Notes under the pieces: model-generated
Seen by the model: the letters and a program-made list of their open reading frames with translations, nothing else
What the model was told of the DNA's origin: nothing
The model's database searches: none
Assembly: GCF_014982725.1 (NCBI RefSeq)
Contig: NZ_JADCJZ010000003.1
Span: 62,001 to 126,000 of the forward strand
Source of the DNA: Thermophilibacter gallinarum
GTDB taxonomy: Bacteria; Actinomycetota; Coriobacteriia; Coriobacteriales; Atopobiaceae
Direction: 5' to 3'
Length of the DNA stretch: 64,000 nt
Shown here: positions 1 to 64,000 of the stretch, in pieces
How positions within the stretch are numbered: the first letter of the stretch is position 1
Layout of the letters: every line of letters starts with the position of its first letter
Made by a program: the position numbers and the translations under genes

Positions 1-508
1 CCACTCCGCGGTCGGCGCGATCACCGAGACCGACGTCATCCTCGCCGACGCCTCCAACGCCATCATCATCGGCTTCGGCGTGCGCCCGGAGGCCAAGGCA
101 AAGAGCGCCGCGGAGCGCGACGGCGTGGAGATCCGCACCTACAGCGTCATCTACAAGGCGATCGAGGACATCGACGCCGCCCGCATCGGCATGCTCAAGC
201 CCACCGAGGTCGAGGTCCAGACCGGCGTCGCCGAGGTCCGCGACACCTTCAAGGTGCCCAAGGTCGGCATCGCCGCCGGCTGCATGGTCCAGGAGGGCGA
301 GATCTCCCGCGACGACCAGGTGCGCCTCGTGCGCGACGGCATCGTCGTCTACGAGGGCAAGATCGCCTCGCTGCGCCGCTACAAGGACGACGTCAAGAGC
401 GTCAAGGCCGGCTTCGAGTGCGGCATCGGCCTGGAGAACTTCCAGGACGTCAAGCCCGGCGACCAGATCGAGGGCTTCCGCATCGACCAGGTCGCCCGCA
501 CCGAGTAG
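1..508 (+). CDS. infB: Translation initiation factor IF-2, C-terminal part (partial)
   Basis: The gene enters from the left edge in the frame starting at base 2. About 168 C-terminal residues are visible. They match the end of IF-2: the 'SAVGAI' and '[10 protein letters not shown]' segment of domain III, then the C2 domain that binds initiator fMet-tRNA, with '[13 protein letters not shown]', a 'LRRYKDDV' segment and 'GIGLENF'. IF-2 is the GTPase that places fMet-tRNA on the 30S subunit; the G domain lies outside the window. A strong hairpin and then rbfA follow, the usual infB-rbfA order. Confidence 0.95.
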
Positions 509-516
509 GCGCCCTC

Positions 517-556
517 GCCCCCGCCCGCCCGCGCGCCGTCGCGGGAGGGCGGGGGC
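517..556 (+). terminator. GC-rich hairpin between infB and rbfA
   Basis: Bases 517-532 pair with 541-556 over 16 positions with a single mismatch, leaving an 8-nt loop. Only a weak T stretch follows (ATTCCGTTTGG). It could be a leaky terminator, an attenuator or an RNA-processing site that lowers rbfA expression relative to infB. The structure is plain in the sequence; its role is inferred. Confidence 0.5.
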
Positions 557-575
557 ATTCCGTTTGGAGCAGACC

Positions 576-980
576 ATGAAGCAGAACCAGCACTCGAGAA
601 GGACCAACGAGCTTGCTCGCGTCAAGCTCGCCAATATCCTGCTCTTCGAGATCTCCGACCCCGACCTCGCGCTCGTGACCATAACCGGCGTCGAGGTCTC
701 CGTCGACAAGTCCTACCTGCGCGCCTACGTGAGCTGCGACGCCGAGCGCTACGACGAGGTCACCGCCGCGCTCGCCCGCGCGAAGGGCCGCATCCGCACG
801 CTGCTCGGCCGCGCGCTCGGCTGGCGTGTGACGCCCGAGCTCGACTTCCGCATCGACACCACCACCGACGAGGCCGAGGCGATCTCGCGCGCCCTCGAGG
901 ACGTGCCGCCCACGCTCGCGGTCGAGAAGGACGAGTTCGGCTACCCGGTCGAGGGCGCCGGCGAGACGAGCGAGGGCTAG
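576..980 (+). CDS. rbfA: 30S ribosome-binding factor A
   Basis: This 134-residue protein matches RbfA in length and sequence: N-terminal 'RRTNELARVKLANIL', then a KH-like fold with 'SDPDLALVTITGVEVS', 'LRAYVSC' and the C-terminal 'PELDFRIDTTTDEA'. RbfA binds 16S rRNA near helix 1 during late 30S maturation and is needed for growth in the cold. The ATG at 576 has a GGAG ribosome site 6 nt upstream; an in-frame TTG at 564 overlaps that site and is not preferred. It lies between infB and nrnA, the conserved nusA-infB-rbfA-nrnA-truB-ribF order. Confidence 0.93.
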   Translation: MKQNQHSRRTNELARVKLANILLFEISDPDLALVTITGVEVSVDKSYLRAYVSCDAERYDEVTAALARAKGRIRTLLGRALGWRVTPELDFRIDTTTDEAEAISRALEDVPPTLAVEKDEFGYPVEGAGETSEG

Positions 981-989
981 GGGGCTGCC

Positions 990-2015
990 GTGCTGTGTGA
1001 CGAGGCTACCAGCGAGCTCCAGCGCTCCGGCTTCGACGCGATCACGCGCCTCGTGGAGGGCGCCGCGACCATAGCCGTGTGCGCGCACACCTCGCCGGAC
1101 GGCGACGCGCTGGGCTCCGAGCTCGCGCTCGTCGAGCTCATCGAGTCCGTGTGGCCCGAGAAGCGCGTGACGGCGCTGCTCGCCGACGACGACGAGGTCC
1201 CGCGCATCTATCAGTTCCTCCCCGGCGCCGAGCGGCTCGTTCGCGCCGTGGACTATCACGACGACCCCGACCTCTTCTTCTGCGTGGACCTCTCGCGCCC
1301 CGACCGCCTGAGCGATGCGCGCGCGGTCCTCGAGCGCTCCGGCGGCGTCGCGGTCCTCGACCACCATCCCGCCGACGAGGTCACCTGGGACGCGGGCGTC
1401 GTCCGTCCCGACGCCGCCGCCGCGGGCGTGCTCGTCGCCGAGTACGCGCTGCACCTCGGCGGCCCGCTCACGCCGACGATGGCCCAGAACCTGCTCTGCG
1501 CGCTCGTCACGGACACCGGCCGCTTCCAGTACCAGAACGCAAACGGCGAGGCCTTCCGCGTCGCCAGCGCGCTCGTCGACTCGGGGGCGTCTCCCTCCGA
1601 CGTCGCCCTCCACGTCTACCAGAGCGACCGCGTGAGCTACCTGCACCTCTCCGCGACCGTCATGGGCAGGATCACCACCTTCGAGCGCGGGAGGATCGCC
1701 TACAGCTACGCCACCATGGCCGACCTCGAGGCCAACGCGGTTCCGGTCGCGGAGTGCGACGGCCTCGTGGACATCGTCCGCCGCGTGGACGGCTGCGAGA
1801 TCGCGCTCTTCCTCAAGGAGGTCCCCGGCGGCAAGGTCCGCGGCAACCTCCGCGCCAAGTCCGACCGCGACATCTCGGTCGTCGCGCGCGAGATGGGCGG
1901 GGGCGGCCATCCGTCGGCCGCCGGCTTCACCGTCGAGGGCGACATCGACCGCGCGCTCGCCGTGGTCCTGCCCAAGCTGCGCGCGCTCTACGCGGACGGC
2001 GGGGACGGGCGGTGA
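990..2015 (+). CDS. nrnA: DHH/DHHA1 phosphoesterase, NrnA type (nanoRNase / pAp phosphatase)
   Basis: A 341-residue DHH-superfamily protein with the metal-binding motifs in order: 'SPDGDALGS' near residue 33, 'VDLSRPDRL' near residue 98, 'LDHHP' near residue 123 and 'TDTGRFQY' near residue 174. The C-terminal DHHA1 domain carries the 'GGGGHPSAAGF' substrate loop. NrnA enzymes degrade 2-5-nt RNAs and dephosphorylate 3'-phosphoadenosine 5'-phosphate. The GTG start is 9 nt after rbfA, and the stop overlaps the truB start, so the pair is probably translationally coupled. Confidence 0.9.
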   Translation: MLCDEATSELQRSGFDAITRLVEGAATIAVCAHTSPDGDALGSELALVELIESVWPEKRVTALLADDDEVPRIYQFLPGAERLVRAVDYHDDPDLFFCVDLSRPDRLSDARAVLERSGGVAVLDHHPADEVTWDAGVVRPDAAAAGVLVAEYALHLGGPLTPTMAQNLLCALVTDTGRFQYQNANGEAFRVASALVDSGASPSDVALHVYQSDRVSYLHLSATVMGRITTFERGRIAYSYATMADLEANAVPVAECDGLVDIVRRVDGCEIALFLKEVPGGKVRGNLRAKSDRDISVVAREMGGGGHPSAAGFTVEGDIDRALAVVLPKLRALYADGGDGR

Positions 2016-2947
2016 GCCGCCGCCCGAGCGCCTTCTCCGCGCTCATCGCCGTCGACAAGCCCGCGGGCATGACCAGCCACGACGTCGTCTCCCGCGTGAG
2101 GCGCGCCGTGGGCGAGCGCCGCGTGGGCCACGCCGGCACGCTCGACCCGGCCGCGACCGGCGTGCTCGTCGTCGGCATCGGCCAGGCGACCAAGCTCCTG
2201 GGCCTGCTGACGCTCGACCGCAAGGGCTACCGAGCCACGTTCTCGCTCGGCGCCGAGACCACGACCGACGACGCCGAGGGCGAGGTCACCTCCACCGCCG
2301 AGGTGCCCGACGACCTGCTCGGCCGCGAGCGCGCATCCGTCGAGGTCGCGCGACTCGTCGGCGAGACGGACCAGGTCCCGCCGCGCTTCTCGGCCGTCTC
2401 CGTCAACGGTCGGCGCGCCTACGACGCCGCACGTGCCGGCGAGGACGTCGAGCTTGCGCCGCGTCGCGTGACGATCCACGGCGCCGAGCTCGTCTCCGTG
2501 GACCGCGCCGCGCGCTCGTGGACCGTGGACCTCGACGTCTCCAAGGGCACCTACGTGCGCAGCATCGCCCGCGACTTCGGCCGCGAGCTCGGCTGCCTGG
2601 CGCACGTGAGCGAGCTTCGGCGCACGTTCTCCGGCCCCGTCACGATCGACTCGTGCGTTAGCCTGGACGAGCTCGCCGAGCGGGGGACCGACCTCGTGCA
2701 CGAGCGGGCGCTCGACCCCGCCGCCGTGCTCGGCCTGCCCGTCCGCGAGCTCGCCCTCGAGGAGGTCGCGGACGTCACGTGCGGCCGGCGCATCGCCTCC
2801 GGCACCCTGCGCGACGGGGGAGAGCCCGCCCCCGGCCAGCGCGTCGCGCTCGCCTTCTCCGGCGCGCTCGTCGGCATCTGGCGCCGCGAGGGCCGCCACC
2901 TCGTCTGCGAGTCAAACTTCCCCCAGGGCATCGAGGGAGTGCGATGA
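2012..2947 (+). CDS. truB: tRNA pseudouridine(55) synthase
   Basis: TruB of 311 residues. The opening 'ALIAVDKPAGMTSHDVV' and the catalytic-Asp block 'GHAGTLDPAATGVL' are diagnostic, followed by 'LDRKGYRA', 'VPPRFSAVSVNGRRAY' and the 'SKGTYVRSIARDFG' loop. It makes pseudouridine 55 in the T loop of tRNAs. The GTG start at 2012 overlaps the nrnA stop (GTGA), and the stop overlaps the ribF ATG, so nrnA-truB-ribF read as one translationally coupled unit. Confidence 0.94.
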   Translation: MSRRPSAFSALIAVDKPAGMTSHDVVSRVRRAVGERRVGHAGTLDPAATGVLVVGIGQATKLLGLLTLDRKGYRATFSLGAETTTDDAEGEVTSTAEVPDDLLGRERASVEVARLVGETDQVPPRFSAVSVNGRRAYDAARAGEDVELAPRRVTIHGAELVSVDRAARSWTVDLDVSKGTYVRSIARDFGRELGCLAHVSELRRTFSGPVTIDSCVSLDELAERGTDLVHERALDPAAVLGLPVRELALEEVADVTCGRRIASGTLRDGGEPAPGQRVALAFSGALVGIWRREGRHLVCESNFPQGIEGVR

Positions 2948-4050
2948 GCGAGAAGAACCTCGAGCAGCGGCTCCTCGCGCTCTCGCCGGATAACCCGGTG
3001 GGGGCCGTCGGGAGTGTTCTTACGGGAAGTGCGCTGCGCGGAATGCTGCCGGGGGTCGCTCCGGGTGTTCCTCCGAGAAGTGCGCTCCGCGGAACTTCTC
3101 TGCGGAACACCCTCCGCGAACATCGGGCAGTGTGTGCGATCGGGGCGTTCGACGGGGTGCACATCGGGCATCGGGCGCTGATCGCGCGGGCGCGCGAGGA
3201 GGCAATCGCTCGCGGGGACGAGCTTGTGGTCGTCACGTTCTCGCCGGATCCGTCGGTTGTGCTCAACCCTAATCACCCACAGAAACTGCTTCTTTGTGAC
3301 GAGGACCGACTGAACACCCTGAGCTCGATCGAGGGCGTGGATCGCCTGGTTGTGCTCGACTTCACGCCCGAGCTTGCTGCGCTGCCGTACGAGCGGTTCG
3401 TGCGGGAGAGGCTCGGTGAGCTCATGGACCTTGACGTCATTGTCGTTGGGTCGGACTTCTGCCTTGGAGCAGGCGGCGCCGGCACGGTCGAGGCGCTCTG
3501 CGAGCTGGGGCGCGTCGACGGCTTCGACGTCATCGGCATGGACCTCCTCGACGAGGGCGGCTCGCATGTCACCGCCACGCGCATCCGCGGCCTGCTCGCC
3601 GAGGGCCGCGTCGAGGCGGCCGCCGGCCTGCTCGGGCGCTGCCACCTCGTCACCGGCACCGTCGAGCACGGCCGCGGCGAGGGGACGTCCTTCGGCTTCC
3701 CCACGGCCAACGTGCGCGTGGCCGACGGCCTCTGCCTGCCCGCCGAGGGCGTCTACGCCGGTTACGTCACGTACGGCGGCTCCGTCTGGCCCGCCGCCGT
3801 CAACGTGGGCAAGCCGAGGTCCTTCTCGCCGGGCGAGGAGGGGGAGAGCTTCCTCGAGGCCACGCTGCTGGGCTTCTCCGGCGACCTCTACGGCGCCGCC
3901 GTCGGCGTGTCCTTCGTGCGGTGGCTGCGCGAGCCGAGGTCCTTCTCGTCCGTCGAGGAGCTCGAGCGCGTCGTGCTCGGAAACGTGTCCTGGGTGCGTG
4001 CTACCCTCGGGTCGGGGGAAGTCGAGCTGAGGGGGGAGTGGTCCGCGTGA
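2944..4050 (+). CDS. ribF: Bifunctional riboflavin kinase / FAD synthetase, with a repeat-encoded N-terminal insertion
   Basis: RibF of 368 residues. The N-terminal FMN adenylyltransferase has '[11 protein letters not shown]'; the C-terminal riboflavin kinase has '[13 protein letters not shown]' and 'VNVGKPRSF'. It makes FMN and then FAD from riboflavin. The family is usually about 300-330 residues. The surplus lies before the first motif, where residues about 23-58 are encoded by two copies of a palindromic DNA element (3011-3053 degenerate, 3063-3112 well formed), producing two 'SALRG' peptides. The reading frame is intact. Codon use at about 3200-3480 is less GC-biased than downstream. The ATG overlaps the truB stop. 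Confidence 0.93.
3011..3112 (+). repeat. Two copies of a palindromic element inside ribF
   Basis: The second copy has outer arms GGGTGTTCC (3063-3071) and GGAACACCC (3104-3112) and inner arms GAGAAGT (3075-3081) and ACTTCTC (3094-3100) around a GC-rich loop. The first copy (3011-3053) shares AGTGTTC, GAAGTGCGCT and GCGGAA but has decayed. A near-identical element lies outside any gene at 46760-46823, so this is a dispersed repeat and not ribF sequence. It keeps the ribF frame open, like the in-gene palindromic elements known from Rickettsia. Confidence 0.75.
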
Positions 4051-5984
4051 TCTCCGACGAGGACAAGGAGCGGGTCCGCCAGGCGACCGACTTCGTGCAG
4101 CTCGTGGCCGAGACCGTCGAGCTGCGACAGCGCGGTCAGGACTTCTGGGGCTGCTGTCCCTTCCACGGCGAGAAGACCCCCTCGTTCAAGGTGAACCCCT
4201 CCACGGGGCTGTGGCACTGCTTCGGCTGCGGCGAGGGCGGCGACGTATTCTCCTACGTGCAGCGCCGCGAGAACCTCGAGTTCACGGACGCCGTGCGCTA
4301 CCTCGCGGACCGCGCCGGCATCGAGCTCTCGGAGGAGCGGACCAGCCGCGGGCCCCGTCGGAGCCGCCTCATGGAGGCCCTCGAGGAGGCCGAGTCGTTC
4401 TACCACCTCATGCTCATGCGCGGGCGCGGGTCGGACTCCGCCGCCGCACGCAGCTACTTCGCGGGACGCGGCTTCGGCTCGGACGTCTGCCGCCGCTGGC
4501 GGCTCGGCTACGCCCCGGGGCACGGGGCGCTCGTCGCGCACCTGCGCGAGAAGGGCTTCACGCCCGCCGAGCTCGTCGCCGCGGACCTGGCCCAGGAGCG
4601 CTCGGGGCGGCTCCAGGACCGCTTCTGGGGCCGCGTGATGTTCCCGATCCACGACGAGCGCGGGCGCGCGATCGCCTTCGGCGGCCGCGTCCTCGACGCG
4701 CAGAAGCGCGAGGGGGTGGCCAAGTACGTCAACACGCGCGACACCGCGGCGTTCAACAAGGGCAAGCACCTCTTCGCCTACGACCGCGCGCGCGACGGCA
4801 TGGCGGCCACCGGCGAGGCGGTCGTCTGCGAGGGATACACCGACGTCATCGCCATGCACGAGGCAGGCTTCACCAACGCCGTGGCCGCCCTCGGCACGGC
4901 CTTCAGGCTCGAGCACGTGCGCCTCATGGAGCGCCAGCGCGTGAGCCGCATCATCTGCATGTTCGACGGAGACGCCGCAGGCCAGCGCGCCGCCGAGCGC
5001 GCGGTCCGCTACCTCGACAAGACCTCGGCGTCGCTCATGTGCGTGGTGCTCCCGGACGGCCAGGACCCCATGGAGTTTCTCGCGGCCCACGGCGCGGACG
5101 CCCTGCGCGAGCAGCTCGCCGGCGCGCGCCCGCTCATGGACTTCGTCTTCGAGAAGCGCCTCGCCTCCTACGACCTCTCCGGCCCGGGGCGTCGCGTCCG
5201 CGCGCTCGAGGACATGGCGTCGGTCCTCGCGCCGCTCAAGCAGTCCGTCCTTCTCGACGAGTACGCCACGCGGCTCGCCGACGCCCTGGGCATGGACGTG
5301 GACGAGACCAAGCGCGCCATCCGCTCCGCGCCGGTCCGCGAGCTCGACGAGGAGCGCCCGGCGAGAAGGACCGCGGCGCCGTCGCCCGCGCCCGCACCGC
5401 CCGCCGCGGCGGAGGGCCCCTCCTACGAGGCGTACGACGAGGCCCCGGCCGACTACGTCCCGATCGACGCCCTCGAGGGTGGAGGGACGGCAGAGCCCGC
5501 GCTCGAGGTGGCGCCCGGTCCGCTCTCGGCCGACGAGCGCATGCAGGTGGCCGCGGAGCGAGAGCTGCTCTGCGCCATCGCGCAGCGCCCGGACGCCCTG
5601 AGGGGCTACGGCGACCGGATCGCGGGGCTCGTCTGGGCGGACGGGCGACACGAGGCCATGGCGTGGGCCATGCTCTCGACGCCCGAGGGGAGCACGCCGG
5701 CGGAGGTGGTCGCCGCGGCCGCGGTGGTCGTCCCCGAGGCGCCCCGGATCCTCTCGGGAGGGCGCGTCATGGGCGACGACGAGCTCTCCGACGAGCGCAA
5801 GCTCGACTTCATCGTCGACAGCGCCGAACTCTACTCGTGCCGTCGCCGCATACGGCAGATCCGCTCGCGCCTTCGCTCGGCCGCGCCCGACCCAGACTCG
5901 GACGCCCTCTTCGCCGAGGCGACGCAGCTCCAGCGTCGCGTCACCGAGCTCGCCGGGCGACTCTCTTCGGTGTTTGGCACGTAG
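4047..5984 (+). CDS. dnaG: DNA primase
   Basis: DnaG of 645 residues. The N-terminal zinc finger is C-P-F-H ... C-F-G-C at residues about 36-62 (CHC2 type). The TOPRIM core has '[11 protein letters not shown]' and 'MFDGDAAGQ', preceded by '[20 protein letters not shown]'. A variable linker rich in Pro, Ala and Glu leads to a C-terminal helicase-binding region. It makes RNA primers at replication forks. GTG 4047 is chosen because a GGGGGGAG ribosome site lies 8 nt upstream and the start overlaps the ribF stop; an in-frame GTG at 4038 abuts that site. rpoD follows, the ancient dnaG-rpoD pairing. Confidence 0.95.
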
Positions 5985-5992
5985 CTTTTGGG

Positions 5993-5998
5993 TATAAT
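5993..5998 (+). promoter_or_regulatory. -10 element of the rpoD promoter
   Basis: A consensus TATAAT lies about 30 nt before the rpoD start codon, just after the dnaG stop. The upstream TGTTTG/TTTGGC stretch is a poor -35, so strength may come from the -10 and flanking bases. This would let rpoD be transcribed apart from dnaG. Confidence 0.55.
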
Positions 5999-6028
5999 CT
6001 CAAAGGTTTATACGTCGAAAGGACTTTT

Positions 6029-7390
6029 GTGGCTGCCAAGAAGACCAACGCGGACATCAAGCTCTCCGACGACCTGCTCAAGGCCGTCGACGGCCTCGTG
6101 GCAGGGGCCGGCTCCGGCGCGAGCGTGACCGAGGACGACATCCAGCTCGCACTCAAGGACATCGACGTCGACTCCGACGAGCTCTCCGACGTCTACGACG
6201 CGCTGCGCTCGCGCGGCATGGAGGTCGTGGGCACCCCGGCCGAGGGCGCCGGCGAGGACTTCTCCTCCCACGAGGTCGCCGACGACGAGTTCGAGGACGA
6301 CGATGACGTCGACTCCTACGTGGAGGACGACGAGGACGACTCCGAGAGCGCCGCCGAGGCCAAGATCGTCAAGGAGGCGCTGCGCGCCGTCCCCAAGGCC
6401 AAGGTCGCCAAGCCCAAGCGCTCCTCGCGCGCCCGCGCCCGTCGCGCCGACACCTCCACCGCCATGCTCACCGGCGACCCGGTCCGCATGTACCTCAAGG
6501 AGATCGGCAAGGTGGACCTGCTCACGGCCTCCGAGGAGGTCAACCTCGCCATGAAGATCGAGGCCGGCACCGACGCCGCCGAGAAGCTCGAGGCCGCCGA
6601 GGCCGGCGAGCTCGAGCTCACGCGCGCCGAGCAGCGCCGCCTCATGCGCATCGAGCAGGTGGGCCTCGACGCCAAGCAGCAGCTGATCAGCGCCAACCTG
6701 CGCCTCGTCGTGTCCATCGCCAAGCGCTACGTCGGACGCGGCATGCTCTTCCTCGACCTCATCCAGGAGGGCAACCTCGGCCTCATCCGCGCGGTCGAGA
6801 AGTTCGACTACACCAAGGGTTTCAAGTTCTCCACCTACGCCACCTGGTGGATCCGCCAGGCAATCACCCGCGCCATCGCCGACCAGGCGCGCACCATCCG
6901 CATCCCGGTGCACATGGTCGAGACGATCAACAAGCTGATCCGCGTCCAGCGCCAGCTGCTCCAGGACCTCGGCCGCGACCCCACCCCCGAGGAGATCGCC
7001 GCCGAGATGGGCATGAGCCCGGACCGCGTGCGCGAGATCCAGAAGATCTCGCAGGAGCCCGTCTCCCTGGAGACGCCGATCGGCGAGGAGGAGGACTCCC
7101 AGCTCGGCGACTTCATCGAGGACTCGAGCGCCGTCGCGCCGCCCGAGGCCGCGTCCGACTCCATGCTGCGCGAGCAGCTCGACCAGGTCCTCGACGGCCT
7201 GGCCGACCGCGAGCGCAAGGTGATCAAGTTCCGCTTCGGCCTCGAAGACGGCCACCCGCGCACGCTCGAGGAGGTCGGGCGCGAGTTCGGCGTCACGCGC
7301 GAGCGCATCCGTCAGATCGAGTCCAAGACCCTGGCGAAGCTCCGCCACCCCAGCCGCTCCGGCCGTCTCAAGGACTACATGGAGGGCTAG
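6029..7390 (+). CDS. rpoD: RNA polymerase primary sigma factor (sigma-70/SigA)
   Basis: Sigma-70 of 453 residues. An N-terminal region-1.1-like helical part leads into a long Asp/Glu stretch (residues about 85-115) and a basic patch. Then come region 1.2 '[17 protein letters not shown]', region 2 '[25 protein letters not shown]', the -10-reading '[17 protein letters not shown]', region 3 'IRIPVHMVE', and region 4 '[20 protein letters not shown]' for -35 recognition. All core regions are complete, which marks the essential housekeeping factor. The GTG start has an AAAGGA site upstream. A terminator follows. Confidence 0.96.
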
Positions 7391-7425
7391 GGGAGCGACC
7401 CGCCCGCCCTTCTCGGCACCTCACG

Positions 7426-7454
7426 CGGCCCTCGCCTCGGCGGGGGCCGTTTCC
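7426..7454 (+). terminator. Terminator of the dnaG-rpoD unit
   Basis: GGCCCTCGCC and GGCGGGGGCC form a 10-bp stem with one G-T pair and a tight TCG loop, followed by GTTTCC. It lies 36 nt after the rpoD stop and before the repeat array. Confidence 0.6.
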
Positions 7455-7484
7455 TGTTACCGAGGACCCCTGGCCGTCGACGCG

Positions 7485-7786
7485 TCCCGGAATCGGCGAG
7501 GTTCTCCGCTCGTGGGCTTCCCGCGTCCCGGAAATGGCGAGGTTCTCCGCTCGTGGGCTTCCCGCGTCCCGGAAATGGCGGGTTTCCGCAGATCGGAGGC
7601 GTGGCCGTTCCAAAATCGCCGGGGTTCCGCAGGTCGAGCGTGCTCGGCGCGCGGAAAGTCGCCGATTCCGGGACGGCGCCCGGGGAACCCCTCCGATTCC
7701 GGGACGCGCTTCTCGCAGGTGCGGAGAACGTCGCCGATTCCGGGACGACGAGATGCCGAATCGCGGGAACCCCGCGGATTTCCGGA
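7485..7786. repeat. Array A: 41-bp-pitch dyad repeats, four direct then four inverted units
   Basis: Four related units of 23-25 nt start at 7485, 7526, 7567 and 7608, exactly 41 bp apart. They share TCCCGGAAATGGCG and end in TTCCGC or TTCTCCGC. After a 20-bp centre come four units in inverted orientation ending at 7673, 7704, 7745 and 7786; the last three again have 41-bp pitch. Each unit is also a weak dyad, CGGAA-N9-TTCCG. Spacers of about 16-18 bp vary, except that the first two are identical. The same design recurs at 57759-58029. No gene is seen in 7391-7870; the array and the tRNA promoter fill it. Confidence 0.85.
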
Positions 7787-7824
7787 CGGCGCGTCGCCCG
7801 CGCGAAGAATTCTGGAATTGGGGC

Positions 7825-7852
7825 TTGCGCGTCGCGTCAGACTCTGTATACT
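7825..7852 (+). promoter_or_regulatory. tRNA-Asn promoter
   Basis: A TTGCGC -35 (7825-7830) and TATACT -10 (7847-7852) are 16 nt apart and end 18 nt before the mature tRNA 5' end. It sits directly after repeat array A. Confidence 0.7.
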
Positions 7853-7870
7853 TTCTCCTTGCGCACAGAT

Positions 7871-7945
7871 TCCCCGGTGGCGCAGTGGTAGCGCAGCTGA
7901 CTGTTAATCAGCGTGTCGTAGGTTCGAATCCTACCCGGGGAGCCA
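7871..7945 (+). tRNA. tRNA-Asn (anticodon GTT), CCA encoded
   Basis: A complete cloverleaf. The acceptor stem is TCCCCGG paired with CCGGGGA, the D arm is GCGC-AGTGGTA-GCGC, the anticodon stem GCTGA/TCAGC carries loop CTGTTAA with anticodon GTT, and the T arm is GTAGG-TTCGAAT-CCTAC. Discriminator G and CCA (7943-7945) are encoded. A terminator follows within 10 nt, so it is a single-tRNA transcript. Confidence 0.96.
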
Positions 7946-7954
7946 GAAACGTTC

Positions 7955-7987
7955 AGGACCGGAGGACATCCTCCGGTCCTTTTCTTT
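7955..7987 (+). terminator. Terminator of tRNA-Asn
   Basis: AGGACCGGAG (7955-7964) pairs perfectly with CTCCGGTCCT (7971-7980) around a 6-nt loop and is followed by TTTCTTTT. Confidence 0.9.
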
Positions 7988-8016
7988 TGCGCGGCAGAAT
8001 CCGCCGTCCGATGGTG

Positions 8017-8129
8017 TACACTGGCAGGGAATCTTTAAGCCGGTGCGAGACGCCAGCAAGGTCAGGCCCAGGGGGCGCTTCCATAACACCCTTCCCGACG
8101 CTCGCGCCGCAACGGCAGGGCGTCTTTTT
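8017..8129 (+). promoter_or_regulatory. pyr operon promoter and PyrR-type attenuator leader
   Basis: A TACACT -10 lies at 8017-8022. The leader then carries 'TTTAAGCCGGTGCGAGACG' and 'CAAGG' (about 8035-8060), resembling the PyrR-binding loop of actinobacterial pyr leaders: GCCGGTG and CGCCAGC form a stem capped by CGAGA. A terminator follows at 8097-8129, with GACGCT pairing with GGCGTC before TTTTT. The known model is that PyrR bound to UMP stabilises the upstream loop and favours termination. The antiterminator pairing was not worked out in full. Confidence 0.7.
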
Positions 8130-8145
8130 CGTAGAAGGGAGACCC

Positions 8146-8717
<572 letters not shown>

Positions 8718-8718
<1 letters not shown>

Positions 8719-9653
8719 TGCTCTCCGTCAAGCATCTGATCGACACGACGAGCCTCACGGCCGACGACATCACGCAGATCCTCGATACGGCCCGCTCGTT
8801 CTCCGAGGTCAACAAGCGCGCGATCAAGAAGGTGCCGGCGCTGCGCGGCCGCACGATCGTCAACCTCTTCCTCGAGCCGTCCACCCGCACCAAGAGCTCC
8901 TTCGAGCTCGCCGAGAAGCGCCTCTCCGCGGACAGCCTCTCCATGGGCGGCGCCACGAGCTCCGTCGTCAAGGGCGAGAGCCTCGCGGACACGATCGAGA
9001 CCATCGACGCCATGAACGTCGACATGTTCATCTGCCGCGCCAAGCTCGCCGGCACGCCGCAGAAGATCACCGAGCACACCGACGCCATCGTCATCAACGC
9101 CGGCGACGGCAAGCACCAGCACCCCACCCAGGCGATGCTCGACCTCTACACGATCCGCGAGAACTTCGGCCACCTCGACGGCCTCAAGGTCGCGATCGTC
9201 GGCGACCTCAGCCACAGCCGCGTCTGCGGCAGCCTCGTGCCCGCGCTCAAGACCATGGGCGCCGACGTCACGCTCGTCGGCCCCCCGACCTTCCAGGTCG
9301 ACGACCCCGACTACTACGGCGTCCCGCAGACCGCCGACTTCGACGCCGTCATCCCTGAGATGGACGTCGTCTACATGCTGCGCGTCCAGCTCGAGCGCAT
9401 GGAGGGCGCGGCCATCCCGTCCCGCCGGGAGTACAACCGTCTCTGGGGCCTGGACATGGCCCGCGTGAACAAGATGAAGCCCGAGGCCATCATCTGCCAC
9501 CCCGGCCCCATGAACCGCGGCATGGAGATCAACGCTGACGTTGCCGACTGCGCACGCTCGCGCATCCTCGACCAGGTGAACGCGGGCGTACTCACGCGCA
9601 TGGCCGAGATGTACCTGCTTCTGGGAGGAGAGAGCAATGGCGTATCTGCTTAA
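8718..9653 (+). CDS. pyrB: Aspartate carbamoyltransferase, catalytic subunit
   Basis: ATCase catalytic chain of 311 residues with 'EPSTRTKSSFELAEKRL' (carbamoyl-phosphate loop), 'MGGATSSVVKGES', 'HPTQAMLDLYTI' and 'VYMLRVQLER'. It joins carbamoyl phosphate and aspartate, the committed step of UMP synthesis. No regulatory pyrI chain follows, so the enzyme is probably an unregulated trimer and control falls to PyrR. It overlaps pyrC by 17 nt. Confidence 0.96.
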
Positions 9654-10950
9654 GTCTGCCCACGTCGTCGATCCCCAGGTGGGCCTCGACGACGTCCGTG
9701 ACGTGCTCATCGACGGCGACAAGATCGCCGCGGTGGGGGAGAGCCTGGATGCCCCGGAGGGGACGTGCGTCATCGACGCCGCCGGCAAGTACCTCGTGCC
9801 CGGCCTTGTCGACATGCACGTGCACTTCCGCGATCCCGGCTTCGAGTACAAGGAGACCATCGAGACCGGCGCCCGTGCGGCGACCCACGGCGGCTTCACC
9901 GACGTGGCCACGATGCCCAACACCGACCCGGTGACCGACACCGGCGCCGAGGTCCGCTACCAGATCGACCGCTCCCGTCACGCCGGCCTCTGCCACATCC
10001 GCCCGATCGGCGCCCTCACGGTCGGCGAGAAGGGCGAGACGCTCGCCGAGATCGGCGACATGGTCATGGAGGGCGCGGTCGCCTTCTCCGACGACGGGCA
10101 CGGCGTCCAGAGCGCCGGCATGATGCGCACCTGCATGGAGTACGTGAGCCAGTTCGACAAGGTCGTCTCGGCGCACTGCGAGGTCGAGTCGCTCACCACG
10201 CACGGCGTCATCAACGAGGGCCGCGCCTCCACGCGCCTCGGCATGTTCGGCTGGCCGGCGCTCGGCGAGGAGCTCGAGATCTACCGCGACATCGAGCTGT
10301 GCCGCATGACGGGCTGCGCCCTGCACATCGCCCACATCTCCACCGAGAAGGGCCTCGAGCTCGTGCGCGCCGCCAAGGCCGAGGGCCTGCCGGTCACCTG
10401 CGAGGTCACCCCGCACCACCTGTTCCTCTGCGAGGATGACATCACCGACGCCTACGACACCAACCTCAAGATGAACCCGCCGCTGCGCCGCGCCTCCGAC
10501 GCCGAGGCGCTCCGCGAGGGCATCCTCGACGGCTCGATCGACTGCGTCGTCACCGACCACGCGCCGCACGCGCCGCACGAGAAGGACTGCGAGTGGGAGA
10601 TCGCCTTCTTCGGCATCGTGGGCCTCGAGACGTCGCTGCCGCTCATGCTCACCAACCTCGTGCTGCCGGGCAAGATGAGCTGGTCTCGCCTCGTCGAGGT
10701 CATGGCCGTGAACCCGCGCCGCTGCCTGCGCCTGCCGGAGGTCCGCGTGGAGGCCGGCTGCACCGCCGACCTCACGCTCATCGACCCGGAGGCCGAGGTC
10801 ACGGTCACCGAGGACTGGCTCGAGAGCCGCTCCAAGAACTCCGCGTGGCTCGGCAAGACGCTCGCCGGCGCCGCCAGCCACGTCTTCGTCGCCGGACGCC
10901 ACACCCTGACGGACGGCGTCGTGACCCCGGTCAAGCGGGTGCTCCGATGA
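9637..10950 (+). CDS. pyrC: Dihydroorotase
   Basis: Type I dihydroorotase of 437 residues in the amidohydrolase fold. The metal ligands appear as 'DMHVHFRDPG' (residues about 58-67), followed by 'EYKETIETG', 'TTHGVINEG' and 'CVVTDHAPHAPHEK'. It cyclises N-carbamoyl-aspartate to dihydroorotate. Its ribosome site GGGAGGAGAG lies inside the end of pyrB. Its stop overlaps the pyrK ATG. Confidence 0.95.
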   Translation: MAYLLKSAHVVDPQVGLDDVRDVLIDGDKIAAVGESLDAPEGTCVIDAAGKYLVPGLVDMHVHFRDPGFEYKETIETGARAATHGGFTDVATMPNTDPVTDTGAEVRYQIDRSRHAGLCHIRPIGALTVGEKGETLAEIGDMVMEGAVAFSDDGHGVQSAGMMRTCMEYVSQFDKVVSAHCEVESLTTHGVINEGRASTRLGMFGWPALGEELEIYRDIELCRMTGCALHIAHISTEKGLELVRAAKAEGLPVTCEVTPHHLFLCEDDITDAYDTNLKMNPPLRRASDAEALREGILDGSIDCVVTDHAPHAPHEKDCEWEIAFFGIVGLETSLPLMLTNLVLPGKMSWSRLVEVMAVNPRRCLRLPEVRVEAGCTADLTLIDPEAEVTVTEDWLESRSKNSAWLGKTLAGAASHVFVAGRHTLTDGVVTPVKRVLR

Positions 10951-11738
10951 CGTCGGGGGGCCTCGCGGTCCACGAGTTCACGGTCGCGCTCAACGAGGGC
11001 GTGGCGGACGGCCTCATGCGCATCGTCATCTCTGCGCCCGAGCTCGCCGCCGCCCTCGCCCCGGGCCAGTTCGTGAACATCCACGTGCCCGGCGACGCGA
11101 GCCAGATCCTGCGCGTCCCGCTGTCCTTCTCGCATGCGGACGCCGCCGCGGGCACCGTGGAGATCGTCTACGCCGTCGTCGGCGACGGCACGCGGCGCCT
11201 TTCCGAGATGACGGCGGGGGAGACCTCCACGGCCGTCGGCCCCTGCGGCAACCCCTGGCCGACCGTCCCGGCCGCCCGCCGCGCCTGCGTCGTCGCCGGC
11301 GGCGTGGGCGTGACGCCGGTCGTCGCGTGCGCCCGCATGCTCGCCGCGTCGGGCGTGGCCTTCGACGCCGTCGTGGGCACTCAGACCGCCGGCAAGCTCT
11401 GGGGCACGGACGTGCTTGAGGGCCTCGGTGCCGGTGCCGTCGCCGTGACCACCGACGACGGTAGCGCCGGGCGCAGGGGCTTCACCACCGACGCCCTCGC
11501 CGACCTTCTCGCCGAGAAGGACTACGACGTCGTCTACACCTGCGGCCCCGAGGTCATGATGGCGGGCGTCGCGCGCCTCTGCCGCGACGCCGGGGTCCGC
11601 TGCCTGGTCTCCATGGAGCGGATGATGTGCTGCGGCTTCGGCGCGTGCGGCACCTGCAACGTCGCCATGGCCGACGGCACCTACAAGTCCTGCTGCAAGG
11701 ACGGCCCCGTCTTCGATGCCGAGGAGGTGGCGTGGTGA
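10947..11738 (+). CDS. pyrK: Dihydroorotate dehydrogenase electron-transfer subunit
   Basis: PyrK of 263 residues, ferredoxin-reductase-like. 'GQFVNIHV' and 'RVPLSFSHAD' mark the FAD domain, 'VVAGGVGVTPVVA' the NAD-binding domain, and the C-terminal 'CCGFGACGTCNV ... SCCKDGP' the [2Fe-2S] cluster. It passes electrons from the PyrD flavin to NAD+, so this organism makes a class-1B dihydroorotate dehydrogenase. It is in an overlapping pair with pyrD (GTGATG). Confidence 0.94.
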   Translation: MTSGGLAVHEFTVALNEGVADGLMRIVISAPELAAALAPGQFVNIHVPGDASQILRVPLSFSHADAAAGTVEIVYAVVGDGTRRLSEMTAGETSTAVGPCGNPWPTVPAARRACVVAGGVGVTPVVACARMLAASGVAFDAVVGTQTAGKLWGTDVLEGLGAGAVAVTTDDGSAGRRGFTTDALADLLAEKDYDVVYTCGPEVMMAGVARLCRDAGVRCLVSMERMMCCGFGACGTCNVAMADGTYKSCCKDGPVFDAEEVAW

Positions 11739-12667
11739 TGGCCGAGAAGAACGTGAGCATGGCCGTCGACCTCGGTGGCGTGTGCATGCAGAACCCCGTC
11801 AACACCGCCTCGGGCACCTTCGCCTTCGGCTCGGTCTTCGAGGACTTCTTCGACGTCTCGCGCCTCGGCGCGATCACGCTCAAGGGATGCTCGGCCGAGC
11901 CGTGGCCCGGCAACCCTGCGCCGCGCATGTGCGAGGTGCCGAGCGGCATGATGAACACCGTGGGGCTCGCCAACCCGGGCGTCGCCGGCATGGTCGAGCA
12001 GTACGGTGAGTATCTCGCCGGGCTCGAGGGGCGCGGCTGCCGCGTCATCGTGCAGGCGGCCGGCCACTCCGTCGACGAGTACGTGGCGGCCGTCGAGCTC
12101 ATCGAGGAGCTCTGCCCGTGGGCGAGCGGCGTCGAGATGAACATCTCCTGCCCCAACATTGCCCGCGGCGGCGTCCTCGTGGGCGGCACGCCGGAGAGCG
12201 CCGCCGAGGTCGTGCGCGCGGTGCGCCCGCGCGTGCGCCGGCCGCTCCTCGTCAAGATGGCACCGGTGCGCGTGCCGGAGATCGCGCGCGCCTGCGAGGC
12301 CGAGGGCGCGGACGCCCTCTCGCTCATCAACACGATCAACGGCATGTCCATCGACGTGCGCACCCGCAGGAGCCGCCTCTCCAAGCCCACGGGCGGCGTC
12401 TCCGGCCCCGCCATCCACGCCATCGCCGTGCGCATGGTCTGGGAGGCGGCCCAGGCCGTCAAGATCCCGATCAACGGCATGGGCGGCATCGCCACGTGGA
12501 GAGACGCCGCCGAGATGATCCTCGCCGGCGCCACCTCGGTCACGGTGGGCACCGCCAACTTCTACGACCCCGCCTGCGCGGCCGACATCGTGGACGGGCT
12601 TTCCGCCTGGGCGGCCGAGCAGGGCGTCACGGACATCAACGAGCTGATTGGAGCCTTCGAATGCTGA
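11738..12667 (+). CDS. pyrD: Dihydroorotate dehydrogenase, class 1B catalytic subunit
   Basis: PyrD of 309 residues. The opening 'NPVNTASGTFAFGSVFEDFFD', the catalytic-Cys loop 'EMNISCPNIARGG', 'PLLVKMAP', 'LINTINGM', and the FMN phosphate site 'INGMGGIATWRDAAEMILAG' (in outline) are all present. It oxidises dihydroorotate to orotate with FMN, together with PyrK. It overlaps pyrF by 7 nt. Confidence 0.95.
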   Translation: MAEKNVSMAVDLGGVCMQNPVNTASGTFAFGSVFEDFFDVSRLGAITLKGCSAEPWPGNPAPRMCEVPSGMMNTVGLANPGVAGMVEQYGEYLAGLEGRGCRVIVQAAGHSVDEYVAAVELIEELCPWASGVEMNISCPNIARGGVLVGGTPESAAEVVRAVRPRVRRPLLVKMAPVRVPEIARACEAEGADALSLINTINGMSIDVRTRRSRLSKPTGGVSGPAIHAIAVRMVWEAAQAVKIPINGMGGIATWRDAAEMILAGATSVTVGTANFYDPACAADIVDGLSAWAAEQGVTDINELIGAFEC

Positions 12668-13383
12668 CGTACGAAGAGGCAAGCGACAAGATCATCATCG
12701 CGCTGGACTGCTCGAAGGAGCGCGCGTTCGAGCTGGCGGACCTGCTCGCCGGCAAGGCCACCTGGGTCAAGGTGGGCATGACGCTCTTCTACGCGGAGGG
12801 CCCCGCCATCGTCGACGCCATGCGCGAGCGCGGGCTGCGCGTCTTCCTCGACCTCAAGGTCCACGACATCCCGTTCCAGGTGCAGGGCGCCGTCCGCGCG
12901 GCCTCGCTCACGGGCGCGGACATCCTCTCCATCCACGGCCTGGGCTCCTCCGCGATGATCGCGGCGGCGCGCAAGGGCGCCGAGGAGGCTGCCGAGCAGC
13001 GCGGCGGCGACCGCACGCGACTCGTGGCCATCTCCGTGCTCACGAGCATGGACCAGGCCGCGCTCGCGGAGATCGGCGTGGAGTCGCCGGTCGCCGAGGA
13101 GGTCGCGCGCCTCGCGAGCCTCGCCTACGGCTCCGGCTCCGACGGCATCGTCTGCTCCCCGCAGGAGGCCGCCGAGATGCGCGAGCTTCTCGGCCCCGAC
13201 GCCCTGATCGTCACCCCGGGCGTGCGTCCCGCCGGCGCCGAGGTGGGGGACCAGAAGCGCATCGCCACCCCGGCTGCCGCCATCGCGGCCGGCGCGTCCA
13301 AGCTGGTCATCGGCCGACCGATCACCGGCGCCGACGACCCGGTCGCCGCCTTCGACGCCATCTGCGCCGAGCTCATGGCGTAG
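12661..13383 (+). CDS. pyrF: Orotidine 5'-phosphate decarboxylase
   Basis: PyrF of 240 residues. 'IIALDCSKERAF', the catalytic 'FLDLKVHDIPFQVQGA' (Asp-x-Lys-x-x-Asp), 'IVCSPQEA', 'IVTPGVRP' and 'LVIGRPITGADDP' identify it. It decarboxylates OMP to UMP. It closes the operon; pyrE, which would supply OMP, is not adjacent, nor are carA/carB. No clear terminator follows. Confidence 0.96.
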   Translation: MLTYEEASDKIIIALDCSKERAFELADLLAGKATWVKVGMTLFYAEGPAIVDAMRERGLRVFLDLKVHDIPFQVQGAVRAASLTGADILSIHGLGSSAMIAAARKGAEEAAEQRGGDRTRLVAISVLTSMDQAALAEIGVESPVAEEVARLASLAYGSGSDGIVCSPQEAAEMRELLGPDALIVTPGVRPAGAEVGDQKRIATPAAAIAAGASKLVIGRPITGADDPVAAFDAICAELMA

Positions 13384-13465
13384 GGTCTCTAGCTGCGAAA
13401 ACGTTCGGGGTGAACCAGGCGTTCAACCGGTCGTGTGCATGACCTGCACCTTTGGTGGAAAGGTC

Positions 13466-13494
13466 TTGCAAAATGCCCGCTCAACGGGCAAACT
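13466..13494 (+). promoter_or_regulatory. Candidate mihF promoter with a dyad in the spacer
   Basis: A TTGCAA -35 (13466-13471) and a weak CAAACT -10 (13489-13494) are 17 nt apart. The spacer holds the dyad TGCCCG-CTCAA-CGGGCA (13474-13490), which could be an operator or a short RNA hairpin. The 177-nt gap upstream of mihF has no other gene. Confidence 0.45.
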
Positions 13495-13560
13495 TAGTTG
13501 GTGCGAGCCGCCCCGTCCTCAGGTGCGACTCTTAGGAACGAACGATGTTTGGAGGATCAC

Positions 13561-13869
13561 ATGGCTCTACCCCAGCTTACCGACGAGCAGCGCAAGGCCG
13601 CCCTCGAGAAGGCCGCCCAGGCCCGTCACGAGCGCGCTGAGCTGCGCGAGAAGATCAAGAGCGGCAAGGTCTCCCTCGAGTCCGTGCTCGAGTCCGACGA
13701 CCCCATCGCCAGCCGCATGAAGGTCTCCACCCTCATCGAGTCCCTCCCGGGCTACGGCAAGGCCAAGGCCGCCAAGATCATGGACGAGCTGGGCATCTCC
13801 GCCTCTCGTCGCGTCAAGGGCCTCGGCGCCCGTCAGCGCGAGCAGCTCCTCGAGGCCCTCACCAAGTAA
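13561..13869 (+). CDS. mihF: Actinobacterial integration host factor (mIHF)
   Basis: A 102-residue, Lys/Arg-rich helical protein. The 'ALPQLTDEQRKAALEKA' start, 'RAELREKIKSG', and the helix-two-turn-helix 'TLIESLPGYGKAKAAKIMDELGI' region with 'RRVKGLGARQREQLL' match the mIHF family. This nucleoid protein bends DNA, was first found as the host factor for mycobacteriophage L5 integration, and is unrelated in fold to proteobacterial IHF. It lies 1 nt before gmk, the usual actinobacterial mihF-gmk-rpoZ order. Confidence 0.94.
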   Translation: MALPQLTDEQRKAALEKAAQARHERAELREKIKSGKVSLESVLESDDPIASRMKVSTLIESLPGYGKAKAAKIMDELGISASRRVKGLGARQREQLLEALTK

Positions 13870-13870
13870 G

Positions 13871-14464
13871 GTGGCCAGAAGAGCTCGAATCTTCGTAGTC
13901 TCTGGACCGTCAGGCGTTGGCAAGGGAACGCTCGTCGCGCTACTGCGTGAGCGTCTCTCTTGCCTTGGCCTGACGGTTTCGGCGACTACGCGCGAGCCGC
14001 GCCCCGGCGAGAAGGACGGCGTCTCCTACTACTTCATGGACGACGCCGAGTTCGACCGTCGCGTCGCTGCGGGGGAGTTCCTCGAGTGGGCATGGGTCCA
14101 CGGCCACCGCTACGGCACCCTGCGCTCCGAGGTTGAGCGCGTCCTCGCCTCAGGATCCTCGGTCGTCCTCGAGATCGACGTCCAGGGCGGGCTCTCCGTG
14201 CGGGCGTCCATGCCCGACGCGGTTCTCGTCTTCGTCGAGCCGCCCAGCGTCGAGGAGCTCGAGCGGCGCCTGCGCGGGCGCGGCACCGAGGACGAGTCCC
14301 AGATCGAGACGCGCCTCCAGAACGCCCGCAGCGAGATGGACCGCGCACCCGAGTACGACGTGAGGATCGTCAACGACGACCTCGACCGCGCCTGCTCGGA
14401 GCTCGAAGAAGTGATACACACGTACGAGATGGACGGAGGTCCCTCAGAAGATGTCCGTGATTAA
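13871..14464 (+). CDS. gmk: Guanylate kinase
   Basis: Gmk of 197 residues. P-loop 'VSGPSGVGKGTL' (residues about 9-20), 'TVSATTREPRPGEKDGVSYYF' with the GMP-binding Arg and Tyr residues, and 'VVLEIDVQGG' are conserved. It phosphorylates GMP/dGMP to GDP/dGDP. The GTG start is 1 nt after mihF. Its 3' end overlaps rpoZ by 14 nt. Confidence 0.94.
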   Translation: MARRARIFVVSGPSGVGKGTLVALLRERLSCLGLTVSATTREPRPGEKDGVSYYFMDDAEFDRRVAAGEFLEWAWVHGHRYGTLRSEVERVLASGSSVVLEIDVQGGLSVRASMPDAVLVFVEPPSVEELERRLRGRGTEDESQIETRLQNARSEMDRAPEYDVRIVNDDLDRACSELEEVIHTYEMDGGPSEDVRD

Positions 14465-14735
14465 GCCCGAGATCGACGGCCTGCTCGACAAGACCGAGCA
14501 GAACCCGTTTCTGCTCTGCTCCCTTGCCTCCAAGCGGGCGTGCGACATCAACAACATGATCCGCGGCCAGCACCTGCGCGTTACCGCGATCCAGGACTTC
14601 GACGACATCACCACCGTCGTCTCCGGCAAGGACCCGATCTCCGTCGCCATGCAGGAGATCGAGGACGGCACCCTCGGCTTCGTCAAGGAGGACTTCGACG
14701 AGGACATCAAGGGCGCCAACACGATCGCCCTCTAG
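14451..14735 (+). CDS. rpoZ: RNA polymerase omega subunit
   Basis: A 94-residue protein. 'PFLLCSLASKRACDINNMI' corresponds to the conserved omega helix that grips the beta-prime C-terminus (usually '...ASKRARQIN'), and the acidic C-terminal tail is normal. Omega helps assembly of RNA polymerase. It sits between gmk and thiI with an AGGTCCCTC-like weak ribosome site, so it probably depends on coupling to gmk. Confidence 0.88.
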   Translation: MSVIKPEIDGLLDKTEQNPFLLCSLASKRACDINNMIRGQHLRVTAIQDFDDITTVVSGKDPISVAMQEIEDGTLGFVKEDFDEDIKGANTIAL

Positions 14736-14743
14736 GCGGCGCC

Positions 14744-15991
14744 ATGACTGAGAGGCTCTGTCTCGTCCACTACCACGAGATCGGTCTCAAGGGCAAGAAC
14801 CGCTCCACGTTCGAGAACCAGCTCGTCTCCAACCTGCATCGCGCCCTGCGCGACCGGGGCGTCTCCAACATCGGCCGGATTTCCGGCTACATCGTCGTGG
14901 AGACCGAGGACCGTCGCGCGAGCGAGGAGCTTGCCGCCCTGATCAGGCGCGTGCCCGGCGTGGCGCGCGTCTCGCTCGCGTACAAGTGCGGGCTCGACGA
15001 GGGCGAGTACGTGGCCGCGGCCATCACGGCCCTCGGCGAGGCGGGGGAGTTCGAGACCTTCAAGGTCCACGCCCGCCGCTCCTCGACCACCTACGAGCTG
15101 CACACGCTCGACATGAACCGTCTCGTGGGGGCGGCCCTCTGCGAGGCCTTCCCCGACAAGAAGGTCGACGTCCACCACCCCGACGTCACCGTCATCGTCC
15201 ATGCCGTCCAGGGCTCCACCTACGTCTACGCCGCCTCGGCGCCGGGCGTCGGCGGGCTACCCGTGGGCACGGCCGGCAAGGTCGTCTCGCTGCTCTCCAG
15301 CGGCTTCGACTCCCCGGTGGCCACGTGGATGGTCGGACGCCGCGGCGCGATCTGCGTGCCCGTGCATTTCTCGGGACGCCCCATGACGGCGGACACGAGC
15401 GAGTGGCTCTGCCAGGACCTCTGCGACGCGCTGGCGCCCTCGGGAGTCGTCGGACGTCTCTACGTCGTCCCCTTCGGCGAGCGCCAGCGAGAGATCTCGC
15501 TCGCCGTGCCGCAGGGCATGCGCATCATCATGTACCGGCGCGTCATGCTCCAGGTCGCCGAGCGCATCGCGCGTCTCGAGGGCGCCAAGGCGCTCGTGAC
15601 CGGCGAGTCGCTCGGGCAGGTGGCCTCGCAGACGCTCGAGAACATCGCCGCCGTCAACGAGGCCGTCACGATGCCCGTGCTGAGGCCCCTCATCGGCTCC
15701 GACAAGCAGGAGATCATCGCCCGCGCGCACGAGATCGGCACCTACGACCTCTGCTGCCAGACCGCGCCCGACTGCTGCACGCTCTTCATGCCGCGGCGCC
15801 CCGAGACGCACGCCCGCATGCCCGAGGTGCTCGCCGCCTGGGAGAGCTTCGACCACGAGGCAATGGTGGAGGAGCTCGTCGACCGCGCCGAGTGGCGCGA
15901 CTACGCGCAGTGCCCGTCGTATCGCGCGCCCAAGGGGCGCCTCTCCGCGCACCATCGTGACCTCGCCCCGGCGGACGCCGGCGAGCGGTAG
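14744..15991 (+). CDS. thiI: tRNA 4-thiouridine synthase
   Basis: ThiI of 415 residues. An N-terminal ferredoxin-like/THUMP part carries 'LVHYHEIGLKGKNRSTFE', followed by the PP-loop 'LLSSGFDSPVATWM', 'VTGESLGQVASQTLENI' and 'CCQTAPDCCTLFMPRRP'. It adenylates and thiolates U8 of tRNA. The C-terminal rhodanese domain of the E. coli enzyme is absent, as in many Gram-positives where sulfur comes directly from a cysteine desulfurase. A hairpin terminator follows. Confidence 0.93.
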   Translation: MTERLCLVHYHEIGLKGKNRSTFENQLVSNLHRALRDRGVSNIGRISGYIVVETEDRRASEELAALIRRVPGVARVSLAYKCGLDEGEYVAAAITALGEAGEFETFKVHARRSSTTYELHTLDMNRLVGAALCEAFPDKKVDVHHPDVTVIVHAVQGSTYVYAASAPGVGGLPVGTAGKVVSLLSSGFDSPVATWMVGRRGAICVPVHFSGRPMTADTSEWLCQDLCDALAPSGVVGRLYVVPFGERQREISLAVPQGMRIIMYRRVMLQVAERIARLEGAKALVTGESLGQVASQTLENIAAVNEAVTMPVLRPLIGSDKQEIIARAHEIGTYDLCCQTAPDCCTLFMPRRPETHARMPEVLAAWESFDHEAMVEELVDRAEWRDYAQCPSYRAPKGRLSAHHRDLAPADAGER

Positions 15992-16039
15992 CGCATCGTC
16001 CCGCCGCTGGCGGCGACAGGTTCGAGCAATTATTATTGG

Positions 16040-16063
16040 ACGCCCTCGGTGACGGGGGCGTTC
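16040..16063 (+). terminator. Candidate terminator after thiI
   Basis: ACGCCCTC pairs with GGGGGCGT (one G-T pair) around a GGTGAC loop, followed by TCTCC. An AT-rich stretch (ATTATTATT) precedes it. Confidence 0.5.
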
Positions 16064-16175
16064 TCCGTTGCGTGGCAGCTTGTGTCACATTCGCGGCAGA
16101 TTCGTGAACGACTTTCTCCCGACGAGGCGCACGGCCCGCGCGTGGTGCCCCATGCTCGATGCAGGGGGTGGTCCG

Positions 16176-16835
16176 ATGGCTCAGGAGAGGGTGCGAAGGG
16201 TCGCGAGAAGGTACGGTGCGGGTGCGCGCGTCGCCGTCCTGGTGGCGTTGGCGTGCCTGCTCGCTGGACTGGCGGTTGCCGGCATGGTGCTCGCGGGCGC
16301 CGGTGGCGGTGTCATGATAGAGCGCGCGTCCGAGGATGAGGTTCCTGCCGCCGAGGACGGGGCGCCAGGCGAGGGTGACACGGAGGCGGATGCCGGCGAG
16401 GTCGCCGAGGCCTCGACCGTGGTCGTCCACGTCGACGGGGCCGTCGCGTCTGCCGGGGTGTACGAGCTGGCCGAGGGTGCGCGCGTCGCGGACGCGGTGG
16501 AGTCGGCGGGGGGCTTCCTGGAGGGGGCTGACACGACGTCTCTCAACCTCGCGGCCCCGTTGTCGGACGGCGAGAAGGTCCATGTGCCCGTCGTGGGCGA
16601 GGACGTCGAAGAGTCGGGTACGGGGACGGGTGGTGCGGGCCCGTCGATGGTGGACATCAACACCGCCAGCGTTGAGGAGCTTGACGCGCTGCCCGGCGTC
16701 GGGGAGGCGACGGCGCGCGCGATCGTCGAGGACCGCGAGACGAACGGGCCCTTCTCGACGCCGGAGGACCTGATGCGCGTCTCGGGGATCGGCGAGAAGA
16801 AGTTCGCCAAGCTCGAGGGGCTCATCCGTGTCTGA
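16176..16835 (+). CDS. comEA: Competence DNA receptor ComEA
   Basis: ComEA of 219 residues. It has a basic N-terminus, one membrane helix (residues about 18-44), an acidic linker, an SLBB domain (about 78-140; 'VVHVDGAVASAGVYEL'), and a C-terminal helix-hairpin-helix pair 'VDINTASVEELDALPGVGEATA'. It binds incoming double-stranded DNA at the outer membrane face. ATG 16176 is chosen because GGGGGTG lies 5 nt upstream; in-frame starts at 16068 and 16152 lack such a site. comEC follows with overlap. Confidence 0.92.
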   Translation: MAQERVRRVARRYGAGARVAVLVALACLLAGLAVAGMVLAGAGGGVMIERASEDEVPAAEDGAPGEGDTEADAGEVAEASTVVVHVDGAVASAGVYELAEGARVADAVESAGGFLEGADTTSLNLAAPLSDGEKVHVPVVGEDVEESGTGTGGAGPSMVDINTASVEELDALPGVGEATARAIVEDRETNGPFSTPEDLMRVSGIGEKKFAKLEGLIRV

Positions 16836-19173
16836 GCGCGCGGCGCCGGAGCGCCCCGACCGCCCGCTCCTCACGCCGCCCTTCTGGTCGCTCGTCTCGT
16901 TTCTGTCGTGCGCGCGCCTGTCCCTGTGGGTCGGGCCGCGGCCCGGCACGCTCGCCGCCGCGTCGGCGGGCGTGCTGGCGACTCTGCTGGCGTCATGCGT
17001 CGTCCTTTCGCGCACGAGGCTCAGTACGGTCGTCTCGGTGGTTGCCGCGCTCTCCCTCGGGGCGGGATGCGCCGGTCTCGCCTGCGCGGGCGAGCTCGCG
17101 CGCCAGGGGGCGCTCGCGGAGGCCCTCTCGTCGAGCCCGGTCTCGGCGTGGGAGCTGGAGGTCGAGTCGGACATGAGCGAGGGGGCGTCCGGATGGCGCG
17201 GTCGTGCGGCCGTCCTCCGGGACGGAGGGCGTGTCGGTCGCGTGTGGCTGCTCGCCGAGGAGCCTCACGAGCTCGGCGACACCCTGAGGTGCGTCGGGCG
17301 ATTCTCGGAGAACGAGGACGACGAGTGGGGTGCGAGCTCGCGGGCCCAGGGACTCTCGGGGACGGTGCGTGCAGTGAGGGTCCTCTCGTCGCGGCCTGCC
17401 GAGGGTCTGCACGGTGTCGTGCTCATGCTGCGGGAGTCGGTGCTCAGGAGCCTCGACGCGGGGTCCTCCGACCCCCGGGCGCTCGTGGCGGGCGCGATCT
17501 GCGCCTCGACGCGGGCGATGTCAGAGCGCGGGCTTGACGAGCTCTTCTCGGCGTGCGGCGTCTCGCACCTGGTGGCGGTGTCGGGGGGCCACCTCGTCCT
17601 CGTCTCGGCCGTGGTGTCCGCCCTGCTCAGGCGCACCCGACTCGGGACCCTTCCGCGCGCGCTGACGCTGCTCGGCGCGACAGCGCTCTTCGTGGCGTTC
17701 TGTGGCGCTCCGGTGTCGGCGGTGCGCTCCTGGGTGATGGTGCTCGCGGCCGAGCTCTCCCGGCTCGCGGGGCGCCGCGCCCACCCGCTCTCGTCGGCGA
17801 GCGTCACCGCGCTCGCCATGGCGGCCCTCGAACCGGGGGTGACGGGACAGCTGGGGTTCGTCCTCTCGGTCGCGTGCGTCTGCGGCATCTGCGCCCTCGG
17901 AGGGTACGCGCGCTACGTGCTGCGCGTGCTCGTGTGGCGCAGCGGTGGGACGCGGGGCCATGTGCCCGTGCGGGCGGCCCTCTCCTCGGCGCAGGAGGCG
18001 CTCGCGCTCACGGTGGTGTCCCAGGCGGTCACGATGCCGTTCACCTGCGCGACCTTCGGAACACTGTCGCTCGTCGCGCCTCTCGCCAACGTCCTTCTCG
18101 CGCCGCTCTTCTCGCTTGTCCTGGTCCTCGGGCTGGCCGTGGCCCTCCTCGCCTGGGCGCCTCCGCTCCAGGCGCTCGTGCTCGTGCCGTGCGATGCCGT
18201 CGGGACGGCCGTGGTGCGGCTCGCCCGACGGCTCGCGGGCCTGCCCCTCGCCTGCGTCCCCGTGAGCGTCGAGGAGGGGCCGGCCCTCGCCCTTCTCGGC
18301 ATTCTTCTCGCGGCACTGCTCGTCGTCTGGCCCCGCGTCACGAGGCGCGCGCTGGTCGGCGCGCTGTGCGCGGCCCTCGCCCTCGGCCTGGCCTGGCACC
18401 TGCGCTGGCGTCTGTTCGCCCCGGCCTGCGTGCGCGTGCTCGACGTCGGCCAGGGGGACGCGATCCTCGTCACCGACGGTTCGTCGTCTCTGCTCGTGGA
18501 CACCGGGCCCGGCGACGCCGTGGTCGGGGCCTGCGCGCGCAACAACGTGACGCACCTCGACGCCATCCTCGTGACCCACCTGCACGACGACCACGTGGGT
18601 GGGGTCGAGGCGCTTCGCGGCGTGGTCTCGGTGGGGGAGGTGATCGTCGCCGAGGGCGTCACGCTGGAGGCGGGGGACGTGCCCGTCTCCACGGTGGGGC
18701 GGGGAGACGTCGTGCGTGTCGGTCGCTTCTCGCTGGAGGTCCTCTCGCCGTCGGGACCCGTTGACGGACTGGAGAACGAGGACTCGGTCGTGTGCTCGCT
18801 CTCCTACGAGGACCAGGAGGGTCGCACGCTCCACGCGCTGCTCACCGGCGACGCCGAGCGTGACGTCACCGACACCCTCGTCGAGGCAGGTGACGTCGGC
18901 GACGTTGACCTTCTCAAGGTCGGGCACCATGGGTCGGAGGTCTCCGTCTCGGAGGGCGCCGCCGCGGCGCTCATGCCCGAGGTGAGCGTGGCGAGCGCGG
19001 GTGAGGGGAACGCGTACGGCCACCCCGACCCCGCATGCGTGGAGATTCTCGAAGACGTGGGCTCGACCTTCCTCTGCACGATGGACGTCGGCGACGTGTG
19101 CGTGGAGCCGGGCGTCGAGGGTCCCGTCGTCAGCTGCCAGAGGGGGAGCGTGCGTGATGCTACACTGAGGTAG
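16828..19173 (+). CDS. comEC: Competence DNA channel ComEC/Rec2
   Basis: ComEC of 781 residues. An N-terminal region with early hydrophobic helices precedes a soluble OB-like part. The Competence domain follows ('ACGVSHLVAVSGGHL', 'GAPVSAVRSWVM') with several membrane helices, then a C-terminal metallo-beta-lactamase domain with 'LDVGQGDAILV', 'LLVDTGPG' and metal ligands 'THLHDDHVGG' and 'KVGHHGSE'. It forms the membrane pore that takes up single-stranded DNA. Its GTG start overlaps comEA. Confidence 0.94.
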   Translation: MSERAAPERPDRPLLTPPFWSLVSFLSCARLSLWVGPRPGTLAAASAGVLATLLASCVVLSRTRLSTVVSVVAALSLGAGCAGLACAGELARQGALAEALSSSPVSAWELEVESDMSEGASGWRGRAAVLRDGGRVGRVWLLAEEPHELGDTLRCVGRFSENEDDEWGASSRAQGLSGTVRAVRVLSSRPAEGLHGVVLMLRESVLRSLDAGSSDPRALVAGAICASTRAMSERGLDELFSACGVSHLVAVSGGHLVLVSAVVSALLRRTRLGTLPRALTLLGATALFVAFCGAPVSAVRSWVMVLAAELSRLAGRRAHPLSSASVTALAMAALEPGVTGQLGFVLSVACVCGICALGGYARYVLRVLVWRSGGTRGHVPVRAALSSAQEALALTVVSQAVTMPFTCATFGTLSLVAPLANVLLAPLFSLVLVLGLAVALLAWAPPLQALVLVPCDAVGTAVVRLARRLAGLPLACVPVSVEEGPALALLGILLAALLVVWPRVTRRALVGALCAALALGLAWHLRWRLFAPACVRVLDVGQGDAILVTDGSSSLLVDTGPGDAVVGACARNNVTHLDAILVTHLHDDHVGGVEALRGVVSVGEVIVAEGVTLEAGDVPVSTVGRGDVVRVGRFSLEVLSPSGPVDGLENEDSVVCSLSYEDQEGRTLHALLTGDAERDVTDTLVEAGDVGDVDLLKVGHHGSEVSVSEGAAAALMPEVSVASAGEGNAYGHPDPACVEILEDVGSTFLCTMDVGDVCVEPGVEGPVVSCQRGSVRDATLR
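19161..19168 (+). promoter_or_regulatory. Extended -10 promoter candidate for holA
   Basis: TGCTACACT inside the last codons of comEC is an extended -10, the same 9-mer that precedes rpsO at 43994-44002. No good -35 is visible. Confidence 0.35.
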
Positions 19174-19218
19174 CGGGGCGACGCATCCGTCCCGCGCCAA
19201 GACGACGAGGGGAGTGAC

Positions 19219-20178
19219 ATGGCCGAGAAGGGCGCGCTGCTGCCGGCGTACCTGATCGTGGGGCCCGACGAGCTCAAGCGCAAGCAGGCCGTGGCACGGC
19301 TCCGCGCCCGCGTGGACGGGCCGCTCGCCGCCTTCAACCTCGAGGAGCTCGTCGCGAACGACGACATGGACCCCGTGGAGGTACTCGCCTCCCTCAACAC
19401 GCTGCCCATGGGCGGGGACCGACGCGTGGTGGTCATCGAGGCGGCGGAGAAGCTTCCCAAGGCGGTCTCCGAGGCAATCGTCGACTATCTCTCCAGTCCC
19501 AACGAGAGCTGCACCCTCGCCCTCGTGGCGGGGACGCTCGCAAAGTCGACGCGCCTCTACAAGGCGGTTGCGGGGGTGGGCCCCCGCTCGGTCGTCGACT
19601 GCTCCGCGAAGAAGGGGTGCGACCTGCCCCCCTACGTCCAGAAGCTCGCGCAGGCGCACGGCGTGTCCATCACGGCCGACGCTGCCCGTGAGCTCGTGGC
19701 GCGCGTGGGCGAGTCGACCACGATGCTGGACACGCAGCTCGGCTCGCTCGCCGCGCTTCTCGGCGGCTCGGGCACGATCTCGCCGGAGTTCGTGGAGGCG
19801 AACGTCGCGCGCGTGGCCGAGGTCAAGCCATGGGAGTTCCTCGACGTGCTGAGCGCCCGCGACGTCCGGCGCGCCCTCTCGCTCCACCGTCTGCTCGACG
19901 GCTCGGCGCTGGGCCTGCTCTCGCTCGTCACGGGCCGTCTGCGCGAGCTCGTCTGCGCGCGCTCGCTCCCCGCGCGCGGGGACGGTGCGGCGGTCGCCCA
20001 CGAGCTCGGGAAGCAGGACTGGCAGGTGAAGAACCACGTGCGCTGGGCGCGCCGCTTCGCCGACGGCGAGCTCGAGGCACTTCTCGGCGCGTGCGCCGAG
20101 GCCGAGCGCGCCCTCAAGAGCGGCGCCGAGGAGGAGGACACCATGGTGCGGCTCATCACCCGCATCTGCGGCGCGTGA
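19219..20178 (+). CDS. holA: DNA polymerase III delta subunit
   Basis: HolA of 319 residues. 'PAYLIVGPDELKRKQAV', 'FNLEEL' and 'LNTLPMGGDRRVVVIEAAEKLP' mark the AAA+-like N-terminal domain; the helical C-terminal part ends 'EEDTMVRLITRICG'. Delta opens the beta clamp inside the clamp loader. In many Gram-positives holA lies between comEC and rpsT; here the reverse-strand gene at 20297-21334 separates holA from rpsT. Confidence 0.9.
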   Translation: MAEKGALLPAYLIVGPDELKRKQAVARLRARVDGPLAAFNLEELVANDDMDPVEVLASLNTLPMGGDRRVVVIEAAEKLPKAVSEAIVDYLSSPNESCTLALVAGTLAKSTRLYKAVAGVGPRSVVDCSAKKGCDLPPYVQKLAQAHGVSITADAARELVARVGESTTMLDTQLGSLAALLGGSGTISPEFVEANVARVAEVKPWEFLDVLSARDVRRALSLHRLLDGSALGLLSLVTGRLRELVCARSLPARGDGAAVAHELGKQDWQVKNHVRWARRFADGELEALLGACAEAERALKSGAEEEDTMVRLITRICGA

Positions 20179-20296
20179 CGTCCTTCTCGATCGTGTCCCT
20201 GCTCCTTCACCCCTACTAGGGTGACGGGTTATACGTATTGCAGAGATGGATTAGACCTTGCGAGACGTAAAGGTTGTCACCCAGCGCCATATCGCA

Positions 20297-21334
20297 CTAG
20301 AGCAGACCGTAGGCCTCGACCGGCACCGTCTCGCTGAACGGCTGCTCCTCGGGTACGTTGATGAGCGGCGCATGGTCGCGCGGGACGCCGAAGGTCTCCA
20401 GCAGCCGGTCGAAGTAGCCGACGTCGAGCACCTCCTCGGGGGAGAAGCGGACGATGCGCGGCCGCTCGAGGGTGAGCCGCGACTCACGACGTCGCTCGCC
20501 GCGGATCGCGACGAGGGGCGTTCCTCCGTTCATGGTCGGGCTTACGTACTTCTCGCCACCGTCGAGCTCGCCGATGACGAGGGTGCCGTCTGGGAGGACC
20601 CACAGGAAGTCCACCCGATGGACCTTGCGCGGGTCCATCGGGTCGCAGAACGGGACCTGGAGCTCGGGAGCGGCAAACCCAAGCTCGAACATGGTCGCTC
20701 GGGCGATGGACTCCATTCCGTTCTCCGGCCGCGGATCGGCCAACGACGTCGCGAGGCGGGCGATCTCCGAGCCTCTGTGACGGGTGCCCATCGACCTCAC
20801 ATAGGAAATGAGCCCGCTTCGGTCCGTAGCGCCAACATGAAGCGAGGAGTCAGCGATTGCCAATCCTTCGCGGAATCCCAGACGCCGCGCGCAGTCGAAG
20901 ACCGTACGCTCCACCGAGGTAACCGGGACACCTGAGGCAATCACAGGTTCGTCGCCGGAGACGTGGACCTGTCGTACGGAGCCGCGTGCGTGGCAGCGTC
21001 TGGTTCCGGACAAGGTCGCTACCTCTAGTGGATGTTGGAGTCGCTCGGTCAAGCTGAGGCCGTGGGCGACTGCCGCAGACGTCCCACAGAAGACCCATGA
21101 CGGGTGAAGCGTATGGATTCCGCGCATGAGATGAAGAGTCCGCTGCGTCTCGGTGAGGCCAAGCCACAGATCGCGATCGACATAGAGGAGGGGAAGCGGC
21201 GAGACGAGCGATCCGTCCGCCACGCGACGCTCGAGCGCCTCTCGTATTCGCCGCGACCGCGTCGCAAGGCATGCGCCGCTATTCTCGGCCTCAGCAAGCA
21301 GCTCTTTGATCTCCTGGGTCACGCGCCTCTGCAT
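20297..21334 (-). CDS. AbiEi-like / DUF559-type protein with PD-(D/E)XK nuclease fold
   Basis: A 345-residue protein on the minus strand. The N-terminal half resembles AbiEi-type winged-helix/antitoxin proteins common in actinobacteria ('CGTSAAVAHGLSL', 'GVPVTSVERTVFDCARRLG'). The C-terminal part has the spacing of a PD-(D/E)XK nuclease: Glu208, Asp242 in 'VDFLW', Glu256-x-Asp258 in 'GELDGGEKY' and Lys262. No AbiEii toxin partner is adjacent, so it is an orphan. It interrupts the comEC-holA-rpsT-lepA order, suggesting insertion. Family placement is by recalled motif pattern; the biological role is unknown. Confidence 0.6.
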   Translation of the reverse strand: MQRRVTQEIKELLAEAENSGACLATRSRRIREALERRVADGSLVSPLPLLYVDRDLWLGLTETQRTLHLMRGIHTLHPSWVFCGTSAAVAHGLSLTERLQHPLEVATLSGTRRCHARGSVRQVHVSGDEPVIASGVPVTSVERTVFDCARRLGFREGLAIADSSLHVGATDRSGLISYVRSMGTRHRGSEIARLATSLADPRPENGMESIARATMFELGFAAPELQVPFCDPMDPRKVHRVDFLWVLPDGTLVIGELDGGEKYVSPTMNGGTPLVAIRGERRRESRLTLERPRIVRFSPEEVLDVGYFDRLLETFGVPRDHAPLINVPEEQPFSETVPVEAYGLL

Positions 21335-21343
21335 CGTCGCCCC

Positions 21344-21360
21344 CTTCCGTTGATCGGAAG
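21344..21360 (-). promoter_or_regulatory. Dyad in the leader of the AbiEi/DUF559-like gene
   Basis: CTTCCG-N5-CGGAAG lies 10 nt before the start codon and overlaps its GGAAGGGGG ribosome site. A TACCAT -10-like hexamer (minus strand) is just upstream. AbiEi proteins autoregulate at inverted repeats, so this could be an operator, or a translational hairpin. Confidence 0.4.
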
Positions 21361-21809
21361 ATGGTAGCGAAGGGTGCTGTCGGCTGACTATTCGCTGTCT
21401 TGCAGCTCACTTTCCGCTGCACGTCAGAGCTTTGGACTGTTACGACCGCCGACAGGAGAAATACGCGAGCGGTCGATTGCGGGCTTCAGACGGCAATCCT
21501 CACGGCATGCGAAGCGTGCGTCAGTCCAATCCAGCACGAAAGCGCACAGGTGCGCACGATGTGCGATCGCTCGCCAAATGATTGACTGAATTGACGTCTC
21601 GTTGGGATGGGATGGTCCGGGTGGGCCGCATATTCTGTCACTAATCAGACGGGATTATGAGAATGACACGAATGACGCGACCCCGCCCGTCCGCTGGGTG
21701 ACAAGGTTTGCGTGCCTTGGACGCGGATGAGATAAAACGAACGGTAAAGTTTGTCATTCATTGAGTGGGGGACTCAGTCAACTTTGCTGTCGAGAAGGTC
21801 GTCGGCATG
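21361..21809. other. AT-richer gap with no convincing gene
   Basis: This stretch between the minus-strand gene and the rpsT terminator is clearly less GC-rich than its surroundings. Short open frames here (for example 21374-21589) show no ribosome site, no codon bias and no recognisable motif. I see no RNA gene. It is most simply the non-coding remainder of the insertion that carries the AbiEi/DUF559-like gene. Confidence 0.5.
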
Positions 21810-21841
21810 AAAAAGGGACCCGGGCAGCACCCCGGGTCCCC
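21810..21841 (-). terminator. Terminator of rpsT
   Basis: On the minus strand GGGACCCGGG and CCCGGGTCCC form a perfect 10-bp stem with a 6-nt loop, followed by TTTTT. Confidence 0.92.
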
Positions 21842-21864
21842 TTGACGCGCTTTGTCAGCGGAAG

Positions 21865-22128
21865 CTACTTGATGGTGTTGACGAGCTTCTGCACGCCGCT
21901 CTTGCGCTGAGCGGCCTGGTTCTTGTGGATGATGCCCTTGGAAGCGGCCTTGTCGAGCAGGCGGCAAGCCTTGTTGGCGGCAAGCTGCGCGTCCTCGGCG
22001 TTGCCGGCCTCGACGGCAGCGCGAACGCCCTTGACGGCCGTCTTGAGCTCGGAGCGGACGGCGCGGTTGCGCTGGCGGGCCTTCTCGGCGGTGATGATGC
22101 GCTTCTTCTGAGACTTGATGTTAGCCAC
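21865..22128 (-). CDS. rpsT: 30S ribosomal protein S20
   Basis: S20 of 87 residues: 'NIKSQKKRIITAEKARQRNRAVRSELKTAVK' in outline, 'NKACRLLDKAASKGIIHKNQAAQRKSG', all typical of this helical 16S rRNA-binding protein. It uses a GTG start with an AAGGAACC site upstream. It is transcribed away from lepA, with a terminator downstream. Confidence 0.96.
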   Translation of the reverse strand: MANIKSQKKRIITAEKARQRNRAVRSELKTAVKGVRAAVEAGNAEDAQLAANKACRLLDKAASKGIIHKNQAAQRKSGVQKLVNTIK

Positions 22129-22196
22129 GTGCGGTTCCTTTCAAAAAGCTTCTGTTCTGAGGCCTCTGTTTGAGACACGGTGAGGTCAGCCTGCTG

Positions 22197-22202
22197 AGTA
22201 TA
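22197..22202 (-). promoter_or_regulatory. rpsT promoter -10 (extended)
   Basis: On the minus strand TGCTATACT provides an extended -10 about 70 nt before the rpsT start. It is arranged back-to-back with the lepA promoter. Confidence 0.6.
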
Positions 22203-22223
22203 GCATGCGGCGCGGCTCTTCGC

Positions 22224-22229
22224 TATCAT
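22224..22229 (+). promoter_or_regulatory. lepA promoter -10; possibly leaderless transcript
   Basis: TATCAT ends 7 nt before the lepA ATG, which would place the transcription start at or next to the start codon. No ribosome site is present in the preceding bases (TTCACCTC). A leaderless lepA mRNA fits both observations. Confidence 0.45.
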
Positions 22230-22236
22230 TCACCTC

Positions 22237-24044
<1,808 letters not shown>

Positions 24045-24048
<4 letters not shown>

Positions 24049-25049
24049 CGGCCGCCGAGGTCCTGGCCGAGTTTGCTCCCGCCGCCGCGCTCTGCCCCGC
24101 GCTGCCCGCCTGGGACGGCGAGCTTTCCGGCAGGCTGCTCATGGCGCCGATGGCGGGCGTCTCCGACGCGGCGTATCGCCTCATGGCGCGCGCCGGCGGC
24201 GCCGCGCTGGCCTACTCCGAGATGGTCTCGTGCGCGGGGCTCTACTACGGCGAGAAGAGCTGGGAGCTCGTGGACCCCGACCCGGCGGAGCCGGAGATCG
24301 CGGTGCAGCTCTTCGGCTCCAAGCCGGAGCTCTTCCGCGAGTCCGCGGAGCGCGTGGCGACCCGCCTGGGCGAGAGGCTCGCGCTCATCGACATCAACAT
24401 GGCCTGCCCCGTGCCCAAGGTGACCAAGAAGGGCGAGGGGTCGGCGCTGCTGGAGAACCCCGCGCTCGCCGCGGACATCGTGCGCGCGTGCCGCTCGGGC
24501 GCGCCGGACGTGCCCGTGACGGTGAAGATACGTCGCGGCCGCTACATGGGGCAGGAGGTCGCGCCCGAGTTCGCGCGGGCGATGGAGGACGCCGGAGCCG
24601 CCGCGGTGGCCGTGCACGGTCGCTTTGCCACGCAGATGTACCACTGCGAGGCGGACTGGGGTGCCGTGAGCCGCGTCGCGGACGCCGTGGGCATCCCCGT
24701 CATAGCCTCCGGCGACATCCTTTCGCACGACGCCGCGAGGCGCGTGCTCGCGGAGACCGGAGCGACGGCCGTGATGGTCGCGCGCGGCACCTACGGCAAC
24801 CCATGGGTCTTCTCGGGCCACGAGCCGAGCGTCGCCGAGAAGGTCGCGGCCTTCGAGTGCCACGTGCGCCTGCTCGAGGCTACGGGCGCCCACCTCAAGC
24901 GCGCCCGCAGCCTCGCCGGCTGGTACTTCAAGGGCATGCCCGACGCCGCCCGCTGGCGAAACGCCGCCATGAGCTGCGTGACGGCTGACGAGTTCCTCGC
25001 CGTGGCCGCCGAGGTGCGCGCGCATGTCTGTCCCGAGGCCTGCAGCTAG
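24045..25049 (+). CDS. dus: tRNA-dihydrouridine synthase (DusB-like)
   Basis: Dus family flavoprotein of 334 residues. '[15 protein letters not shown]', '[10 protein letters not shown]', '[22 protein letters not shown]' (catalytic Cys in 'NMACP'), '[10 protein letters not shown]' and '[14 protein letters not shown]' identify it. It reduces uridines in the tRNA D loop. The GTG start overlaps the lepA stop. Which Dus subfamily it belongs to is inferred from overall resemblance. Confidence 0.88.
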
Positions 25050-25066
25050 CTTCTCGCCGAATCGGG

Positions 25067-25193
25067 TACAATGCAGGTGCCGGGAGTCGCGGCATAGAAT
25101 TCGGCTCACGTGTACGTGTAGCCTCCGAGGACGACGGGGCGCGCAAGCGTAGAATATCGTCCACGTGTTGCGGGGCCTGCCTTGGCGGGCCCC
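25067..25193 (+). ncRNA. Candidate type III antitoxin RNA (ToxI-like): promoter, two ~55-nt repeats, weak terminator
   Basis: A TACAAT -10 (25067-25072) is followed by two imperfect repeats starting near 25081 and 25135, with TAGAAT at 25095/25150 and CACGTGT at 25107/25162, both 55 nt apart. A 10-bp hairpin (25172-25181 with 25184-25193) with a poor T run then precedes the ribosome site of the toxin-like gene. Promoter, tandem RNA repeats, leaky terminator, toxin is the defining layout of type III toxin-antitoxin loci. The -35 is weak and the repeats are diverged. Confidence 0.5.
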
Positions 25194-25213
25194 GTTGTCG
25201 TATAGGGAGGACG

Positions 25214-25663
25214 ATGAGACTCGTATCGATCGCCGACGATTACGTTGACCTGCTGTCGTCACGAGACAGGGAGTTCATGCAGAAGCATGGCAGGCCCTGC
25301 GTCCTTCTCGTGAGACTGAGGTTTCGGGTCAAGCGACACGACTTTGCTGTTCCCCTGCGATCGAATATTGCGCCCAACGTACCAAAGGAACAGTATTTTG
25401 CCCTGCCGCCCCGTCCTGCCACTCGCCCAAAGTGCAGACATGGAGTCCACTACATAAAGATGTTTCCGGTTCGGCGCTGCCTCGTCAGGAGATTCAGGAC
25501 TGAGGGCAATGCGTACTACGAGAAGCTCGTTGCCATACTTGACACAAATCAAAGTCGGCTTGTAAGGGAGTGCCAGGCTTATCTCGACGAGTATGAGAGA
25601 CTCGGTAAGCCGTGCTTCGCTGTCGATCTGGACAAGGCGCTCGAGCTGATGGAGAGCATATGA
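25214..25663 (+). CDS. Putative type III toxin-antitoxin endoribonuclease toxin (ToxN/CptN/TenpN-like)
   Basis: A 149-residue protein opening 'MRLVSIADDYVDLL', with 'FAVPLRSNI' (residues about 44-52), 'RHGVHYIKMFPV' (75-86) and a helical C-terminus. This layout and length fit the ToxN/AbiQ superfamily, most like the CptN/TenpN branches, which cut RNA and are held inactive by tandem-repeat antitoxin RNA. A GGGAGG ribosome site precedes the ATG. Codon use is much less GC-biased than in flanking genes, indicating recent arrival, and its stop overlaps the hemW ATG. Assignment is by motif memory and context. Confidence 0.58.
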   Translation: MRLVSIADDYVDLLSSRDREFMQKHGRPCVLLVRLRFRVKRHDFAVPLRSNIAPNVPKEQYFALPPRPATRPKCRHGVHYIKMFPVRRCLVRRFRTEGNAYYEKLVAILDTNQSRLVRECQAYLDEYERLGKPCFAVDLDKALELMESI

Positions 25664-26880
25664 CAAGCGCCCTCTACCTGCACGTGCCGTTCTGCGCGCG
25701 CAAGTGCGCGTACTGCGACTTCGCCTCGTGGGCGACGCCCGCTGGCGATGCGCTCATGGGCGCGTACGAGCGCGCGCTCGAGGCGCAGCTTGACGAGATC
25801 GCGTCGCTCGGGCTGCTCGAGGGGTGCGAGACCGCCTACGTGGGCGGCGGCACGCCGACGCTTCTGGGCGAGAAGTGCCTCGGCTCGCTGGTCGAGAAGG
25901 TCATGGCAGTGGCGCGGCCCTCGGAGCTCACCTGCGAGGCCAACCCTGACTCGCTCTCCGACGCCGTCCTTCTCGCCGTGCGCGAGGCGGGGGCGACACG
26001 GCTCTCGGTCGGCGTGCAGAGCCTCGATGACGGGGAGCTTTGCGAGCTCGGCCGCCTGCACGATGCTGCCTGCGCCCGCGAACGCGTGCAGGCTGCGGTG
26101 GCGTCGGGCCTCGACGTCTCGATCGACCTCATGTGCGCGACGCCGGGACAGACGCCGGAGAGCTGGAAGCGCTCGCTCGCGTGCGCGGTCGCGCTCGACG
26201 TGGGCCACGTGAGCGTCTACCCGCTGCAGATCGAGGAGGGCACGCCGCTCGACCGTCGCTACGCGGACGACCCCTGCGCATGGAACGACCCTGAGGTACA
26301 GGCTGAGAGAATGACCGAGGCTCAGGCCGCACTTGAGACTCATGGGTATTCCCGCTATGAGGTTGCGAGCTACGCACGCCCAGGTAAAGCGTGTCGTCAC
26401 AACAAAGTCTACTGGACGGGTTCACCCTATCTGGGTCTGGGTACCGCAGCCTCGAGCATGCTCGACCTAGAGGGTTACCTGAGACTTTTAAGCGTCTGCC
26501 CACAGCTCCCGGCGGCGCCGTCGGACGCCCGGCGCGTCCGGCTCACGGTCGAGACGCCGCGGCATGAGCTTGCCGAGGGCCCGCGCCTCTCCGCTCTGTC
26601 CTTCTCGCTGGAGTTCCTGACCGGGGCGCAGGCCGTCGCGGAGGACCTCATGCTCGGCGCGCGGCTCGTCGAGGGGCTGCGTTCCGAGCTCGTGGCCCGT
26701 GCCCGCGAGCTCTTTGGCGCCCGCTTTGACGACACCGTCGACGCCCTTCTCGCCCGCGGGCTCCTGGCCGAGAAGGACGGCCGGCTCGCGCCCACCGAGC
26801 AGGGCTGGCTCCTCGGCAACGAGCTCTACGGAGCCCTCTGGGACCTCGCTCCCGGCGAGGTCGTCACCGCCCGCTGCTAG
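25660..26880 (+). CDS. hemW: HemW-like radical SAM protein (coproporphyrinogen III oxidase-related)
   Basis: A 406-residue radical SAM protein. 'LYLHVPFCARKCAYCDF' gives the C-x3-C-x2-C cluster motif near residues 12-19; 'YVGGGTPTLL', 'ANPDSL', 'RLSVGVQSLDDGEL', 'DLMCATPGQTPESW' and 'LGLGTAASSM' match HemW/HemN-like proteins. HemW is regarded as a haem chaperone, not the oxidase HemN. The ATG overlaps the toxin-like gene. The stretch 26290-26505 is strikingly less GC-rich than the rest of the gene. Confidence 0.87.
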   Translation: MTSALYLHVPFCARKCAYCDFASWATPAGDALMGAYERALEAQLDEIASLGLLEGCETAYVGGGTPTLLGEKCLGSLVEKVMAVARPSELTCEANPDSLSDAVLLAVREAGATRLSVGVQSLDDGELCELGRLHDAACARERVQAAVASGLDVSIDLMCATPGQTPESWKRSLACAVALDVGHVSVYPLQIEEGTPLDRRYADDPCAWNDPEVQAERMTEAQAALETHGYSRYEVASYARPGKACRHNKVYWTGSPYLGLGTAASSMLDLEGYLRLLSVCPQLPAAPSDARRVRLTVETPRHELAEGPRLSALSFSLEFLTGAQAVAEDLMLGARLVEGLRSELVARARELFGARFDDTVDALLARGLLAEKDGRLAPTEQGWLLGNELYGALWDLAPGEVVTARC

Positions 26881-26969
26881 GCGCGCAACCGCCCCTCTCG
26901 CACGGCTCTTGCGCCGTACGCGCAAATGCGGCATGCTAGCAGGACAAACGCCGTGGAGAGGGGAGCGTC

Positions 26970-27440
26970 ATGCCGGGCAAGCGCACCGACGTCATCAGCT
27001 GGGACGAGTTCTTCATGCGCGTGGCCGTCGCGGCCAGCCTGCGCAGCAAGGACCCCAACACGCAGGTCGGGGCCTGCATCGCTGACACCAACCACCGCAT
27101 CCTCAGCGTGGGGTACAACGGCACGCCCTCGGCGCTCAACGACGACGAGTTCCCCTGGGGCACCGACGAGGACCCGCTTCACGACAAGCACAACTACGTC
27201 ATCCACGCCGAGGCCAACGCGATCCTCAACTACCGCGGCTCGCTCAAGGACATGACCGGGGCCACGGTCTACGTCACGCTCTTCCCCTGCCACGAGTGCG
27301 CGAAGACCCTCGTGCAGGCCGGCATCGGCGAGGTCGTCTACCTCGACGACAAGTACGACGGCACCGAGGACAACCTCATCTCCAAGAACATCCTTCAGCG
27401 TTGTGGGATCGCCTACCGCCAGATTGCGCTTTCTGAATAG
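26970..27440 (+). CDS. comEB: Deoxycytidylate deaminase (ComEB-like)
   Basis: dCMP deaminase of 156 residues. 'SWDEFFMRVAVAASLRSKDPNTQVGA', zinc-binding 'HAEANAI' and 'PCHECAK', and 'EVVYLDDKYDG' are diagnostic (first motif in outline). It converts dCMP to dUMP for thymidylate synthesis. The leader has CCCCTCTC (26892-26899), complementary to GAGAGGGG (26956-26963) at the ribosome site, and the dyad TTGCGC-CGTAC-GCGCAA (26909-26925). Confidence 0.92.
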   Translation: MPGKRTDVISWDEFFMRVAVAASLRSKDPNTQVGACIADTNHRILSVGYNGTPSALNDDEFPWGTDEDPLHDKHNYVIHAEANAILNYRGSLKDMTGATVYVTLFPCHECAKTLVQAGIGEVVYLDDKYDGTEDNLISKNILQRCGIAYRQIALSE

Positions 27441-27457
27441 AGGCTGTCGGGCGCGGT

Positions 27458-27463
27458 TATACT
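27458..27463 (+). promoter_or_regulatory. -10 of the dnaJ-region promoter
   Basis: A consensus TATACT lies 40 nt before the first dnaJ-like gene. No good -35 and no CIRCE or HAIR heat-shock operator was found nearby. Confidence 0.45.
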
Positions 27464-27503
27464 GTTAGGGTTCTGAGCACCGCGCATACGGGAGACCCGC
27501 CAC

Positions 27504-28580
27504 ATGGCATCGATGAACGACAAGGACTACTACGCCATCCTGGGCGTCGAGAAGGACGCCTCCTCCGACGACATACGCAAGGCCTTCCAGCAGAAGGCGC
27601 GCAAGCTCCACCCCGACGTCAACAAGGAGCCCGACGCCGAGGAGCGCTTCAAGGAGGTCTCGGAGGCCTACGCCGTGCTCTCCGACCCCGAGAAGCGCCA
27701 GCGCTACGACGCCATGCGCTCCGGAAACCCCTTCGCCGGCTCCGGCGCGCCCACCCAGCCCGGGGGATACGCCGACCCGTTCGGCTTCGGCGGAAGCCCG
27801 TTCGGCTGGGGCCCCTTCGGCGCCGCGACCTCGCGCCGCCGCTCACGGGCGTACCGCCCGCGCGCCGGCGCGGACGTCGTCTACGAGCTCACCGTCGACG
27901 CGGAGACCGCCGCCAAGGGGACCCGCCGCGGCGTCACCTACCAGCGCTACGTCTCCTGCGACGCCTGCCACGGCTCGGGGTCGGTCGCCTCGGACCATGC
28001 CGCCACCTGCCCGACCTGCGGCGGGCGCGGCTCCATCACCGTCGACACCGGCCTCTTCGGCGTCATGGCCATGACCTGCCCGGAGTGCGAGGGCACCGGC
28101 CGCGTCGTCGCGAGCCCGTGCTCCGCCTGCGGGGGATCCGGCCGCACGATCTCCGCCAGCGAGGTCGTCGTCGACATCCCGGCGGGCTCGCACGACGGCG
28201 GCGAGGTCCGCGTCGCCGGGATGGGCAACGCCGGCACAAACGGCTCCACCGCCGGCGACTTCGTCTGCCGGGTCTGCGTGCCGGAGGAGCGCCTCAGCCG
28301 CGGACAGGTGACCGGCTTCAACCTCATCGGCTTCGGGCTGCCGTTCCTGGCGCTCGGCCTGCTCACCTCGTCGCTGTCCGCCAACGCCGTGTTCCTCGTG
28401 ATCCTGTTCGTGTTCGGCGCCTACCTCGTGGCGCGCGACGGGATCAGGCTCGCGCCGCGCTGGTGGCGCAACGCCGGCGTGGCGACGCTCAACGGCCTCA
28501 CCAACGGTCTCGTGATCGCGCTGTTCTTCGCCGCGATGTTCTCGTGCACCATGAGGCCTATGATGGGCTTCTACTACTAG
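27504..28580 (+). CDS. Membrane-anchored DnaJ-like protein
   Basis: A 358-residue protein. It has a J domain (residues about 8-70, HPD at 36-38), a Gly/Phe-rich linker and a complete DnaJ zinc domain with four C-x2-C-x-G-x-G motifs (152-213). Only one substrate-binding beta domain (about 216-260) remains. Where DnaJ would have its second beta domain and dimerisation helix there are three hydrophobic helices (about 271-288, 292-310, 330-350). It probably recruits Hsp70 to the membrane. A second, full dnaJ follows 78 nt later. The ATG at 27513 is an alternative start. Confidence 0.85.
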
Positions 28581-28587
28581 GTTTTTC

Positions 28588-28633
28588 TCGACGCCCGGCC
28601 GCTCGCGCCCGGGCGCCATTCCGTGGGTCGAGA
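28588..28633 (+). promoter_or_regulatory. Two-tier hairpin between the dnaJ genes
   Basis: CTCGAC and GTCGAG enclose a second stem GCCCGG/CCGGGC. The structure sits between two co-directional J-protein genes and could be a terminator-like or processing element. No T run follows it. Confidence 0.4.
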
Positions 28634-28657
28634 GTTCGTTCAGGGAGATAGGGGAAC

Positions 28658-29872
28658 GTGGAACCGAAGAGGGACTACTACGAGGTGCTCGAGGTGCCTC
28701 GTGACGCCGACGCAAGGACCATCAAGCGCGCCTTTCTCAAGAAGGCCCGCACGCTGCACCCGGACGTGAACGACGCGCCCGACGCCGAGGAGCGGTTCAA
28801 GGAGGTCAACGAGGCCTACACCGTGCTCTCCGACGACCAGAAGCGCGCCAATTACGACCGCTACGGCGACCCCAACGGTCCCGCCGGCTTCGGCTCCGAC
28901 TACGTCGACGTCTCCGACATCTTCGGGGGCGGCGGCTTCGGCTTCGGCGACATCTTCGACTCCTTCTTCGGCGGCATGGGCGGCCGCGGCACCTCCGGCG
29001 CCGCCCAGCGGACGCGCGGCCGTGACATGGGCATCCGTCTCACCATCACGCTCGAGGAGGCGGCCGCCGGCTGCACCAAGACCGTGGCCTACACGCGCCT
29101 GGCCCCCTGCGAGGACTGCGGCGGCACGGGTGCGGCCGAGGGCGGTCACCTCCACACCTGCGAGCGCTGCCACGGCACGGGCCGCGTCGTCGAGGTCCAG
29201 CGCACCATCTTCGGCCAGATGCAGACCCAGGCCACCTGCCCCGCCTGCAACGGCCAGGGCCAGGTCATCGACCGGCCCTGCGAGACCTGCGAGGGCCAGG
29301 GGCGTACGCCCTCTCGCGAGAAGGTCGAGGTCGAGGTGCCCGCCGGCGTCCACTCGGGCCAGACCCTCACCATCGAGGGCAAGGGCGAGGCGGGGCTGCG
29401 CGGCGACGCCTGCGGAAGCCTCGTGGTCAGCGTCGAGGTCACCGAGAGCGAGCGCTTCGAGCGTCAGGGCGACGACCTCTACTGCACCGTGACGGTCGAC
29501 GCGCTGCAGGCGATCGTCGGCACCGCGGTGAGCGTGGACGGCATCCTGGAGGGCGAGCAGGTCACCGTCTCGGTGCCCGCCGGCTGCCAGTTCGGGCAGC
29601 GCGTCGTGGTGGAGGGCCACGGCATGCCGCGCCTCGGCATGGCCGCCCGCGGCAACCTCGTCGCCGTCGTCCAGATCGAGACTCCGCGCGACCTCACCCC
29701 CTCCCAGCTCGACGACATCGCCTCCATCGTCTCCGTCCGCGGCGGCGACGGCCCGTCCGAGAGAGACCTCGAGCCCGAGGGCTTCTCCGCCGCGGCCGAG
29801 AACGCCGCAGAGCACTTCGCGCACGAGCGCTGGCGCGCCCCCAAGAACCCCTTCAAGGACGGCCGCAGGTGA
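28658..29872 (+). CDS. dnaJ: Chaperone protein DnaJ
   Basis: Full-length DnaJ of 404 residues. J domain with HPD at 34-36, Gly/Phe linker ('[18 protein letters not shown]'), four C-x2-C-x-G-x-G zinc motifs, and two beta domains ('[21 protein letters not shown]', '[19 protein letters not shown]', in outline). It loads clients on DnaK and stimulates its ATPase. The GTG start has AGGGGAAC upstream. The mtaB start overlaps its stop, as in many Gram-positives where dnaJ is followed by translation genes. Confidence 0.95.
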
Positions 29873-31149
29873 GCGAGGCCAACGGCGTCTCCCTCGTCAA
29901 CCTCGGGTGCCGCGTCAACCGGGTCGAGCTCGACGCCATGGCGCTCGAGCTCGAGCGCGCGGGCGCGAGGCTCGTCGCCGAGCGAGACGCGCGCGTCGTG
30001 GTCGTCAACACCTGTGCGGTCACGGGAGAGGCGGAGGCCAAGACGAGAAAGGCGGTGCGCCGCGCGGCGTCGCTTCCCGGCCGGCCGCTCGTCATAGCCA
30101 CCGGCTGCGTCGCCAACCTCTTCGCCGACGAGATCGCCGCGCTCGCGCCCAACGTGTGCGTCGAGCGCGACAAGACCGCCGTGGCCGCCCTCGCCCTAGC
30201 CGAGCTCGGGCTCGACGGTGCCGGCGGCGGCCCCGACGCCCCCGCGGAGGGCTGCGCGCCCACGCCGACGCCGACCGGGCGCACGCGCCCCGGCATCAAG
30301 ATCCAGGACGGCTGCGACAACCGCTGCACCTACTGCATCGTCTGGCGCGCCCGCGGCGCCGGGCGCTCCCTGCCCCCCGAGCAGGTCCTCTCGGCCGTGC
30401 GCGCCGCGCAGGCCCGGGGCGCCCACGAGGTCGTGCTCACGGGCATCAACCTCGGCAGCTACCGGGCGTCGGACGCGACCGGGCGCGAGCTGCGCCTCCC
30501 CGCGCTCCTCGACCTGCTCCTGTCGAAGACCGACGTGGGGCGGATCCGCCTCTCTTCGATCGAGCCGCCCGACGTCACGCCCGAGCTCTGCCGCACCATG
30601 GCCGCGGCGGGGGAGCGCGTGGCGCCCTTCCTCCACGTCTGCCTCCAGTCCGGGTGCGACGAGACGCTCAGGCGCATGGCGCGCGTGTATCGCACGGCCG
30701 ACTTTCGGCGCGTCGTGGAGACCGCCCGCGAGCACCTGCCGCACGTCGCGCTCGGCACCGACCTCATCGTCGGGTTCCCGGGCGAGACGGACGAGGACTT
30801 CGAGCGCTCGCTCGACTTCTGCCGCGAGGCCCGCTTCGCGAAGATGCACGTCTTCCGCTACTCGCGCCGCCCCGGGACCCCCGCCGCGACCATGGCGGGG
30901 CAGGTGGACCCGCACGTCATGGCCGAGCGTGGTGACCGAGCCCGCGCGCTCGCCGACGAGCTGCGCCTCGCGGAGGCGAGCCGCCTGGTGGGCGAGAGGG
31001 ACCTCGTCGTCGTCCAGTATCCCGGGCGCGGCGTGTCCGGCGGCCTGTTCGACGTCCTTCTCGAAGCGTCGATTCCCGTTGACAGCCTCGTCCCGGTGCG
31101 CCTCGCCGGCGTTCGCGACGACGCGACGCTCCTCGCGGAGCTGCTCTAG
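29869..31149 (+). CDS. mtaB: tRNA t6A37 methylthiotransferase
   Basis: MtaB of 426 residues. N-terminal UPF0004 domain '[11 protein letters not shown]' and '[21 protein letters not shown]'; radical SAM cluster 'GCDNRCTYC'; '[10 protein letters not shown]', '[15 protein letters not shown]' and '[16 protein letters not shown]'; C-terminal TRAM-like tail. The 'GCRVN' signature separates MtaB from MiaB ('GCQMN') and RimO ('GCAKN'), both also in this window. It adds methylthio to t6A37 of tRNA. The GTG start overlaps dnaJ. Confidence 0.92.
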
Positions 31150-31480
31150 CCCCGCAGCCGACGCTCTTTGACGGCTTGGGTTCGCTGCCGTCGGCCGGGA
31201 ACTCGAGGCATCCGTAAAGTGGCTGGTAGCAGCGTCGTTTAAAATTACATGCGTCATGTCGTCCGGGAATTCGAACCCAAACCGTATTCGGGTTTGGGTT
31301 CGAATTCCTAAGCACGACGTCCGAGATGACAATTCGAAATCATATAAACGCAGCTAGACAATTCGCTTCGATCCCAGTCTGTCGCCCGCAGCCCAGCGCT
31401 CAAACCCAAACCGTGATGGTGGCGCGGCGCAGCCCGCGCCGATGGGCTATCATCGACTCAGCACCCGTCCCAGGAGGAAC
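31150..31480. other. Intergenic region with a perfect palindrome and recurring AACCCAAAC motif
   Basis: There is no gene here. GACGGC/GCCGTC (31170-31192) form a hairpin whose loop carries TTGGGTTCG. A perfect palindrome follows at 31266-31308. AAACCCAAACCG recurs at 31402-31413, and GCGCGG/CCGCGC pair at about 31422-31438. A TATCAT -10-like hexamer (31447-31452) may serve phoH. The centre is AT-richer than the flanks. Confidence 0.6.
31266..31308. promoter_or_regulatory. Perfect palindrome, 18-bp arms, 7-nt centre
   Basis: The left arm GGAATTCGAACCCAAACC (31266-31283) is the exact reverse complement of 31291-31308, with GTATTCG between. No T run follows, so it is not a usual terminator. The same AACCCAAAC core occurs singly nearby, which favours a protein-binding site or a structured RNA. 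Confidence 0.7.
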
Positions 31481-32452
31481 ATGGAGCCAACGCAGGTCCG
31501 TCTCACCATCCCCGACTCCGTTGACCCGACCGTGCTCATGGGGCCGGCCGACTCCCTGCTCAGGCGCATAGAGGGCGGCTTCGACGCCATGGTCTCGGTG
31601 CGCGGCAACGTCGTGAGCGTCTCCGGCCCGGCCGACGTCGTCGACCAGGTGACCTCGGTCTTCTCGCGGCTCATCCGGCTCGTCGACGCGGGCGAGACCC
31701 CGTCCACCGGTGAGGTCGATGTCATAATCGACCAGGTCCGTCACGGCGCGGAGCGCGTCTCGCTTGCCGGCGACGACATCCTGCTCACGTTCCGCGGCCG
31801 CGCGATCCGACCCAAGACTGCGGGCCAGAAGCGCTACGTCGACGCCATCCGCAAAAGCACCGTCACGTTCGGGCTGGGCCCGGCCGGCACGGGCAAGACC
31901 TACCTCGCCATGGCCATGGCCGTGGCGGCCCTCAAGCGCCACGAGGTCGGCCGCATCGTGCTCGCCCGCCCCGTCGTGGAGGCGGGGGAGTCGCTCGGCT
32001 ACCTCCCGGGCACGCTCGCCGAGAAGCTCGACCCCTACGTGCGCCCGCTCTACGACGCGCTCTTCGACATGACCGACATCGAGAAGGGCAACGTGCTCAT
32101 CGAGCAGGGCATCATCGAGATCGCCCCGCTCGCCTACATGCGCGGTCGCACCTTCAACAACGCCTTCGTCATCCTGGACGAGGCGCAGAACACCACGCCC
32201 GAGCAGATGAAGATGTTCCTGACGCGCCTGGGCTTCTCGTCCACCTTCGTGGTGACGGGCGACGCCACCCAGCGCGACCTGCCTGGAGAGGGCGGCCTGG
32301 AGTCCGCCCGTCGCGTCCTCGAGGGCATGGAGGGCGTCTCGTTCGTCGACTTCGACAGAAACGACATCGTCCGGCACGCGCTCGTCGCCCGCATCGTGGA
32401 CGCCTACGAGCGCGACGCCGCGGAGAGAGGGGAGGGCCGCGATGCCCGCTGA
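31481..32452 (+). CDS. phoH: PhoH-family ATPase
   Basis: PhoH protein of 323 residues. Walker A 'GLGPAGTGKTYLAMAMAV', 'ARPVVEAGESLGYLPGTLAEK', 'ILDEAQNTTPEQMKMFLTRLGF' (Walker B and following helix) and 'VVTGDATQRDLP' are complete. It is a RecA-like ATPase/RNA-helicase-related protein, commonly upstream of ybeY and thought to act in RNA processing. The ATG at 31481 has AGGAGG 3-8 nt upstream. It overlaps ybeY by 11 nt. Confidence 0.93.
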   Translation: MEPTQVRLTIPDSVDPTVLMGPADSLLRRIEGGFDAMVSVRGNVVSVSGPADVVDQVTSVFSRLIRLVDAGETPSTGEVDVIIDQVRHGAERVSLAGDDILLTFRGRAIRPKTAGQKRYVDAIRKSTVTFGLGPAGTGKTYLAMAMAVAALKRHEVGRIVLARPVVEAGESLGYLPGTLAEKLDPYVRPLYDALFDMTDIEKGNVLIEQGIIEIAPLAYMRGRTFNNAFVILDEAQNTTPEQMKMFLTRLGFSSTFVVTGDATQRDLPGEGGLESARRVLEGMEGVSFVDFDRNDIVRHALVARIVDAYERDAAERGEGRDAR

Positions 32453-32951
32453 GTGCTACCTGGACGTCGAGGAGGGCGTCACGCCGCTGCTCGACGAGGG
32501 GGAGCTCGAGCTGTGCTGCGAGGCCGCGCTCGAGCACGAGGGCGTCGCCCGCGACTGCATGGTCTCCGTCTCCTACGTGAGCGAGGCGCGCATGCGCGAG
32601 CTCAACGCCCGGTGGCGCGGCGTCGACGCGCCCACCGACGTCCTCTCGCTCGAGTGCGAGCGCCCCGACGACCCTGACCTCGCGCCCGACGAGCCCTGCG
32701 AGCTCGGCGACATCGTGCTCGCGCCCGACTACGTGGCCCGCCAGGCCGCCTCCTTCGGCACGACCCCGGCCGACGAGGAGCGCCTGCTCGTCGTCCACGG
32801 CATGCTGCACCTGCTCGGCTACGACCATCTCGACGAGGCGTCGGCCGAGGAGATGGAGGACCTCGAGATGGAGGTCCTCGGCCGCGTCGCCACCGACGGA
32901 ACGCTCACGCGCGTGGTGCTCACCCGCCATCGCGAGGAGGCCGACGCATGA
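32442..32951 (+). CDS. ybeY: Endoribonuclease / rRNA maturation factor YbeY
   Basis: YbeY of 169 residues. 'LNARWRGVDAPTDVLSLE', 'LGDIVLAPDYV' and the zinc motif 'HGMLHLLGYDH' are diagnostic. YbeY takes part in 16S rRNA 3'-end processing and ribosome quality control. It overlaps phoH upstream and dgkA downstream (ATGA). Confidence 0.94.
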   Translation: MPAECYLDVEEGVTPLLDEGELELCCEAALEHEGVARDCMVSVSYVSEARMRELNARWRGVDAPTDVLSLECERPDDPDLAPDEPCELGDIVLAPDYVARQAASFGTTPADEERLLVVHGMLHLLGYDHLDEASAEEMEDLEMEVLGRVATDGTLTRVVLTRHREEADA

Positions 32952-33328
32952 TACCCGGATCAAAGAGCGACCACCCCGGCTTCCGCAAGAGCTTCCTCTT
33001 CGCCATCCAGGGCTTCCGCACCGCGGTCGCCACCGAGCGCAACATCAAGGTCATGCTCGCGGTCGGAGCCTGCGCGGTCGTCGCCGGCCTCGCCCTGCAG
33101 ATCGACCTGCTCAGCTGGGCCATAATCCTGCTCTGCTGCGGCGTGGTCATCATGGCCGAGCTGCTCAACACCGCCGTCGAGACGGTCGTCGACCTCGTGT
33201 CGCCGGAGTTCCACCCGCTCGCGGGCCGCGCAAAGGACATTGCGGCGGCCGCCGTGTGGGTGCTCTCGTGCCTCGTCGCCATCGTCGGCGTCCTCGTCTT
33301 CGCCAACGCGATCATCGTGCGCATGTGA
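32948..33328 (+). CDS. dgkA: Diacylglycerol/undecaprenol kinase (DgkA family)
   Basis: A 126-residue membrane protein with three hydrophobic helices. The signature 'AELLNTAVETVVDL' (Glu-x6-Glu) and 'AKDIAAAAVWV' identify the family. The Gram-positive members phosphorylate undecaprenol, feeding the lipid carrier for cell-wall synthesis. Its place between ybeY and era is conserved in Firmicutes and Actinobacteria. Confidence 0.92.
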   Translation: MIPGSKSDHPGFRKSFLFAIQGFRTAVATERNIKVMLAVGACAVVAGLALQIDLLSWAIILLCCGVVIMAELLNTAVETVVDLVSPEFHPLAGRAKDIAAAAVWVLSCLVAIVGVLVFANAIIVRM

Positions 33329-33344
33329 CCTTCCAAGGAGTGGT

Positions 33345-34256
33345 ATGACCGAGAAGAACGTTCCCTTCACCAGCGGCTTCGTCGCCTTGGTGGGCCGTCC
33401 CAACGCCGGCAAGTCAACCCTGCTCAACGTCATCATGGGCGAGAAGCTCGCCATCACGAGCCCCGTCGCGCAGACCACGCGACGTCGCATGCGCGCCGTG
33501 GTGAACACGGACCACTCGCAGCTCGTGATCATCGACACGCCGGGCCTGCACAAGCCAAAGGACGCCCTCGGCTCCGAGCTCAACAAGAGCGCCCTTGGCG
33601 AGCTCGCGGACGCAGACGTGGTCGCCTTCCTCGTGGATGCGACCAAGCCCGTGGGCCGCGGCGACGAGTGGGTCGCCAACCACGTGGCCCGCTCTGACGC
33701 CGACTACAAGCTGCTCGTGCTCACGAAGGCGGACGTGGCCAAGCCCGAGCAGGTCGCCGCCCAGCTCGAGGCGGCCCGCACGCTCTGCGACTTCGACGAC
33801 GAGCTCGTGGTCTCGGCCACGGAGGGCTTCAACGTGGACGCGTTCGTCGAGCTCGTCTCCGCGCACCTTCCCGAGGGTCCGCGGTGGTTTCCTGAGGACA
33901 TGGACGTGGACGCCTCGCCCGAGGAGCTCGTCGCCGAGTTCGTGCGCGAGAAGCTCTTCCTGCACCTGCGCCAGGAGCTCCCGCACTCGGTGGGCGTCAT
34001 CTGCGACGACATCGACTTCACCGACGACGAACACGCCACCATCACGGCCACGATCCTCGTGGAGCGCGAGGGGCAGAAGGGCATCGTCGTCGGCCGCGGC
34101 GGCCAGATGATCAAGCAGGTGGGCATCGAGGCCCGCCGCGACATCGAGCGCCTGCTCAACTGCAAGGTCTTTCTCGACCTCACGGTGCGCGTCTCGCCGG
34201 CGTGGCGCCGCGACGAGCGGCAGATCCGGCGCCTCGGCTACTCCGTGGAGGAGTAG
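33345..34256 (+). CDS. era: GTPase Era
   Basis: Era of 303 residues. G1 'GRPNAGKSTLLN', G2 'TSPVAQTTRRRM', G3 'IIDTPGLHKPKDALG', G4 'LTKADV', and the C-terminal KH domain 'GIVVGRGGQMIKQVGIEARRDIERLL' (in outline). Era binds the 3' end of 16S rRNA and checks 30S assembly. An AAGGAGTGG ribosome site precedes ATG 33345. Confidence 0.95.
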   Translation: MTEKNVPFTSGFVALVGRPNAGKSTLLNVIMGEKLAITSPVAQTTRRRMRAVVNTDHSQLVIIDTPGLHKPKDALGSELNKSALGELADADVVAFLVDATKPVGRGDEWVANHVARSDADYKLLVLTKADVAKPEQVAAQLEAARTLCDFDDELVVSATEGFNVDAFVELVSAHLPEGPRWFPEDMDVDASPEELVAEFVREKLFLHLRQELPHSVGVICDDIDFTDDEHATITATILVEREGQKGIVVGRGGQMIKQVGIEARRDIERLLNCKVFLDLTVRVSPAWRRDERQIRRLGYSVEE

Positions 34257-34259
34257 GCG

Positions 34260-35009
34260 GTGGCCGGTCGCCGCACCTATCGCACCCGCGCGATCGTGCT
34301 CGACCGCACCAAGCTGGCCGAGCAGGACCTCATCCTGACGCTGCTCGCCGCCGACGGCAGCCAGGTGAGAGCCGTCGCAAAGGGCGCGCGCAAGCCGGGC
34401 GGTCGCCTCGCGGCGCGCGTCGAGCTCTTCTGCGAGACGGACTTCCTCCTCGCGGCCGGGCGAAGCCTCGACGTCGTGAGCGAGGCGCAGACCGTCGAGC
34501 CCCACGCCGCGCTGCGCGGCGACTACGAGCGCGTCGCGGCGGCGAGCGCCGTCGCGGAGGTCGCCCGCCTCACCTGCTACGAGGATGCTCCGGACGGCTT
34601 CCTCCACCCGATCTGCTCGCGGGCCCTGCGCGCGTGCGAGGGGGCCGCCGACCGCGCCCATCTCGACCTCGTCGTCGCGGCGTACGCCATGAAGGTGCTC
34701 GCCCACGGCGGGTGGCGGCCGGAGCTCGCAGGATGCTGCGCCTGCGGCGACCAGGACGTCTCCTACTTCTCGGCCGCCGCCGGCGGCGTCCTCTGCGCGA
34801 GCTGCGCCCGCGAGGTGGCCGGTGCCCGCGAGCTCTCGAGGTCCGAAGTCTCCTGGCTGCGCGCGCTGCTGGGCCTCACCTTCGACGAGCTCCTCGTCGT
34901 GCAGATCGACGCCGAGACCGCGGTCGTGCTTCTCGGCGCCGCCCACGTCTGGGCCGCCACCCATCTCGACGCGCGCCTCTGCGCGACTGAGTTCTACCTC
35001 GGGCTGTAG
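34260..35009 (+). CDS. recO: DNA repair protein RecO
   Basis: RecO of 249 residues. It opens with an OB fold ('RTRAIVLDRTKLAEQDLILTLLA', in outline) and 'VAKGARKP', and has a zinc finger C-x2-C ... C-x2-C in its C-terminal helical part ('CCACGDQ', 'LCASCAREV'). It loads RecA on SSB-coated DNA with RecR. The GTG start is 3 nt after era. It is the last core gene before the accessory island. Confidence 0.9.
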   Translation: MAGRRTYRTRAIVLDRTKLAEQDLILTLLAADGSQVRAVAKGARKPGGRLAARVELFCETDFLLAAGRSLDVVSEAQTVEPHAALRGDYERVAAASAVAEVARLTCYEDAPDGFLHPICSRALRACEGAADRAHLDLVVAAYAMKVLAHGGWRPELAGCCACGDQDVSYFSAAAGGVLCASCAREVAGARELSRSEVSWLRALLGLTFDELLVVQIDAETAVVLLGAAHVWAATHLDARLCATEFYLGL

Positions 35010-35050
35010 GAGCTCGTCATCCGAAGCGCGACCGGTCTTTACAGTAGGTT

Positions 35051-35072
35051 GACTGCGTTCGTATCGGCAGTC
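35051..35072. promoter_or_regulatory. Dyad upstream of the LytTR regulator
   Basis: GACTGC (35051-35056) and GCAGTC (35067-35072) form an inverted repeat with a 10-bp centre, about 100 bp before the regulator start. A TTGACT hexamer overlaps its left arm, but no correctly spaced -10 was found. It is a candidate autoregulatory operator. Confidence 0.4.
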
Positions 35073-35168
35073 GCGTACTTTATTACGACTGGCCCGGTCG
35101 AACCTGAACATCAAATCATTATGAATCCGACGCTGCCGGAGCCAGTGGGTACGAGTTGGGGTGATGCG

Positions 35169-35918
35169 ATGGGTCGGGAGACGTATGTCTCGGTCGCCGT
35201 CGTGGATGACATCGCCGCGCGAGCCGCGGTCGTTGCGGCGCATGTGTCGAGAATGCAGCTGAACGTCTCGCGCGGATGCTCCCCACGAGCGAGGAGAATC
35301 TCGCCTGGCTCGGCGCTGACGGTGCTCTTTGACATCGAGACCTGGCTGGAAGCGGAGAGAGTCGCCGAGCGCGCCGCCGCCTTCACGAGGGGCATCGTGA
35401 TCTGCTGCTCGTCAGAGGCGGAACGCGAGGCTGTTCGCGCGTTGCCGGATTCGTTGCTCGAGTGCGGGACGGTCCAGCTGATCTCGCTCGCCGAGCTCCC
35501 CCTTGGACGAGGCGGCGAGGAGGGGTTCCTCCACCTCAGAATCGACCGTCTCAAGGAGGCGCTCGTGGGTGCCGTCGGGAGAATCGTCGAGTGGGTTAAC
35601 AAGCCGCTGTGTCTGACCAGCGGAAACATCGTCCATCTCGTGTCTCCGCAGGAGATTCGCTATGTGGAGAGCGAGCGCAGGGCGCTGCACGTGCACGCTG
35701 CCACGCGCATTGACACCTACGCGACCCTTGAGCGCCTCGGAGAGCTGCTCCCCAGCTCGTTCGTGCAGTGTCACAAGAGCTACCTCGTGAACCTCGAGTA
35801 CGTGAGCGTGTTCACGGGCGACCGCATCATCCTCGTCTCCGGCGAGTCGATCCCGGTGAGCCAGCGGCGGCGGGCGCTCACGCGCGAGAGGATCGCAGGC
35901 TATGCGCGCTCAGTCTGA
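35169..35918 (+). CDS. LytTR-domain transcriptional regulator
   Basis: A 249-residue protein. The last ~100 residues are a LytTR DNA-binding domain: 'EIRYVESERRALHVHAAT', 'LPSSFVQCHKSYLVNLEYV' and 'GESIPVSQRRR'. The N-terminal part looks like a decayed receiver ('VAVVDD', 'LTVLFDIETW', 'GIVICCSS'), with no clear phospho-acceptor set, so signalling may not be by phosphorylation. No histidine kinase is adjacent. The ATG at 35169 is favoured; an open frame runs back to 35049 without a ribosome site. It heads the island at 36026-43929 and is its likely regulator. Confidence 0.75.
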   Translation: MGRETYVSVAVVDDIAARAAVVAAHVSRMQLNVSRGCSPRARRISPGSALTVLFDIETWLEAERVAERAAAFTRGIVICCSSEAEREAVRALPDSLLECGTVQLISLAELPLGRGGEEGFLHLRIDRLKEALVGAVGRIVEWVNKPLCLTSGNIVHLVSPQEIRYVESERRALHVHAATRIDTYATLERLGELLPSSFVQCHKSYLVNLEYVSVFTGDRIILVSGESIPVSQRRRALTRERIAGYARSV

Positions 35919-35957
35919 GCCGCTGCGGACATGACGACGAACGCCGCATTTCTTACG

Positions 35958-35985
35958 GTCGGTCCCTCTGTGGCAACTCACCGAC
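35958..35985. promoter_or_regulatory. Dyad upstream of the Hsp70-like gene
   Basis: GTCGGT (35958-35963) and ACCGAC (35980-35985) are inverted over a 16-bp centre, about 40 bp before the Hsp70-like start. A CATACC -10-like hexamer follows immediately. It may be an operator for the neighbouring LytTR protein. Confidence 0.35.
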
Positions 35986-36025
35986 ATACCCTCTCCACAT
36001 CCCTCAAGGAAACGTGAGGCTTCGA

Positions 36026-37597
36026 ATGGCAGTGATCGGCATTGACCTCGGTACCACCTACTCCGCCGTCGCCGTGAGCGAGGACGGGGTCGGCGCCCGC
36101 GTGCTTCCCAACCTCGAGGGGATGGACACGACGCCCTCCGTGGTCTACTTCCCCGGCACCGAGACAGGCACGGAGGAGCCGCTGGTCGGTGCCATGGCGA
36201 AGAACTCCGCCGCGGCGGCTCCGAGCGCTGTCGTCCGCTCGATCAAGCGCATGATGGGCGACCCCGACTACCGGTACTACTCGCTCAACGGAAACGAGTT
36301 CCACCCGGAGGAGGTCTCCGCCCTCATCCTCAAGTATCTCAAGCAGTACGCTGAGCTCGACCTCGGCGAGAAGGTCGAGGGTGCCGTTGTCACGGTTCCG
36401 GCATACTTCGACGACGCACGGCGCACGGCCACCAAGCAGGCGGGCAAGCTGGCCGGCCTCAACGTCCTGCAGGTATTCAACGAGCCGACCGCTGCGGCCA
36501 TAGCATATGGCGTCGACGAGCGGGATGCCGGTCGCGTGCTGGTGTACGACCTCGGCGGCGGCACGTTCGACGTCACGCTGCTCGACATCCGCGACGGGCG
36601 ATTCGACGTCATCGCCACGGGCGGCGACCCCGAGCTCGGCGGAGACGACTTCGACCGGGAGCTCGCCCGCCTGATCAAGGAGGAGCTCGCCCGCCAGGGA
36701 CGCCCCGTCGACGAGTACGAGGACGACGCGCTTCTCGCTGAGATTGACGAGAAGGCCGAGGTCATGAAGCGCAGCCTGACGAACGTCGCCCAGGCCACTT
36801 CGATCTTCACCGTTGACGGGAAGACCTATCGCGTACGCCTGACGCGCGAGCAGTTCGAGGCGGCCACCAGGTCGCTGCTCACCCGGACGCGCGAGCGGGT
36901 CGAGCTTCTGCTCGAGGGGCAGGGCATGGGCTGGGACGACATCGACCGCGTCCTCATGGTGGGCGGGTCCACGCGCATGCCCATGGTGCGAAGCATGCTC
37001 GAGGAGATCTCCGGCAAGGAGCTCAGGCACGAGGTGAACCCAGACGCCGCGGTCGCCATCGGGGCGGCGATCTATGCTCGCTCCCTCGCGCAGGGTTCTG
37101 TCGATGGGGCGGGGGAGGGCGTCCTCGTCCCCGCCGGGGACCTCGAGGCGGCTGCCTACGAGACCCCTGTGATCCTCGTCTCCGACGTCACCTCCCAGTC
37201 CCTTGGCATCATCGCGAACGACGTCGTCGAGAACCGCGAGCGGAACTTCGTCGTCATCCCTCACAACTCGAAGATCCCCACCAAGTGCTCCCAGACCTTC
37301 TACACCGTCGTCGACGGGCAGAGCAGCGTCCTCGTGCGCGTGACGGAGGGCGACGACACGGAGGTCGAGTACGTGCGCATCGTCGGCCAGAGGGAGCTTC
37401 CCCTCCCGCCGCACCCCGCTGAATCGCCGGTCGAGGTCACCTACGCCTACGACATCGACCAGACCGTGTACATAGAGCTCACCGACCTCGTCACCGGCCA
37501 GTCCCTCGGGACGTTCGAGCTCGACCGCTCCTCGAACCTCAGTGATTCGCAGGTCAACACCCTGCAGCACAAGATAGACGCAATATCCGTCGTGTAG
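36026..37597 (+). CDS. Hsp70/DnaK-like protein lacking the C-terminal lid
   Basis: A 523-residue Hsp70. The ATPase domain is complete: 'IGIDLGTTYSAVAV', 'VTVPAYFDDARRTATKQAG', 'NEPTAAAIAYG', 'VYDLGGGTFDVTLLDI' and 'VMVGGSTRMP'-like 'LMVGGSTRMPMV'. A beta substrate domain follows (about 380-500; 'SDVTSQSLGI' in place of the usual 'DVTPLSLGI'), and the protein stops where the alpha-helical lid should begin, about 100 residues short of DnaK. GAGG lies 6 nt before ATG 36026. With the J-like and GrpE-like genes next to it, it forms a dedicated chaperone set, separate from the cell's main DnaK. Confidence 0.88.
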   Translation: MAVIGIDLGTTYSAVAVSEDGVGARVLPNLEGMDTTPSVVYFPGTETGTEEPLVGAMAKNSAAAAPSAVVRSIKRMMGDPDYRYYSLNGNEFHPEEVSALILKYLKQYAELDLGEKVEGAVVTVPAYFDDARRTATKQAGKLAGLNVLQVFNEPTAAAIAYGVDERDAGRVLVYDLGGGTFDVTLLDIRDGRFDVIATGGDPELGGDDFDRELARLIKEELARQGRPVDEYEDDALLAEIDEKAEVMKRSLTNVAQATSIFTVDGKTYRVRLTREQFEAATRSLLTRTRERVELLLEGQGMGWDDIDRVLMVGGSTRMPMVRSMLEEISGKELRHEVNPDAAVAIGAAIYARSLAQGSVDGAGEGVLVPAGDLEAAAYETPVILVSDVTSQSLGIIANDVVENRERNFVVIPHNSKIPTKCSQTFYTVVDGQSSVLVRVTEGDDTEVEYVRIVGQRELPLPPHPAESPVEVTYAYDIDQTVYIELTDLVTGQSLGTFELDRSSNLSDSQVNTLQHKIDAISVV

Positions 37598-37619
37598 CCA
37601 ACGATCAAAGGAGATGCCC

Positions 37620-38933
37620 ATGTTCTGCGAGAAGTGTGGAAACCCCCTGAACGAAGGGACTCAGTTCTGCCCCAAGTGCGGCGCGCCGGTCGCCGCAGCG
37701 GCCCCGGCTGCCACTGCCGCTGCGCCCGATCTTGCCCCGAGCGCCAACGCCTCCTCCGGTAAGATCGCCGACGTCCTCGACCAGAACTACTACCAGCTGC
37801 TCCGCGTGGCCCAGACGGCGACCGAGGACGAGATCCGCTCTGCCATCAAGACCGAGAGGACGCGCTGGTCCGACCGCGTGCCCAAGGGCGGCGAGATCGG
37901 CGCCAAGGCCCGCGCGGTCGTGGCCCGAATCGCCGACGCCGAGGCGACCCTTCTCGACCCGACGGCGCGCGCCGAGTACGACAAGAGCCTCCAGGACAGC
38001 GGTGAGCCCGTCTACCAGCCCACGGTCCAGCCCAACGAGAAGGACTGGCTCGACGAGACCTTCAGCCTCTTCCTCAACGGCGACATCGACATGGCCGACT
38101 TCGCGCTCGGAAAGACGCTCGCCCAGCAGCCGAACAACCCCAACGCATGGTTCCTCGCCTCCATCATCTACATGTCCCAGAACAAGTACGACGAGGCGAA
38201 CCGCGCGGCCCAGGAGCTCCTGCTCATCGACCCCGGCAACCCCTCTGCCTACGGCGTCCGCGGCGACTACTTCCACGACAAGGAAAAGAACATCGACAAG
38301 GCGATCGAGCAGTACGAGCGCATGTACCAGACCGCGACCGCACGAGAGAACGACGACTACGCCCGCGAGGCGCAGGAGAAGATCGCCAGCATGAGGATCG
38401 AGAAGCTCATGAACGAGGAGGTCCCCAACATTATTCGCCTCGAGGACGAGGCCGGTTCGGCCGTCGGGCTCAACCCGCGCCGCGAGGCTTTCGAGCGGCT
38501 CCAAAAGTACACGAACAACGTGAGGAGCCAGGTGCACGAGATCTATGATGCGGTTCCCGAGCCCTCCGACTGGTTCAAGCAGTACAACAAGGAGCAGCTC
38601 GACATTCTCGACGAGTGTGTCAAGGGCTATGAGGCCGGCCGGGAGGAAGACGAGAAGTACTTCCAGAGGCCGCTCATCGCTAACGGCATCGTGCTGGGCG
38701 TCGTTCTCGTCGCGACCCTGATCGGCGGCCCGCTGCTCGGCCTCCTCGCGCTTCTTCTCGGCGTCGGCGTCATCAACTTCCTCAACAGTGGTGCCGCCTT
38801 CGGCTTCGAGGTTCTCAGTCCCAACACGAACAACTGCTTCATGGCGACCATGGGCCGCACGAGGTGTCTCCTGATCGAGCTTGGGATGATCCTGATCGGC
38901 TTCTTCATCCTCGCCACCTTCGGGGCTCGCTAG
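37620..38933 (+). CDS. Zinc-ribbon / degenerate J-domain / TPR membrane protein
   Basis: A 437-residue protein. It has a zinc ribbon C-x2-C at 3-6 and 17-20 and an Ala/Pro linker. A J-like domain (about 54-122, ending 'LLDPTARAEYDKSL') lacks the HPD tripeptide: the loop reads 'TRWSDRVPKGG'. TPR-like helices follow (about 145-245; 'NPNAWFLASIIYMSQNKYDEA', in outline), then a helical region and two or three membrane helices (about 351-390, 416-434). It may anchor or position the Hsp70-like partner at the membrane without the standard J stimulation. AAAGGAG lies 6 nt before ATG 37620. Confidence 0.8.
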   Translation: MFCEKCGNPLNEGTQFCPKCGAPVAAAAPAATAAAPDLAPSANASSGKIADVLDQNYYQLLRVAQTATEDEIRSAIKTERTRWSDRVPKGGEIGAKARAVVARIADAEATLLDPTARAEYDKSLQDSGEPVYQPTVQPNEKDWLDETFSLFLNGDIDMADFALGKTLAQQPNNPNAWFLASIIYMSQNKYDEANRAAQELLLIDPGNPSAYGVRGDYFHDKEKNIDKAIEQYERMYQTATARENDDYAREAQEKIASMRIEKLMNEEVPNIIRLEDEAGSAVGLNPRREAFERLQKYTNNVRSQVHEIYDAVPEPSDWFKQYNKEQLDILDECVKGYEAGREEDEKYFQRPLIANGIVLGVVLVATLIGGPLLGLLALLLGVGVINFLNSGAAFGFEVLSPNTNNCFMATMGRTRCLLIELGMILIGFFILATFGAR

Positions 38934-38970
38934 GGAACGCTCTCATGGCGAGCGAGCGGCGTGGTTGACG

Positions 38971-39414
38971 ATGGATGCGGGGAGCAGCGCGACTGAGGTG
39001 ATCGCCCAGAGGCTCGACGAGCTGACGGACCTCTTCCGCAGGAGGCTTTTGCAGGACAGGGCCCAGGCGCGGGCAGTCGAGGCGCTGAGGGCGCAGGTCG
39101 ACGACCTGCGCCTCGCGCCGCTGTGCCGCGAGCTCATCCTGCTCCTCGACCGCATCGACGCATCCGAGGATGACTTCGCACGCTCGCTGGGCGAGGAGCT
39201 CGAGGAGATTCTCGCGCATTACGGTCTCGAGCGGATTCCTACCACCCCCTCCTTTGATCCCGCTATCCAGAGGGTCGTCTCGACGCGCCCGAAGACGGGT
39301 GCGAAGGAGGGGGCGGTTCTCGAGGTCGTCCGGGAGGGGTACGCCCTCAACGGCTCCGTGCTCCGACCCCAGCACGTCATCGTCGCATCGGGACCACGGG
39401 AGGTGCCGTCATGA
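38971..39414 (+). CDS. GrpE-like nucleotide exchange factor
   Basis: A 147-residue protein. A long N-terminal helix ('QRLDELTDLFRRRLLQDRAQ') leads to a small beta domain: 'GLERIPTTPSFDPAIQRVVST', 'GAVLEVVREGYALNGSVLRPQHVIVA', which matches the GrpE pattern of 'FDP', 'GY' and 'LRPA-V-V' (in outline). GrpE drives ADP release from Hsp70. It is shorter and more diverged than housekeeping GrpE. The start could also be the TTG at 38965; the ribosome site is weak. It overlaps the next gene (ATGA). Confidence 0.72.
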   Translation: MDAGSSATEVIAQRLDELTDLFRRRLLQDRAQARAVEALRAQVDDLRLAPLCRELILLLDRIDASEDDFARSLGEELEEILAHYGLERIPTTPSFDPAIQRVVSTRPKTGAKEGAVLEVVREGYALNGSVLRPQHVIVASGPREVPS

Positions 39415-41774
39415 GCGCGTCAGGCTTTGTCGACAGGCTCGCCGTCGCCTCCACCATCTCGCTCGGACGCGCTCGCGTCCCGGTGGATTGCGTCGGGACG
39501 GCCAACATCTGGATTGACGAGGATTTCACGCCTCGAACGCTGCGCATCGCCCAGGAGATCGTGGTCAAGGCCCTGTGTGGGACGGCGCCGGGAGACCTCG
39601 AGCTTGCCTTCTTCGACTACAGCCTTCGTGGCGTCGCGGCCCCGTTCTCCTCTCTCTCGGAGGCCCATCTCCTGAGGACGCTTCTCACCGAGCGTGACCT
39701 CACGGACTACATCGCGTCCCTCAAGCGACACATCCAGGGTGTCCGCAACGTGATGCAGGGTCGCGAGGAGAGCCTCGTCTCCTTCCGTCGCGTCACGGGG
39801 CGCGCCGTCGAGAGCTACCGGCTCGTCGTCATCTGTGCGGACATGTACCTCCTGGACGACCGCACCAAGGAGGACCTCTCGATTCTTCTCAGTGCGGGGC
39901 CCGGAGCCGGCGTGAGCTTCCTCATCGTCTCGCCCTCCGACGCGGAGTTCGATTTCCTCAAGAACCGCTGCGTCGCCGTTGACCCCCGAGCCCTGGATCC
40001 CGAGGTGTCCGCCGAGTTCATTGTCGACGCGTGCGAGGAGCTGCTTCGCAGGGTCGACTCGCGCGCCGCCGACCCCGTGCTCTTCTCGGACGTCGAGGAC
40101 CTCGGCAGAATGTGGTATGCCGACTCCACGGACGGGGTCACCTTCTCCGTGGGCCGCTTCGGCCTCGACACCGTGCGCATCACCATGGGCTCCAACAAGG
40201 AGCAGCGCCATAACGCGTTGGTTACCGGTGCGGTCGGCCAGGGAAAGTCAAATCTCATAGCTGTCATCGTCCACAGCCTCTGCCAACGATACTCGCCTCT
40301 TGAGCTTGAGCTCTACCTGCTCGACTTCAAGGAGGGGGTAACTCTGCAGGCGTATTCCAACGTGGATCACGAGGAGTACCTCCCGCATGCCCGTGCCCTG
40401 GGGCTGGAGGCCGACGTCGACTTCGGCATCGCAGTCCTGAACCACCTCTTTGCGGTCTATGAGAGGCGCATGCGGCTCTTCAAGCGCTCCGGCGTGCAGA
40501 ACCTCAAACAATATCGGGAGAAGACGGGCGAGGTCGTGTCTCGCATCGTCGTCGTCATCGACGAGTTCCAGATGATGCTCGAGGAGAAGGGCACGGCCAA
40601 GGAGGTCGTCGAGCTCCTCTCCCGTTCGACGAGGTTGTTCAGGGCGGCGGGCATCCACTTCATCCTCGCCTCCCAGACCATTGCCAGCGGCGTCTACCTC
40701 AGCAAGGACTCCGACATCTTCGCCCAGACCCCAATCCGGCTCGCCCATCGCAACTCGGTGCGCGAGTCGGAGGCGACGCTCGGGATGGGCAACACGGCGG
40801 CGGCCGACCTCAGGATGGGAGAGGCGATCGTGAACCTGGACTACGGTGCGGTGGCTTCCAACCGCAAGGTTCAGGTCGCCTGGGCGGACGACGCCCTCCT
40901 CGCGCGGCTGAGGCGCTCGTGGTGGGATCAGGCAAAGTCCGAGTTCGCCGCGCCGTCGGTATTTGACGGGAGCCGCGCGGTTCGTCTCGTTGACGCGGTC
41001 GATGCTCTCCGCCCCCTGCGCGGGAAGCGCCCTCAGCTGCTGCTTGGGAAGACGATCTCCGTCGATGACGCGCCCCTCCTCGTCGACTTTGCCGACGAGC
41101 CCGGGCGAAACCTCGCCGTCTTCGGCGCAGGTGAGGACCGCCTCGAGGCGGAGGACGGGCTGTCCAACGCCGCAATCGGCATGGTCGAGGCGGCGGTTAT
41201 CTCTCTGGCCTGGGGCAACGAGCTCGGCAACGCCGAGTTCGTCGTCTGCGACCTCTGTGACCACGACACCTCTCGTCGAAACCACGTTACGGGGATCTCC
41301 CACGTCGTGGAGTCGCTCGGCCTTGCCGTCCAGACCCTCGACGCCGGCGCCTTCCTCGACAGGGTCCGAGAGCTCTATGCCGAGCTTCCCTCGCGTAGCG
41401 AGGAGTCGGACAGGGTGTATCTGGTGTGCCTGTGCATGGAGAAGGCCGGCTCTCTGCCGCCCGAGGTCGGACGTCTCGCCAAGGACGGCCCCGCGCGCGG
41501 CGTCCATTTCATCACCTGGTGGCAGAAGGCGAGCTCGTTCGACGGCCGAGACGGAATGGGTCTGGACGGGGCGCGCTACTTCGACGCCAAGGTCCTGCTG
41601 CGCCTCGACGAGACCGAGACGCGCCATCTCCTCGGTCCCTTTGTCTCCTGGGGCGGACGGAGGAACCGCGCCCTCGTGAGCGACTCGGTCTTCGGCTCGG
41701 AGCCGGCGACCGTCATTCCGTATCTGCCCCTCGATGCCCGTGGGTGCGAGGGCATCTTGTCCGGGCTCGTGTGA
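39411..41774 (+). CDS. Soluble FtsK/SpoIIIE (EccC-like) ATPase with a degenerate second ATPase domain
   Basis: A 787-residue protein with no membrane helix. After an N-terminal domain (about 1-240), the FtsK/SpoIIIE module has Walker A 'GAVGQGKS' (273-280), 'YLLDFKEGV' (302-310), Walker B 'VVVIDEFQ' (380-387), and 'FILASQT' (417-423). A second ATPase-like region follows from about 540; its P-loop position reads 'FGAGEDRLEAE' and lacks GKS/T. Tandem FtsK domains with one dead site resemble EccC of type VII secretion, but the EccC membrane anchor is missing. Small helical-hairpin genes follow directly, as esx genes often accompany eccC. Confidence 0.82.
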   Translation: MSASGFVDRLAVASTISLGRARVPVDCVGTANIWIDEDFTPRTLRIAQEIVVKALCGTAPGDLELAFFDYSLRGVAAPFSSLSEAHLLRTLLTERDLTDYIASLKRHIQGVRNVMQGREESLVSFRRVTGRAVESYRLVVICADMYLLDDRTKEDLSILLSAGPGAGVSFLIVSPSDAEFDFLKNRCVAVDPRALDPEVSAEFIVDACEELLRRVDSRAADPVLFSDVEDLGRMWYADSTDGVTFSVGRFGLDTVRITMGSNKEQRHNALVTGAVGQGKSNLIAVIVHSLCQRYSPLELELYLLDFKEGVTLQAYSNVDHEEYLPHARALGLEADVDFGIAVLNHLFAVYERRMRLFKRSGVQNLKQYREKTGEVVSRIVVVIDEFQMMLEEKGTAKEVVELLSRSTRLFRAAGIHFILASQTIASGVYLSKDSDIFAQTPIRLAHRNSVRESEATLGMGNTAAADLRMGEAIVNLDYGAVASNRKVQVAWADDALLARLRRSWWDQAKSEFAAPSVFDGSRAVRLVDAVDALRPLRGKRPQLLLGKTISVDDAPLLVDFADEPGRNLAVFGAGEDRLEAEDGLSNAAIGMVEAAVISLAWGNELGNAEFVVCDLCDHDTSRRNHVTGISHVVESLGLAVQTLDAGAFLDRVRELYAELPSRSEESDRVYLVCLCMEKAGSLPPEVGRLAKDGPARGVHFITWWQKASSFDGRDGMGLDGARYFDAKVLLRLDETETRHLLGPFVSWGGRRNRALVSDSVFGSEPATVIPYLPLDARGCEGILSGLV

Positions 41775-41787
41775 AGGGGGTGGTCCC

Positions 41788-42039
41788 ATGAACGACCTGC
41801 GAGCGCTCATTGACTGCTATCTCGACGAGCTCTCACGGTACAGCGCACGACTTGTCCAGATGCAGCTGACCCTTCAAGGGCAGATCGCCGATCTCTGCAA
41901 CGAGTTCTCCGGCGCGGACAGGGGCGAGGTGCAGGACTTCATCGACTGCATGGTCAGGGCCAGGGAGTCCTACTCGAATGCCGGCGACATCATCTGGAGG
42001 GCCAAGGAGAAGCTCGAGGAGTATTCGTCTCAAATCTAG
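41788..42039 (+). CDS. WXG100-like small helical protein 1
   Basis: An 83-residue protein of two predicted amphipathic helices joined by a turn, 'NEFSGADRGEVQ', where WXG100 (Esx) proteins have W-x-G; here F-S-G occupies that place. Its end 'RAKEKLEEYSSQI' resembles that of the third small protein ('RAQSQLEYYADRI'). AAGGGGGTGG lies before the ATG. No signal peptide is present. It could be a substrate of the adjacent ATPase, as Esx proteins are of EccC. Homology to WXG100 is structural inference. Confidence 0.6.
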   Translation: MNDLRALIDCYLDELSRYSARLVQMQLTLQGQIADLCNEFSGADRGEVQDFIDCMVRARESYSNAGDIIWRAKEKLEEYSSQI

Positions 42040-42053
42040 TGAAGGGAGAACGC

Positions 42054-42311
42054 ATGTCGGTGCAAGACAGGATCGACTTCATGACCCAGGCGCGGGTCGA
42101 CACCGAGAACGGGTCGGGGTTCGCCATGAGCATCGCCCAGCAGCTCGAGGATATCGCCGCGGAGATGTCGAGGGAGCTGGCTGGGAGCCGCAGCGGCGAG
42201 GAGGCGGCGCAGGCCGTCGACATGGCCGCGGAAGAGCTCAGGTCTATCTCCGCCGAGCTGTCCAGCGCTGCGAGCGACATGGGCAACTATCTCAACGCAC
42301 TCAGGAGTTAG
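42054..42311 (+). CDS. WXG100-like small helical protein 2
   Basis: An 85-residue protein: helix ('SGFAMSIAQQLEDIAAEMSREL'-like, in outline), turn 'AGSRSGEEAA', helix ('DMAAEELRSISAELSSAASDM'-like). It has no tryptophan and no signal peptide. Size, all-helical content and operon position match the Esx/WXG100 class, but no residue signature is present. A GAAGGGAG ribosome site precedes the ATG. Confidence 0.55.
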   Translation: MSVQDRIDFMTQARVDTENGSGFAMSIAQQLEDIAAEMSRELAGSRSGEEAAQAVDMAAEELRSISAELSSAASDMGNYLNALRS

Positions 42312-42320
42312 GGGGCAACG

Positions 42321-42566
42321 ATGGACGACCTCAAGGGCTACGTGCTCGACATGAGCGAGCGTGTCGGAGAGCACGTGGAGACCGCCCGGGCGCGCAAGGA
42401 ACTCGTGGAGAGCCAGGCGACGGCCCTCTCGACCAAGATGGGCGGCTTCGACTCGAACAAGGACTTCGTCACCTACCTCCGAAGGGCCGCCGAGCAGTAC
42501 GCGTGCATCGATGCGACGCTTCGAAGGGCTCAGAGCCAGCTCGAGTACTACGCAGACCGGATCTAA
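42321..42566 (+). CDS. WXG100-like small helical protein 3
   Basis: An 81-residue helical hairpin with turn 'KMGGFDSNKDFV'. Helix 2 has 'YACID', which fits the Y-x3-D/E export motif of type VII substrates. The C-terminus 'LRRAQSQLEYYADRI' is related to that of small protein 1 (41788-42039), suggesting an ancient duplication and possibly a heterodimer pair. It starts 9 nt after the preceding gene. Confidence 0.58.
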   Translation: MDDLKGYVLDMSERVGEHVETARARKELVESQATALSTKMGGFDSNKDFVTYLRRAAEQYACIDATLRRAQSQLEYYADRI

Positions 42567-42576
42567 GGGGGCTTCG

Positions 42577-43581
42577 ATGGCAGACGATGGGCTCATGCGT
42601 CACAGAATGTGCTTCGCGCTGCTTCACGCGAAGGAGGCCGGATATACGAGCGGGGAGGAGACGCACGACCAGGCGCTCGACGACCTCGCGAGCATGTGGG
42701 GACTTCTCGACTCGGCTTCCGCCAAATCAGAGAGGCTGCGTGGCCTCGCTGAGGCCGTGCGGGACAACGCCCGCGCTGGGTGGCCAAACGGGGCGATCGT
42801 GATCGGCAACTATGCCAACGAGAGCGGCGTCGTGAACGACGACCCGATCACGGTCCTTCTCGCGTTGTCGTTCTCCCAGCTGGCGAGTGGGGGAGCCTTC
42901 GAGCCCGCGGCCAGCTTCGTCGAATCGGCCCTGGAGGGACCGATCGACCCCACCCCCGAGCAGGAACGCGTCTGCGCCGCGATCATGTGGCTCACCAACT
43001 ACCGCGACTTCCGCAGCGACATCGACCGCACTCCTCAGCTTCCCTTCGGAGGGGTCGGGGCCGACACCCCCGAGCAGGAGGAACTCATCGACCGTGGGTT
43101 CGACAAGCTCGTGGGCTTCGCAAGAAAGGCCGGGTTCAGGGGCGACGGTCACTTCGACGAGGACGCGTCGCTCGCCGCCACCGTGCTGTCGGACAACTTC
43201 CACGACCATCTCGTCGTCGCCGGCCGTCGCCTCCCCGCCGCGGCCCAGCTCGCGGACGCCATGTATGCTCACGCGGAGGATTTCAACGAGCGTTGCGCCG
43301 AGCTCACGAGGCTCGTGATGTCGAGCGGGCTCTACCACGCGGACCCCGTGCTCGGCTCCATAGCCGTGGCGGTCTTCTCGATGAACGCCCGCTCGTGCGC
43401 GGGCAGCTTCCTGTGCATGGCATGGCTGGTCAACGCGATCAAGCTCGACACCGGGACCAAGGACTACCTGCCTGCGGACGAGTACCTCGAGACCTACGTC
43501 TCGGAGCGGGTCATCATGTCGGCGCTCGCGTGGTACGTGAACTGGGACGGCTTCCGTGCCAGGCTTGCACAGCTCGCCTAA
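42577..43581 (+). CDS. Uncharacterised 334-residue protein of the island
   Basis: I do not recognise this protein. It is mostly helical, has no signal peptide or membrane helix, and contains 'GNYANESGVVNDDPITVLLALSF' (in outline), 'TPEQERVCAAIMWLTNYRDF' and a C-terminal 'SALAWYVNWDGFRARLAQLA'. Two 'TPEQE' segments (about residues 127 and 167) follow similar acidic loops. It starts 10 nt after the third small protein, so it is almost certainly cotranscribed with it and may act as a chaperone or adaptor of that system. Confidence 0.7.
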   Translation: MADDGLMRHRMCFALLHAKEAGYTSGEETHDQALDDLASMWGLLDSASAKSERLRGLAEAVRDNARAGWPNGAIVIGNYANESGVVNDDPITVLLALSFSQLASGGAFEPAASFVESALEGPIDPTPEQERVCAAIMWLTNYRDFRSDIDRTPQLPFGGVGADTPEQEELIDRGFDKLVGFARKAGFRGDGHFDEDASLAATVLSDNFHDHLVVAGRRLPAAAQLADAMYAHAEDFNERCAELTRLVMSSGLYHADPVLGSIAVAVFSMNARSCAGSFLCMAWLVNAIKLDTGTKDYLPADEYLETYVSERVIMSALAWYVNWDGFRARLAQLA

Positions 43582-43611
43582 TGCGAAAGAATCAGAGCGA
43601 GGAGGTTAGTC

Positions 43612-43929
43612 ATGGGCTTCTTTGGCGGCAACTACCAGGTCCTGAAGGTCGGCGCCTTTGGGGGCGAGACGGTCGTGCTCGACAATGTCACGCGCGATGA
43701 GGCCGAGCGCTACGTCAGGGACAACTCCGGGGCGTTCGGCGCCGGAGACTATCGCGTCGTCGAGAAGGGCGCGCGCTTCTTCGGAGGGTCCTACCGCGTC
43801 GTGAAGAAGGGCTTTCTCTCCGACGAGGTGGTCCTCGACAACGTCGACGAGTCCACTGCCGAGCGCTACGTGCGCGAGCACTCGGGCTTCCTCGGGAACG
43901 GCGACTACGTCATCGAGAAGCGCTGGTAG
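43612..43929 (+). CDS. Uncharacterised 105-residue protein of two ~50-residue repeats
   Basis: The sequence is an internal duplication. Residues about 5-52 ('GGNYQVLKVG', 'ETVVLDNVTRDEAERYVRDNSG', in outline) and about 56-105 ('GGSYRVVKKG', 'DEVVLDNVDESTAERYVREHSG') match closely. Each unit looks like strand-strand-helix-strand with a G-x-G-D-Y ending. There is no signal peptide. GAGGAGG precedes the ATG. It ends the island before rpsO. Function is unknown. Confidence 0.75.
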   Translation: MGFFGGNYQVLKVGAFGGETVVLDNVTRDEAERYVRDNSGAFGAGDYRVVEKGARFFGGSYRVVKKGFLSDEVVLDNVDESTAERYVREHSGFLGNGDYVIEKRW

Positions 43930-43973
43930 ACGAGACCTGCAGTCGTGGAGAAGCCGCGCAGGCGAGAAGGACC

Positions 43974-44002
43974 TTACGTCCGCCGTTCGGCTGTGCTACA
44001 CT
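43974..44002 (+). promoter_or_regulatory. rpsO promoter
   Basis: TTACGT -35 (43974-43979), a 17-nt spacer, and extended -10 TGCTACACT ending at 44002. Confidence 0.7.
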
Positions 44003-44016
44003 ACCGCAGGTCAGTA

Positions 44017-44066
44017 CCCCGTACCTGGTGGCCCGCCAACTGCCTGACGGCCATCCCAGTTCGGGG
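44017..44066 (+). promoter_or_regulatory. Structured rpsO leader, candidate S15 autoregulatory site
   Basis: The 5' leader can fold as two stacked stems: CCCCG (44017-44021) with CGGGG (44062-44066), and GGTGGCC (44027-44033) with GGCCATC (44049-44055). S15 of many bacteria represses its own mRNA through such leaders. The match to a known S15 motif was not tested. Confidence 0.4.
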
Positions 44067-44092
44067 CGAATCTATGTGAAAGGTGGTTTGAC

Positions 44093-44371
44093 ATGGCAGT
44101 TTCCAAGGAGCGCAAGGCCGAGCTCGTCGCCCAGTACGGCAAGGGCGAGAAGGACTCCGGTTCCGCCGAGGTGCAGGTTGCCCTGCTCACCGAGCGCATC
44201 AAGGGCCTCACCGAGCACATGAAGGTCCACCCGAAGGACTTCCACACCCGTCGCGGCCTGCTGATGCTCGTCGGCAAGCGTCGTCGCCTGCTGTCCTACA
44301 TCAAGGCTCGCAACATCGAGGAGTACCGTACCCTCATCAAGAGCCTCGGCATCCGCGACAACATCCAGTAA
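44093..44371 (+). CDS. rpsO: 30S ribosomal protein S15
   Basis: S15 of 92 residues: '[22 protein letters not shown]', '[26 protein letters not shown]' (in outline) are typical. It binds 16S rRNA helices 20-22. AAAGGTGG precedes the ATG. A strong terminator follows, then pnp, the common rpsO-pnp order. Confidence 0.96.
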
Positions 44372-44384
44372 AGCGGTTCTTCGG

Positions 44385-44413
44385 AGGGGCGCCCGCGGGC
44401 GCCCCTTCTTTGG
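44385..44413 (+). terminator. Terminator between rpsO and pnp
   Basis: AGGGGCGCCC and GGGCGCCCCT form a perfect 10-bp stem around GC, followed by TCTTTGG. Partial read-through into pnp is likely, as in other bacteria. Confidence 0.8.
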
Positions 44414-44500
44414 TTTGTCCGCGAGAAGCGCGGACGGGCGGCCGGGAGGCCGTCGAGACGGCCCGCCTGCAACGGGGCAGGCGGAGATAAGGGAAAAGAA

Positions 44501-46732
<2,232 letters not shown>

Positions 46733-46759
46733 CGCGACGTCATCCTCTGACGTGTAAGG

Positions 46760-46823
46760 GCGGCCCGGGTGTTCCTACGAGAAGTGCGCTTCGCGGAACT
46801 TCTCTCCGGAACACCCGGGCCGC
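46760..46823 (+). repeat. Palindromic element serving as pnp terminator (relative of the ribF insert)
   Basis: GCGGCCCGGGTGTTCC (46760-46775) pairs perfectly with 46808-46823 (16 bp), with an inner GAGAAGT/ACTTCTC stem, then TTTGTC. The inner ~47 bp differ from the ribF copy (3065-3111) at only a few positions. Here, outside a gene, longer GC arms and a short T run make it a plausible terminator. Confidence 0.75.
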
Positions 46824-46890
46824 TTTGTCAGTCGGCTGGGGCGCTTACCTGAAGGGTGAGGCTGAGGGTTCTTCTCGGGCCTCGTGCTCC

Positions 46891-46940
46891 CGTGGAACCA
46901 TCGTGGAACCTCTTGGGTCGACGTGCTTCTCGTTTACAAT
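46891..46940 (+). promoter_or_regulatory. rnj promoter preceded by a 9-bp direct repeat
   Basis: TTGGGT -35 (46913-46918) and TACAAT -10 (46935-46940) are 16 nt apart. Two copies of CGTGGAACC (46891-46899, 46902-46910) with 11-bp pitch abut the -35 and could bind an activator on one DNA face. Confidence 0.5.
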
Positions 46941-47014
46941 CGAACCATATGCGAATTGGCACGGCCACGGGCCGTCTGACATAGCCATAAGCCGACGAAA
47001 GGATCCACCCCGGA

Positions 47015-48679
47015 ATGCCCAAGAAAGACATCGCGCTCAAGATCATCCCGCTGGGAGGCTTGGCCGGCATCGGCAAGAACATGACCGCCTTCGAGTACGG
47101 AGACGACATGGTCCTCGTCGACGCCGGCCTCATGTTCCCCGACGAGGCCCAGCCCGGCATCGACCTCATCCTTCCCGACTACACCTACGTGCTCGAGAAC
47201 GAGGACAAGCTCCGCGGCATCATCATCACGCATGGTCACGAGGACCACACCGGCGCCCTGCCGTACCTCCTCGCCGACCTAACCCGCAAGGTCCCCATCT
47301 ACTCGAGCAAGCTCACCCTGGGCATCATCCAGGGCAAGTTCGACGAGCACAACATCAAGAACCCCAAGACGCGCGAGGTGAGTGACGGCACCACGATCAC
47401 GCTCGGCGCGTTCACGATCACGTTCTTCTCGATGACGCACTCCATCCCCGCGGCGTTCGGCATCTTCATGTCCACGCCCGCCGGCACGGTGATGCACACC
47501 GGCGACTTCAAGTTCGACCAGACCCCGATCGACGGCCGCCGCCCCAACTTCCACGCGATCAACAAGTTCGGCGCCTCGGGCGTCGACCTGCTGCTCTCGG
47601 ACTCGACGAACGCCACCAGGCCGGGCTTCACGCCCTCCGAGGCCGCGGTGGGCCGCGACCTGCGCCACGTCATCAAGAACGCCAAGGGCCGCGTCTTCGT
47701 CGCCGCCTTCTCGAGCCACATCCACCGCCTCCAGCAGATCTGCGACGCCTCGGTGGCCGTCGGCCGCAAGGTCGTCGTCACGGGCCGCTCGATGCTCACC
47801 AACACCCGGGTCGCGCGCGAGCTCGGCTACCTCAGGATCGCCGAGGACGACATCATCGATGCCTACGACGTCGACCGCATCCCGGACGAGAAGGTCGTGG
47901 TGCTGTGCACCGGCAGCCAGGGCGAGCCGCTCTCCGCGCTCGCGCGCATGGCGACCGGCGAGCACAAGTCGCTCTCCATCCACGAGTCCGACACCGTGAT
48001 CATCTCCTCCACGCCCATCCCCGGCAACGAGAAGAGTGTCCAGTCGATCATCAACGAGCTCTCCAAGATCGGCTGCGAGATCTACGACAAGTCGAAGGGC
48101 ACGGTGCACGTCTCCGGCCACGCGAGCCAGGAGGAGCTCAAGCTCATGCTCGCCATGGCGCGCCCGCGCTACTTCATGCCGGTCCACGGCGAGGCCCAGC
48201 ACCTGCGCGCCCACGCCGAGCTCGGCGTCCAGATGGGCGTGCCCGCCAGCCACGTCTTCGTGCTCGACAACGGCGACTCGCTCGAGATGGTCAAGCACAA
48301 GGTCCGTCGCGGCCGCGCCGTCGAGTCCGGCGTCGTCTACGTCGACGGCGGGACCGTCACCGAGGCCAACCCCGTGGTCCTGCGCGACCGCCAGAAGCTC
48401 GGCGCCGACGGCGTCATCACCGCCAGCGTCGTCGTCTCCAAGCGCGGGGGCTCCGTCAGCGCCGTCGAGGTGCTCGGGCGCGGCCTCTCCTCCTCGGCGG
48501 AGGGCCTGCTCGCCTCCGAGGGGCGCGAGGCGGTCCGTTCCCAGGTCACCAAGCTCATGGCTGGTGACGGGGCGAGCGTCGACGCGCTCAGGCGCGGCGT
48601 CCGCAACTCGCTCTCCAACCTTCTCTGGAACAAGACGCACACGCGGCCGATGATCATCCCGGTCGTCATGGAGGTCTAG
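47015..48679 (+). CDS. rnj: Ribonuclease J
   Basis: RNase J of 554 residues. Metallo-beta-lactamase motifs 'THGHEDHTGALPYL', 'MHTGDFKFDQ' and 'SDSTNA'; beta-CASP part with 'FSSHIHRLQQI', 'GRSMLTN' and 'CTGSQGEPLSALARMA'; 'HVSGHASQEELKLML' and 'PVHGEAQHLRAHAEL'. It is a 5'-3' exo- and endoribonuclease. AAAGGATCC precedes the ATG. ftsK follows after 3 nt. Confidence 0.95.
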   Translation: MPKKDIALKIIPLGGLAGIGKNMTAFEYGDDMVLVDAGLMFPDEAQPGIDLILPDYTYVLENEDKLRGIIITHGHEDHTGALPYLLADLTRKVPIYSSKLTLGIIQGKFDEHNIKNPKTREVSDGTTITLGAFTITFFSMTHSIPAAFGIFMSTPAGTVMHTGDFKFDQTPIDGRRPNFHAINKFGASGVDLLLSDSTNATRPGFTPSEAAVGRDLRHVIKNAKGRVFVAAFSSHIHRLQQICDASVAVGRKVVVTGRSMLTNTRVARELGYLRIAEDDIIDAYDVDRIPDEKVVVLCTGSQGEPLSALARMATGEHKSLSIHESDTVIISSTPIPGNEKSVQSIINELSKIGCEIYDKSKGTVHVSGHASQEELKLMLAMARPRYFMPVHGEAQHLRAHAELGVQMGVPASHVFVLDNGDSLEMVKHKVRRGRAVESGVVYVDGGTVTEANPVVLRDRQKLGADGVITASVVVSKRGGSVSAVEVLGRGLSSSAEGLLASEGREAVRSQVTKLMAGDGASVDALRRGVRNSLSNLLWNKTHTRPMIIPVVMEV

Positions 48680-48682
48680 CGC

Positions 48683-51160
48683 ATGCCCGCAAACCGCACC
48701 TCAAACGCAGCAAAAAAGGGCAGCTCCAAGTCTCGCTCCCGCTCCGCGGCCGCGCGCGCGGGCTCGGGCGTGCTCGTCGGAACCGTCCGCGGTGACATCG
48801 TCGGCATCGTTCTCGTCGTCGTCGCCTGCGCCCTGCTCGCGGCGCTTCTCGTCCCCTCCACGGCCGTCGTCACGAGCGCCGTCCGCGACTTCCTCGCGCT
48901 CTCCTTCGGCGTCGCGGCCGCCCTCGTCCCTTGCGCCGTCCTCGCCTTCGCGTGCACCTTCTTCGTCGACGGCGAGCAGGGGCTGCCCGGTCGCATAGCG
49001 CTCGGCTTGGGTCTCGTCGTCATCGCCATCCTCGCCATGGTCTCGCTCAACGCGCCCGCTTCCGCGGCGAGCCCCGAGTCTGTCTTCGACCCCGAGGTCG
49101 CGCGCGCGACGGGCGGCTACGTCGGCGGCGCCCTCGCGTGGGCGCTGCTCACGCTCCTCGGAACGGTCGTCGGCAACATCCTGCTCGTCGGCGTGATTCT
49201 CGCCGGCGTCGTCGTGTGCGGCTTCTCCGTGTCCGGTGCCGTCTCGCACGCCCGCGAGCGTCTCTCCGCGGCCGCGGCCGCCCACGACCAGCGCGTCCGC
49301 GAGCGTCGCGAGCGCGAGATCATCGACGCGGCGGCCGACGAGGACCTCGTCGCCGCCCCCGCACAGTCCCTCTTCGACGCCCCCGCGCCCGAGGAGGAGG
49401 GGGCGACCACCTTCATCGGCAACAGGAAGACGACGGTCCTCAAGCGCGGCACACGTGGTCGAGCCCAGGGGCGCGCCGCCCTTCTCGACCCGGTCCAGGA
49501 GGTCGCGCCGACCGCCGCCCTCGAGCACGTCGCGGCCCCCGAGCCGAACGCGGAGGCCGCGTCGGACGCCTCCGCGGTGCCCGCGTTTCTCGGCGCCGCC
49601 GCCAAGAAGGGGAAGGGGAGGGCCAAGAAGGACCAGAAGGCCGCCCCGAAGGAGCCGCCCGCCACGCTCAGCCGCCCCGGTGACGGCGACGAGACCTATC
49701 GGCTCCCGCCGCTCTCGATCCTGCGCGAGAACCCCGACGCCGGCGCCTCGTTCACCGGGGATGCCGAGCTCAGGGCTACCGCAGAGCGTCTCCAGGGGAC
49801 GCTCGAGGAGTTCGGCCTCACCTCTCGCGTGGCCGGCTGGATCGCCGGCCCCTCGGTCACCACGTTCAAGATCTCCATGGGCGAGGGCGAGCGCGTGAGC
49901 AAGATCGTGAACCTCGAGGACGACATCGCCCTCTCGCTCGCCGCAAAGTCGGTGCGCATCTTCGCGCCGATCCCGGGCACCTCGCTCGTCGGCATCGAGA
50001 TCCCCAACGAGAAGCCCCAGCCCGTGTTCCTCTCCGACGTGCTGCCCTACGCGACCGGCGGCCCGCTCGACTGCGCCTTCGGCCGCGACTCCGAGGGGCG
50101 GCCCATCGTGGTCGACCTCGCCGGCCTTCCGCACCTGCTCGTCGCCGGCACCACCGGCTCGGGCAAGTCCGTGCTGCTCAACGCCATCATCATGTCCATG
50201 CTCATGCGCGCCACCCCCGAGCAGGTGCGCCTCATCATGGTCGACCCCAAGCGCGTCGAGTTCACGGGATACGCAGGCCTGCCGCACCTCTACGTGCCGG
50301 TCGTCACCGAGCCCCGCCAGGCCGCGAGCGCCCTGCAGTGGGGCGTCACGGAGATGGAGCGCCGCCTCAAGGTCTTCGAGCACTACAAGGTGCGCGACAT
50401 CAAGACCTTCAACAAGAACGTCGACGGCGAGAAGTACGCGGACATGGAGAACCCGCCGAAGCACATGCCGTACTTCGTCATCGTCATCGACGAGCTCGCC
50501 GACCTCATGATGGTCGCCGGCAAGGACGTCGAGTCGTCGATCGTGCGCATCGCGCAGCTCGGCCGCGCCGCGGGCATCCACCTCATCGTCGCCACGCAGC
50601 GCCCCTCCGCCGACGTCGTCACCGGCCTGATCCGCGCCAACATCGACAACCGCGTCGCGCTCTCGGTCGACAACTCCATCAACTCGCGCATCATCCTCGA
50701 CCAGAAGGGCGCCGAGCAGCTCCTCGGAAAGGGCGACATGCTCGTCAAGCTCCGCGGCAAGAAGCCCCGGCGCGCCCAGGGCTGCTGGGTCTCGGACGAG
50801 GAGATCGAGAAGACCGTCGCGTTCATTCGCGATCAGGTCGTCGCCGACTACCACGAGGACATCCTCACGGCCGTGGTCCCCAACTCGCCCGGCGGCGCAG
50901 AGGGTGGCGCGCGCTCCGACGACGACCCGCTGATCTGGGAGGCTGCGCGCATCGTCGTGGACTCCCAGCTCGGCTCGACCTCGGGCCTGCAGCGGGCGCT
51001 CTCCGTCGGGTATGCCCGCGCCGGCCGCATCATGGACATGCTCGAGGCAAAGGGCGTCGTCGGACCCGCTAACGGCTCCAAGCCGAGGGAGGTCCTGCTG
51101 GACAAGGACGGCCTCGAGGAGCTGAGAGTCGCCGAGGAGACGTACCGGGAGGTCGAGTAG
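48683..51160 (+). CDS. ftsK: DNA translocase FtsK
   Basis: FtsK of 825 residues with about four N-terminal membrane helices (residues about 35-185), an Ala/Pro/charged linker, and the motor domain: 'LVAGTTGSGKSVLLNAIIMS' Walker A, 'MVDPKRVEFTGY', 'VIDELADLMM', 'HLIVATQRPSADVVTGLIRAN' (in outline). The C-terminal gamma winged helix ('TSGLQRALSVGYARAGRIMD') reads KOPS-type sites. It pumps chromosomal DNA at the septum. It is quite different from the soluble FtsK-like gene at 39411. Confidence 0.95.
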   Translation: MPANRTSNAAKKGSSKSRSRSAAARAGSGVLVGTVRGDIVGIVLVVVACALLAALLVPSTAVVTSAVRDFLALSFGVAAALVPCAVLAFACTFFVDGEQGLPGRIALGLGLVVIAILAMVSLNAPASAASPESVFDPEVARATGGYVGGALAWALLTLLGTVVGNILLVGVILAGVVVCGFSVSGAVSHARERLSAAAAAHDQRVRERREREIIDAAADEDLVAAPAQSLFDAPAPEEEGATTFIGNRKTTVLKRGTRGRAQGRAALLDPVQEVAPTAALEHVAAPEPNAEAASDASAVPAFLGAAAKKGKGRAKKDQKAAPKEPPATLSRPGDGDETYRLPPLSILRENPDAGASFTGDAELRATAERLQGTLEEFGLTSRVAGWIAGPSVTTFKISMGEGERVSKIVNLEDDIALSLAAKSVRIFAPIPGTSLVGIEIPNEKPQPVFLSDVLPYATGGPLDCAFGRDSEGRPIVVDLAGLPHLLVAGTTGSGKSVLLNAIIMSMLMRATPEQVRLIMVDPKRVEFTGYAGLPHLYVPVVTEPRQAASALQWGVTEMERRLKVFEHYKVRDIKTFNKNVDGEKYADMENPPKHMPYFVIVIDELADLMMVAGKDVESSIVRIAQLGRAAGIHLIVATQRPSADVVTGLIRANIDNRVALSVDNSINSRIILDQKGAEQLLGKGDMLVKLRGKKPRRAQGCWVSDEEIEKTVAFIRDQVVADYHEDILTAVVPNSPGGAEGGARSDDDPLIWEAARIVVDSQLGSTSGLQRALSVGYARAGRIMDMLEAKGVVGPANGSKPREVLLDKDGLEELRVAEETYREVE

Positions 51161-51164
51161 GGAG

Positions 51165-52730
51165 ATGGCCATTCCCCGCTTCAGTGAGATACTCGCCTCG
51201 CGCCGTCGTGAGCTCGGGCTCACGACCGCGCAGGCTTCGCGCGTGCTCAAGTTGCGCGAGGACGTGCTTCTCGCCTTCGAGAACGGCGACTACGGGCACA
51301 TGCCCCAGAGCGGCTACGCCCAGGGCATGCTCTCGAGCTACGCGCGCTACCTCGGGCTCAACGCCCGTGAGATCGTCGACCTCTTCACCGAGGAGCTCTA
51401 CGAGTACCAGCACGGGACGTCGTCGCATGAGCTCAGGCGTCGCACCCGCCACACGCAGTCCGGCCGCATCATCTCCGGGTACGAGACCCCCAACGAGGTC
51501 GAGTCCCGCCCGAAGGCCTACGTCGAGTACCGGCCGCTGCTTCCGAGCGGCGGCGGCCCCGCGGGCGACCTCGGTGACTTTGCGACCACGGCGCCCGCGC
51601 GCCCGCGCATGTCGGTGCCCCTCGCCGGCGCCGGGACGGCCGCTCCCGGCACGCGGGGCTACACCGGCGCCCCGGCGCGCGAGGACGAGCGCCCGGGCCG
51701 TCGCGGATCCGGGCGACCCTACAACGCCCCGTCCGCGCGCGAGCGCGAGTCTTCGAGCACGTCACGGCGCAGGCCGCCCGCCTCGCGCCGGCGCGGAATC
51801 GACCAGACCGCGCGGCTCGACGGCGCCCGCGGCTATCCCGCCCGGGGAACGCGGGGCGCCGACGGAGCCGTCTACATGCGCGACGACGTGAGCACGCGTC
51901 GGGTGCGCGCGGGGGAGTACACCGACGACCTGCGCCTCGACGGCGAGGCGCGCCCGTCGGTCTCCGCCGCCACGGCGTCGGGCCGTCGCTCCTCGCGCAA
52001 CATCGCCAACGTCGAGCGCCCCAACGTCCGTCGTCGCGCGCCGCGCGCGCAGTCCGACGGGTCGCGCGGGCGCCGTCCGCCGGCGCGGGGCGGCCTCGTG
52101 GGACAGTTCCTCTCCGACCCCCGCAGGGCGCTCTTCGCGCTCATCCTGCTGCTCGCCGTGGTGCTTACGGCCGTGCTGGTCTTCTCGGTGAGCTCCTGCG
52201 TGAACGCTCGCAACCAGCCGGCGACCGGGCAGGTCGTCCCAGTCCAGAGCACGGACGGGACCCAGTCGGACGACGATGGCGCCGCCGGTGACAACGACGC
52301 GACAGACTCTGACGAGCCGGCAGCGGACGCCGCGGACGACTCAGAGGGCAAGGACGCCGACGCCGAGCCCGCGGAGGGCGCCGACGACGCGGCGGCCGAA
52401 GACGGCAAGGACGCGAAGGCCGACGAGCCCACCGAGACGGTCGTCGAGGTGAGCGTCGCCGAGGGCTCCGTCTCCTGGGTCGAGATCACCTGCGACGGAA
52501 AGAGCGAGGTGGCCGAGAGCGTGACCGGCCCCTGGACCAAGTCCTACACCGTCGAGGACTCGATTTCCATCCAGGTCGCCAACCCCGACGCCGTGACCGT
52601 CACCAAGAACGGCGAGAAGGTCGCCCTCTCCCAGCGCGCCGGCGGCCTCGGCTCCGTCAAGATCGACGGCACGCCGGCCGTCAAGGCCGACGCCTCCGCC
52701 GACGGGAGCGCCGCCGACGAGGGCGAATAG
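51165..52730 (+). CDS. RodZ-like helix-turn-helix membrane protein
   Basis: A 521-residue protein. An N-terminal HTH of the RodZ type ('FSEILASRRRELGLTTAQASRVLKLREDVLLAFENGDYGHMP', in outline) is followed by a very long Arg/Ser/Gly-rich linker, one membrane helix (about 325-346), an acidic Asp/Ala linker, and a C-terminal DUF4115-like beta domain ('VEVSVAEGSVSWVEITCDGK' in outline). RodZ links MreB to the membrane; the position between ftsK and the yajQ/rimO/pgsA genes matches RodZ-like genes of other Gram-positives. The linker is unusually long. Confidence 0.8.
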   Translation: MAIPRFSEILASRRRELGLTTAQASRVLKLREDVLLAFENGDYGHMPQSGYAQGMLSSYARYLGLNAREIVDLFTEELYEYQHGTSSHELRRRTRHTQSGRIISGYETPNEVESRPKAYVEYRPLLPSGGGPAGDLGDFATTAPARPRMSVPLAGAGTAAPGTRGYTGAPAREDERPGRRGSGRPYNAPSARERESSSTSRRRPPASRRRGIDQTARLDGARGYPARGTRGADGAVYMRDDVSTRRVRAGEYTDDLRLDGEARPSVSAATASGRRSSRNIANVERPNVRRRAPRAQSDGSRGRRPPARGGLVGQFLSDPRRALFALILLLAVVLTAVLVFSVSSCVNARNQPATGQVVPVQSTDGTQSDDDGAAGDNDATDSDEPAADAADDSEGKDADAEPAEGADDAAAEDGKDAKADEPTETVVEVSVAEGSVSWVEITCDGKSEVAESVTGPWTKSYTVEDSISIQVANPDAVTVTKNGEKVALSQRAGGLGSVKIDGTPAVKADASADGSAADEGE

Positions 52731-52769
52731 CAAACGTTCGGGGCGCCGCCCCGGGAACAGGAGTTGAGC

Positions 52770-53267
52770 ATGGCAAAGGAATCCAGCTTCGACGTCGTCT
52801 CGGTCGTCGACATGCAGGAGGTCGACAACGCGTGCCAGCAGGCCGCGCGCGAGCTCACGCAGCGCTACGACCTCAAGGGCACGGGCGCCACGCTCGAGCT
52901 CTCCAAGAAGGAGGGGGTCTTCAAGATCGCCGCCCCCTCCGAGTTCGTCGCGTCCCAGGTTCGCGACATCCTCGGGTCCAAGCTCGTCAAGCGCGGCGTC
53001 GACCTCACCGCGGTGCGCTGGGCGGACCCCGTGTCCGCGTCCGGCATGAGCGTCCGTCAGACGGGCACCGTGATCCAGGGCATCGACCAGGACACCGCCA
53101 AGAAGATCGCCAAGGACATCCGCGACCTCAAGCTCAAGGCCAAGGCGACCGTCGAGGGCGACAAGCTTCGCGTGAGCTCCGCCTCGAAGGACGTGCTCCA
53201 GTCCGTCATCGCCGAGCTCAGGCAGCGCGACTACGGCCAGCCGCTCCAGTTCGTCAACTACCGCTAG
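52770..53267 (+). CDS. yajQ: YajQ-family nucleotide-binding protein
   Basis: A 165-residue protein. 'SSFDVVSVVDMQEVDNACQQA', 'RYDLKGTGATLEL' and 'GQPLQFVNYR' at the C-terminus (usually 'PLQFINFR') are the YajQ signature. Some members bind cyclic di-GMP or nucleic acids; the role here is unknown. AGGAG lies 6-7 nt before ATG 52770, preferred over TTG 52764. Confidence 0.9.
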   Translation: MAKESSFDVVSVVDMQEVDNACQQAARELTQRYDLKGTGATLELSKKEGVFKIAAPSEFVASQVRDILGSKLVKRGVDLTAVRWADPVSASGMSVRQTGTVIQGIDQDTAKKIAKDIRDLKLKAKATVEGDKLRVSSASKDVLQSVIAELRQRDYGQPLQFVNYR

Positions 53268-53280
53268 CGAGGGGAGCATC

Positions 53281-54603
53281 GTGCGCTTTCTCATCGTCAC
53301 GCTCGGCTGTGCCAAGAACGAGGTCGACTCGGACCGCATGAGGGCCCTGCTGCTCGCCGACGGCTTCGAGGAGACGGCCGACGTCGCAAACGCCGACGTG
53401 GCCATCGTCAACACCTGCTCCTTCCTCGCCTCCGCCACCGAGGAGTCCGTCGAGGCGACCCTCTCCCTCGCCGAGGAGCGCGCGGAGGGCGTCCGCGACC
53501 TCCCGATCGTGATGTGCGGATGCGTCCCGTCTCGCTACGGCGACGCACTCGCCTCCGAGCTGCCCGAGGTCGCTGCCTTCGTGCGCGCCGAGGACGAGGA
53601 CGGGATCGTCGCCGTCGTTCGACGCGTGCTCGGCCTGGGGGAGAGCGACGGAGAAGAGAGGCCCGAGACGCTCCGCACCGTCGAGGGGACCAGCGCCTTC
53701 GTGAAGATCTCCGAGGGTTGCGACCGGTTCTGCACCTTCTGCGCGATCCCCTACATCCGCGGGCGCTACCACTCGCGCCCCGCCGACGAGATCGTCTCCG
53801 AGGTGCGCTCGCTCATGGAGGGCGGCGTCCGCGAGGTTGTCCTCATCGGCCAGGACACCGGCGTCTGGGGCTGCGACCTCGGCGAGGGGGAGACGCTTGC
53901 GTCCCTGCTTCGTCGCGTCGCGGAGGCCGTCGGTCCCTACGGCGGGTGGGTCCGCGTCCTCTACCTTCAGCCCGAGGGCATGACCGACGAGCTGATCGCC
54001 ACGATCCGCGACGTGCCCGAGGTCCTCCCCTACATCGACATCCCCATCCAGCACTGCTCCGCGCGCGTGCTCAAGGCGATGGGTCGCAGTGGCTCCCCCG
54101 AGGAGCTGCACGCGCTCTTCGCGCGCCTTCGCTCCGAGATTCCCGGCATGGTTCTCAGGACCACGGGGATGGCCGGCTTCCCCGGCGAGACGGACGAGGA
54201 GGCCGAGGAGCTCTACGAGTTCATCTCCGAGGAGGCCTTCGACTACTGCTCCGTGTTCGCCTACTCCCAGGAGGACGGCACCGCGGCGGCCCGCATGGCC
54301 GACCAGGTGGACGAGGACGTCAAGCTCGAGCGGACACAGCACCTGATCGACCTTACCGAGCAGCTCGGCTTTGCCGCCACCGCCTCGCACGTGGGCGAGC
54401 GCGTCCGCGTCATCGTCGACGGCATCGAGGAGGGCGAGGACGGCCCCGAGCTCATCGGACATGCCTGGTTCCAGGCGCCCGACTCCGACGGTGCCGTGCA
54501 CATTCCGTACGGCGAGGCCACGGTCGGCGACATCGTGACCGTCGACCTCGTCGACTCGTTCTGCTACGAGCTCGTGGGCGAGCTCGTGGGGGAGGGTGAG
54601 TGA
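53281..54603 (+). CDS. rimO: Ribosomal protein S12 methylthiotransferase
   Basis: RimO of 440 residues. 'VTLGCAKNEVDSDRM' is the RimO form of the N-terminal motif; radical SAM 'EGCDRFCTFCAIPYIRG'; 'GQDTGVWG', 'YIDIPIQHCSARVLKAMGR' and '[13 protein letters not shown]'; C-terminal TRAM domain. It methylthiolates an Asp of S12. The GTG start has AGGGGAG upstream. pgsA and cinA follow, a neighbourhood shared with many Gram-positives. Confidence 0.94.
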   Translation: MRFLIVTLGCAKNEVDSDRMRALLLADGFEETADVANADVAIVNTCSFLASATEESVEATLSLAEERAEGVRDLPIVMCGCVPSRYGDALASELPEVAAFVRAEDEDGIVAVVRRVLGLGESDGEERPETLRTVEGTSAFVKISEGCDRFCTFCAIPYIRGRYHSRPADEIVSEVRSLMEGGVREVVLIGQDTGVWGCDLGEGETLASLLRRVAEAVGPYGGWVRVLYLQPEGMTDELIATIRDVPEVLPYIDIPIQHCSARVLKAMGRSGSPEELHALFARLRSEIPGMVLRTTGMAGFPGETDEEAEELYEFISEEAFDYCSVFAYSQEDGTAAARMADQVDEDVKLERTQHLIDLTEQLGFAATASHVGERVRVIVDGIEEGEDGPELIGHAWFQAPDSDGAVHIPYGEATVGDIVTVDLVDSFCYELVGELVGEGE

Positions 54604-54604
54604 C

Positions 54605-55198
54605 ATGGCCGGCGAGAAGGACATCTGGACGCCCGCGAACATCGTGACCTGCGTGAGGATCGCCTTCATCCCAGTCTTCATGATCGTGGCCGCCATTGCG
54701 GACATCCGCGACGACGCCCCCCTTGCCGTGGCTGCGTTCCTCATCTACGCGACGCTCTCGCTCACGGACAAGCTCGACGGGCACCTCGCGCGCTCGCGTG
54801 GCGAGATCACCGACTTCGGCAAGTTCCTCGACCCCATCGCCGACAAGCTCCTGGTCTTCTCGGCACTGCTGCTCCTGCTCTCGCACGGCTACGTCTCCGT
54901 GTGGGTCGTCTTCGTCATCCTCGCCCGAGAGTTCCTCGTGAGCGCGCTGCGCATGGTCGCGGCCTCCAACGGCGAGGTCATCGCGGCCGACAAGCTCGGC
55001 AAGGCGAAGACCGCGGTCACGATGGTCTCGCTCTGTGCGTACTATCTCTACCTCGCCCTGGACGCCGCGGGTATCTATGACCTCGCTGGACCCGTATGGC
55101 TCCTCGCCTGGGACCTCATGATGGTCGCCGTTGTGCTCACCGTCATCTCCGGGGCGCAGTACTTCTATAACGCCCGCCACGTCGTCTTCGGGAGATAG
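54605..55198 (+). CDS. pgsA: CDP-diacylglycerol-glycerol-3-phosphate 3-phosphatidyltransferase
   Basis: A 197-residue membrane enzyme with several hydrophobic helices. The CDP-alcohol motif D-x2-D-G-x2-A-R-x8-G-x3-D-x3-D appears as 'TDKLDGHLARSRGEITDFGK' followed by 'FLDPIADK'. It makes phosphatidylglycerol phosphate. GGAGGG lies 8 nt before ATG 54605; an in-frame GTG at 54596 overlaps that site. Confidence 0.92.
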   Translation: MAGEKDIWTPANIVTCVRIAFIPVFMIVAAIADIRDDAPLAVAAFLIYATLSLTDKLDGHLARSRGEITDFGKFLDPIADKLLVFSALLLLLSHGYVSVWVVFVILAREFLVSALRMVAASNGEVIAADKLGKAKTAVTMVSLCAYYLYLALDAAGIYDLAGPVWLLAWDLMMVAVVLTVISGAQYFYNARHVVFGR

Positions 55199-55200
55199 CG

Positions 55201-55722
55201 ATGGGGGAGCGCTCGATCTTCTCGGACGACCCCGAGCTGTACGGTGCCTGCTCCGAGCTTCTCGACCTTGCGCGCGCACGGGGCGTCACCGTCGGCACCG
55301 CCGAGTCGTGCACCGGCGGGCTCGTCTGCGGCGCCCTCACTTCCGTCCCGGGCTCGTCCGACGTCGTGCACGGCGGCGTCGTGAGCTACGCGATCCCCGT
55401 GAAGCACGAGGTCCTCGGCGTCTCGGGCGACGTCCTCGACGACCCCTCCCTCGGTGCCGTCTCCGCGGAGTGTGCCGAGCAGATGGCCTCGGGCGCCCGG
55501 TGCGTGCTCGGGTGCGACTACGCGGTGTCCGTCACCGGCATCGCCGGACCGGGCGGCGAGGAGCCGGGCAAGCCCGTGGGGACCGTCTGGATGGGCGTCG
55601 CGGGCCCGGACGTGGCCGCGTCACGGCTCTTCCGCTTCGAGGGCGACCGCGCGGACGTGCGTCACGCCGCCGTCTCCGCCGCGGTCGAGCTCCTGCGTGC
55701 CGCGGTCATGGAGAGCCTGTGA
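55201..55722 (+). CDS. pncC: CinA C-terminal-type nicotinamide-nucleotide amidohydrolase
   Basis: A 173-residue stand-alone CinA C-terminal domain: 'TVGTAESCTGGLVCGALTSVPGSS' (in outline), 'GGVVSYAIPVKHEVLGV', 'YAVSVTGIAGPGG' and 'KPVGTVWMGVA'. It deamidates NMN in pyridine-nucleotide recycling. The N-terminal MoeA-like part of long CinA proteins is absent. It precedes recA, as cinA often does. Confidence 0.92.
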   Translation: MGERSIFSDDPELYGACSELLDLARARGVTVGTAESCTGGLVCGALTSVPGSSDVVHGGVVSYAIPVKHEVLGVSGDVLDDPSLGAVSAECAEQMASGARCVLGCDYAVSVTGIAGPGGEEPGKPVGTVWMGVAGPDVAASRLFRFEGDRADVRHAAVSAAVELLRAAVMESL

Positions 55723-55890
55723 GCCTTTCGTCTCTCGTCCTGGACGCCACCTGGCGGTGAGAATTCCGACCGGGCCCGCTGCCTCGGGTCTCACGGCGTG
55801 CGGCAGTCGGCCCGGCAGCTTCCGGTCAGCCAGCGGGGAGCGAGCGTCACTTTGGCGCAAGAGCGTCCCGGTACGCTTTTCCCAAACCCG

Positions 55891-55919
55891 TTGACACAGA
55901 ACGGGTGTTCGTATACCAT
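55891..55919 (+). promoter_or_regulatory. recA promoter with SOS (LexA) box
   Basis: A consensus TTGACA -35 (55891-55896) with TACCAT (17-nt spacing) as likely -10. Between them lies GAACGGGTGTTC (55899-55910), which fits the Gram-positive LexA box GAAC-N4-GTTC. Bound LexA would block polymerase directly. Confidence 0.8.
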
Positions 55920-55948
55920 CGCATCGGAACGCGAACAAGGGAGCTGGA

Positions 55949-57055
55949 ATGGCCAAGAGCAAGGGCATCACCAAGGAGATTCGTCCCCGCACCACCGGCG
56001 AGGAGCGTCAGAAGGTAATCGACGACACCACCAGCGAGATCGAGAAGAAGTTCGGCAAGGGCGCCATCATGCGCTTCGGTGACGACGGCCCCAGCCTCGA
56101 GGTCGAGGCCATCCCGACTGGCTCGATCGCGCTCGACGCGGCGCTCGGCATCGGAGGCGTCCCCCGCGGTCGCATCGTCGAGATCTACGGCCCCGAGTCC
56201 TCCGGCAAGACCACGCTCTCCCTCGAGATCCTCGCCGAGGCGCAGGCCATGGGCGGCGTCGTCGCCTTCATCGACGCCGAGCACGCGCTCGACCCGGGCT
56301 ATGCCGCCCGTATCGGCGTGGACATCGACGAGGTCCTCATCTCCCAGCCGGACACCGGCGAGCAGGCGCTCGAGATCTGTGACATGCTCGTCCGCTCCGG
56401 CGCCATCGACGTCGTGGTCGTCGACTCCGTCGCCGCGCTCACCCCGCGTGCCGAGATCGAGGGCGAGATCGGAGACTCCACGGTCGGCCTTCAGGCCCGC
56501 CTCATGAGCCAGGCGCTGCGCAAGCTCGCCGGCTCGCTCTCCAAGTCAAACACCACCTGCATCTTCATCAACCAGCTGCGCGAGAAGATCGGCGTCATGT
56601 TCGGCAATCCCGAGACCACCCCGGGCGGCCGCGCGCTGAAGTTCTTCTCGTCCGTCCGCATGGACATCCGCCGCATCGACTCCATCAAGAACAAGGACGA
56701 GGTCATCGGCAACCGCGTCCGCGTCAAGGTCGTCAAGAACAAGGTTGCCCCGCCCTTCAAGCAGGCCGAGTTCGACATCATGTACGGCCAGGGCATCTCC
56801 AAGGAGGGCTCCATCCTCGACATGGCCGTCGACTACGAGGTCGTGAACAAGTCCGGCGCCTGGTACACCTACGGGCAGGAGCGCCTCGGCCAGGGTCGCG
56901 AGGCGGCGAAGGAGTTCCTCGCCTCCAACCCCGACCTCATGGAAGAGATCGACCACAAGGTCCGCGTCGCCTGCGGGCTCGAGCTCGGTGACGAGCGCGT
57001 GGGCGAGATCGTGGAGGGCGTCGAGGTTCCCGGGCTCGACGGGGACGCCCTCTAG
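55949..57055 (+). CDS. recA: Recombinase RecA
   Basis: RecA of 368 residues. 'GAIMRFGDD', Walker A '[13 protein letters not shown]', '[13 protein letters not shown]', Walker B '[20 protein letters not shown]', and DNA loop L2 '[26 protein letters not shown]' (in outline) are complete. It drives homologous recombination and LexA self-cleavage. AAGGGAGC precedes the ATG. recX overlaps by 1 nt. Confidence 0.97.
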
Positions 57056-57732
57056 TGTCTGCCCCCGCCTTTTCCTGGGAGGTCCGCCTGCCCGAGCGCG
57101 GCTCGAGGGCATCCATGGCCGGCAGGGCCCCTCGTGCGACCCTGCTCGTCTCTTCCGTTGACCACGGCGACGAGTCCCTGTCGATCCCCGTCGCCGTTGG
57201 GAGACGGCTCGAGGCCCTGGCCAAGGACGATTCTTTCGCACCCTCCAGTCGTGCGGAGCTTCTGTACGCGGTTCGGGAGATCGCGCGCTTGTGCGCGCAC
57301 TCCCGCATGGAGGACCTCGTCGGACGGCGTGACTACTCCCGAGCGGAGCTCACCGAGCGTCTTCTTCGCGACGGCTATCGCTCCGAGGTCGTGGATGAGC
57401 TTGTCGAACGTGCCGTGGAGGTCGGCATCGTCGACGACTGCCGCTACGCCGCCGCCTTCGCCCGTTCCAAGGTGCTGGCCGGGTGGGGGAGGCTGAAGAT
57501 CGAGCGCGAGCTCTCCCGCCGCGGGATTTCGCCCTCTGACGTTCCCGGCTGGCCGGAGGACTTCGTCTCTGCCGGCGACGAGCGCGAGCGGGCCCTGTCC
57601 CTTGCCTCGAGACGCCGTCTGACCGGAAGGAACGACTATCAGAAGCTCGTCCGCTTCCTGTGCTCTCGCGGCTTCTCCGTGGGCATCTCCACGTCCGTCG
57701 CGCGAGAGGTCCTCGACCGGGCGGAGGGGTAG
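57055..57732 (+). CDS. recX: RecA regulator RecX
   Basis: RecX of 225 residues. Three-helix RecX repeats are visible: 'RRDYSRAELTERLLRDGYRSEVVDELVERAVEVGIVDDCRYAAAFA' (in outline), 'GWGRLKIERELSRRGIS' and 'LVRFLCSRGFSVGIS'. It limits RecA filament growth. The GTG start overlaps the recA stop. The N-terminal ~60 residues are less conserved. Confidence 0.88.
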   Translation: MSAPAFSWEVRLPERGSRASMAGRAPRATLLVSSVDHGDESLSIPVAVGRRLEALAKDDSFAPSSRAELLYAVREIARLCAHSRMEDLVGRRDYSRAELTERLLRDGYRSEVVDELVERAVEVGIVDDCRYAAAFARSKVLAGWGRLKIERELSRRGISPSDVPGWPEDFVSAGDERERALSLASRRRLTGRNDYQKLVRFLCSRGFSVGISTSVAREVLDRAEG

Positions 57733-57758
57733 CAGCCTTCTGCGCGAGCTACAGACTC

Positions 57759-58029
57759 TCCTGGAATCGACGGCCTTCCGCAACATGACGCCATCCTTGT
57801 CCAGCTTTTGACGGCCTTCCGCACCTCGATGCCGAGGTCTTCCCGGAAATGGCGATGTTCCGCAGACAGCCGTCAATCCTGTCCCAAAAACGGCGGCCTT
57901 CCGCTGCCGGCGCGCGGTGCGACCGGGGAACCTCGCCGATATCGGGACGCCTTGCCCCTCCGCGTGCGGAAGGTCGTCGAAAACAAGACGGGTCTTTCTC
58001 GCAAGCCGAGAATCCTGTCGACTTCGGGA
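57759..58029. repeat. Array B: 41-bp-pitch dyad repeats, four direct then three inverted units
   Basis: 23-nt units start at 57759, 57800, 57841 and 57882, exactly 41 bp apart; the third reads TCCCGGAAATGGCGA then TGTTCCGC. Inverted units start at 57925, 57966 and 58007, again exactly 41 bp apart. Most units show the dyad (C)GGAA-N9-TTCCG or a decayed form. Units and pitch match array A at 7485-7786, while spacers differ. No gene is seen from 57733 to 58271 other than a possible short leader frame. Confidence 0.85.
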
Positions 58030-58057
58030 CGGCGGCGTGGTCCTACCTGCGGCGCAT

Positions 58058-58087
58058 TTGACAGAATCCTTACAACGGGGCTAGGAT
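58058..58087 (+). promoter_or_regulatory. rny promoter
   Basis: Consensus TTGACA (58058-58063) and TAGGAT (58082-58087) with 18-nt spacing, directly after array B. The implied 5' leader of rny is about 175 nt and contains GCTGG-TCTG-CCAGC. Confidence 0.75.
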
Positions 58088-58097
58088 AGGACTGCTC

Positions 58098-58160
58098 GTG
58101 GAGCGCATTCTCTCGCTGGTCTGCCAGCTGCCGATTATGTTTCTCTGTACGTCACGATAG
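58098..58160 (+). CDS. Possible 20-residue leader peptide upstream of rny
   Basis: A GTG frame begins about 4 nt after the expected transcription start and runs 20 codons to TAG, reading 'MERILSLVCQLPIMFLCTSR'. It is hydrophobic and has two Cys. There is no ribosome site, so it would need leaderless initiation. It may be chance; it is listed because of its exact position at the 5' end of the transcript. Confidence 0.25.
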   Translation: MERILSLVCQLPIMFLCTSR

Positions 58161-58271
58161 CTGCCATAGCCGCTCATGCGGCAAGCGTCAGACTGCACCT
58201 CCACGGCGGGTTCCGTCGCGCTCGCGCACGGTCTCCTGAACCCACTGATGAACTGAACCTGAGGAGCAGAC

Positions 58272-59834
58272 ATGACAGACCCAATTACCATCGTCGTCGG
58301 GGCGGTTTGCCTCGTCGTCGGCGCCGCACTCGTCTATTTCTTCCTGGCTGGCAAGAGCGGCTCCAAGCTCAAGGACGCCGAGGCGCGCCTCGCCTCTGCC
58401 CAGTCCGAGGCCGAGCGCATCGCCCAGGAGGCCGCGCGCCAGGCCGAGAACGCCAAGAAGGAGGCTGTCCTCGAGGCCAAGGAGGAGATCCTCGCGCTCA
58501 AGCAGACCTCCGAGGCCGAGGAGAAGAAGCGCAAGAGCGAGCTCCAGTCACTCGAGAACCGCATCATGCAGCGCGAGGAGTCCCTCGACCACCGCAACGA
58601 CGCCCTCGACCGCCGCGAGCACCAGCTTTCCAGCCTCCAGGGTCAGCTCGACCGCCGCAAGAGCGACCTCGACGAGCTCTTCGACCGTCAGAGCGCCGAG
58701 CTCGAGCGCATCGCCGGGCTCTCCTCCGACGAGGCCCACGACGAGCTGCTCGCGCGCGTCCGCTCCGAGTCCGTGCGCGAGGAGGCCCAGATCCTGAGGG
58801 AGTCCGAGCAGCGCGTCCGCGCCCAGGCCGACAAGACCGCCCGCGAGATCATCTCCACCGCCATCCAGCGCTGCGCCGCCGACCAGGCCGGCGAGATCAC
58901 GGTCACCTCGGTCCACATCCCCTCCGACGACCTCAAGGGTCGCATCATCGGCCGCGAGGGGCGCAACATCCGCACCTTTGAGCAGGTCTCCGGCGTCTCG
59001 CTCGTCATCGACGACACGCCCGAGACCGTCGTCCTCTCGAGCTTCGATCCCGTCCGTCGCGAGACCGCGCGCGTCGCCCTCGAGAACCTCATCGCCGACG
59101 GCCGCATCCACCCGGCCCGCATCGAGGAGCTCTACAAGAAGGCCGAGGCCCTCGTCGCCGAGCGCGTGCGCGAGGCCGGCGAGCAGGCCGCGTTTGACGC
59201 CGGCATCCACGACCTGCACCCGGAGCTCGTGAAGACCCTCGGCGCCCTGCGCTATCGCACCTCGTTCGGGCAGAACGTCCTCCAGCACTCCATCCAGGTC
59301 TCCGCGCTCTGCGGCATCATGGCCTCCGAGCTCGGTCTCGACGAGGCGCCCGCCAAGCGCGCCGGCCTTCTCCACGACCTCGGCAAGGCCATCGACCACG
59401 AGGTCGAGGGGCCGCACGCCGTCATCGGCGCCGACCTCGCCCGTCGTCACGGCGAGCGCCCCGAGATCGTCCACGCCATCGAGGCCCACCACGCCGACGT
59501 CGACCCCGACACCGTCCTCGACGTCCTCGTCATGGCCGCCGACGCAATCTCCGCCGCCCGTCCCGGCGCCCGCCGCGAGTCCGCCGAGAACTACATCAAG
59601 CGCCTCGAGAAGCTCGAGGAGATCTCCAACGCCCACGAGGGCGTCGAGCGCACCTACGCCATGCAGGCCGGTCGCGAGCTCCACGTCATGGTCGAGCCCG
59701 AGAAGATCTCCGACGCCCAGGCGACCGTGCTCGCGCACGACATCGCCAAGCAGATCGAGGACGAGATGGAGTACCCCGGTCAGGTGCGCGTCGTCGTGAT
59801 TCGCGAGTCCCGTGCCGTCGACGTCGCCAAGTAG
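58272..59834 (+). CDS. rny: Ribonuclease Y
   Basis: RNase Y of 520 residues. An N-terminal membrane helix (about 5-27), a long charged coiled coil (about 30-170), a KH domain ('DDLKGRIIGREGRNIRTFE'), and an HD domain ('QHSIQVSALCG', 'LLHDLGKAIDHE', 'EAHHADVDPDTVLDVLVMAAD', in outline). It is the membrane endonuclease that starts mRNA decay in many Gram-positives. GAGGAGC precedes the ATG. Confidence 0.96.
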   Translation: MTDPITIVVGAVCLVVGAALVYFFLAGKSGSKLKDAEARLASAQSEAERIAQEAARQAENAKKEAVLEAKEEILALKQTSEAEEKKRKSELQSLENRIMQREESLDHRNDALDRREHQLSSLQGQLDRRKSDLDELFDRQSAELERIAGLSSDEAHDELLARVRSESVREEAQILRESEQRVRAQADKTAREIISTAIQRCAADQAGEITVTSVHIPSDDLKGRIIGREGRNIRTFEQVSGVSLVIDDTPETVVLSSFDPVRRETARVALENLIADGRIHPARIEELYKKAEALVAERVREAGEQAAFDAGIHDLHPELVKTLGALRYRTSFGQNVLQHSIQVSALCGIMASELGLDEAPAKRAGLLHDLGKAIDHEVEGPHAVIGADLARRHGERPEIVHAIEAHHADVDPDTVLDVLVMAADAISAARPGARRESAENYIKRLEKLEEISNAHEGVERTYAMQAGRELHVMVEPEKISDAQATVLAHDIAKQIEDEMEYPGQVRVVVIRESRAVDVAK

Positions 59835-59838
59835 GACC

Positions 59839-60927
59839 ATGTCCGGCGCCTCAGACCTCGCTGGCTTCGTCTCCACCATGGGCGGGGACCGCGCCCTCCG
59901 CGTCGAGGAGAGCCTCGGCGAGGGCTTCGTCAGGCTCCGCGTCGCCGAGGCCGAGCGCCGTCAGGCAAAGCATGACGTCAGGTGCGTGGAGGACGCGCTC
60001 ATCGAGATGCTCCGCAACGCACGTGACGCCGGCGCGCGACACATCTACGTAGCCACCTCCCGCGAGGGGGACCGCCGCACCACCTGCGTGCTCGATGACG
60101 GCTCCGGCATCCCCGAGGACATGCACGACCGCGTCTTCGAGGCGCGCGTCACCTCCAAGCTCGAGTCTGTCCACATGGACCGATGGGGCGTCCACGGGCG
60201 CGGCATGGCGCTCTTCTCCATCCGCGAGAACGCCGTCTCCGCCGAGGTCATGTCCTCGGCCCCCGGCAAGGGGTCCGCCCTTCGCGTGGTCACCGACACC
60301 ACGGTCCTCCCGGAGCGCGCGGACCAGTCGAGCTGGCCCGCACTTGGCGTGGATGAGGACGGCAACGAGACGTGCGTGCGCGGGCCTCACAACATCGTGC
60401 GCACCTGCTGCGAGTTCGCGCTCGAGGAGCGCGGGACCTGCGAGGTCTACCTCGGCTCGCCGGCTGAGGTCGCTGCGACGGCTCGCGCCCGCGCGCGGCA
60501 GACCGTCGAGGGTGCGGACCTGCTCTTCCTGGACTCATTCGAGGAGCTGCCCGTGGTGGAGCGCCTGCGCGCGGCCTCCGATGCCCGCGAGCTTCGCGAG
60601 CAGGCGACGGCGCTCGGCCTCGAGATGTCCGAGCGCACGGCCCACCGGATCGTCTCCGGCCAGATCGCGCCGGTCCGAAGCGTCCTCGCGCGGCTGACGC
60701 GTTCCTCAGCGAGCCCTGGCGCCGCCGCGGCCCACGAGGTCGACCTCACGCGAGACCGACGCGGCCTCAGGCTCGCCCCCGCGGACGTCGACGAGTTCTC
60801 CCGCGTCATGGAGCGCGACTTCGGCCTTCTCGCGGACAGGTACTACCTCTCGCTCGCCGGCGAGCCGCGCGTCCGCGTCACGGGCAACCGCCTGACCGTG
60901 ACCTTCGACCTCAGGCCCTCAGACTAG
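59839..60927 (+). CDS. GHKL-type ATP-binding protein
   Basis: A 362-residue protein with a Bergerat ATP fold: N box 'EDALIEMLRNARDAGARHI', G1 box 'VLDDGSGIPEDM', G2 box 'GVHGRGMALFSI' and 'GKGSALRVVTDT'. There is no phospho-accepting His domain or receiver, so it is not a standard histidine kinase; it resembles the MutL/Hsp90-like branch (HATPase_c_3). The C-terminal half is unfamiliar. It lies 4 nt after rny and before spoVS, so it may share their transcript. Confidence 0.75.
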   Translation: MSGASDLAGFVSTMGGDRALRVEESLGEGFVRLRVAEAERRQAKHDVRCVEDALIEMLRNARDAGARHIYVATSREGDRRTTCVLDDGSGIPEDMHDRVFEARVTSKLESVHMDRWGVHGRGMALFSIRENAVSAEVMSSAPGKGSALRVVTDTTVLPERADQSSWPALGVDEDGNETCVRGPHNIVRTCCEFALEERGTCEVYLGSPAEVAATARARARQTVEGADLLFLDSFEELPVVERLRAASDARELREQATALGLEMSERTAHRIVSGQIAPVRSVLARLTRSSASPGAAAAHEVDLTRDRRGLRLAPADVDEFSRVMERDFGLLADRYYLSLAGEPRVRVTGNRLTVTFDLRPSD

Positions 60928-60961
60928 CGGCTCCGCACTTCTCAGCACGGCCGACAACCTC

Positions 60962-60967
60962 TAGAAT
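60962..60967 (+). promoter_or_regulatory. Candidate spoVS -10
   Basis: TAGAAT lies about 60 nt before the spoVS start in an AT-richer leader that ends with a CAGGAG ribosome site. No clear -35. Confidence 0.35.
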
Positions 60968-61025
60968 TGATCGACAGACCAACAACGAAGCAGTAACGTC
61001 GTAGCAACGCAACAGGAGTTTTCAC

Positions 61026-61334
61026 ATGGACTATCTGAAGGTCTCGAGCAAGTCCTCGCCGGCGTCGGTCGCCGGCGCGATCGCCGGGCTCGTCAAGGAC
61101 GGCATCCCCGTCAACATCCAGTGCGTCGGCGCGGGCGCGGTCAACCAGGCCATAAAGGCGATCGCGATCGCGCGCGGCTTCCTCATCCCCACCGGCATCG
61201 ACATCTCCTGCGCCCCGACCTTCTCCGACGTAGAGATCGGCGGCGAGAGCAGAACGGCCATCCGCATCGCCGTCTACGTGCACCGTATCACCGCCCCCGC
61301 CACCCCTGCGGGCGTCGAGGCGGTCGAGGCCTGA
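61026..61334 (+). CDS. spoVS: Stage V sporulation protein S-like (SpoVS)
   Basis: A 102-residue protein with 'LKVSSKSSPASVAGAIAGLVKDG', 'VQCVGAGAVNQAIKAIAIARGF' -like and 'DISCAPTFSDVEIGGESRTAIRI' (all in outline), an alpha/beta Alba-like SpoVS domain. In Bacillus it acts in spore coat and septation control, but the family also occurs in non-spore-formers and often beside rny. Its stop overlaps the miaB ATG (TGATG). Confidence 0.92.
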   Translation: MDYLKVSSKSSPASVAGAIAGLVKDGIPVNIQCVGAGAVNQAIKAIAIARGFLIPTGIDISCAPTFSDVEIGGESRTAIRIAVYVHRITAPATPAGVEAVEA

Positions 61335-62701
61335 TGGAGCACCCCGTCGAGCTCGTCGGAAAGACGTACTACGTAAAGACCTTCGGCTGCCAGATGAACC
61401 TCCATGACTCCGAGCGCGTCGCCGGCGTGCTCGACGAGTGCGGGTGCGTCTGCGTGGACGACCCCGACCAGGCCGACATCGTCGTCTTCATGACGTGCTG
61501 CGTGCGCGAGAAGGCGGACCAGCACCTCTACGGACAGGCCTCGGCCATGGTGAGCGCCCCGGTGCCTCCCTCGGGACGCCGCGTCGTCGCCATCGGCGGC
61601 TGCATCGCCCAGCGGGACGGCGAGAAGATCCGCGAGCACGTCGCCTGCGCCGACGTCGTGTTCGGCACGAGTGCCCTCGCGAGCCTGCCGACGCTGCTCG
61701 CGGATGCGTTCGTCGGCGACGGGTCGCGCGTTGCCGTCGACACGGTCGAGGAGGACCGTCCCTTCTCGACCGACCTTCCCAGCCACCGCGCCCAGCGCTT
61801 CCACGCGTGGGTGCCCATCATGACGGGATGCAACAACTTCTGCACCTACTGCATCGTCCCCTACGTCCGCGGGCGCGAGAAGAGCCGGACCATGGAGGCC
61901 ATCGTCTCCGAGGTCGAGCAGCTCGTCTCCGACGGCGTGCGCGAGGTCACGCTGCTCGGACAGAACGTCAACTCCTACGGGCGCAACATCTACGGCGAGC
62001 CGAGGTTCGCCGAGCTCCTGCGCCGCGTCGCCGCCACCGGCATCGAGCGCATTCGCTTCACCTCCTCCAACCCCAAGGACCTCGACGACGAGGTCATTCG
62101 CGCCATGGCGGAGACGCCTGCGGTGATGCCGCACCTGCACCTCGCCGTCCAGAGCGGCTCCACGCGCGTGCTCAAGGCCATGAACCGCAGATACACGCGC
62201 GAGGGGTACCTCGAGCTCGTCGGGCGCCTGCGCGCCGCGATGCCCGACCTCGCCCTCTCGACCGACATCATCGTCGGCTTCCCCGGCGAGACCGAGGAGG
62301 ACTTCGAGGACACCCTCTCGCTCGTCCGAGAGGCCGGTTTCTCCTCCGCCTTCACCTTCATCTACTCCCCGCGCCCCGGCACGCCCGCCGCCGAGATGCC
62401 GGACGACACGCCGCGCGAGGTCATCCAGGAGCGCTTCGACCGGCTTGCGGAGCTCGTCGCCCAGCAGGCGCACGACGCCAACCAGTCGGACCTCCACCAG
62501 CTCGTGAGCGTGCTCGTCGAGGGGGGCTCTAAGAAGGACGGCGGCGTTCTCGTCGGGCACAGCGAGAAGAACCGAACGGTGCACTTCTCGCTTCCCGAGG
62601 GACATGCGGCCGAGGACCTGGTCGGTCGCATCGTCGACGTCCGCGTCGAGGAGGCAAGGACCTGGTACCTCCGCGGCAGCGTGGAGGGCGAGCCTCGGTG
62701 A
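61334..62701 (+). CDS. miaB: tRNA i6A37 methylthiotransferase
   Basis: MiaB of 455 residues. 'VKTFGCQMNLHDSERVAG' is the MiaB form of the first cluster motif; radical SAM 'GCNNFCTYCIVPYVRGRE'; 'LLGQNVNSYG', 'HLHLAVQSGSTRVLKAMNRRYTRE' (in outline) and '[17 protein letters not shown]'; C-terminal TRAM domain. It adds methylthio to i6A37, the product of MiaA, encoded next. The ATG overlaps spoVS. Confidence 0.95.
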   Translation: MEHPVELVGKTYYVKTFGCQMNLHDSERVAGVLDECGCVCVDDPDQADIVVFMTCCVREKADQHLYGQASAMVSAPVPPSGRRVVAIGGCIAQRDGEKIREHVACADVVFGTSALASLPTLLADAFVGDGSRVAVDTVEEDRPFSTDLPSHRAQRFHAWVPIMTGCNNFCTYCIVPYVRGREKSRTMEAIVSEVEQLVSDGVREVTLLGQNVNSYGRNIYGEPRFAELLRRVAATGIERIRFTSSNPKDLDDEVIRAMAETPAVMPHLHLAVQSGSTRVLKAMNRRYTREGYLELVGRLRAAMPDLALSTDIIVGFPGETEEDFEDTLSLVREAGFSSAFTFIYSPRPGTPAAEMPDDTPREVIQERFDRLAELVAQQAHDANQSDLHQLVSVLVEGGSKKDGGVLVGHSEKNRTVHFSLPEGHAAEDLVGRIVDVRVEEARTWYLRGSVEGEPR

Positions 62702-63630
62702 GAGGGCTTTCCGTCGTCTGCGTCGTGGGGCCCACGGCGTCCGGCAAGAGCGCGCTCGCCGAGCTCGTCGCGACGCGCCTGGGGAGCTCCGTCGTCTCCG
62801 TCGACGCAATGCAGGTGTATCGGGGCATGGACGTCGGCACCGCCAAGACGCCCGTCGCCGAGCGCCGACGCCCGCTTCTGATGGTCGACGTCGTCGACCC
62901 CGACGAGGACTACTCCGTCCAACGCTTCCAGACCGACGCCCGTGACTGCGTCGACGCGCTCCTCGCCGAGGGTCTCACGCCCGTGCTCTGCGGCGGCACG
63001 GGGCTCTATCTCAACGCCGTTATCGACGAGATGGCATTCCCTGTCGGCGAGAAGGACGGCGGCGTCCGCGAGCGCTACGAGCGCATCGCCGCTGATCGGG
63101 GCGCCGATGCCCTGCATGCGCTCCTCGCCGAGCGCGACCCCGAGAGCGCCGCGCTCATCCACCCCAACAACGTCAGGCGCGTCGTGCGCGCGCTCGAGAT
63201 GTCCGACGAGGGCGTCTCCTATGCCCGCCACCACGAGGGCCTCCATGAGCGCGCGGCCCACTACCCGGCCCGCATATGGGGCCTCTCGTGGCCCCGTGAG
63301 GACCTCTACGCTCGCATCGACGCTCGCGTGGACCAGATGGTCGAGGCGGGCCTTGTGGAGGAGGTGCGCGCCCTCGCCGTCCGGGGTCTCACCACGGACG
63401 TCACCGCGGGACAGGCTATTGGCTACAAGGAGATCCTCGAGGTGCTCTCCGGTCGCATCGAGCTCGAGGAGGCCGTCGAGCTCGTCAAGCGCCGAACGCG
63501 TCGCTATGCCAAGCGCCAGCTCTCGTGGTTCCGCCACGACGGGCGCGTCAGGTGGCTCGAAATGGGCGAGGTGAGTCTCGAGGAGGCCTGCGAGCGCATC
63601 GTCTCCGACCTCGAGCGGAGGGAGGGCTAG
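62698..63630 (+). CDS. miaA: tRNA dimethylallyltransferase
   Basis: MiaA of 310 residues. P-loop 'VVGPTASGKSALAELVA', 'VSVDAMQVYRGMDVGTAKT', 'CGGTGLYLNAVI', 'NNVRRVVRALEM' and 'RRYAKRQLSWFRHD' are all present. It transfers a dimethylallyl group to A37 of UNN-reading tRNAs. The GTG start overlaps the miaB stop, coupling two successive steps of one modification. Confidence 0.95.
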   Translation: MRGLSVVCVVGPTASGKSALAELVATRLGSSVVSVDAMQVYRGMDVGTAKTPVAERRRPLLMVDVVDPDEDYSVQRFQTDARDCVDALLAEGLTPVLCGGTGLYLNAVIDEMAFPVGEKDGGVRERYERIAADRGADALHALLAERDPESAALIHPNNVRRVVRALEMSDEGVSYARHHEGLHERAAHYPARIWGLSWPREDLYARIDARVDQMVEAGLVEEVRALAVRGLTTDVTAGQAIGYKEILEVLSGRIELEEAVELVKRRTRRYAKRQLSWFRHDGRVRWLEMGEVSLEEACERIVSDLERREG

Positions 63631-64000
63631 ATGGCGCGCTTCGAGCCGTTCTCCACCGCACCGGCCCCCGAGCGGGCCATCCTCGTCGGCGTCGACCTCG
63701 GACGCTCCGAGTGGAGCTGCGAGGAGTCCCTCGCCGAGCTCGCCCGCCTCGCCGAGACCGACGGTGCCGAGGTCGTCCTCACCATGACGCAGCGGCTCGA
63801 CGCCCCCGTACCCAAGACCTTCATCGGGAAGGGCAAGGTCGAGGAGCTCTGCTCCTACGTGCGCAACCTCAGCGCCGACGTCGTGATCTTTGACGACGAG
63901 CTCACGCCCTCCCAGCAGGCGAACCTCGAGCGGGCGGTGGGGGAGCCCGTCAAGATCATCGACCGCACCGCCCTCATCCTCGACATATTCGGCGTGCACG
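63631..64000 (+). CDS. hflX: GTPase HflX, N-terminal part (partial)
   Basis: The 5' 123 codons are in the window. 'ILVGVDLG', 'ESLAELARLAETDGAEVV' (in outline), 'IGKGKVEEL', 'VIFDDELTPSQQANLE' and 'IDRTALILDIF' are the HflX N-terminal domain. HflX splits stalled or hibernating ribosomes. The G domain lies beyond the right edge. It follows miaA directly, the conserved miaA-hflX order. Confidence 0.94.
   Translation, partial: MARFEPFSTAPAPERAILVGVDLGRSEWSCEESLAELARLAETDGAEVVLTMTQRLDAPVPKTFIGKGKVEELCSYVRNLSADVVIFDDELTPSQQANLERAVGEPVKIIDRTALILDIFGVH

Follow-up and report, generated by a model that had tools for sequence, protein, structure and literature searches.

In this study, we identified a set of strictly phased repeat arrays in the genome of a gut bacterium of the genus Olsenella/Thermophilibacter (Atopobiaceae). 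One of them, array A, is probably one representative of a class of double-stranded DNA platforms that is dispersed over intergenic sites, comprises several families and would serve a putative cooperative protein with two DNA-contacting modules. The class is apparently undescribed: literature searches found no description of such arrays, in keeping with a sequence-only reading of the same DNA that knew of no described element of this design, although such an absence is not proof. The window analysed here is a stretch of 64 kb and carries two arrays with 15 units in total (8 + 7), as follows.

7483-7788: array A, four forward units and then four reverse units; pitch 41, 41, 41 and then 31, 41, 41 bp
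7483-7507, forward strand: array A forward unit 1 (25-bp type I unit), 41 bp before unit 2
7524-7548, forward strand: array A forward unit 2
7565-7589, forward strand: array A forward unit 3
7606-7630, forward strand: array A forward unit 4
7651-7675, reverse strand: array A reverse unit 1, its start 69 bp from the start of the last forward unit
7682-7706, reverse strand: array A reverse unit 2, after a 31-bp step
7723-7747, reverse strand: array A reverse unit 3
7764-7788, reverse strand: array A reverse unit 4
57757-58031: array B, four forward and three reverse units
57757-57904, forward strand: array B forward half; unit starts 57757, 57798, 57839 and 57880, pitch 41 bp
57925-58031, reverse strand: array B reverse half; unit starts 57949, 57990 and 58031, pitch 41 bp

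The forward units of array A open with CGTCC, and its reverse units, counted on the reverse strand, start at 7675, 7706, 7747 and 7788. The junction between forward and reverse unit starts is 69 bp in arrays A and B alike. Array B occupies the recX-rny intergenic region, while array A has the rpoD terminator on one side and tRNA-Asn/pyrR on the other. The sequence-only reading had placed array A between the rpoD terminator and the tRNA-Asn/pyr promoters and had described it as a direct half followed by an inverted half at a 41-bp pitch; position and layout were both confirmed, and its unit starts (7485, 7526, 7567 and 7608) fall in the same register as the forward starts given here, which are exactly 41 bp apart. 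All 15 units were recovered at E ≤ 0.0015 in the 64 kb by a unit profile, with the best match outside the arrays at 0.08; as this profile was derived from the 15 units themselves, the independent test is the remaining genome. A search of the window against Rfam matched tRNA and nothing else, with no array or CRISPR family among the matches.

Profile searches and sampled stretches provided the genome evidence. Far from being alone with its 41-bp pitch, array A proved to have many counterparts when the profile of the 15 window units was scanned over its own and related genomes. The profile gave 155 matches in the own 1.85-Mb genome (G000). Among the 150 matches listed, there were 27 multi-unit arrays and five single hits, two of which are the ends of one more type I array (G000:C1, about 175.5-175.8 kb; L260) and one of which falls in a type III array (see below), bringing the type I total to about 28 arrays. 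The order in the matches listed was always forward and then reverse, a reverse unit never preceding a forward one. Same-direction steps in this set were 41 bp in 83 of 92 cases and 31 bp in six, with 40, 72 and 82 bp also seen, and the junctions were 69 (eight), 110 (seven), 100 (four) and 48 bp (three), with 58, 79, 89 and 141 bp once each; the spacings therefore shift by increments of about 10 bp. Neighbour spacing fitted a period of 10.3-10.5 bp with a resultant of 0.98-0.99 (n = 118) when unit columns 15-20 were taken as reference, but the fit was poor at columns 1 and 13, where R dropped to 0.64. The helical phasing noticed in the window thus holds genome-wide, although for units of opposite orientation the placement on one face rests on columns 15-20 as the reference.

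The type I unit is 25 bp long and of high information, (C/T)GTCC-n-(G/A)(G/A)AATCGGCGR-nn-TTCYC, with columns 1-4 occupied by C/T (83/16%), G (97%), T (100%) and C (99%). Almost no position is conserved in the 16-bp spacer that follows it. All of the 27 multi-unit type I arrays examined were intergenic by simple codon-usage gene calls, lying between tandem (20), convergent (4) or divergent (3) gene pairs, and 17 of the 20 arrays between tandem genes were closer to the 3′ end of the upstream gene. The genes in front of the arrays are functionally unrelated housekeeping genes.

Comparison with the sister species (G004) covered one species pair, with sixteen own-genome loci (about 17 arrays) aligned at about 96% identity. 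With one misaligned array left out of the counts, differences fell on 159 of 2163 unit positions and on 223 of 1457 spacer positions (7.4% versus 15.3%; chi-square, p = 3e-14). The informative unit positions T3, T20, T21, C22, G2, C4 and G16 changed in 0-3%, and the degenerate positions 6, 12, 17 and 19 in about 20%. Given that units diverge half as fast as spacers and that substitutions avoid the informative positions, the units are under purifying selection and the lattice is selected in place. The net indel total inside arrays was mostly no more than 4 nt, exactly 41 or 82 nt in three arrays and of other sizes in a few; a second alignment gave more mixed sizes, owing in part to the flanks that it included. 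In array A, forward unit 1 matches forward unit 2 at 95% identity when the whole 41 bp, with the spacer, is compared, and the sister-species counterpart has one forward unit fewer (spacings 41, 41, 69, 31, 41 and 41 bp). Taking these two results together, the fourth forward unit of array A is probably a recent 41-bp tandem duplication, and growth of the arrays by 41-bp duplication is likely. As a separate observation, two own-genome arrays 4 kb apart (C1:769129 and 773130; L053) correspond to a single array in the sister species (L072), where the 3.9 kb between them are missing, as recombination between the arrays would give.

The arrays are not fixed in place between species. Array B is present at recX-rny in the window species, the sister species retains only its two outer reverse units, and no array was found at this site in 12 further congeners read. 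At two more type I loci the array is missing in relatives: in G007 at one of them, and in both G035 and G033 at the other. These empty loci show that arrays were gained in individual lineages. Such gain is what one would expect if the arrays were non-autonomous transposons (MITEs) with two multi-repeat ends, bound by an IS21-, Tn7- or Mu-like transposase whose subunit spacing sets the pitch, an explanation that we consider possible although on balance unlikely. Each end of IS21 has at least two direct repeats, separated by 23 bp; within a repeat, two HTH modules contact two conserved blocks that lie about one turn from each other (PMC10122671). The arrays likewise combine two-block repeats with several direct copies at each end, their convergent orientation suits paired ends, and a five-unit element of another family (type II, see below), with 3 + 2 units, resembles a left and a right end. 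However, no excess of direct repeats indicating target-site duplication was found at the boundaries of 20 type II and 24 type I arrays, which may be old copies; copies within a genome have their units in common but not their spacers; and orthologous copies are under in-place unit selection, unlike decaying MITEs.

A search among rve-type genes for a transposase that would go with the arrays was also negative. Only one rve-type transposase was found in the own genome, none of the rve elements in seven congeners had 40/41-bp repeat ends, and none of thirteen rve regions read with wide flanks had 40/41-bp double repeats at the ends (one had 22-bp ends). The rve genes that do adjoin arrays belong to insertion sequences that landed inside them, of IS3 and IS30 type judging by their sequence. 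The idea of a cognate rve transposase was dropped, the array-adjacent genes being inserted elements and the others having no 40/41-bp ends. Plasmid, phage and IMG/VR viral-contig collections gave no relevant match. The transposon-end alternative named in the sequence-only reading survives in part: arrays are gained at new sites, but target duplications, an rve element with such ends and plasmid or phage relatives were not found. An IS110-family element (Pfam) sits at the centre of a pitch-40 array of G035, between two unit pairs (L350, 6218-7925), and the inner distance there is 1603 bp against 124 bp normally, which fits an insertion into the array centre. Insertion sequences have landed inside arrays, so that arrays act as safe insertion sites. 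In G018:C64 (L369), rve elements were seen whose ends are 22-bp direct repeats in a Tn7/Tn552-like layout.

Another explanation, which we hold to be improbable, is that the units are CGTC-tagged REP sequences and that a RAYT-type HUH transposase, with single-stranded hairpins as its substrate, moves the arrays as BIME/REPIN-like clusters. The type I unit does carry the terminal CGTC (or TGTC/CCTC) tag, opening with (C/T)GTC as CGTC-tagged REPs do, and, like them, it is dispersed, intergenic, near gene 3′ ends, of lineage-specific families and found in opposite orientations (PMC3733652). CGTC REPs have an 8-9-bp stem with a 4-5-nt loop and form head-to-head dimers, with head-to-tail arrangements negligible and clusters rare (PMC3733652). 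No such conserved stem and loop is maintained in the unit, whose internal pairing is limited to the 4 bp of GGAA/TTCY, with a paired fraction about as expected under independence, and 2-4 direct units at the fixed 41-bp pitch are present in nearly all arrays. The CGGAA-N9-TTCCG dyad that the sequence-only reading noted in each unit is missing in several of them and is not supported as a structural feature; it shows no covariation beyond column composition, a result on which a palindromic REP unit was rejected. A RAYT-like Y1 transposase gene (PF01797), with homologues in G035, does lie in the sister species at the site of an own-genome type I array (L341, 500-1450), but it is bounded by inverted repeats of its own, GAGACAAA..GGGGACAGGTTCATTTGTCTC, that are unrelated to the array units.

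The type I family is not the only one on this lattice. Among the 31 congeners, a number that includes the own genome, two have abundant type I arrays and three have sparse ones. Thermophilibacter provencensis (G035), G012 and G018 carry instead a type II unit with the consensus CGTTGCnGnAAT..GGGGTCGTGGCAG; 20 of the 29 type II clusters examined were a stereotyped five-unit element with steps of 41, 62, 63 and 41 bp or the mirror image, and the remainder were mostly partial versions of it. The rpoD-tRNA-Asn locus itself has a type I array in the window species, a type II array in T. provencensis and no array in three other relatives. A de novo detector, run on sampled stretches of three genomes, revealed families at 40-, 41- and 42-bp pitch and found almost nothing on shuffled sequence. 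The detector also showed a type III unit, GGGTTAAAACTACCGGGTCGTCCCCCT, which stands at 41-bp pitch beside type I in the window's own genome.

L054, 2033-2230: type III array, pitch 41 bp
L252, 1322-1475: type III array, pitch 41 bp
L248, 1520-1640: type III array, pitch 41 bp

Two loci, yaaA-terB (G000, G035) and spoU-def (G000, G033), hold pitch-40 arrays in two species each, and the unit sequence differs every time; none was found at spoU-def in G035, and the sampled number of such shared loci is small. Further repeats were noted in passing: a family of 41-bp pitch whose unit is near CGTTAGAGAATGGGAGCCGTTGCG, seen in two type II genomes (L301 and L281 in G018, L283 in G035), a family GTTTGGAAAACTTGGCGCGTTGCAC at 41 bp in G007 (L306, 231-500), a 42-bp family CTTAAGAATCTGGGGTTGTTGTAGG in G000 (L265, 18150-18410), and, in G035 (L351, 4978-5112), direct repeats of 38 bp, GTGATGACAGAGGTGACGG, accompanied by one inverted copy and by a palindrome in the centre.

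It is quite improbable that the arrays are ordinary operators at which transcription regulators control neighbouring genes. At pitch 40, an array can stand 20-60 bp away from a gene start, examples being the array that separates spoU from def, which are divergent, and the one in front of terB, and these arrays recur at identical loci in different species. Type I arrays, on the other hand, stand behind unrelated genes, mostly nearer the upstream 3′ end, at positions that are not conserved in relatives. 

Related species that share the layout but not the letters point to a DNA-binding system whose target sequence changes from species to species. We tentatively suggest that this specificity might change fast, with related proteins binding convergent phased arrays at many loci and the whole set of sites switching its sequence while the geometry, and at some loci the position, is kept, a logic comparable to that of fast-evolving eukaryotic binding proteins with genome-wide sites. 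In that case the arrays could mark boundaries between chromosome domains or serve as decoys against a mobile element.

A different short repeat was seen in the same genomes. The 13-mer CGTTCTTCTCGCC is present in about 50-190 copies per genome in nearly all of the 31 congeners and in genus g39, with 74 exact copies in G000, one copy with a single mismatch in the window (14006-14018) and near absence from G033; the reversed control gave 0-2 copies per strand. Most copies are in coding sequence, in two frames; intergenic copies are in about twofold excess, and some copies form inverted pairs. The 13-mer resembles a DNA uptake sequence.

A role as long imperfect RNA hairpins, formed by transcribed arrays at the 3′ ends of mRNAs, is highly improbable: most of them do lie directly behind genes, and their convergent halves are complementary up to 79% over 67 nt, but some are between divergent genes, Rfam gave no match, and cognate halves fold no better than chimeras of halves from different arrays (mean -78.5 versus -81.5 kcal/mol at junction 69; -113.3 versus -115.3 kcal/mol at junction 110). 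On the chimera test a long hairpin in RNA or DNA was rejected, and the long imperfect hairpin that the sequence-only reading had envisaged for the two halves is not supported as a functional structure. Given that the hairpin and covariation tests both failed, the arrays are best read as double-stranded DNA bearing asymmetric sites.

On this double-stranded platform we infer protein binding, its cooperativity and the origin of new copies as follows. The 25-bp asymmetric two-block recognition sites, set at steps of about four turns, would point inward in two convergent halves. A putative sequence-specific protein with two DNA-contacting modules would load cooperatively on one face, and the loaded halves would form a symmetric nucleoprotein complex. 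The elements would arise at new intergenic sites, for the most part directly behind genes, much as small mobile repeats do; they would lengthen or shorten by 41-bp units, and selection on the putative binding sites would then hold them. A boundary or insulator role behind genes is possible, as is that of a mobile-element end complex.

If this reading is correct, the genus holds an unrecognised class of chromosomal nucleoprotein platforms in several families, one of which would provide at least 150 putative binding sites in a 1.85-Mb genome, with fixed geometry and a species-specific recognition sequence. It would offer a tractable case of a DNA site set and its binding protein changing together, and the defined lattice would be useful for finding the protein. 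Short-repeat catalogues centred on palindromes overlook a class that is defined by spacing.

Several known systems invite comparison. The sites of SlmA, Noc and MatP are single short palindromes that place tens of selected protein-binding sites on a chromosome. The arrays likewise put tens of selected, putative protein sites over the chromosome, but as phased multi-site convergent arrays and in several families per genus. In CRISPR arrays the direct repeats are identical, of one orientation and accompanied by cas genes, whereas the units here are divergent and occur in both. With MITEs the arrays share small size, non-coding content, inverted symmetry and gain at intergenic sites, but array copies have only units and lattice in common, not spacers. 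Like the ends of IS21, Tn7 and Mu, they comprise several convergent direct repeats per end, each of two blocks and about two turns long, with inter-repeat spacing of the same order; unlike those ends, they enclose neither cargo nor transposase between their halves, show no target duplications, carry up to four repeats on each side, have their units selected in place and, in the genomes tested, are matched by no integrase-type element with such ends. REP, BIME and REPIN elements of the GTAG and CGTC super-families (PMC3733652, PMC3116915) also consist of short conserved units, from tens to hundreds of them in a genome, that occupy intergenic sites with a bias towards those behind genes, form lineage-specific families and stand in opposite orientations; the arrays differ from them in that the unit lacks a conserved stem-loop, that as many as four units follow one another directly, that the spacing is fixed at 41 bp with helical steps and that the order is strictly convergent. 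In REPIN/RAYT systems the repeat flanks the RAYT gene; the RAYT-like gene seen at one array site in the sister species is flanked by inverted repeats other than array units. The arrays are thus closest to REP/BIME/REPIN sequences and to multi-repeat transposon ends, yet the hairpin, target-duplication and cognate-element tests were negative, and the best reading is therefore a dispersed intergenic repeat that works like a putative multi-site protein-binding platform of double-stranded DNA.
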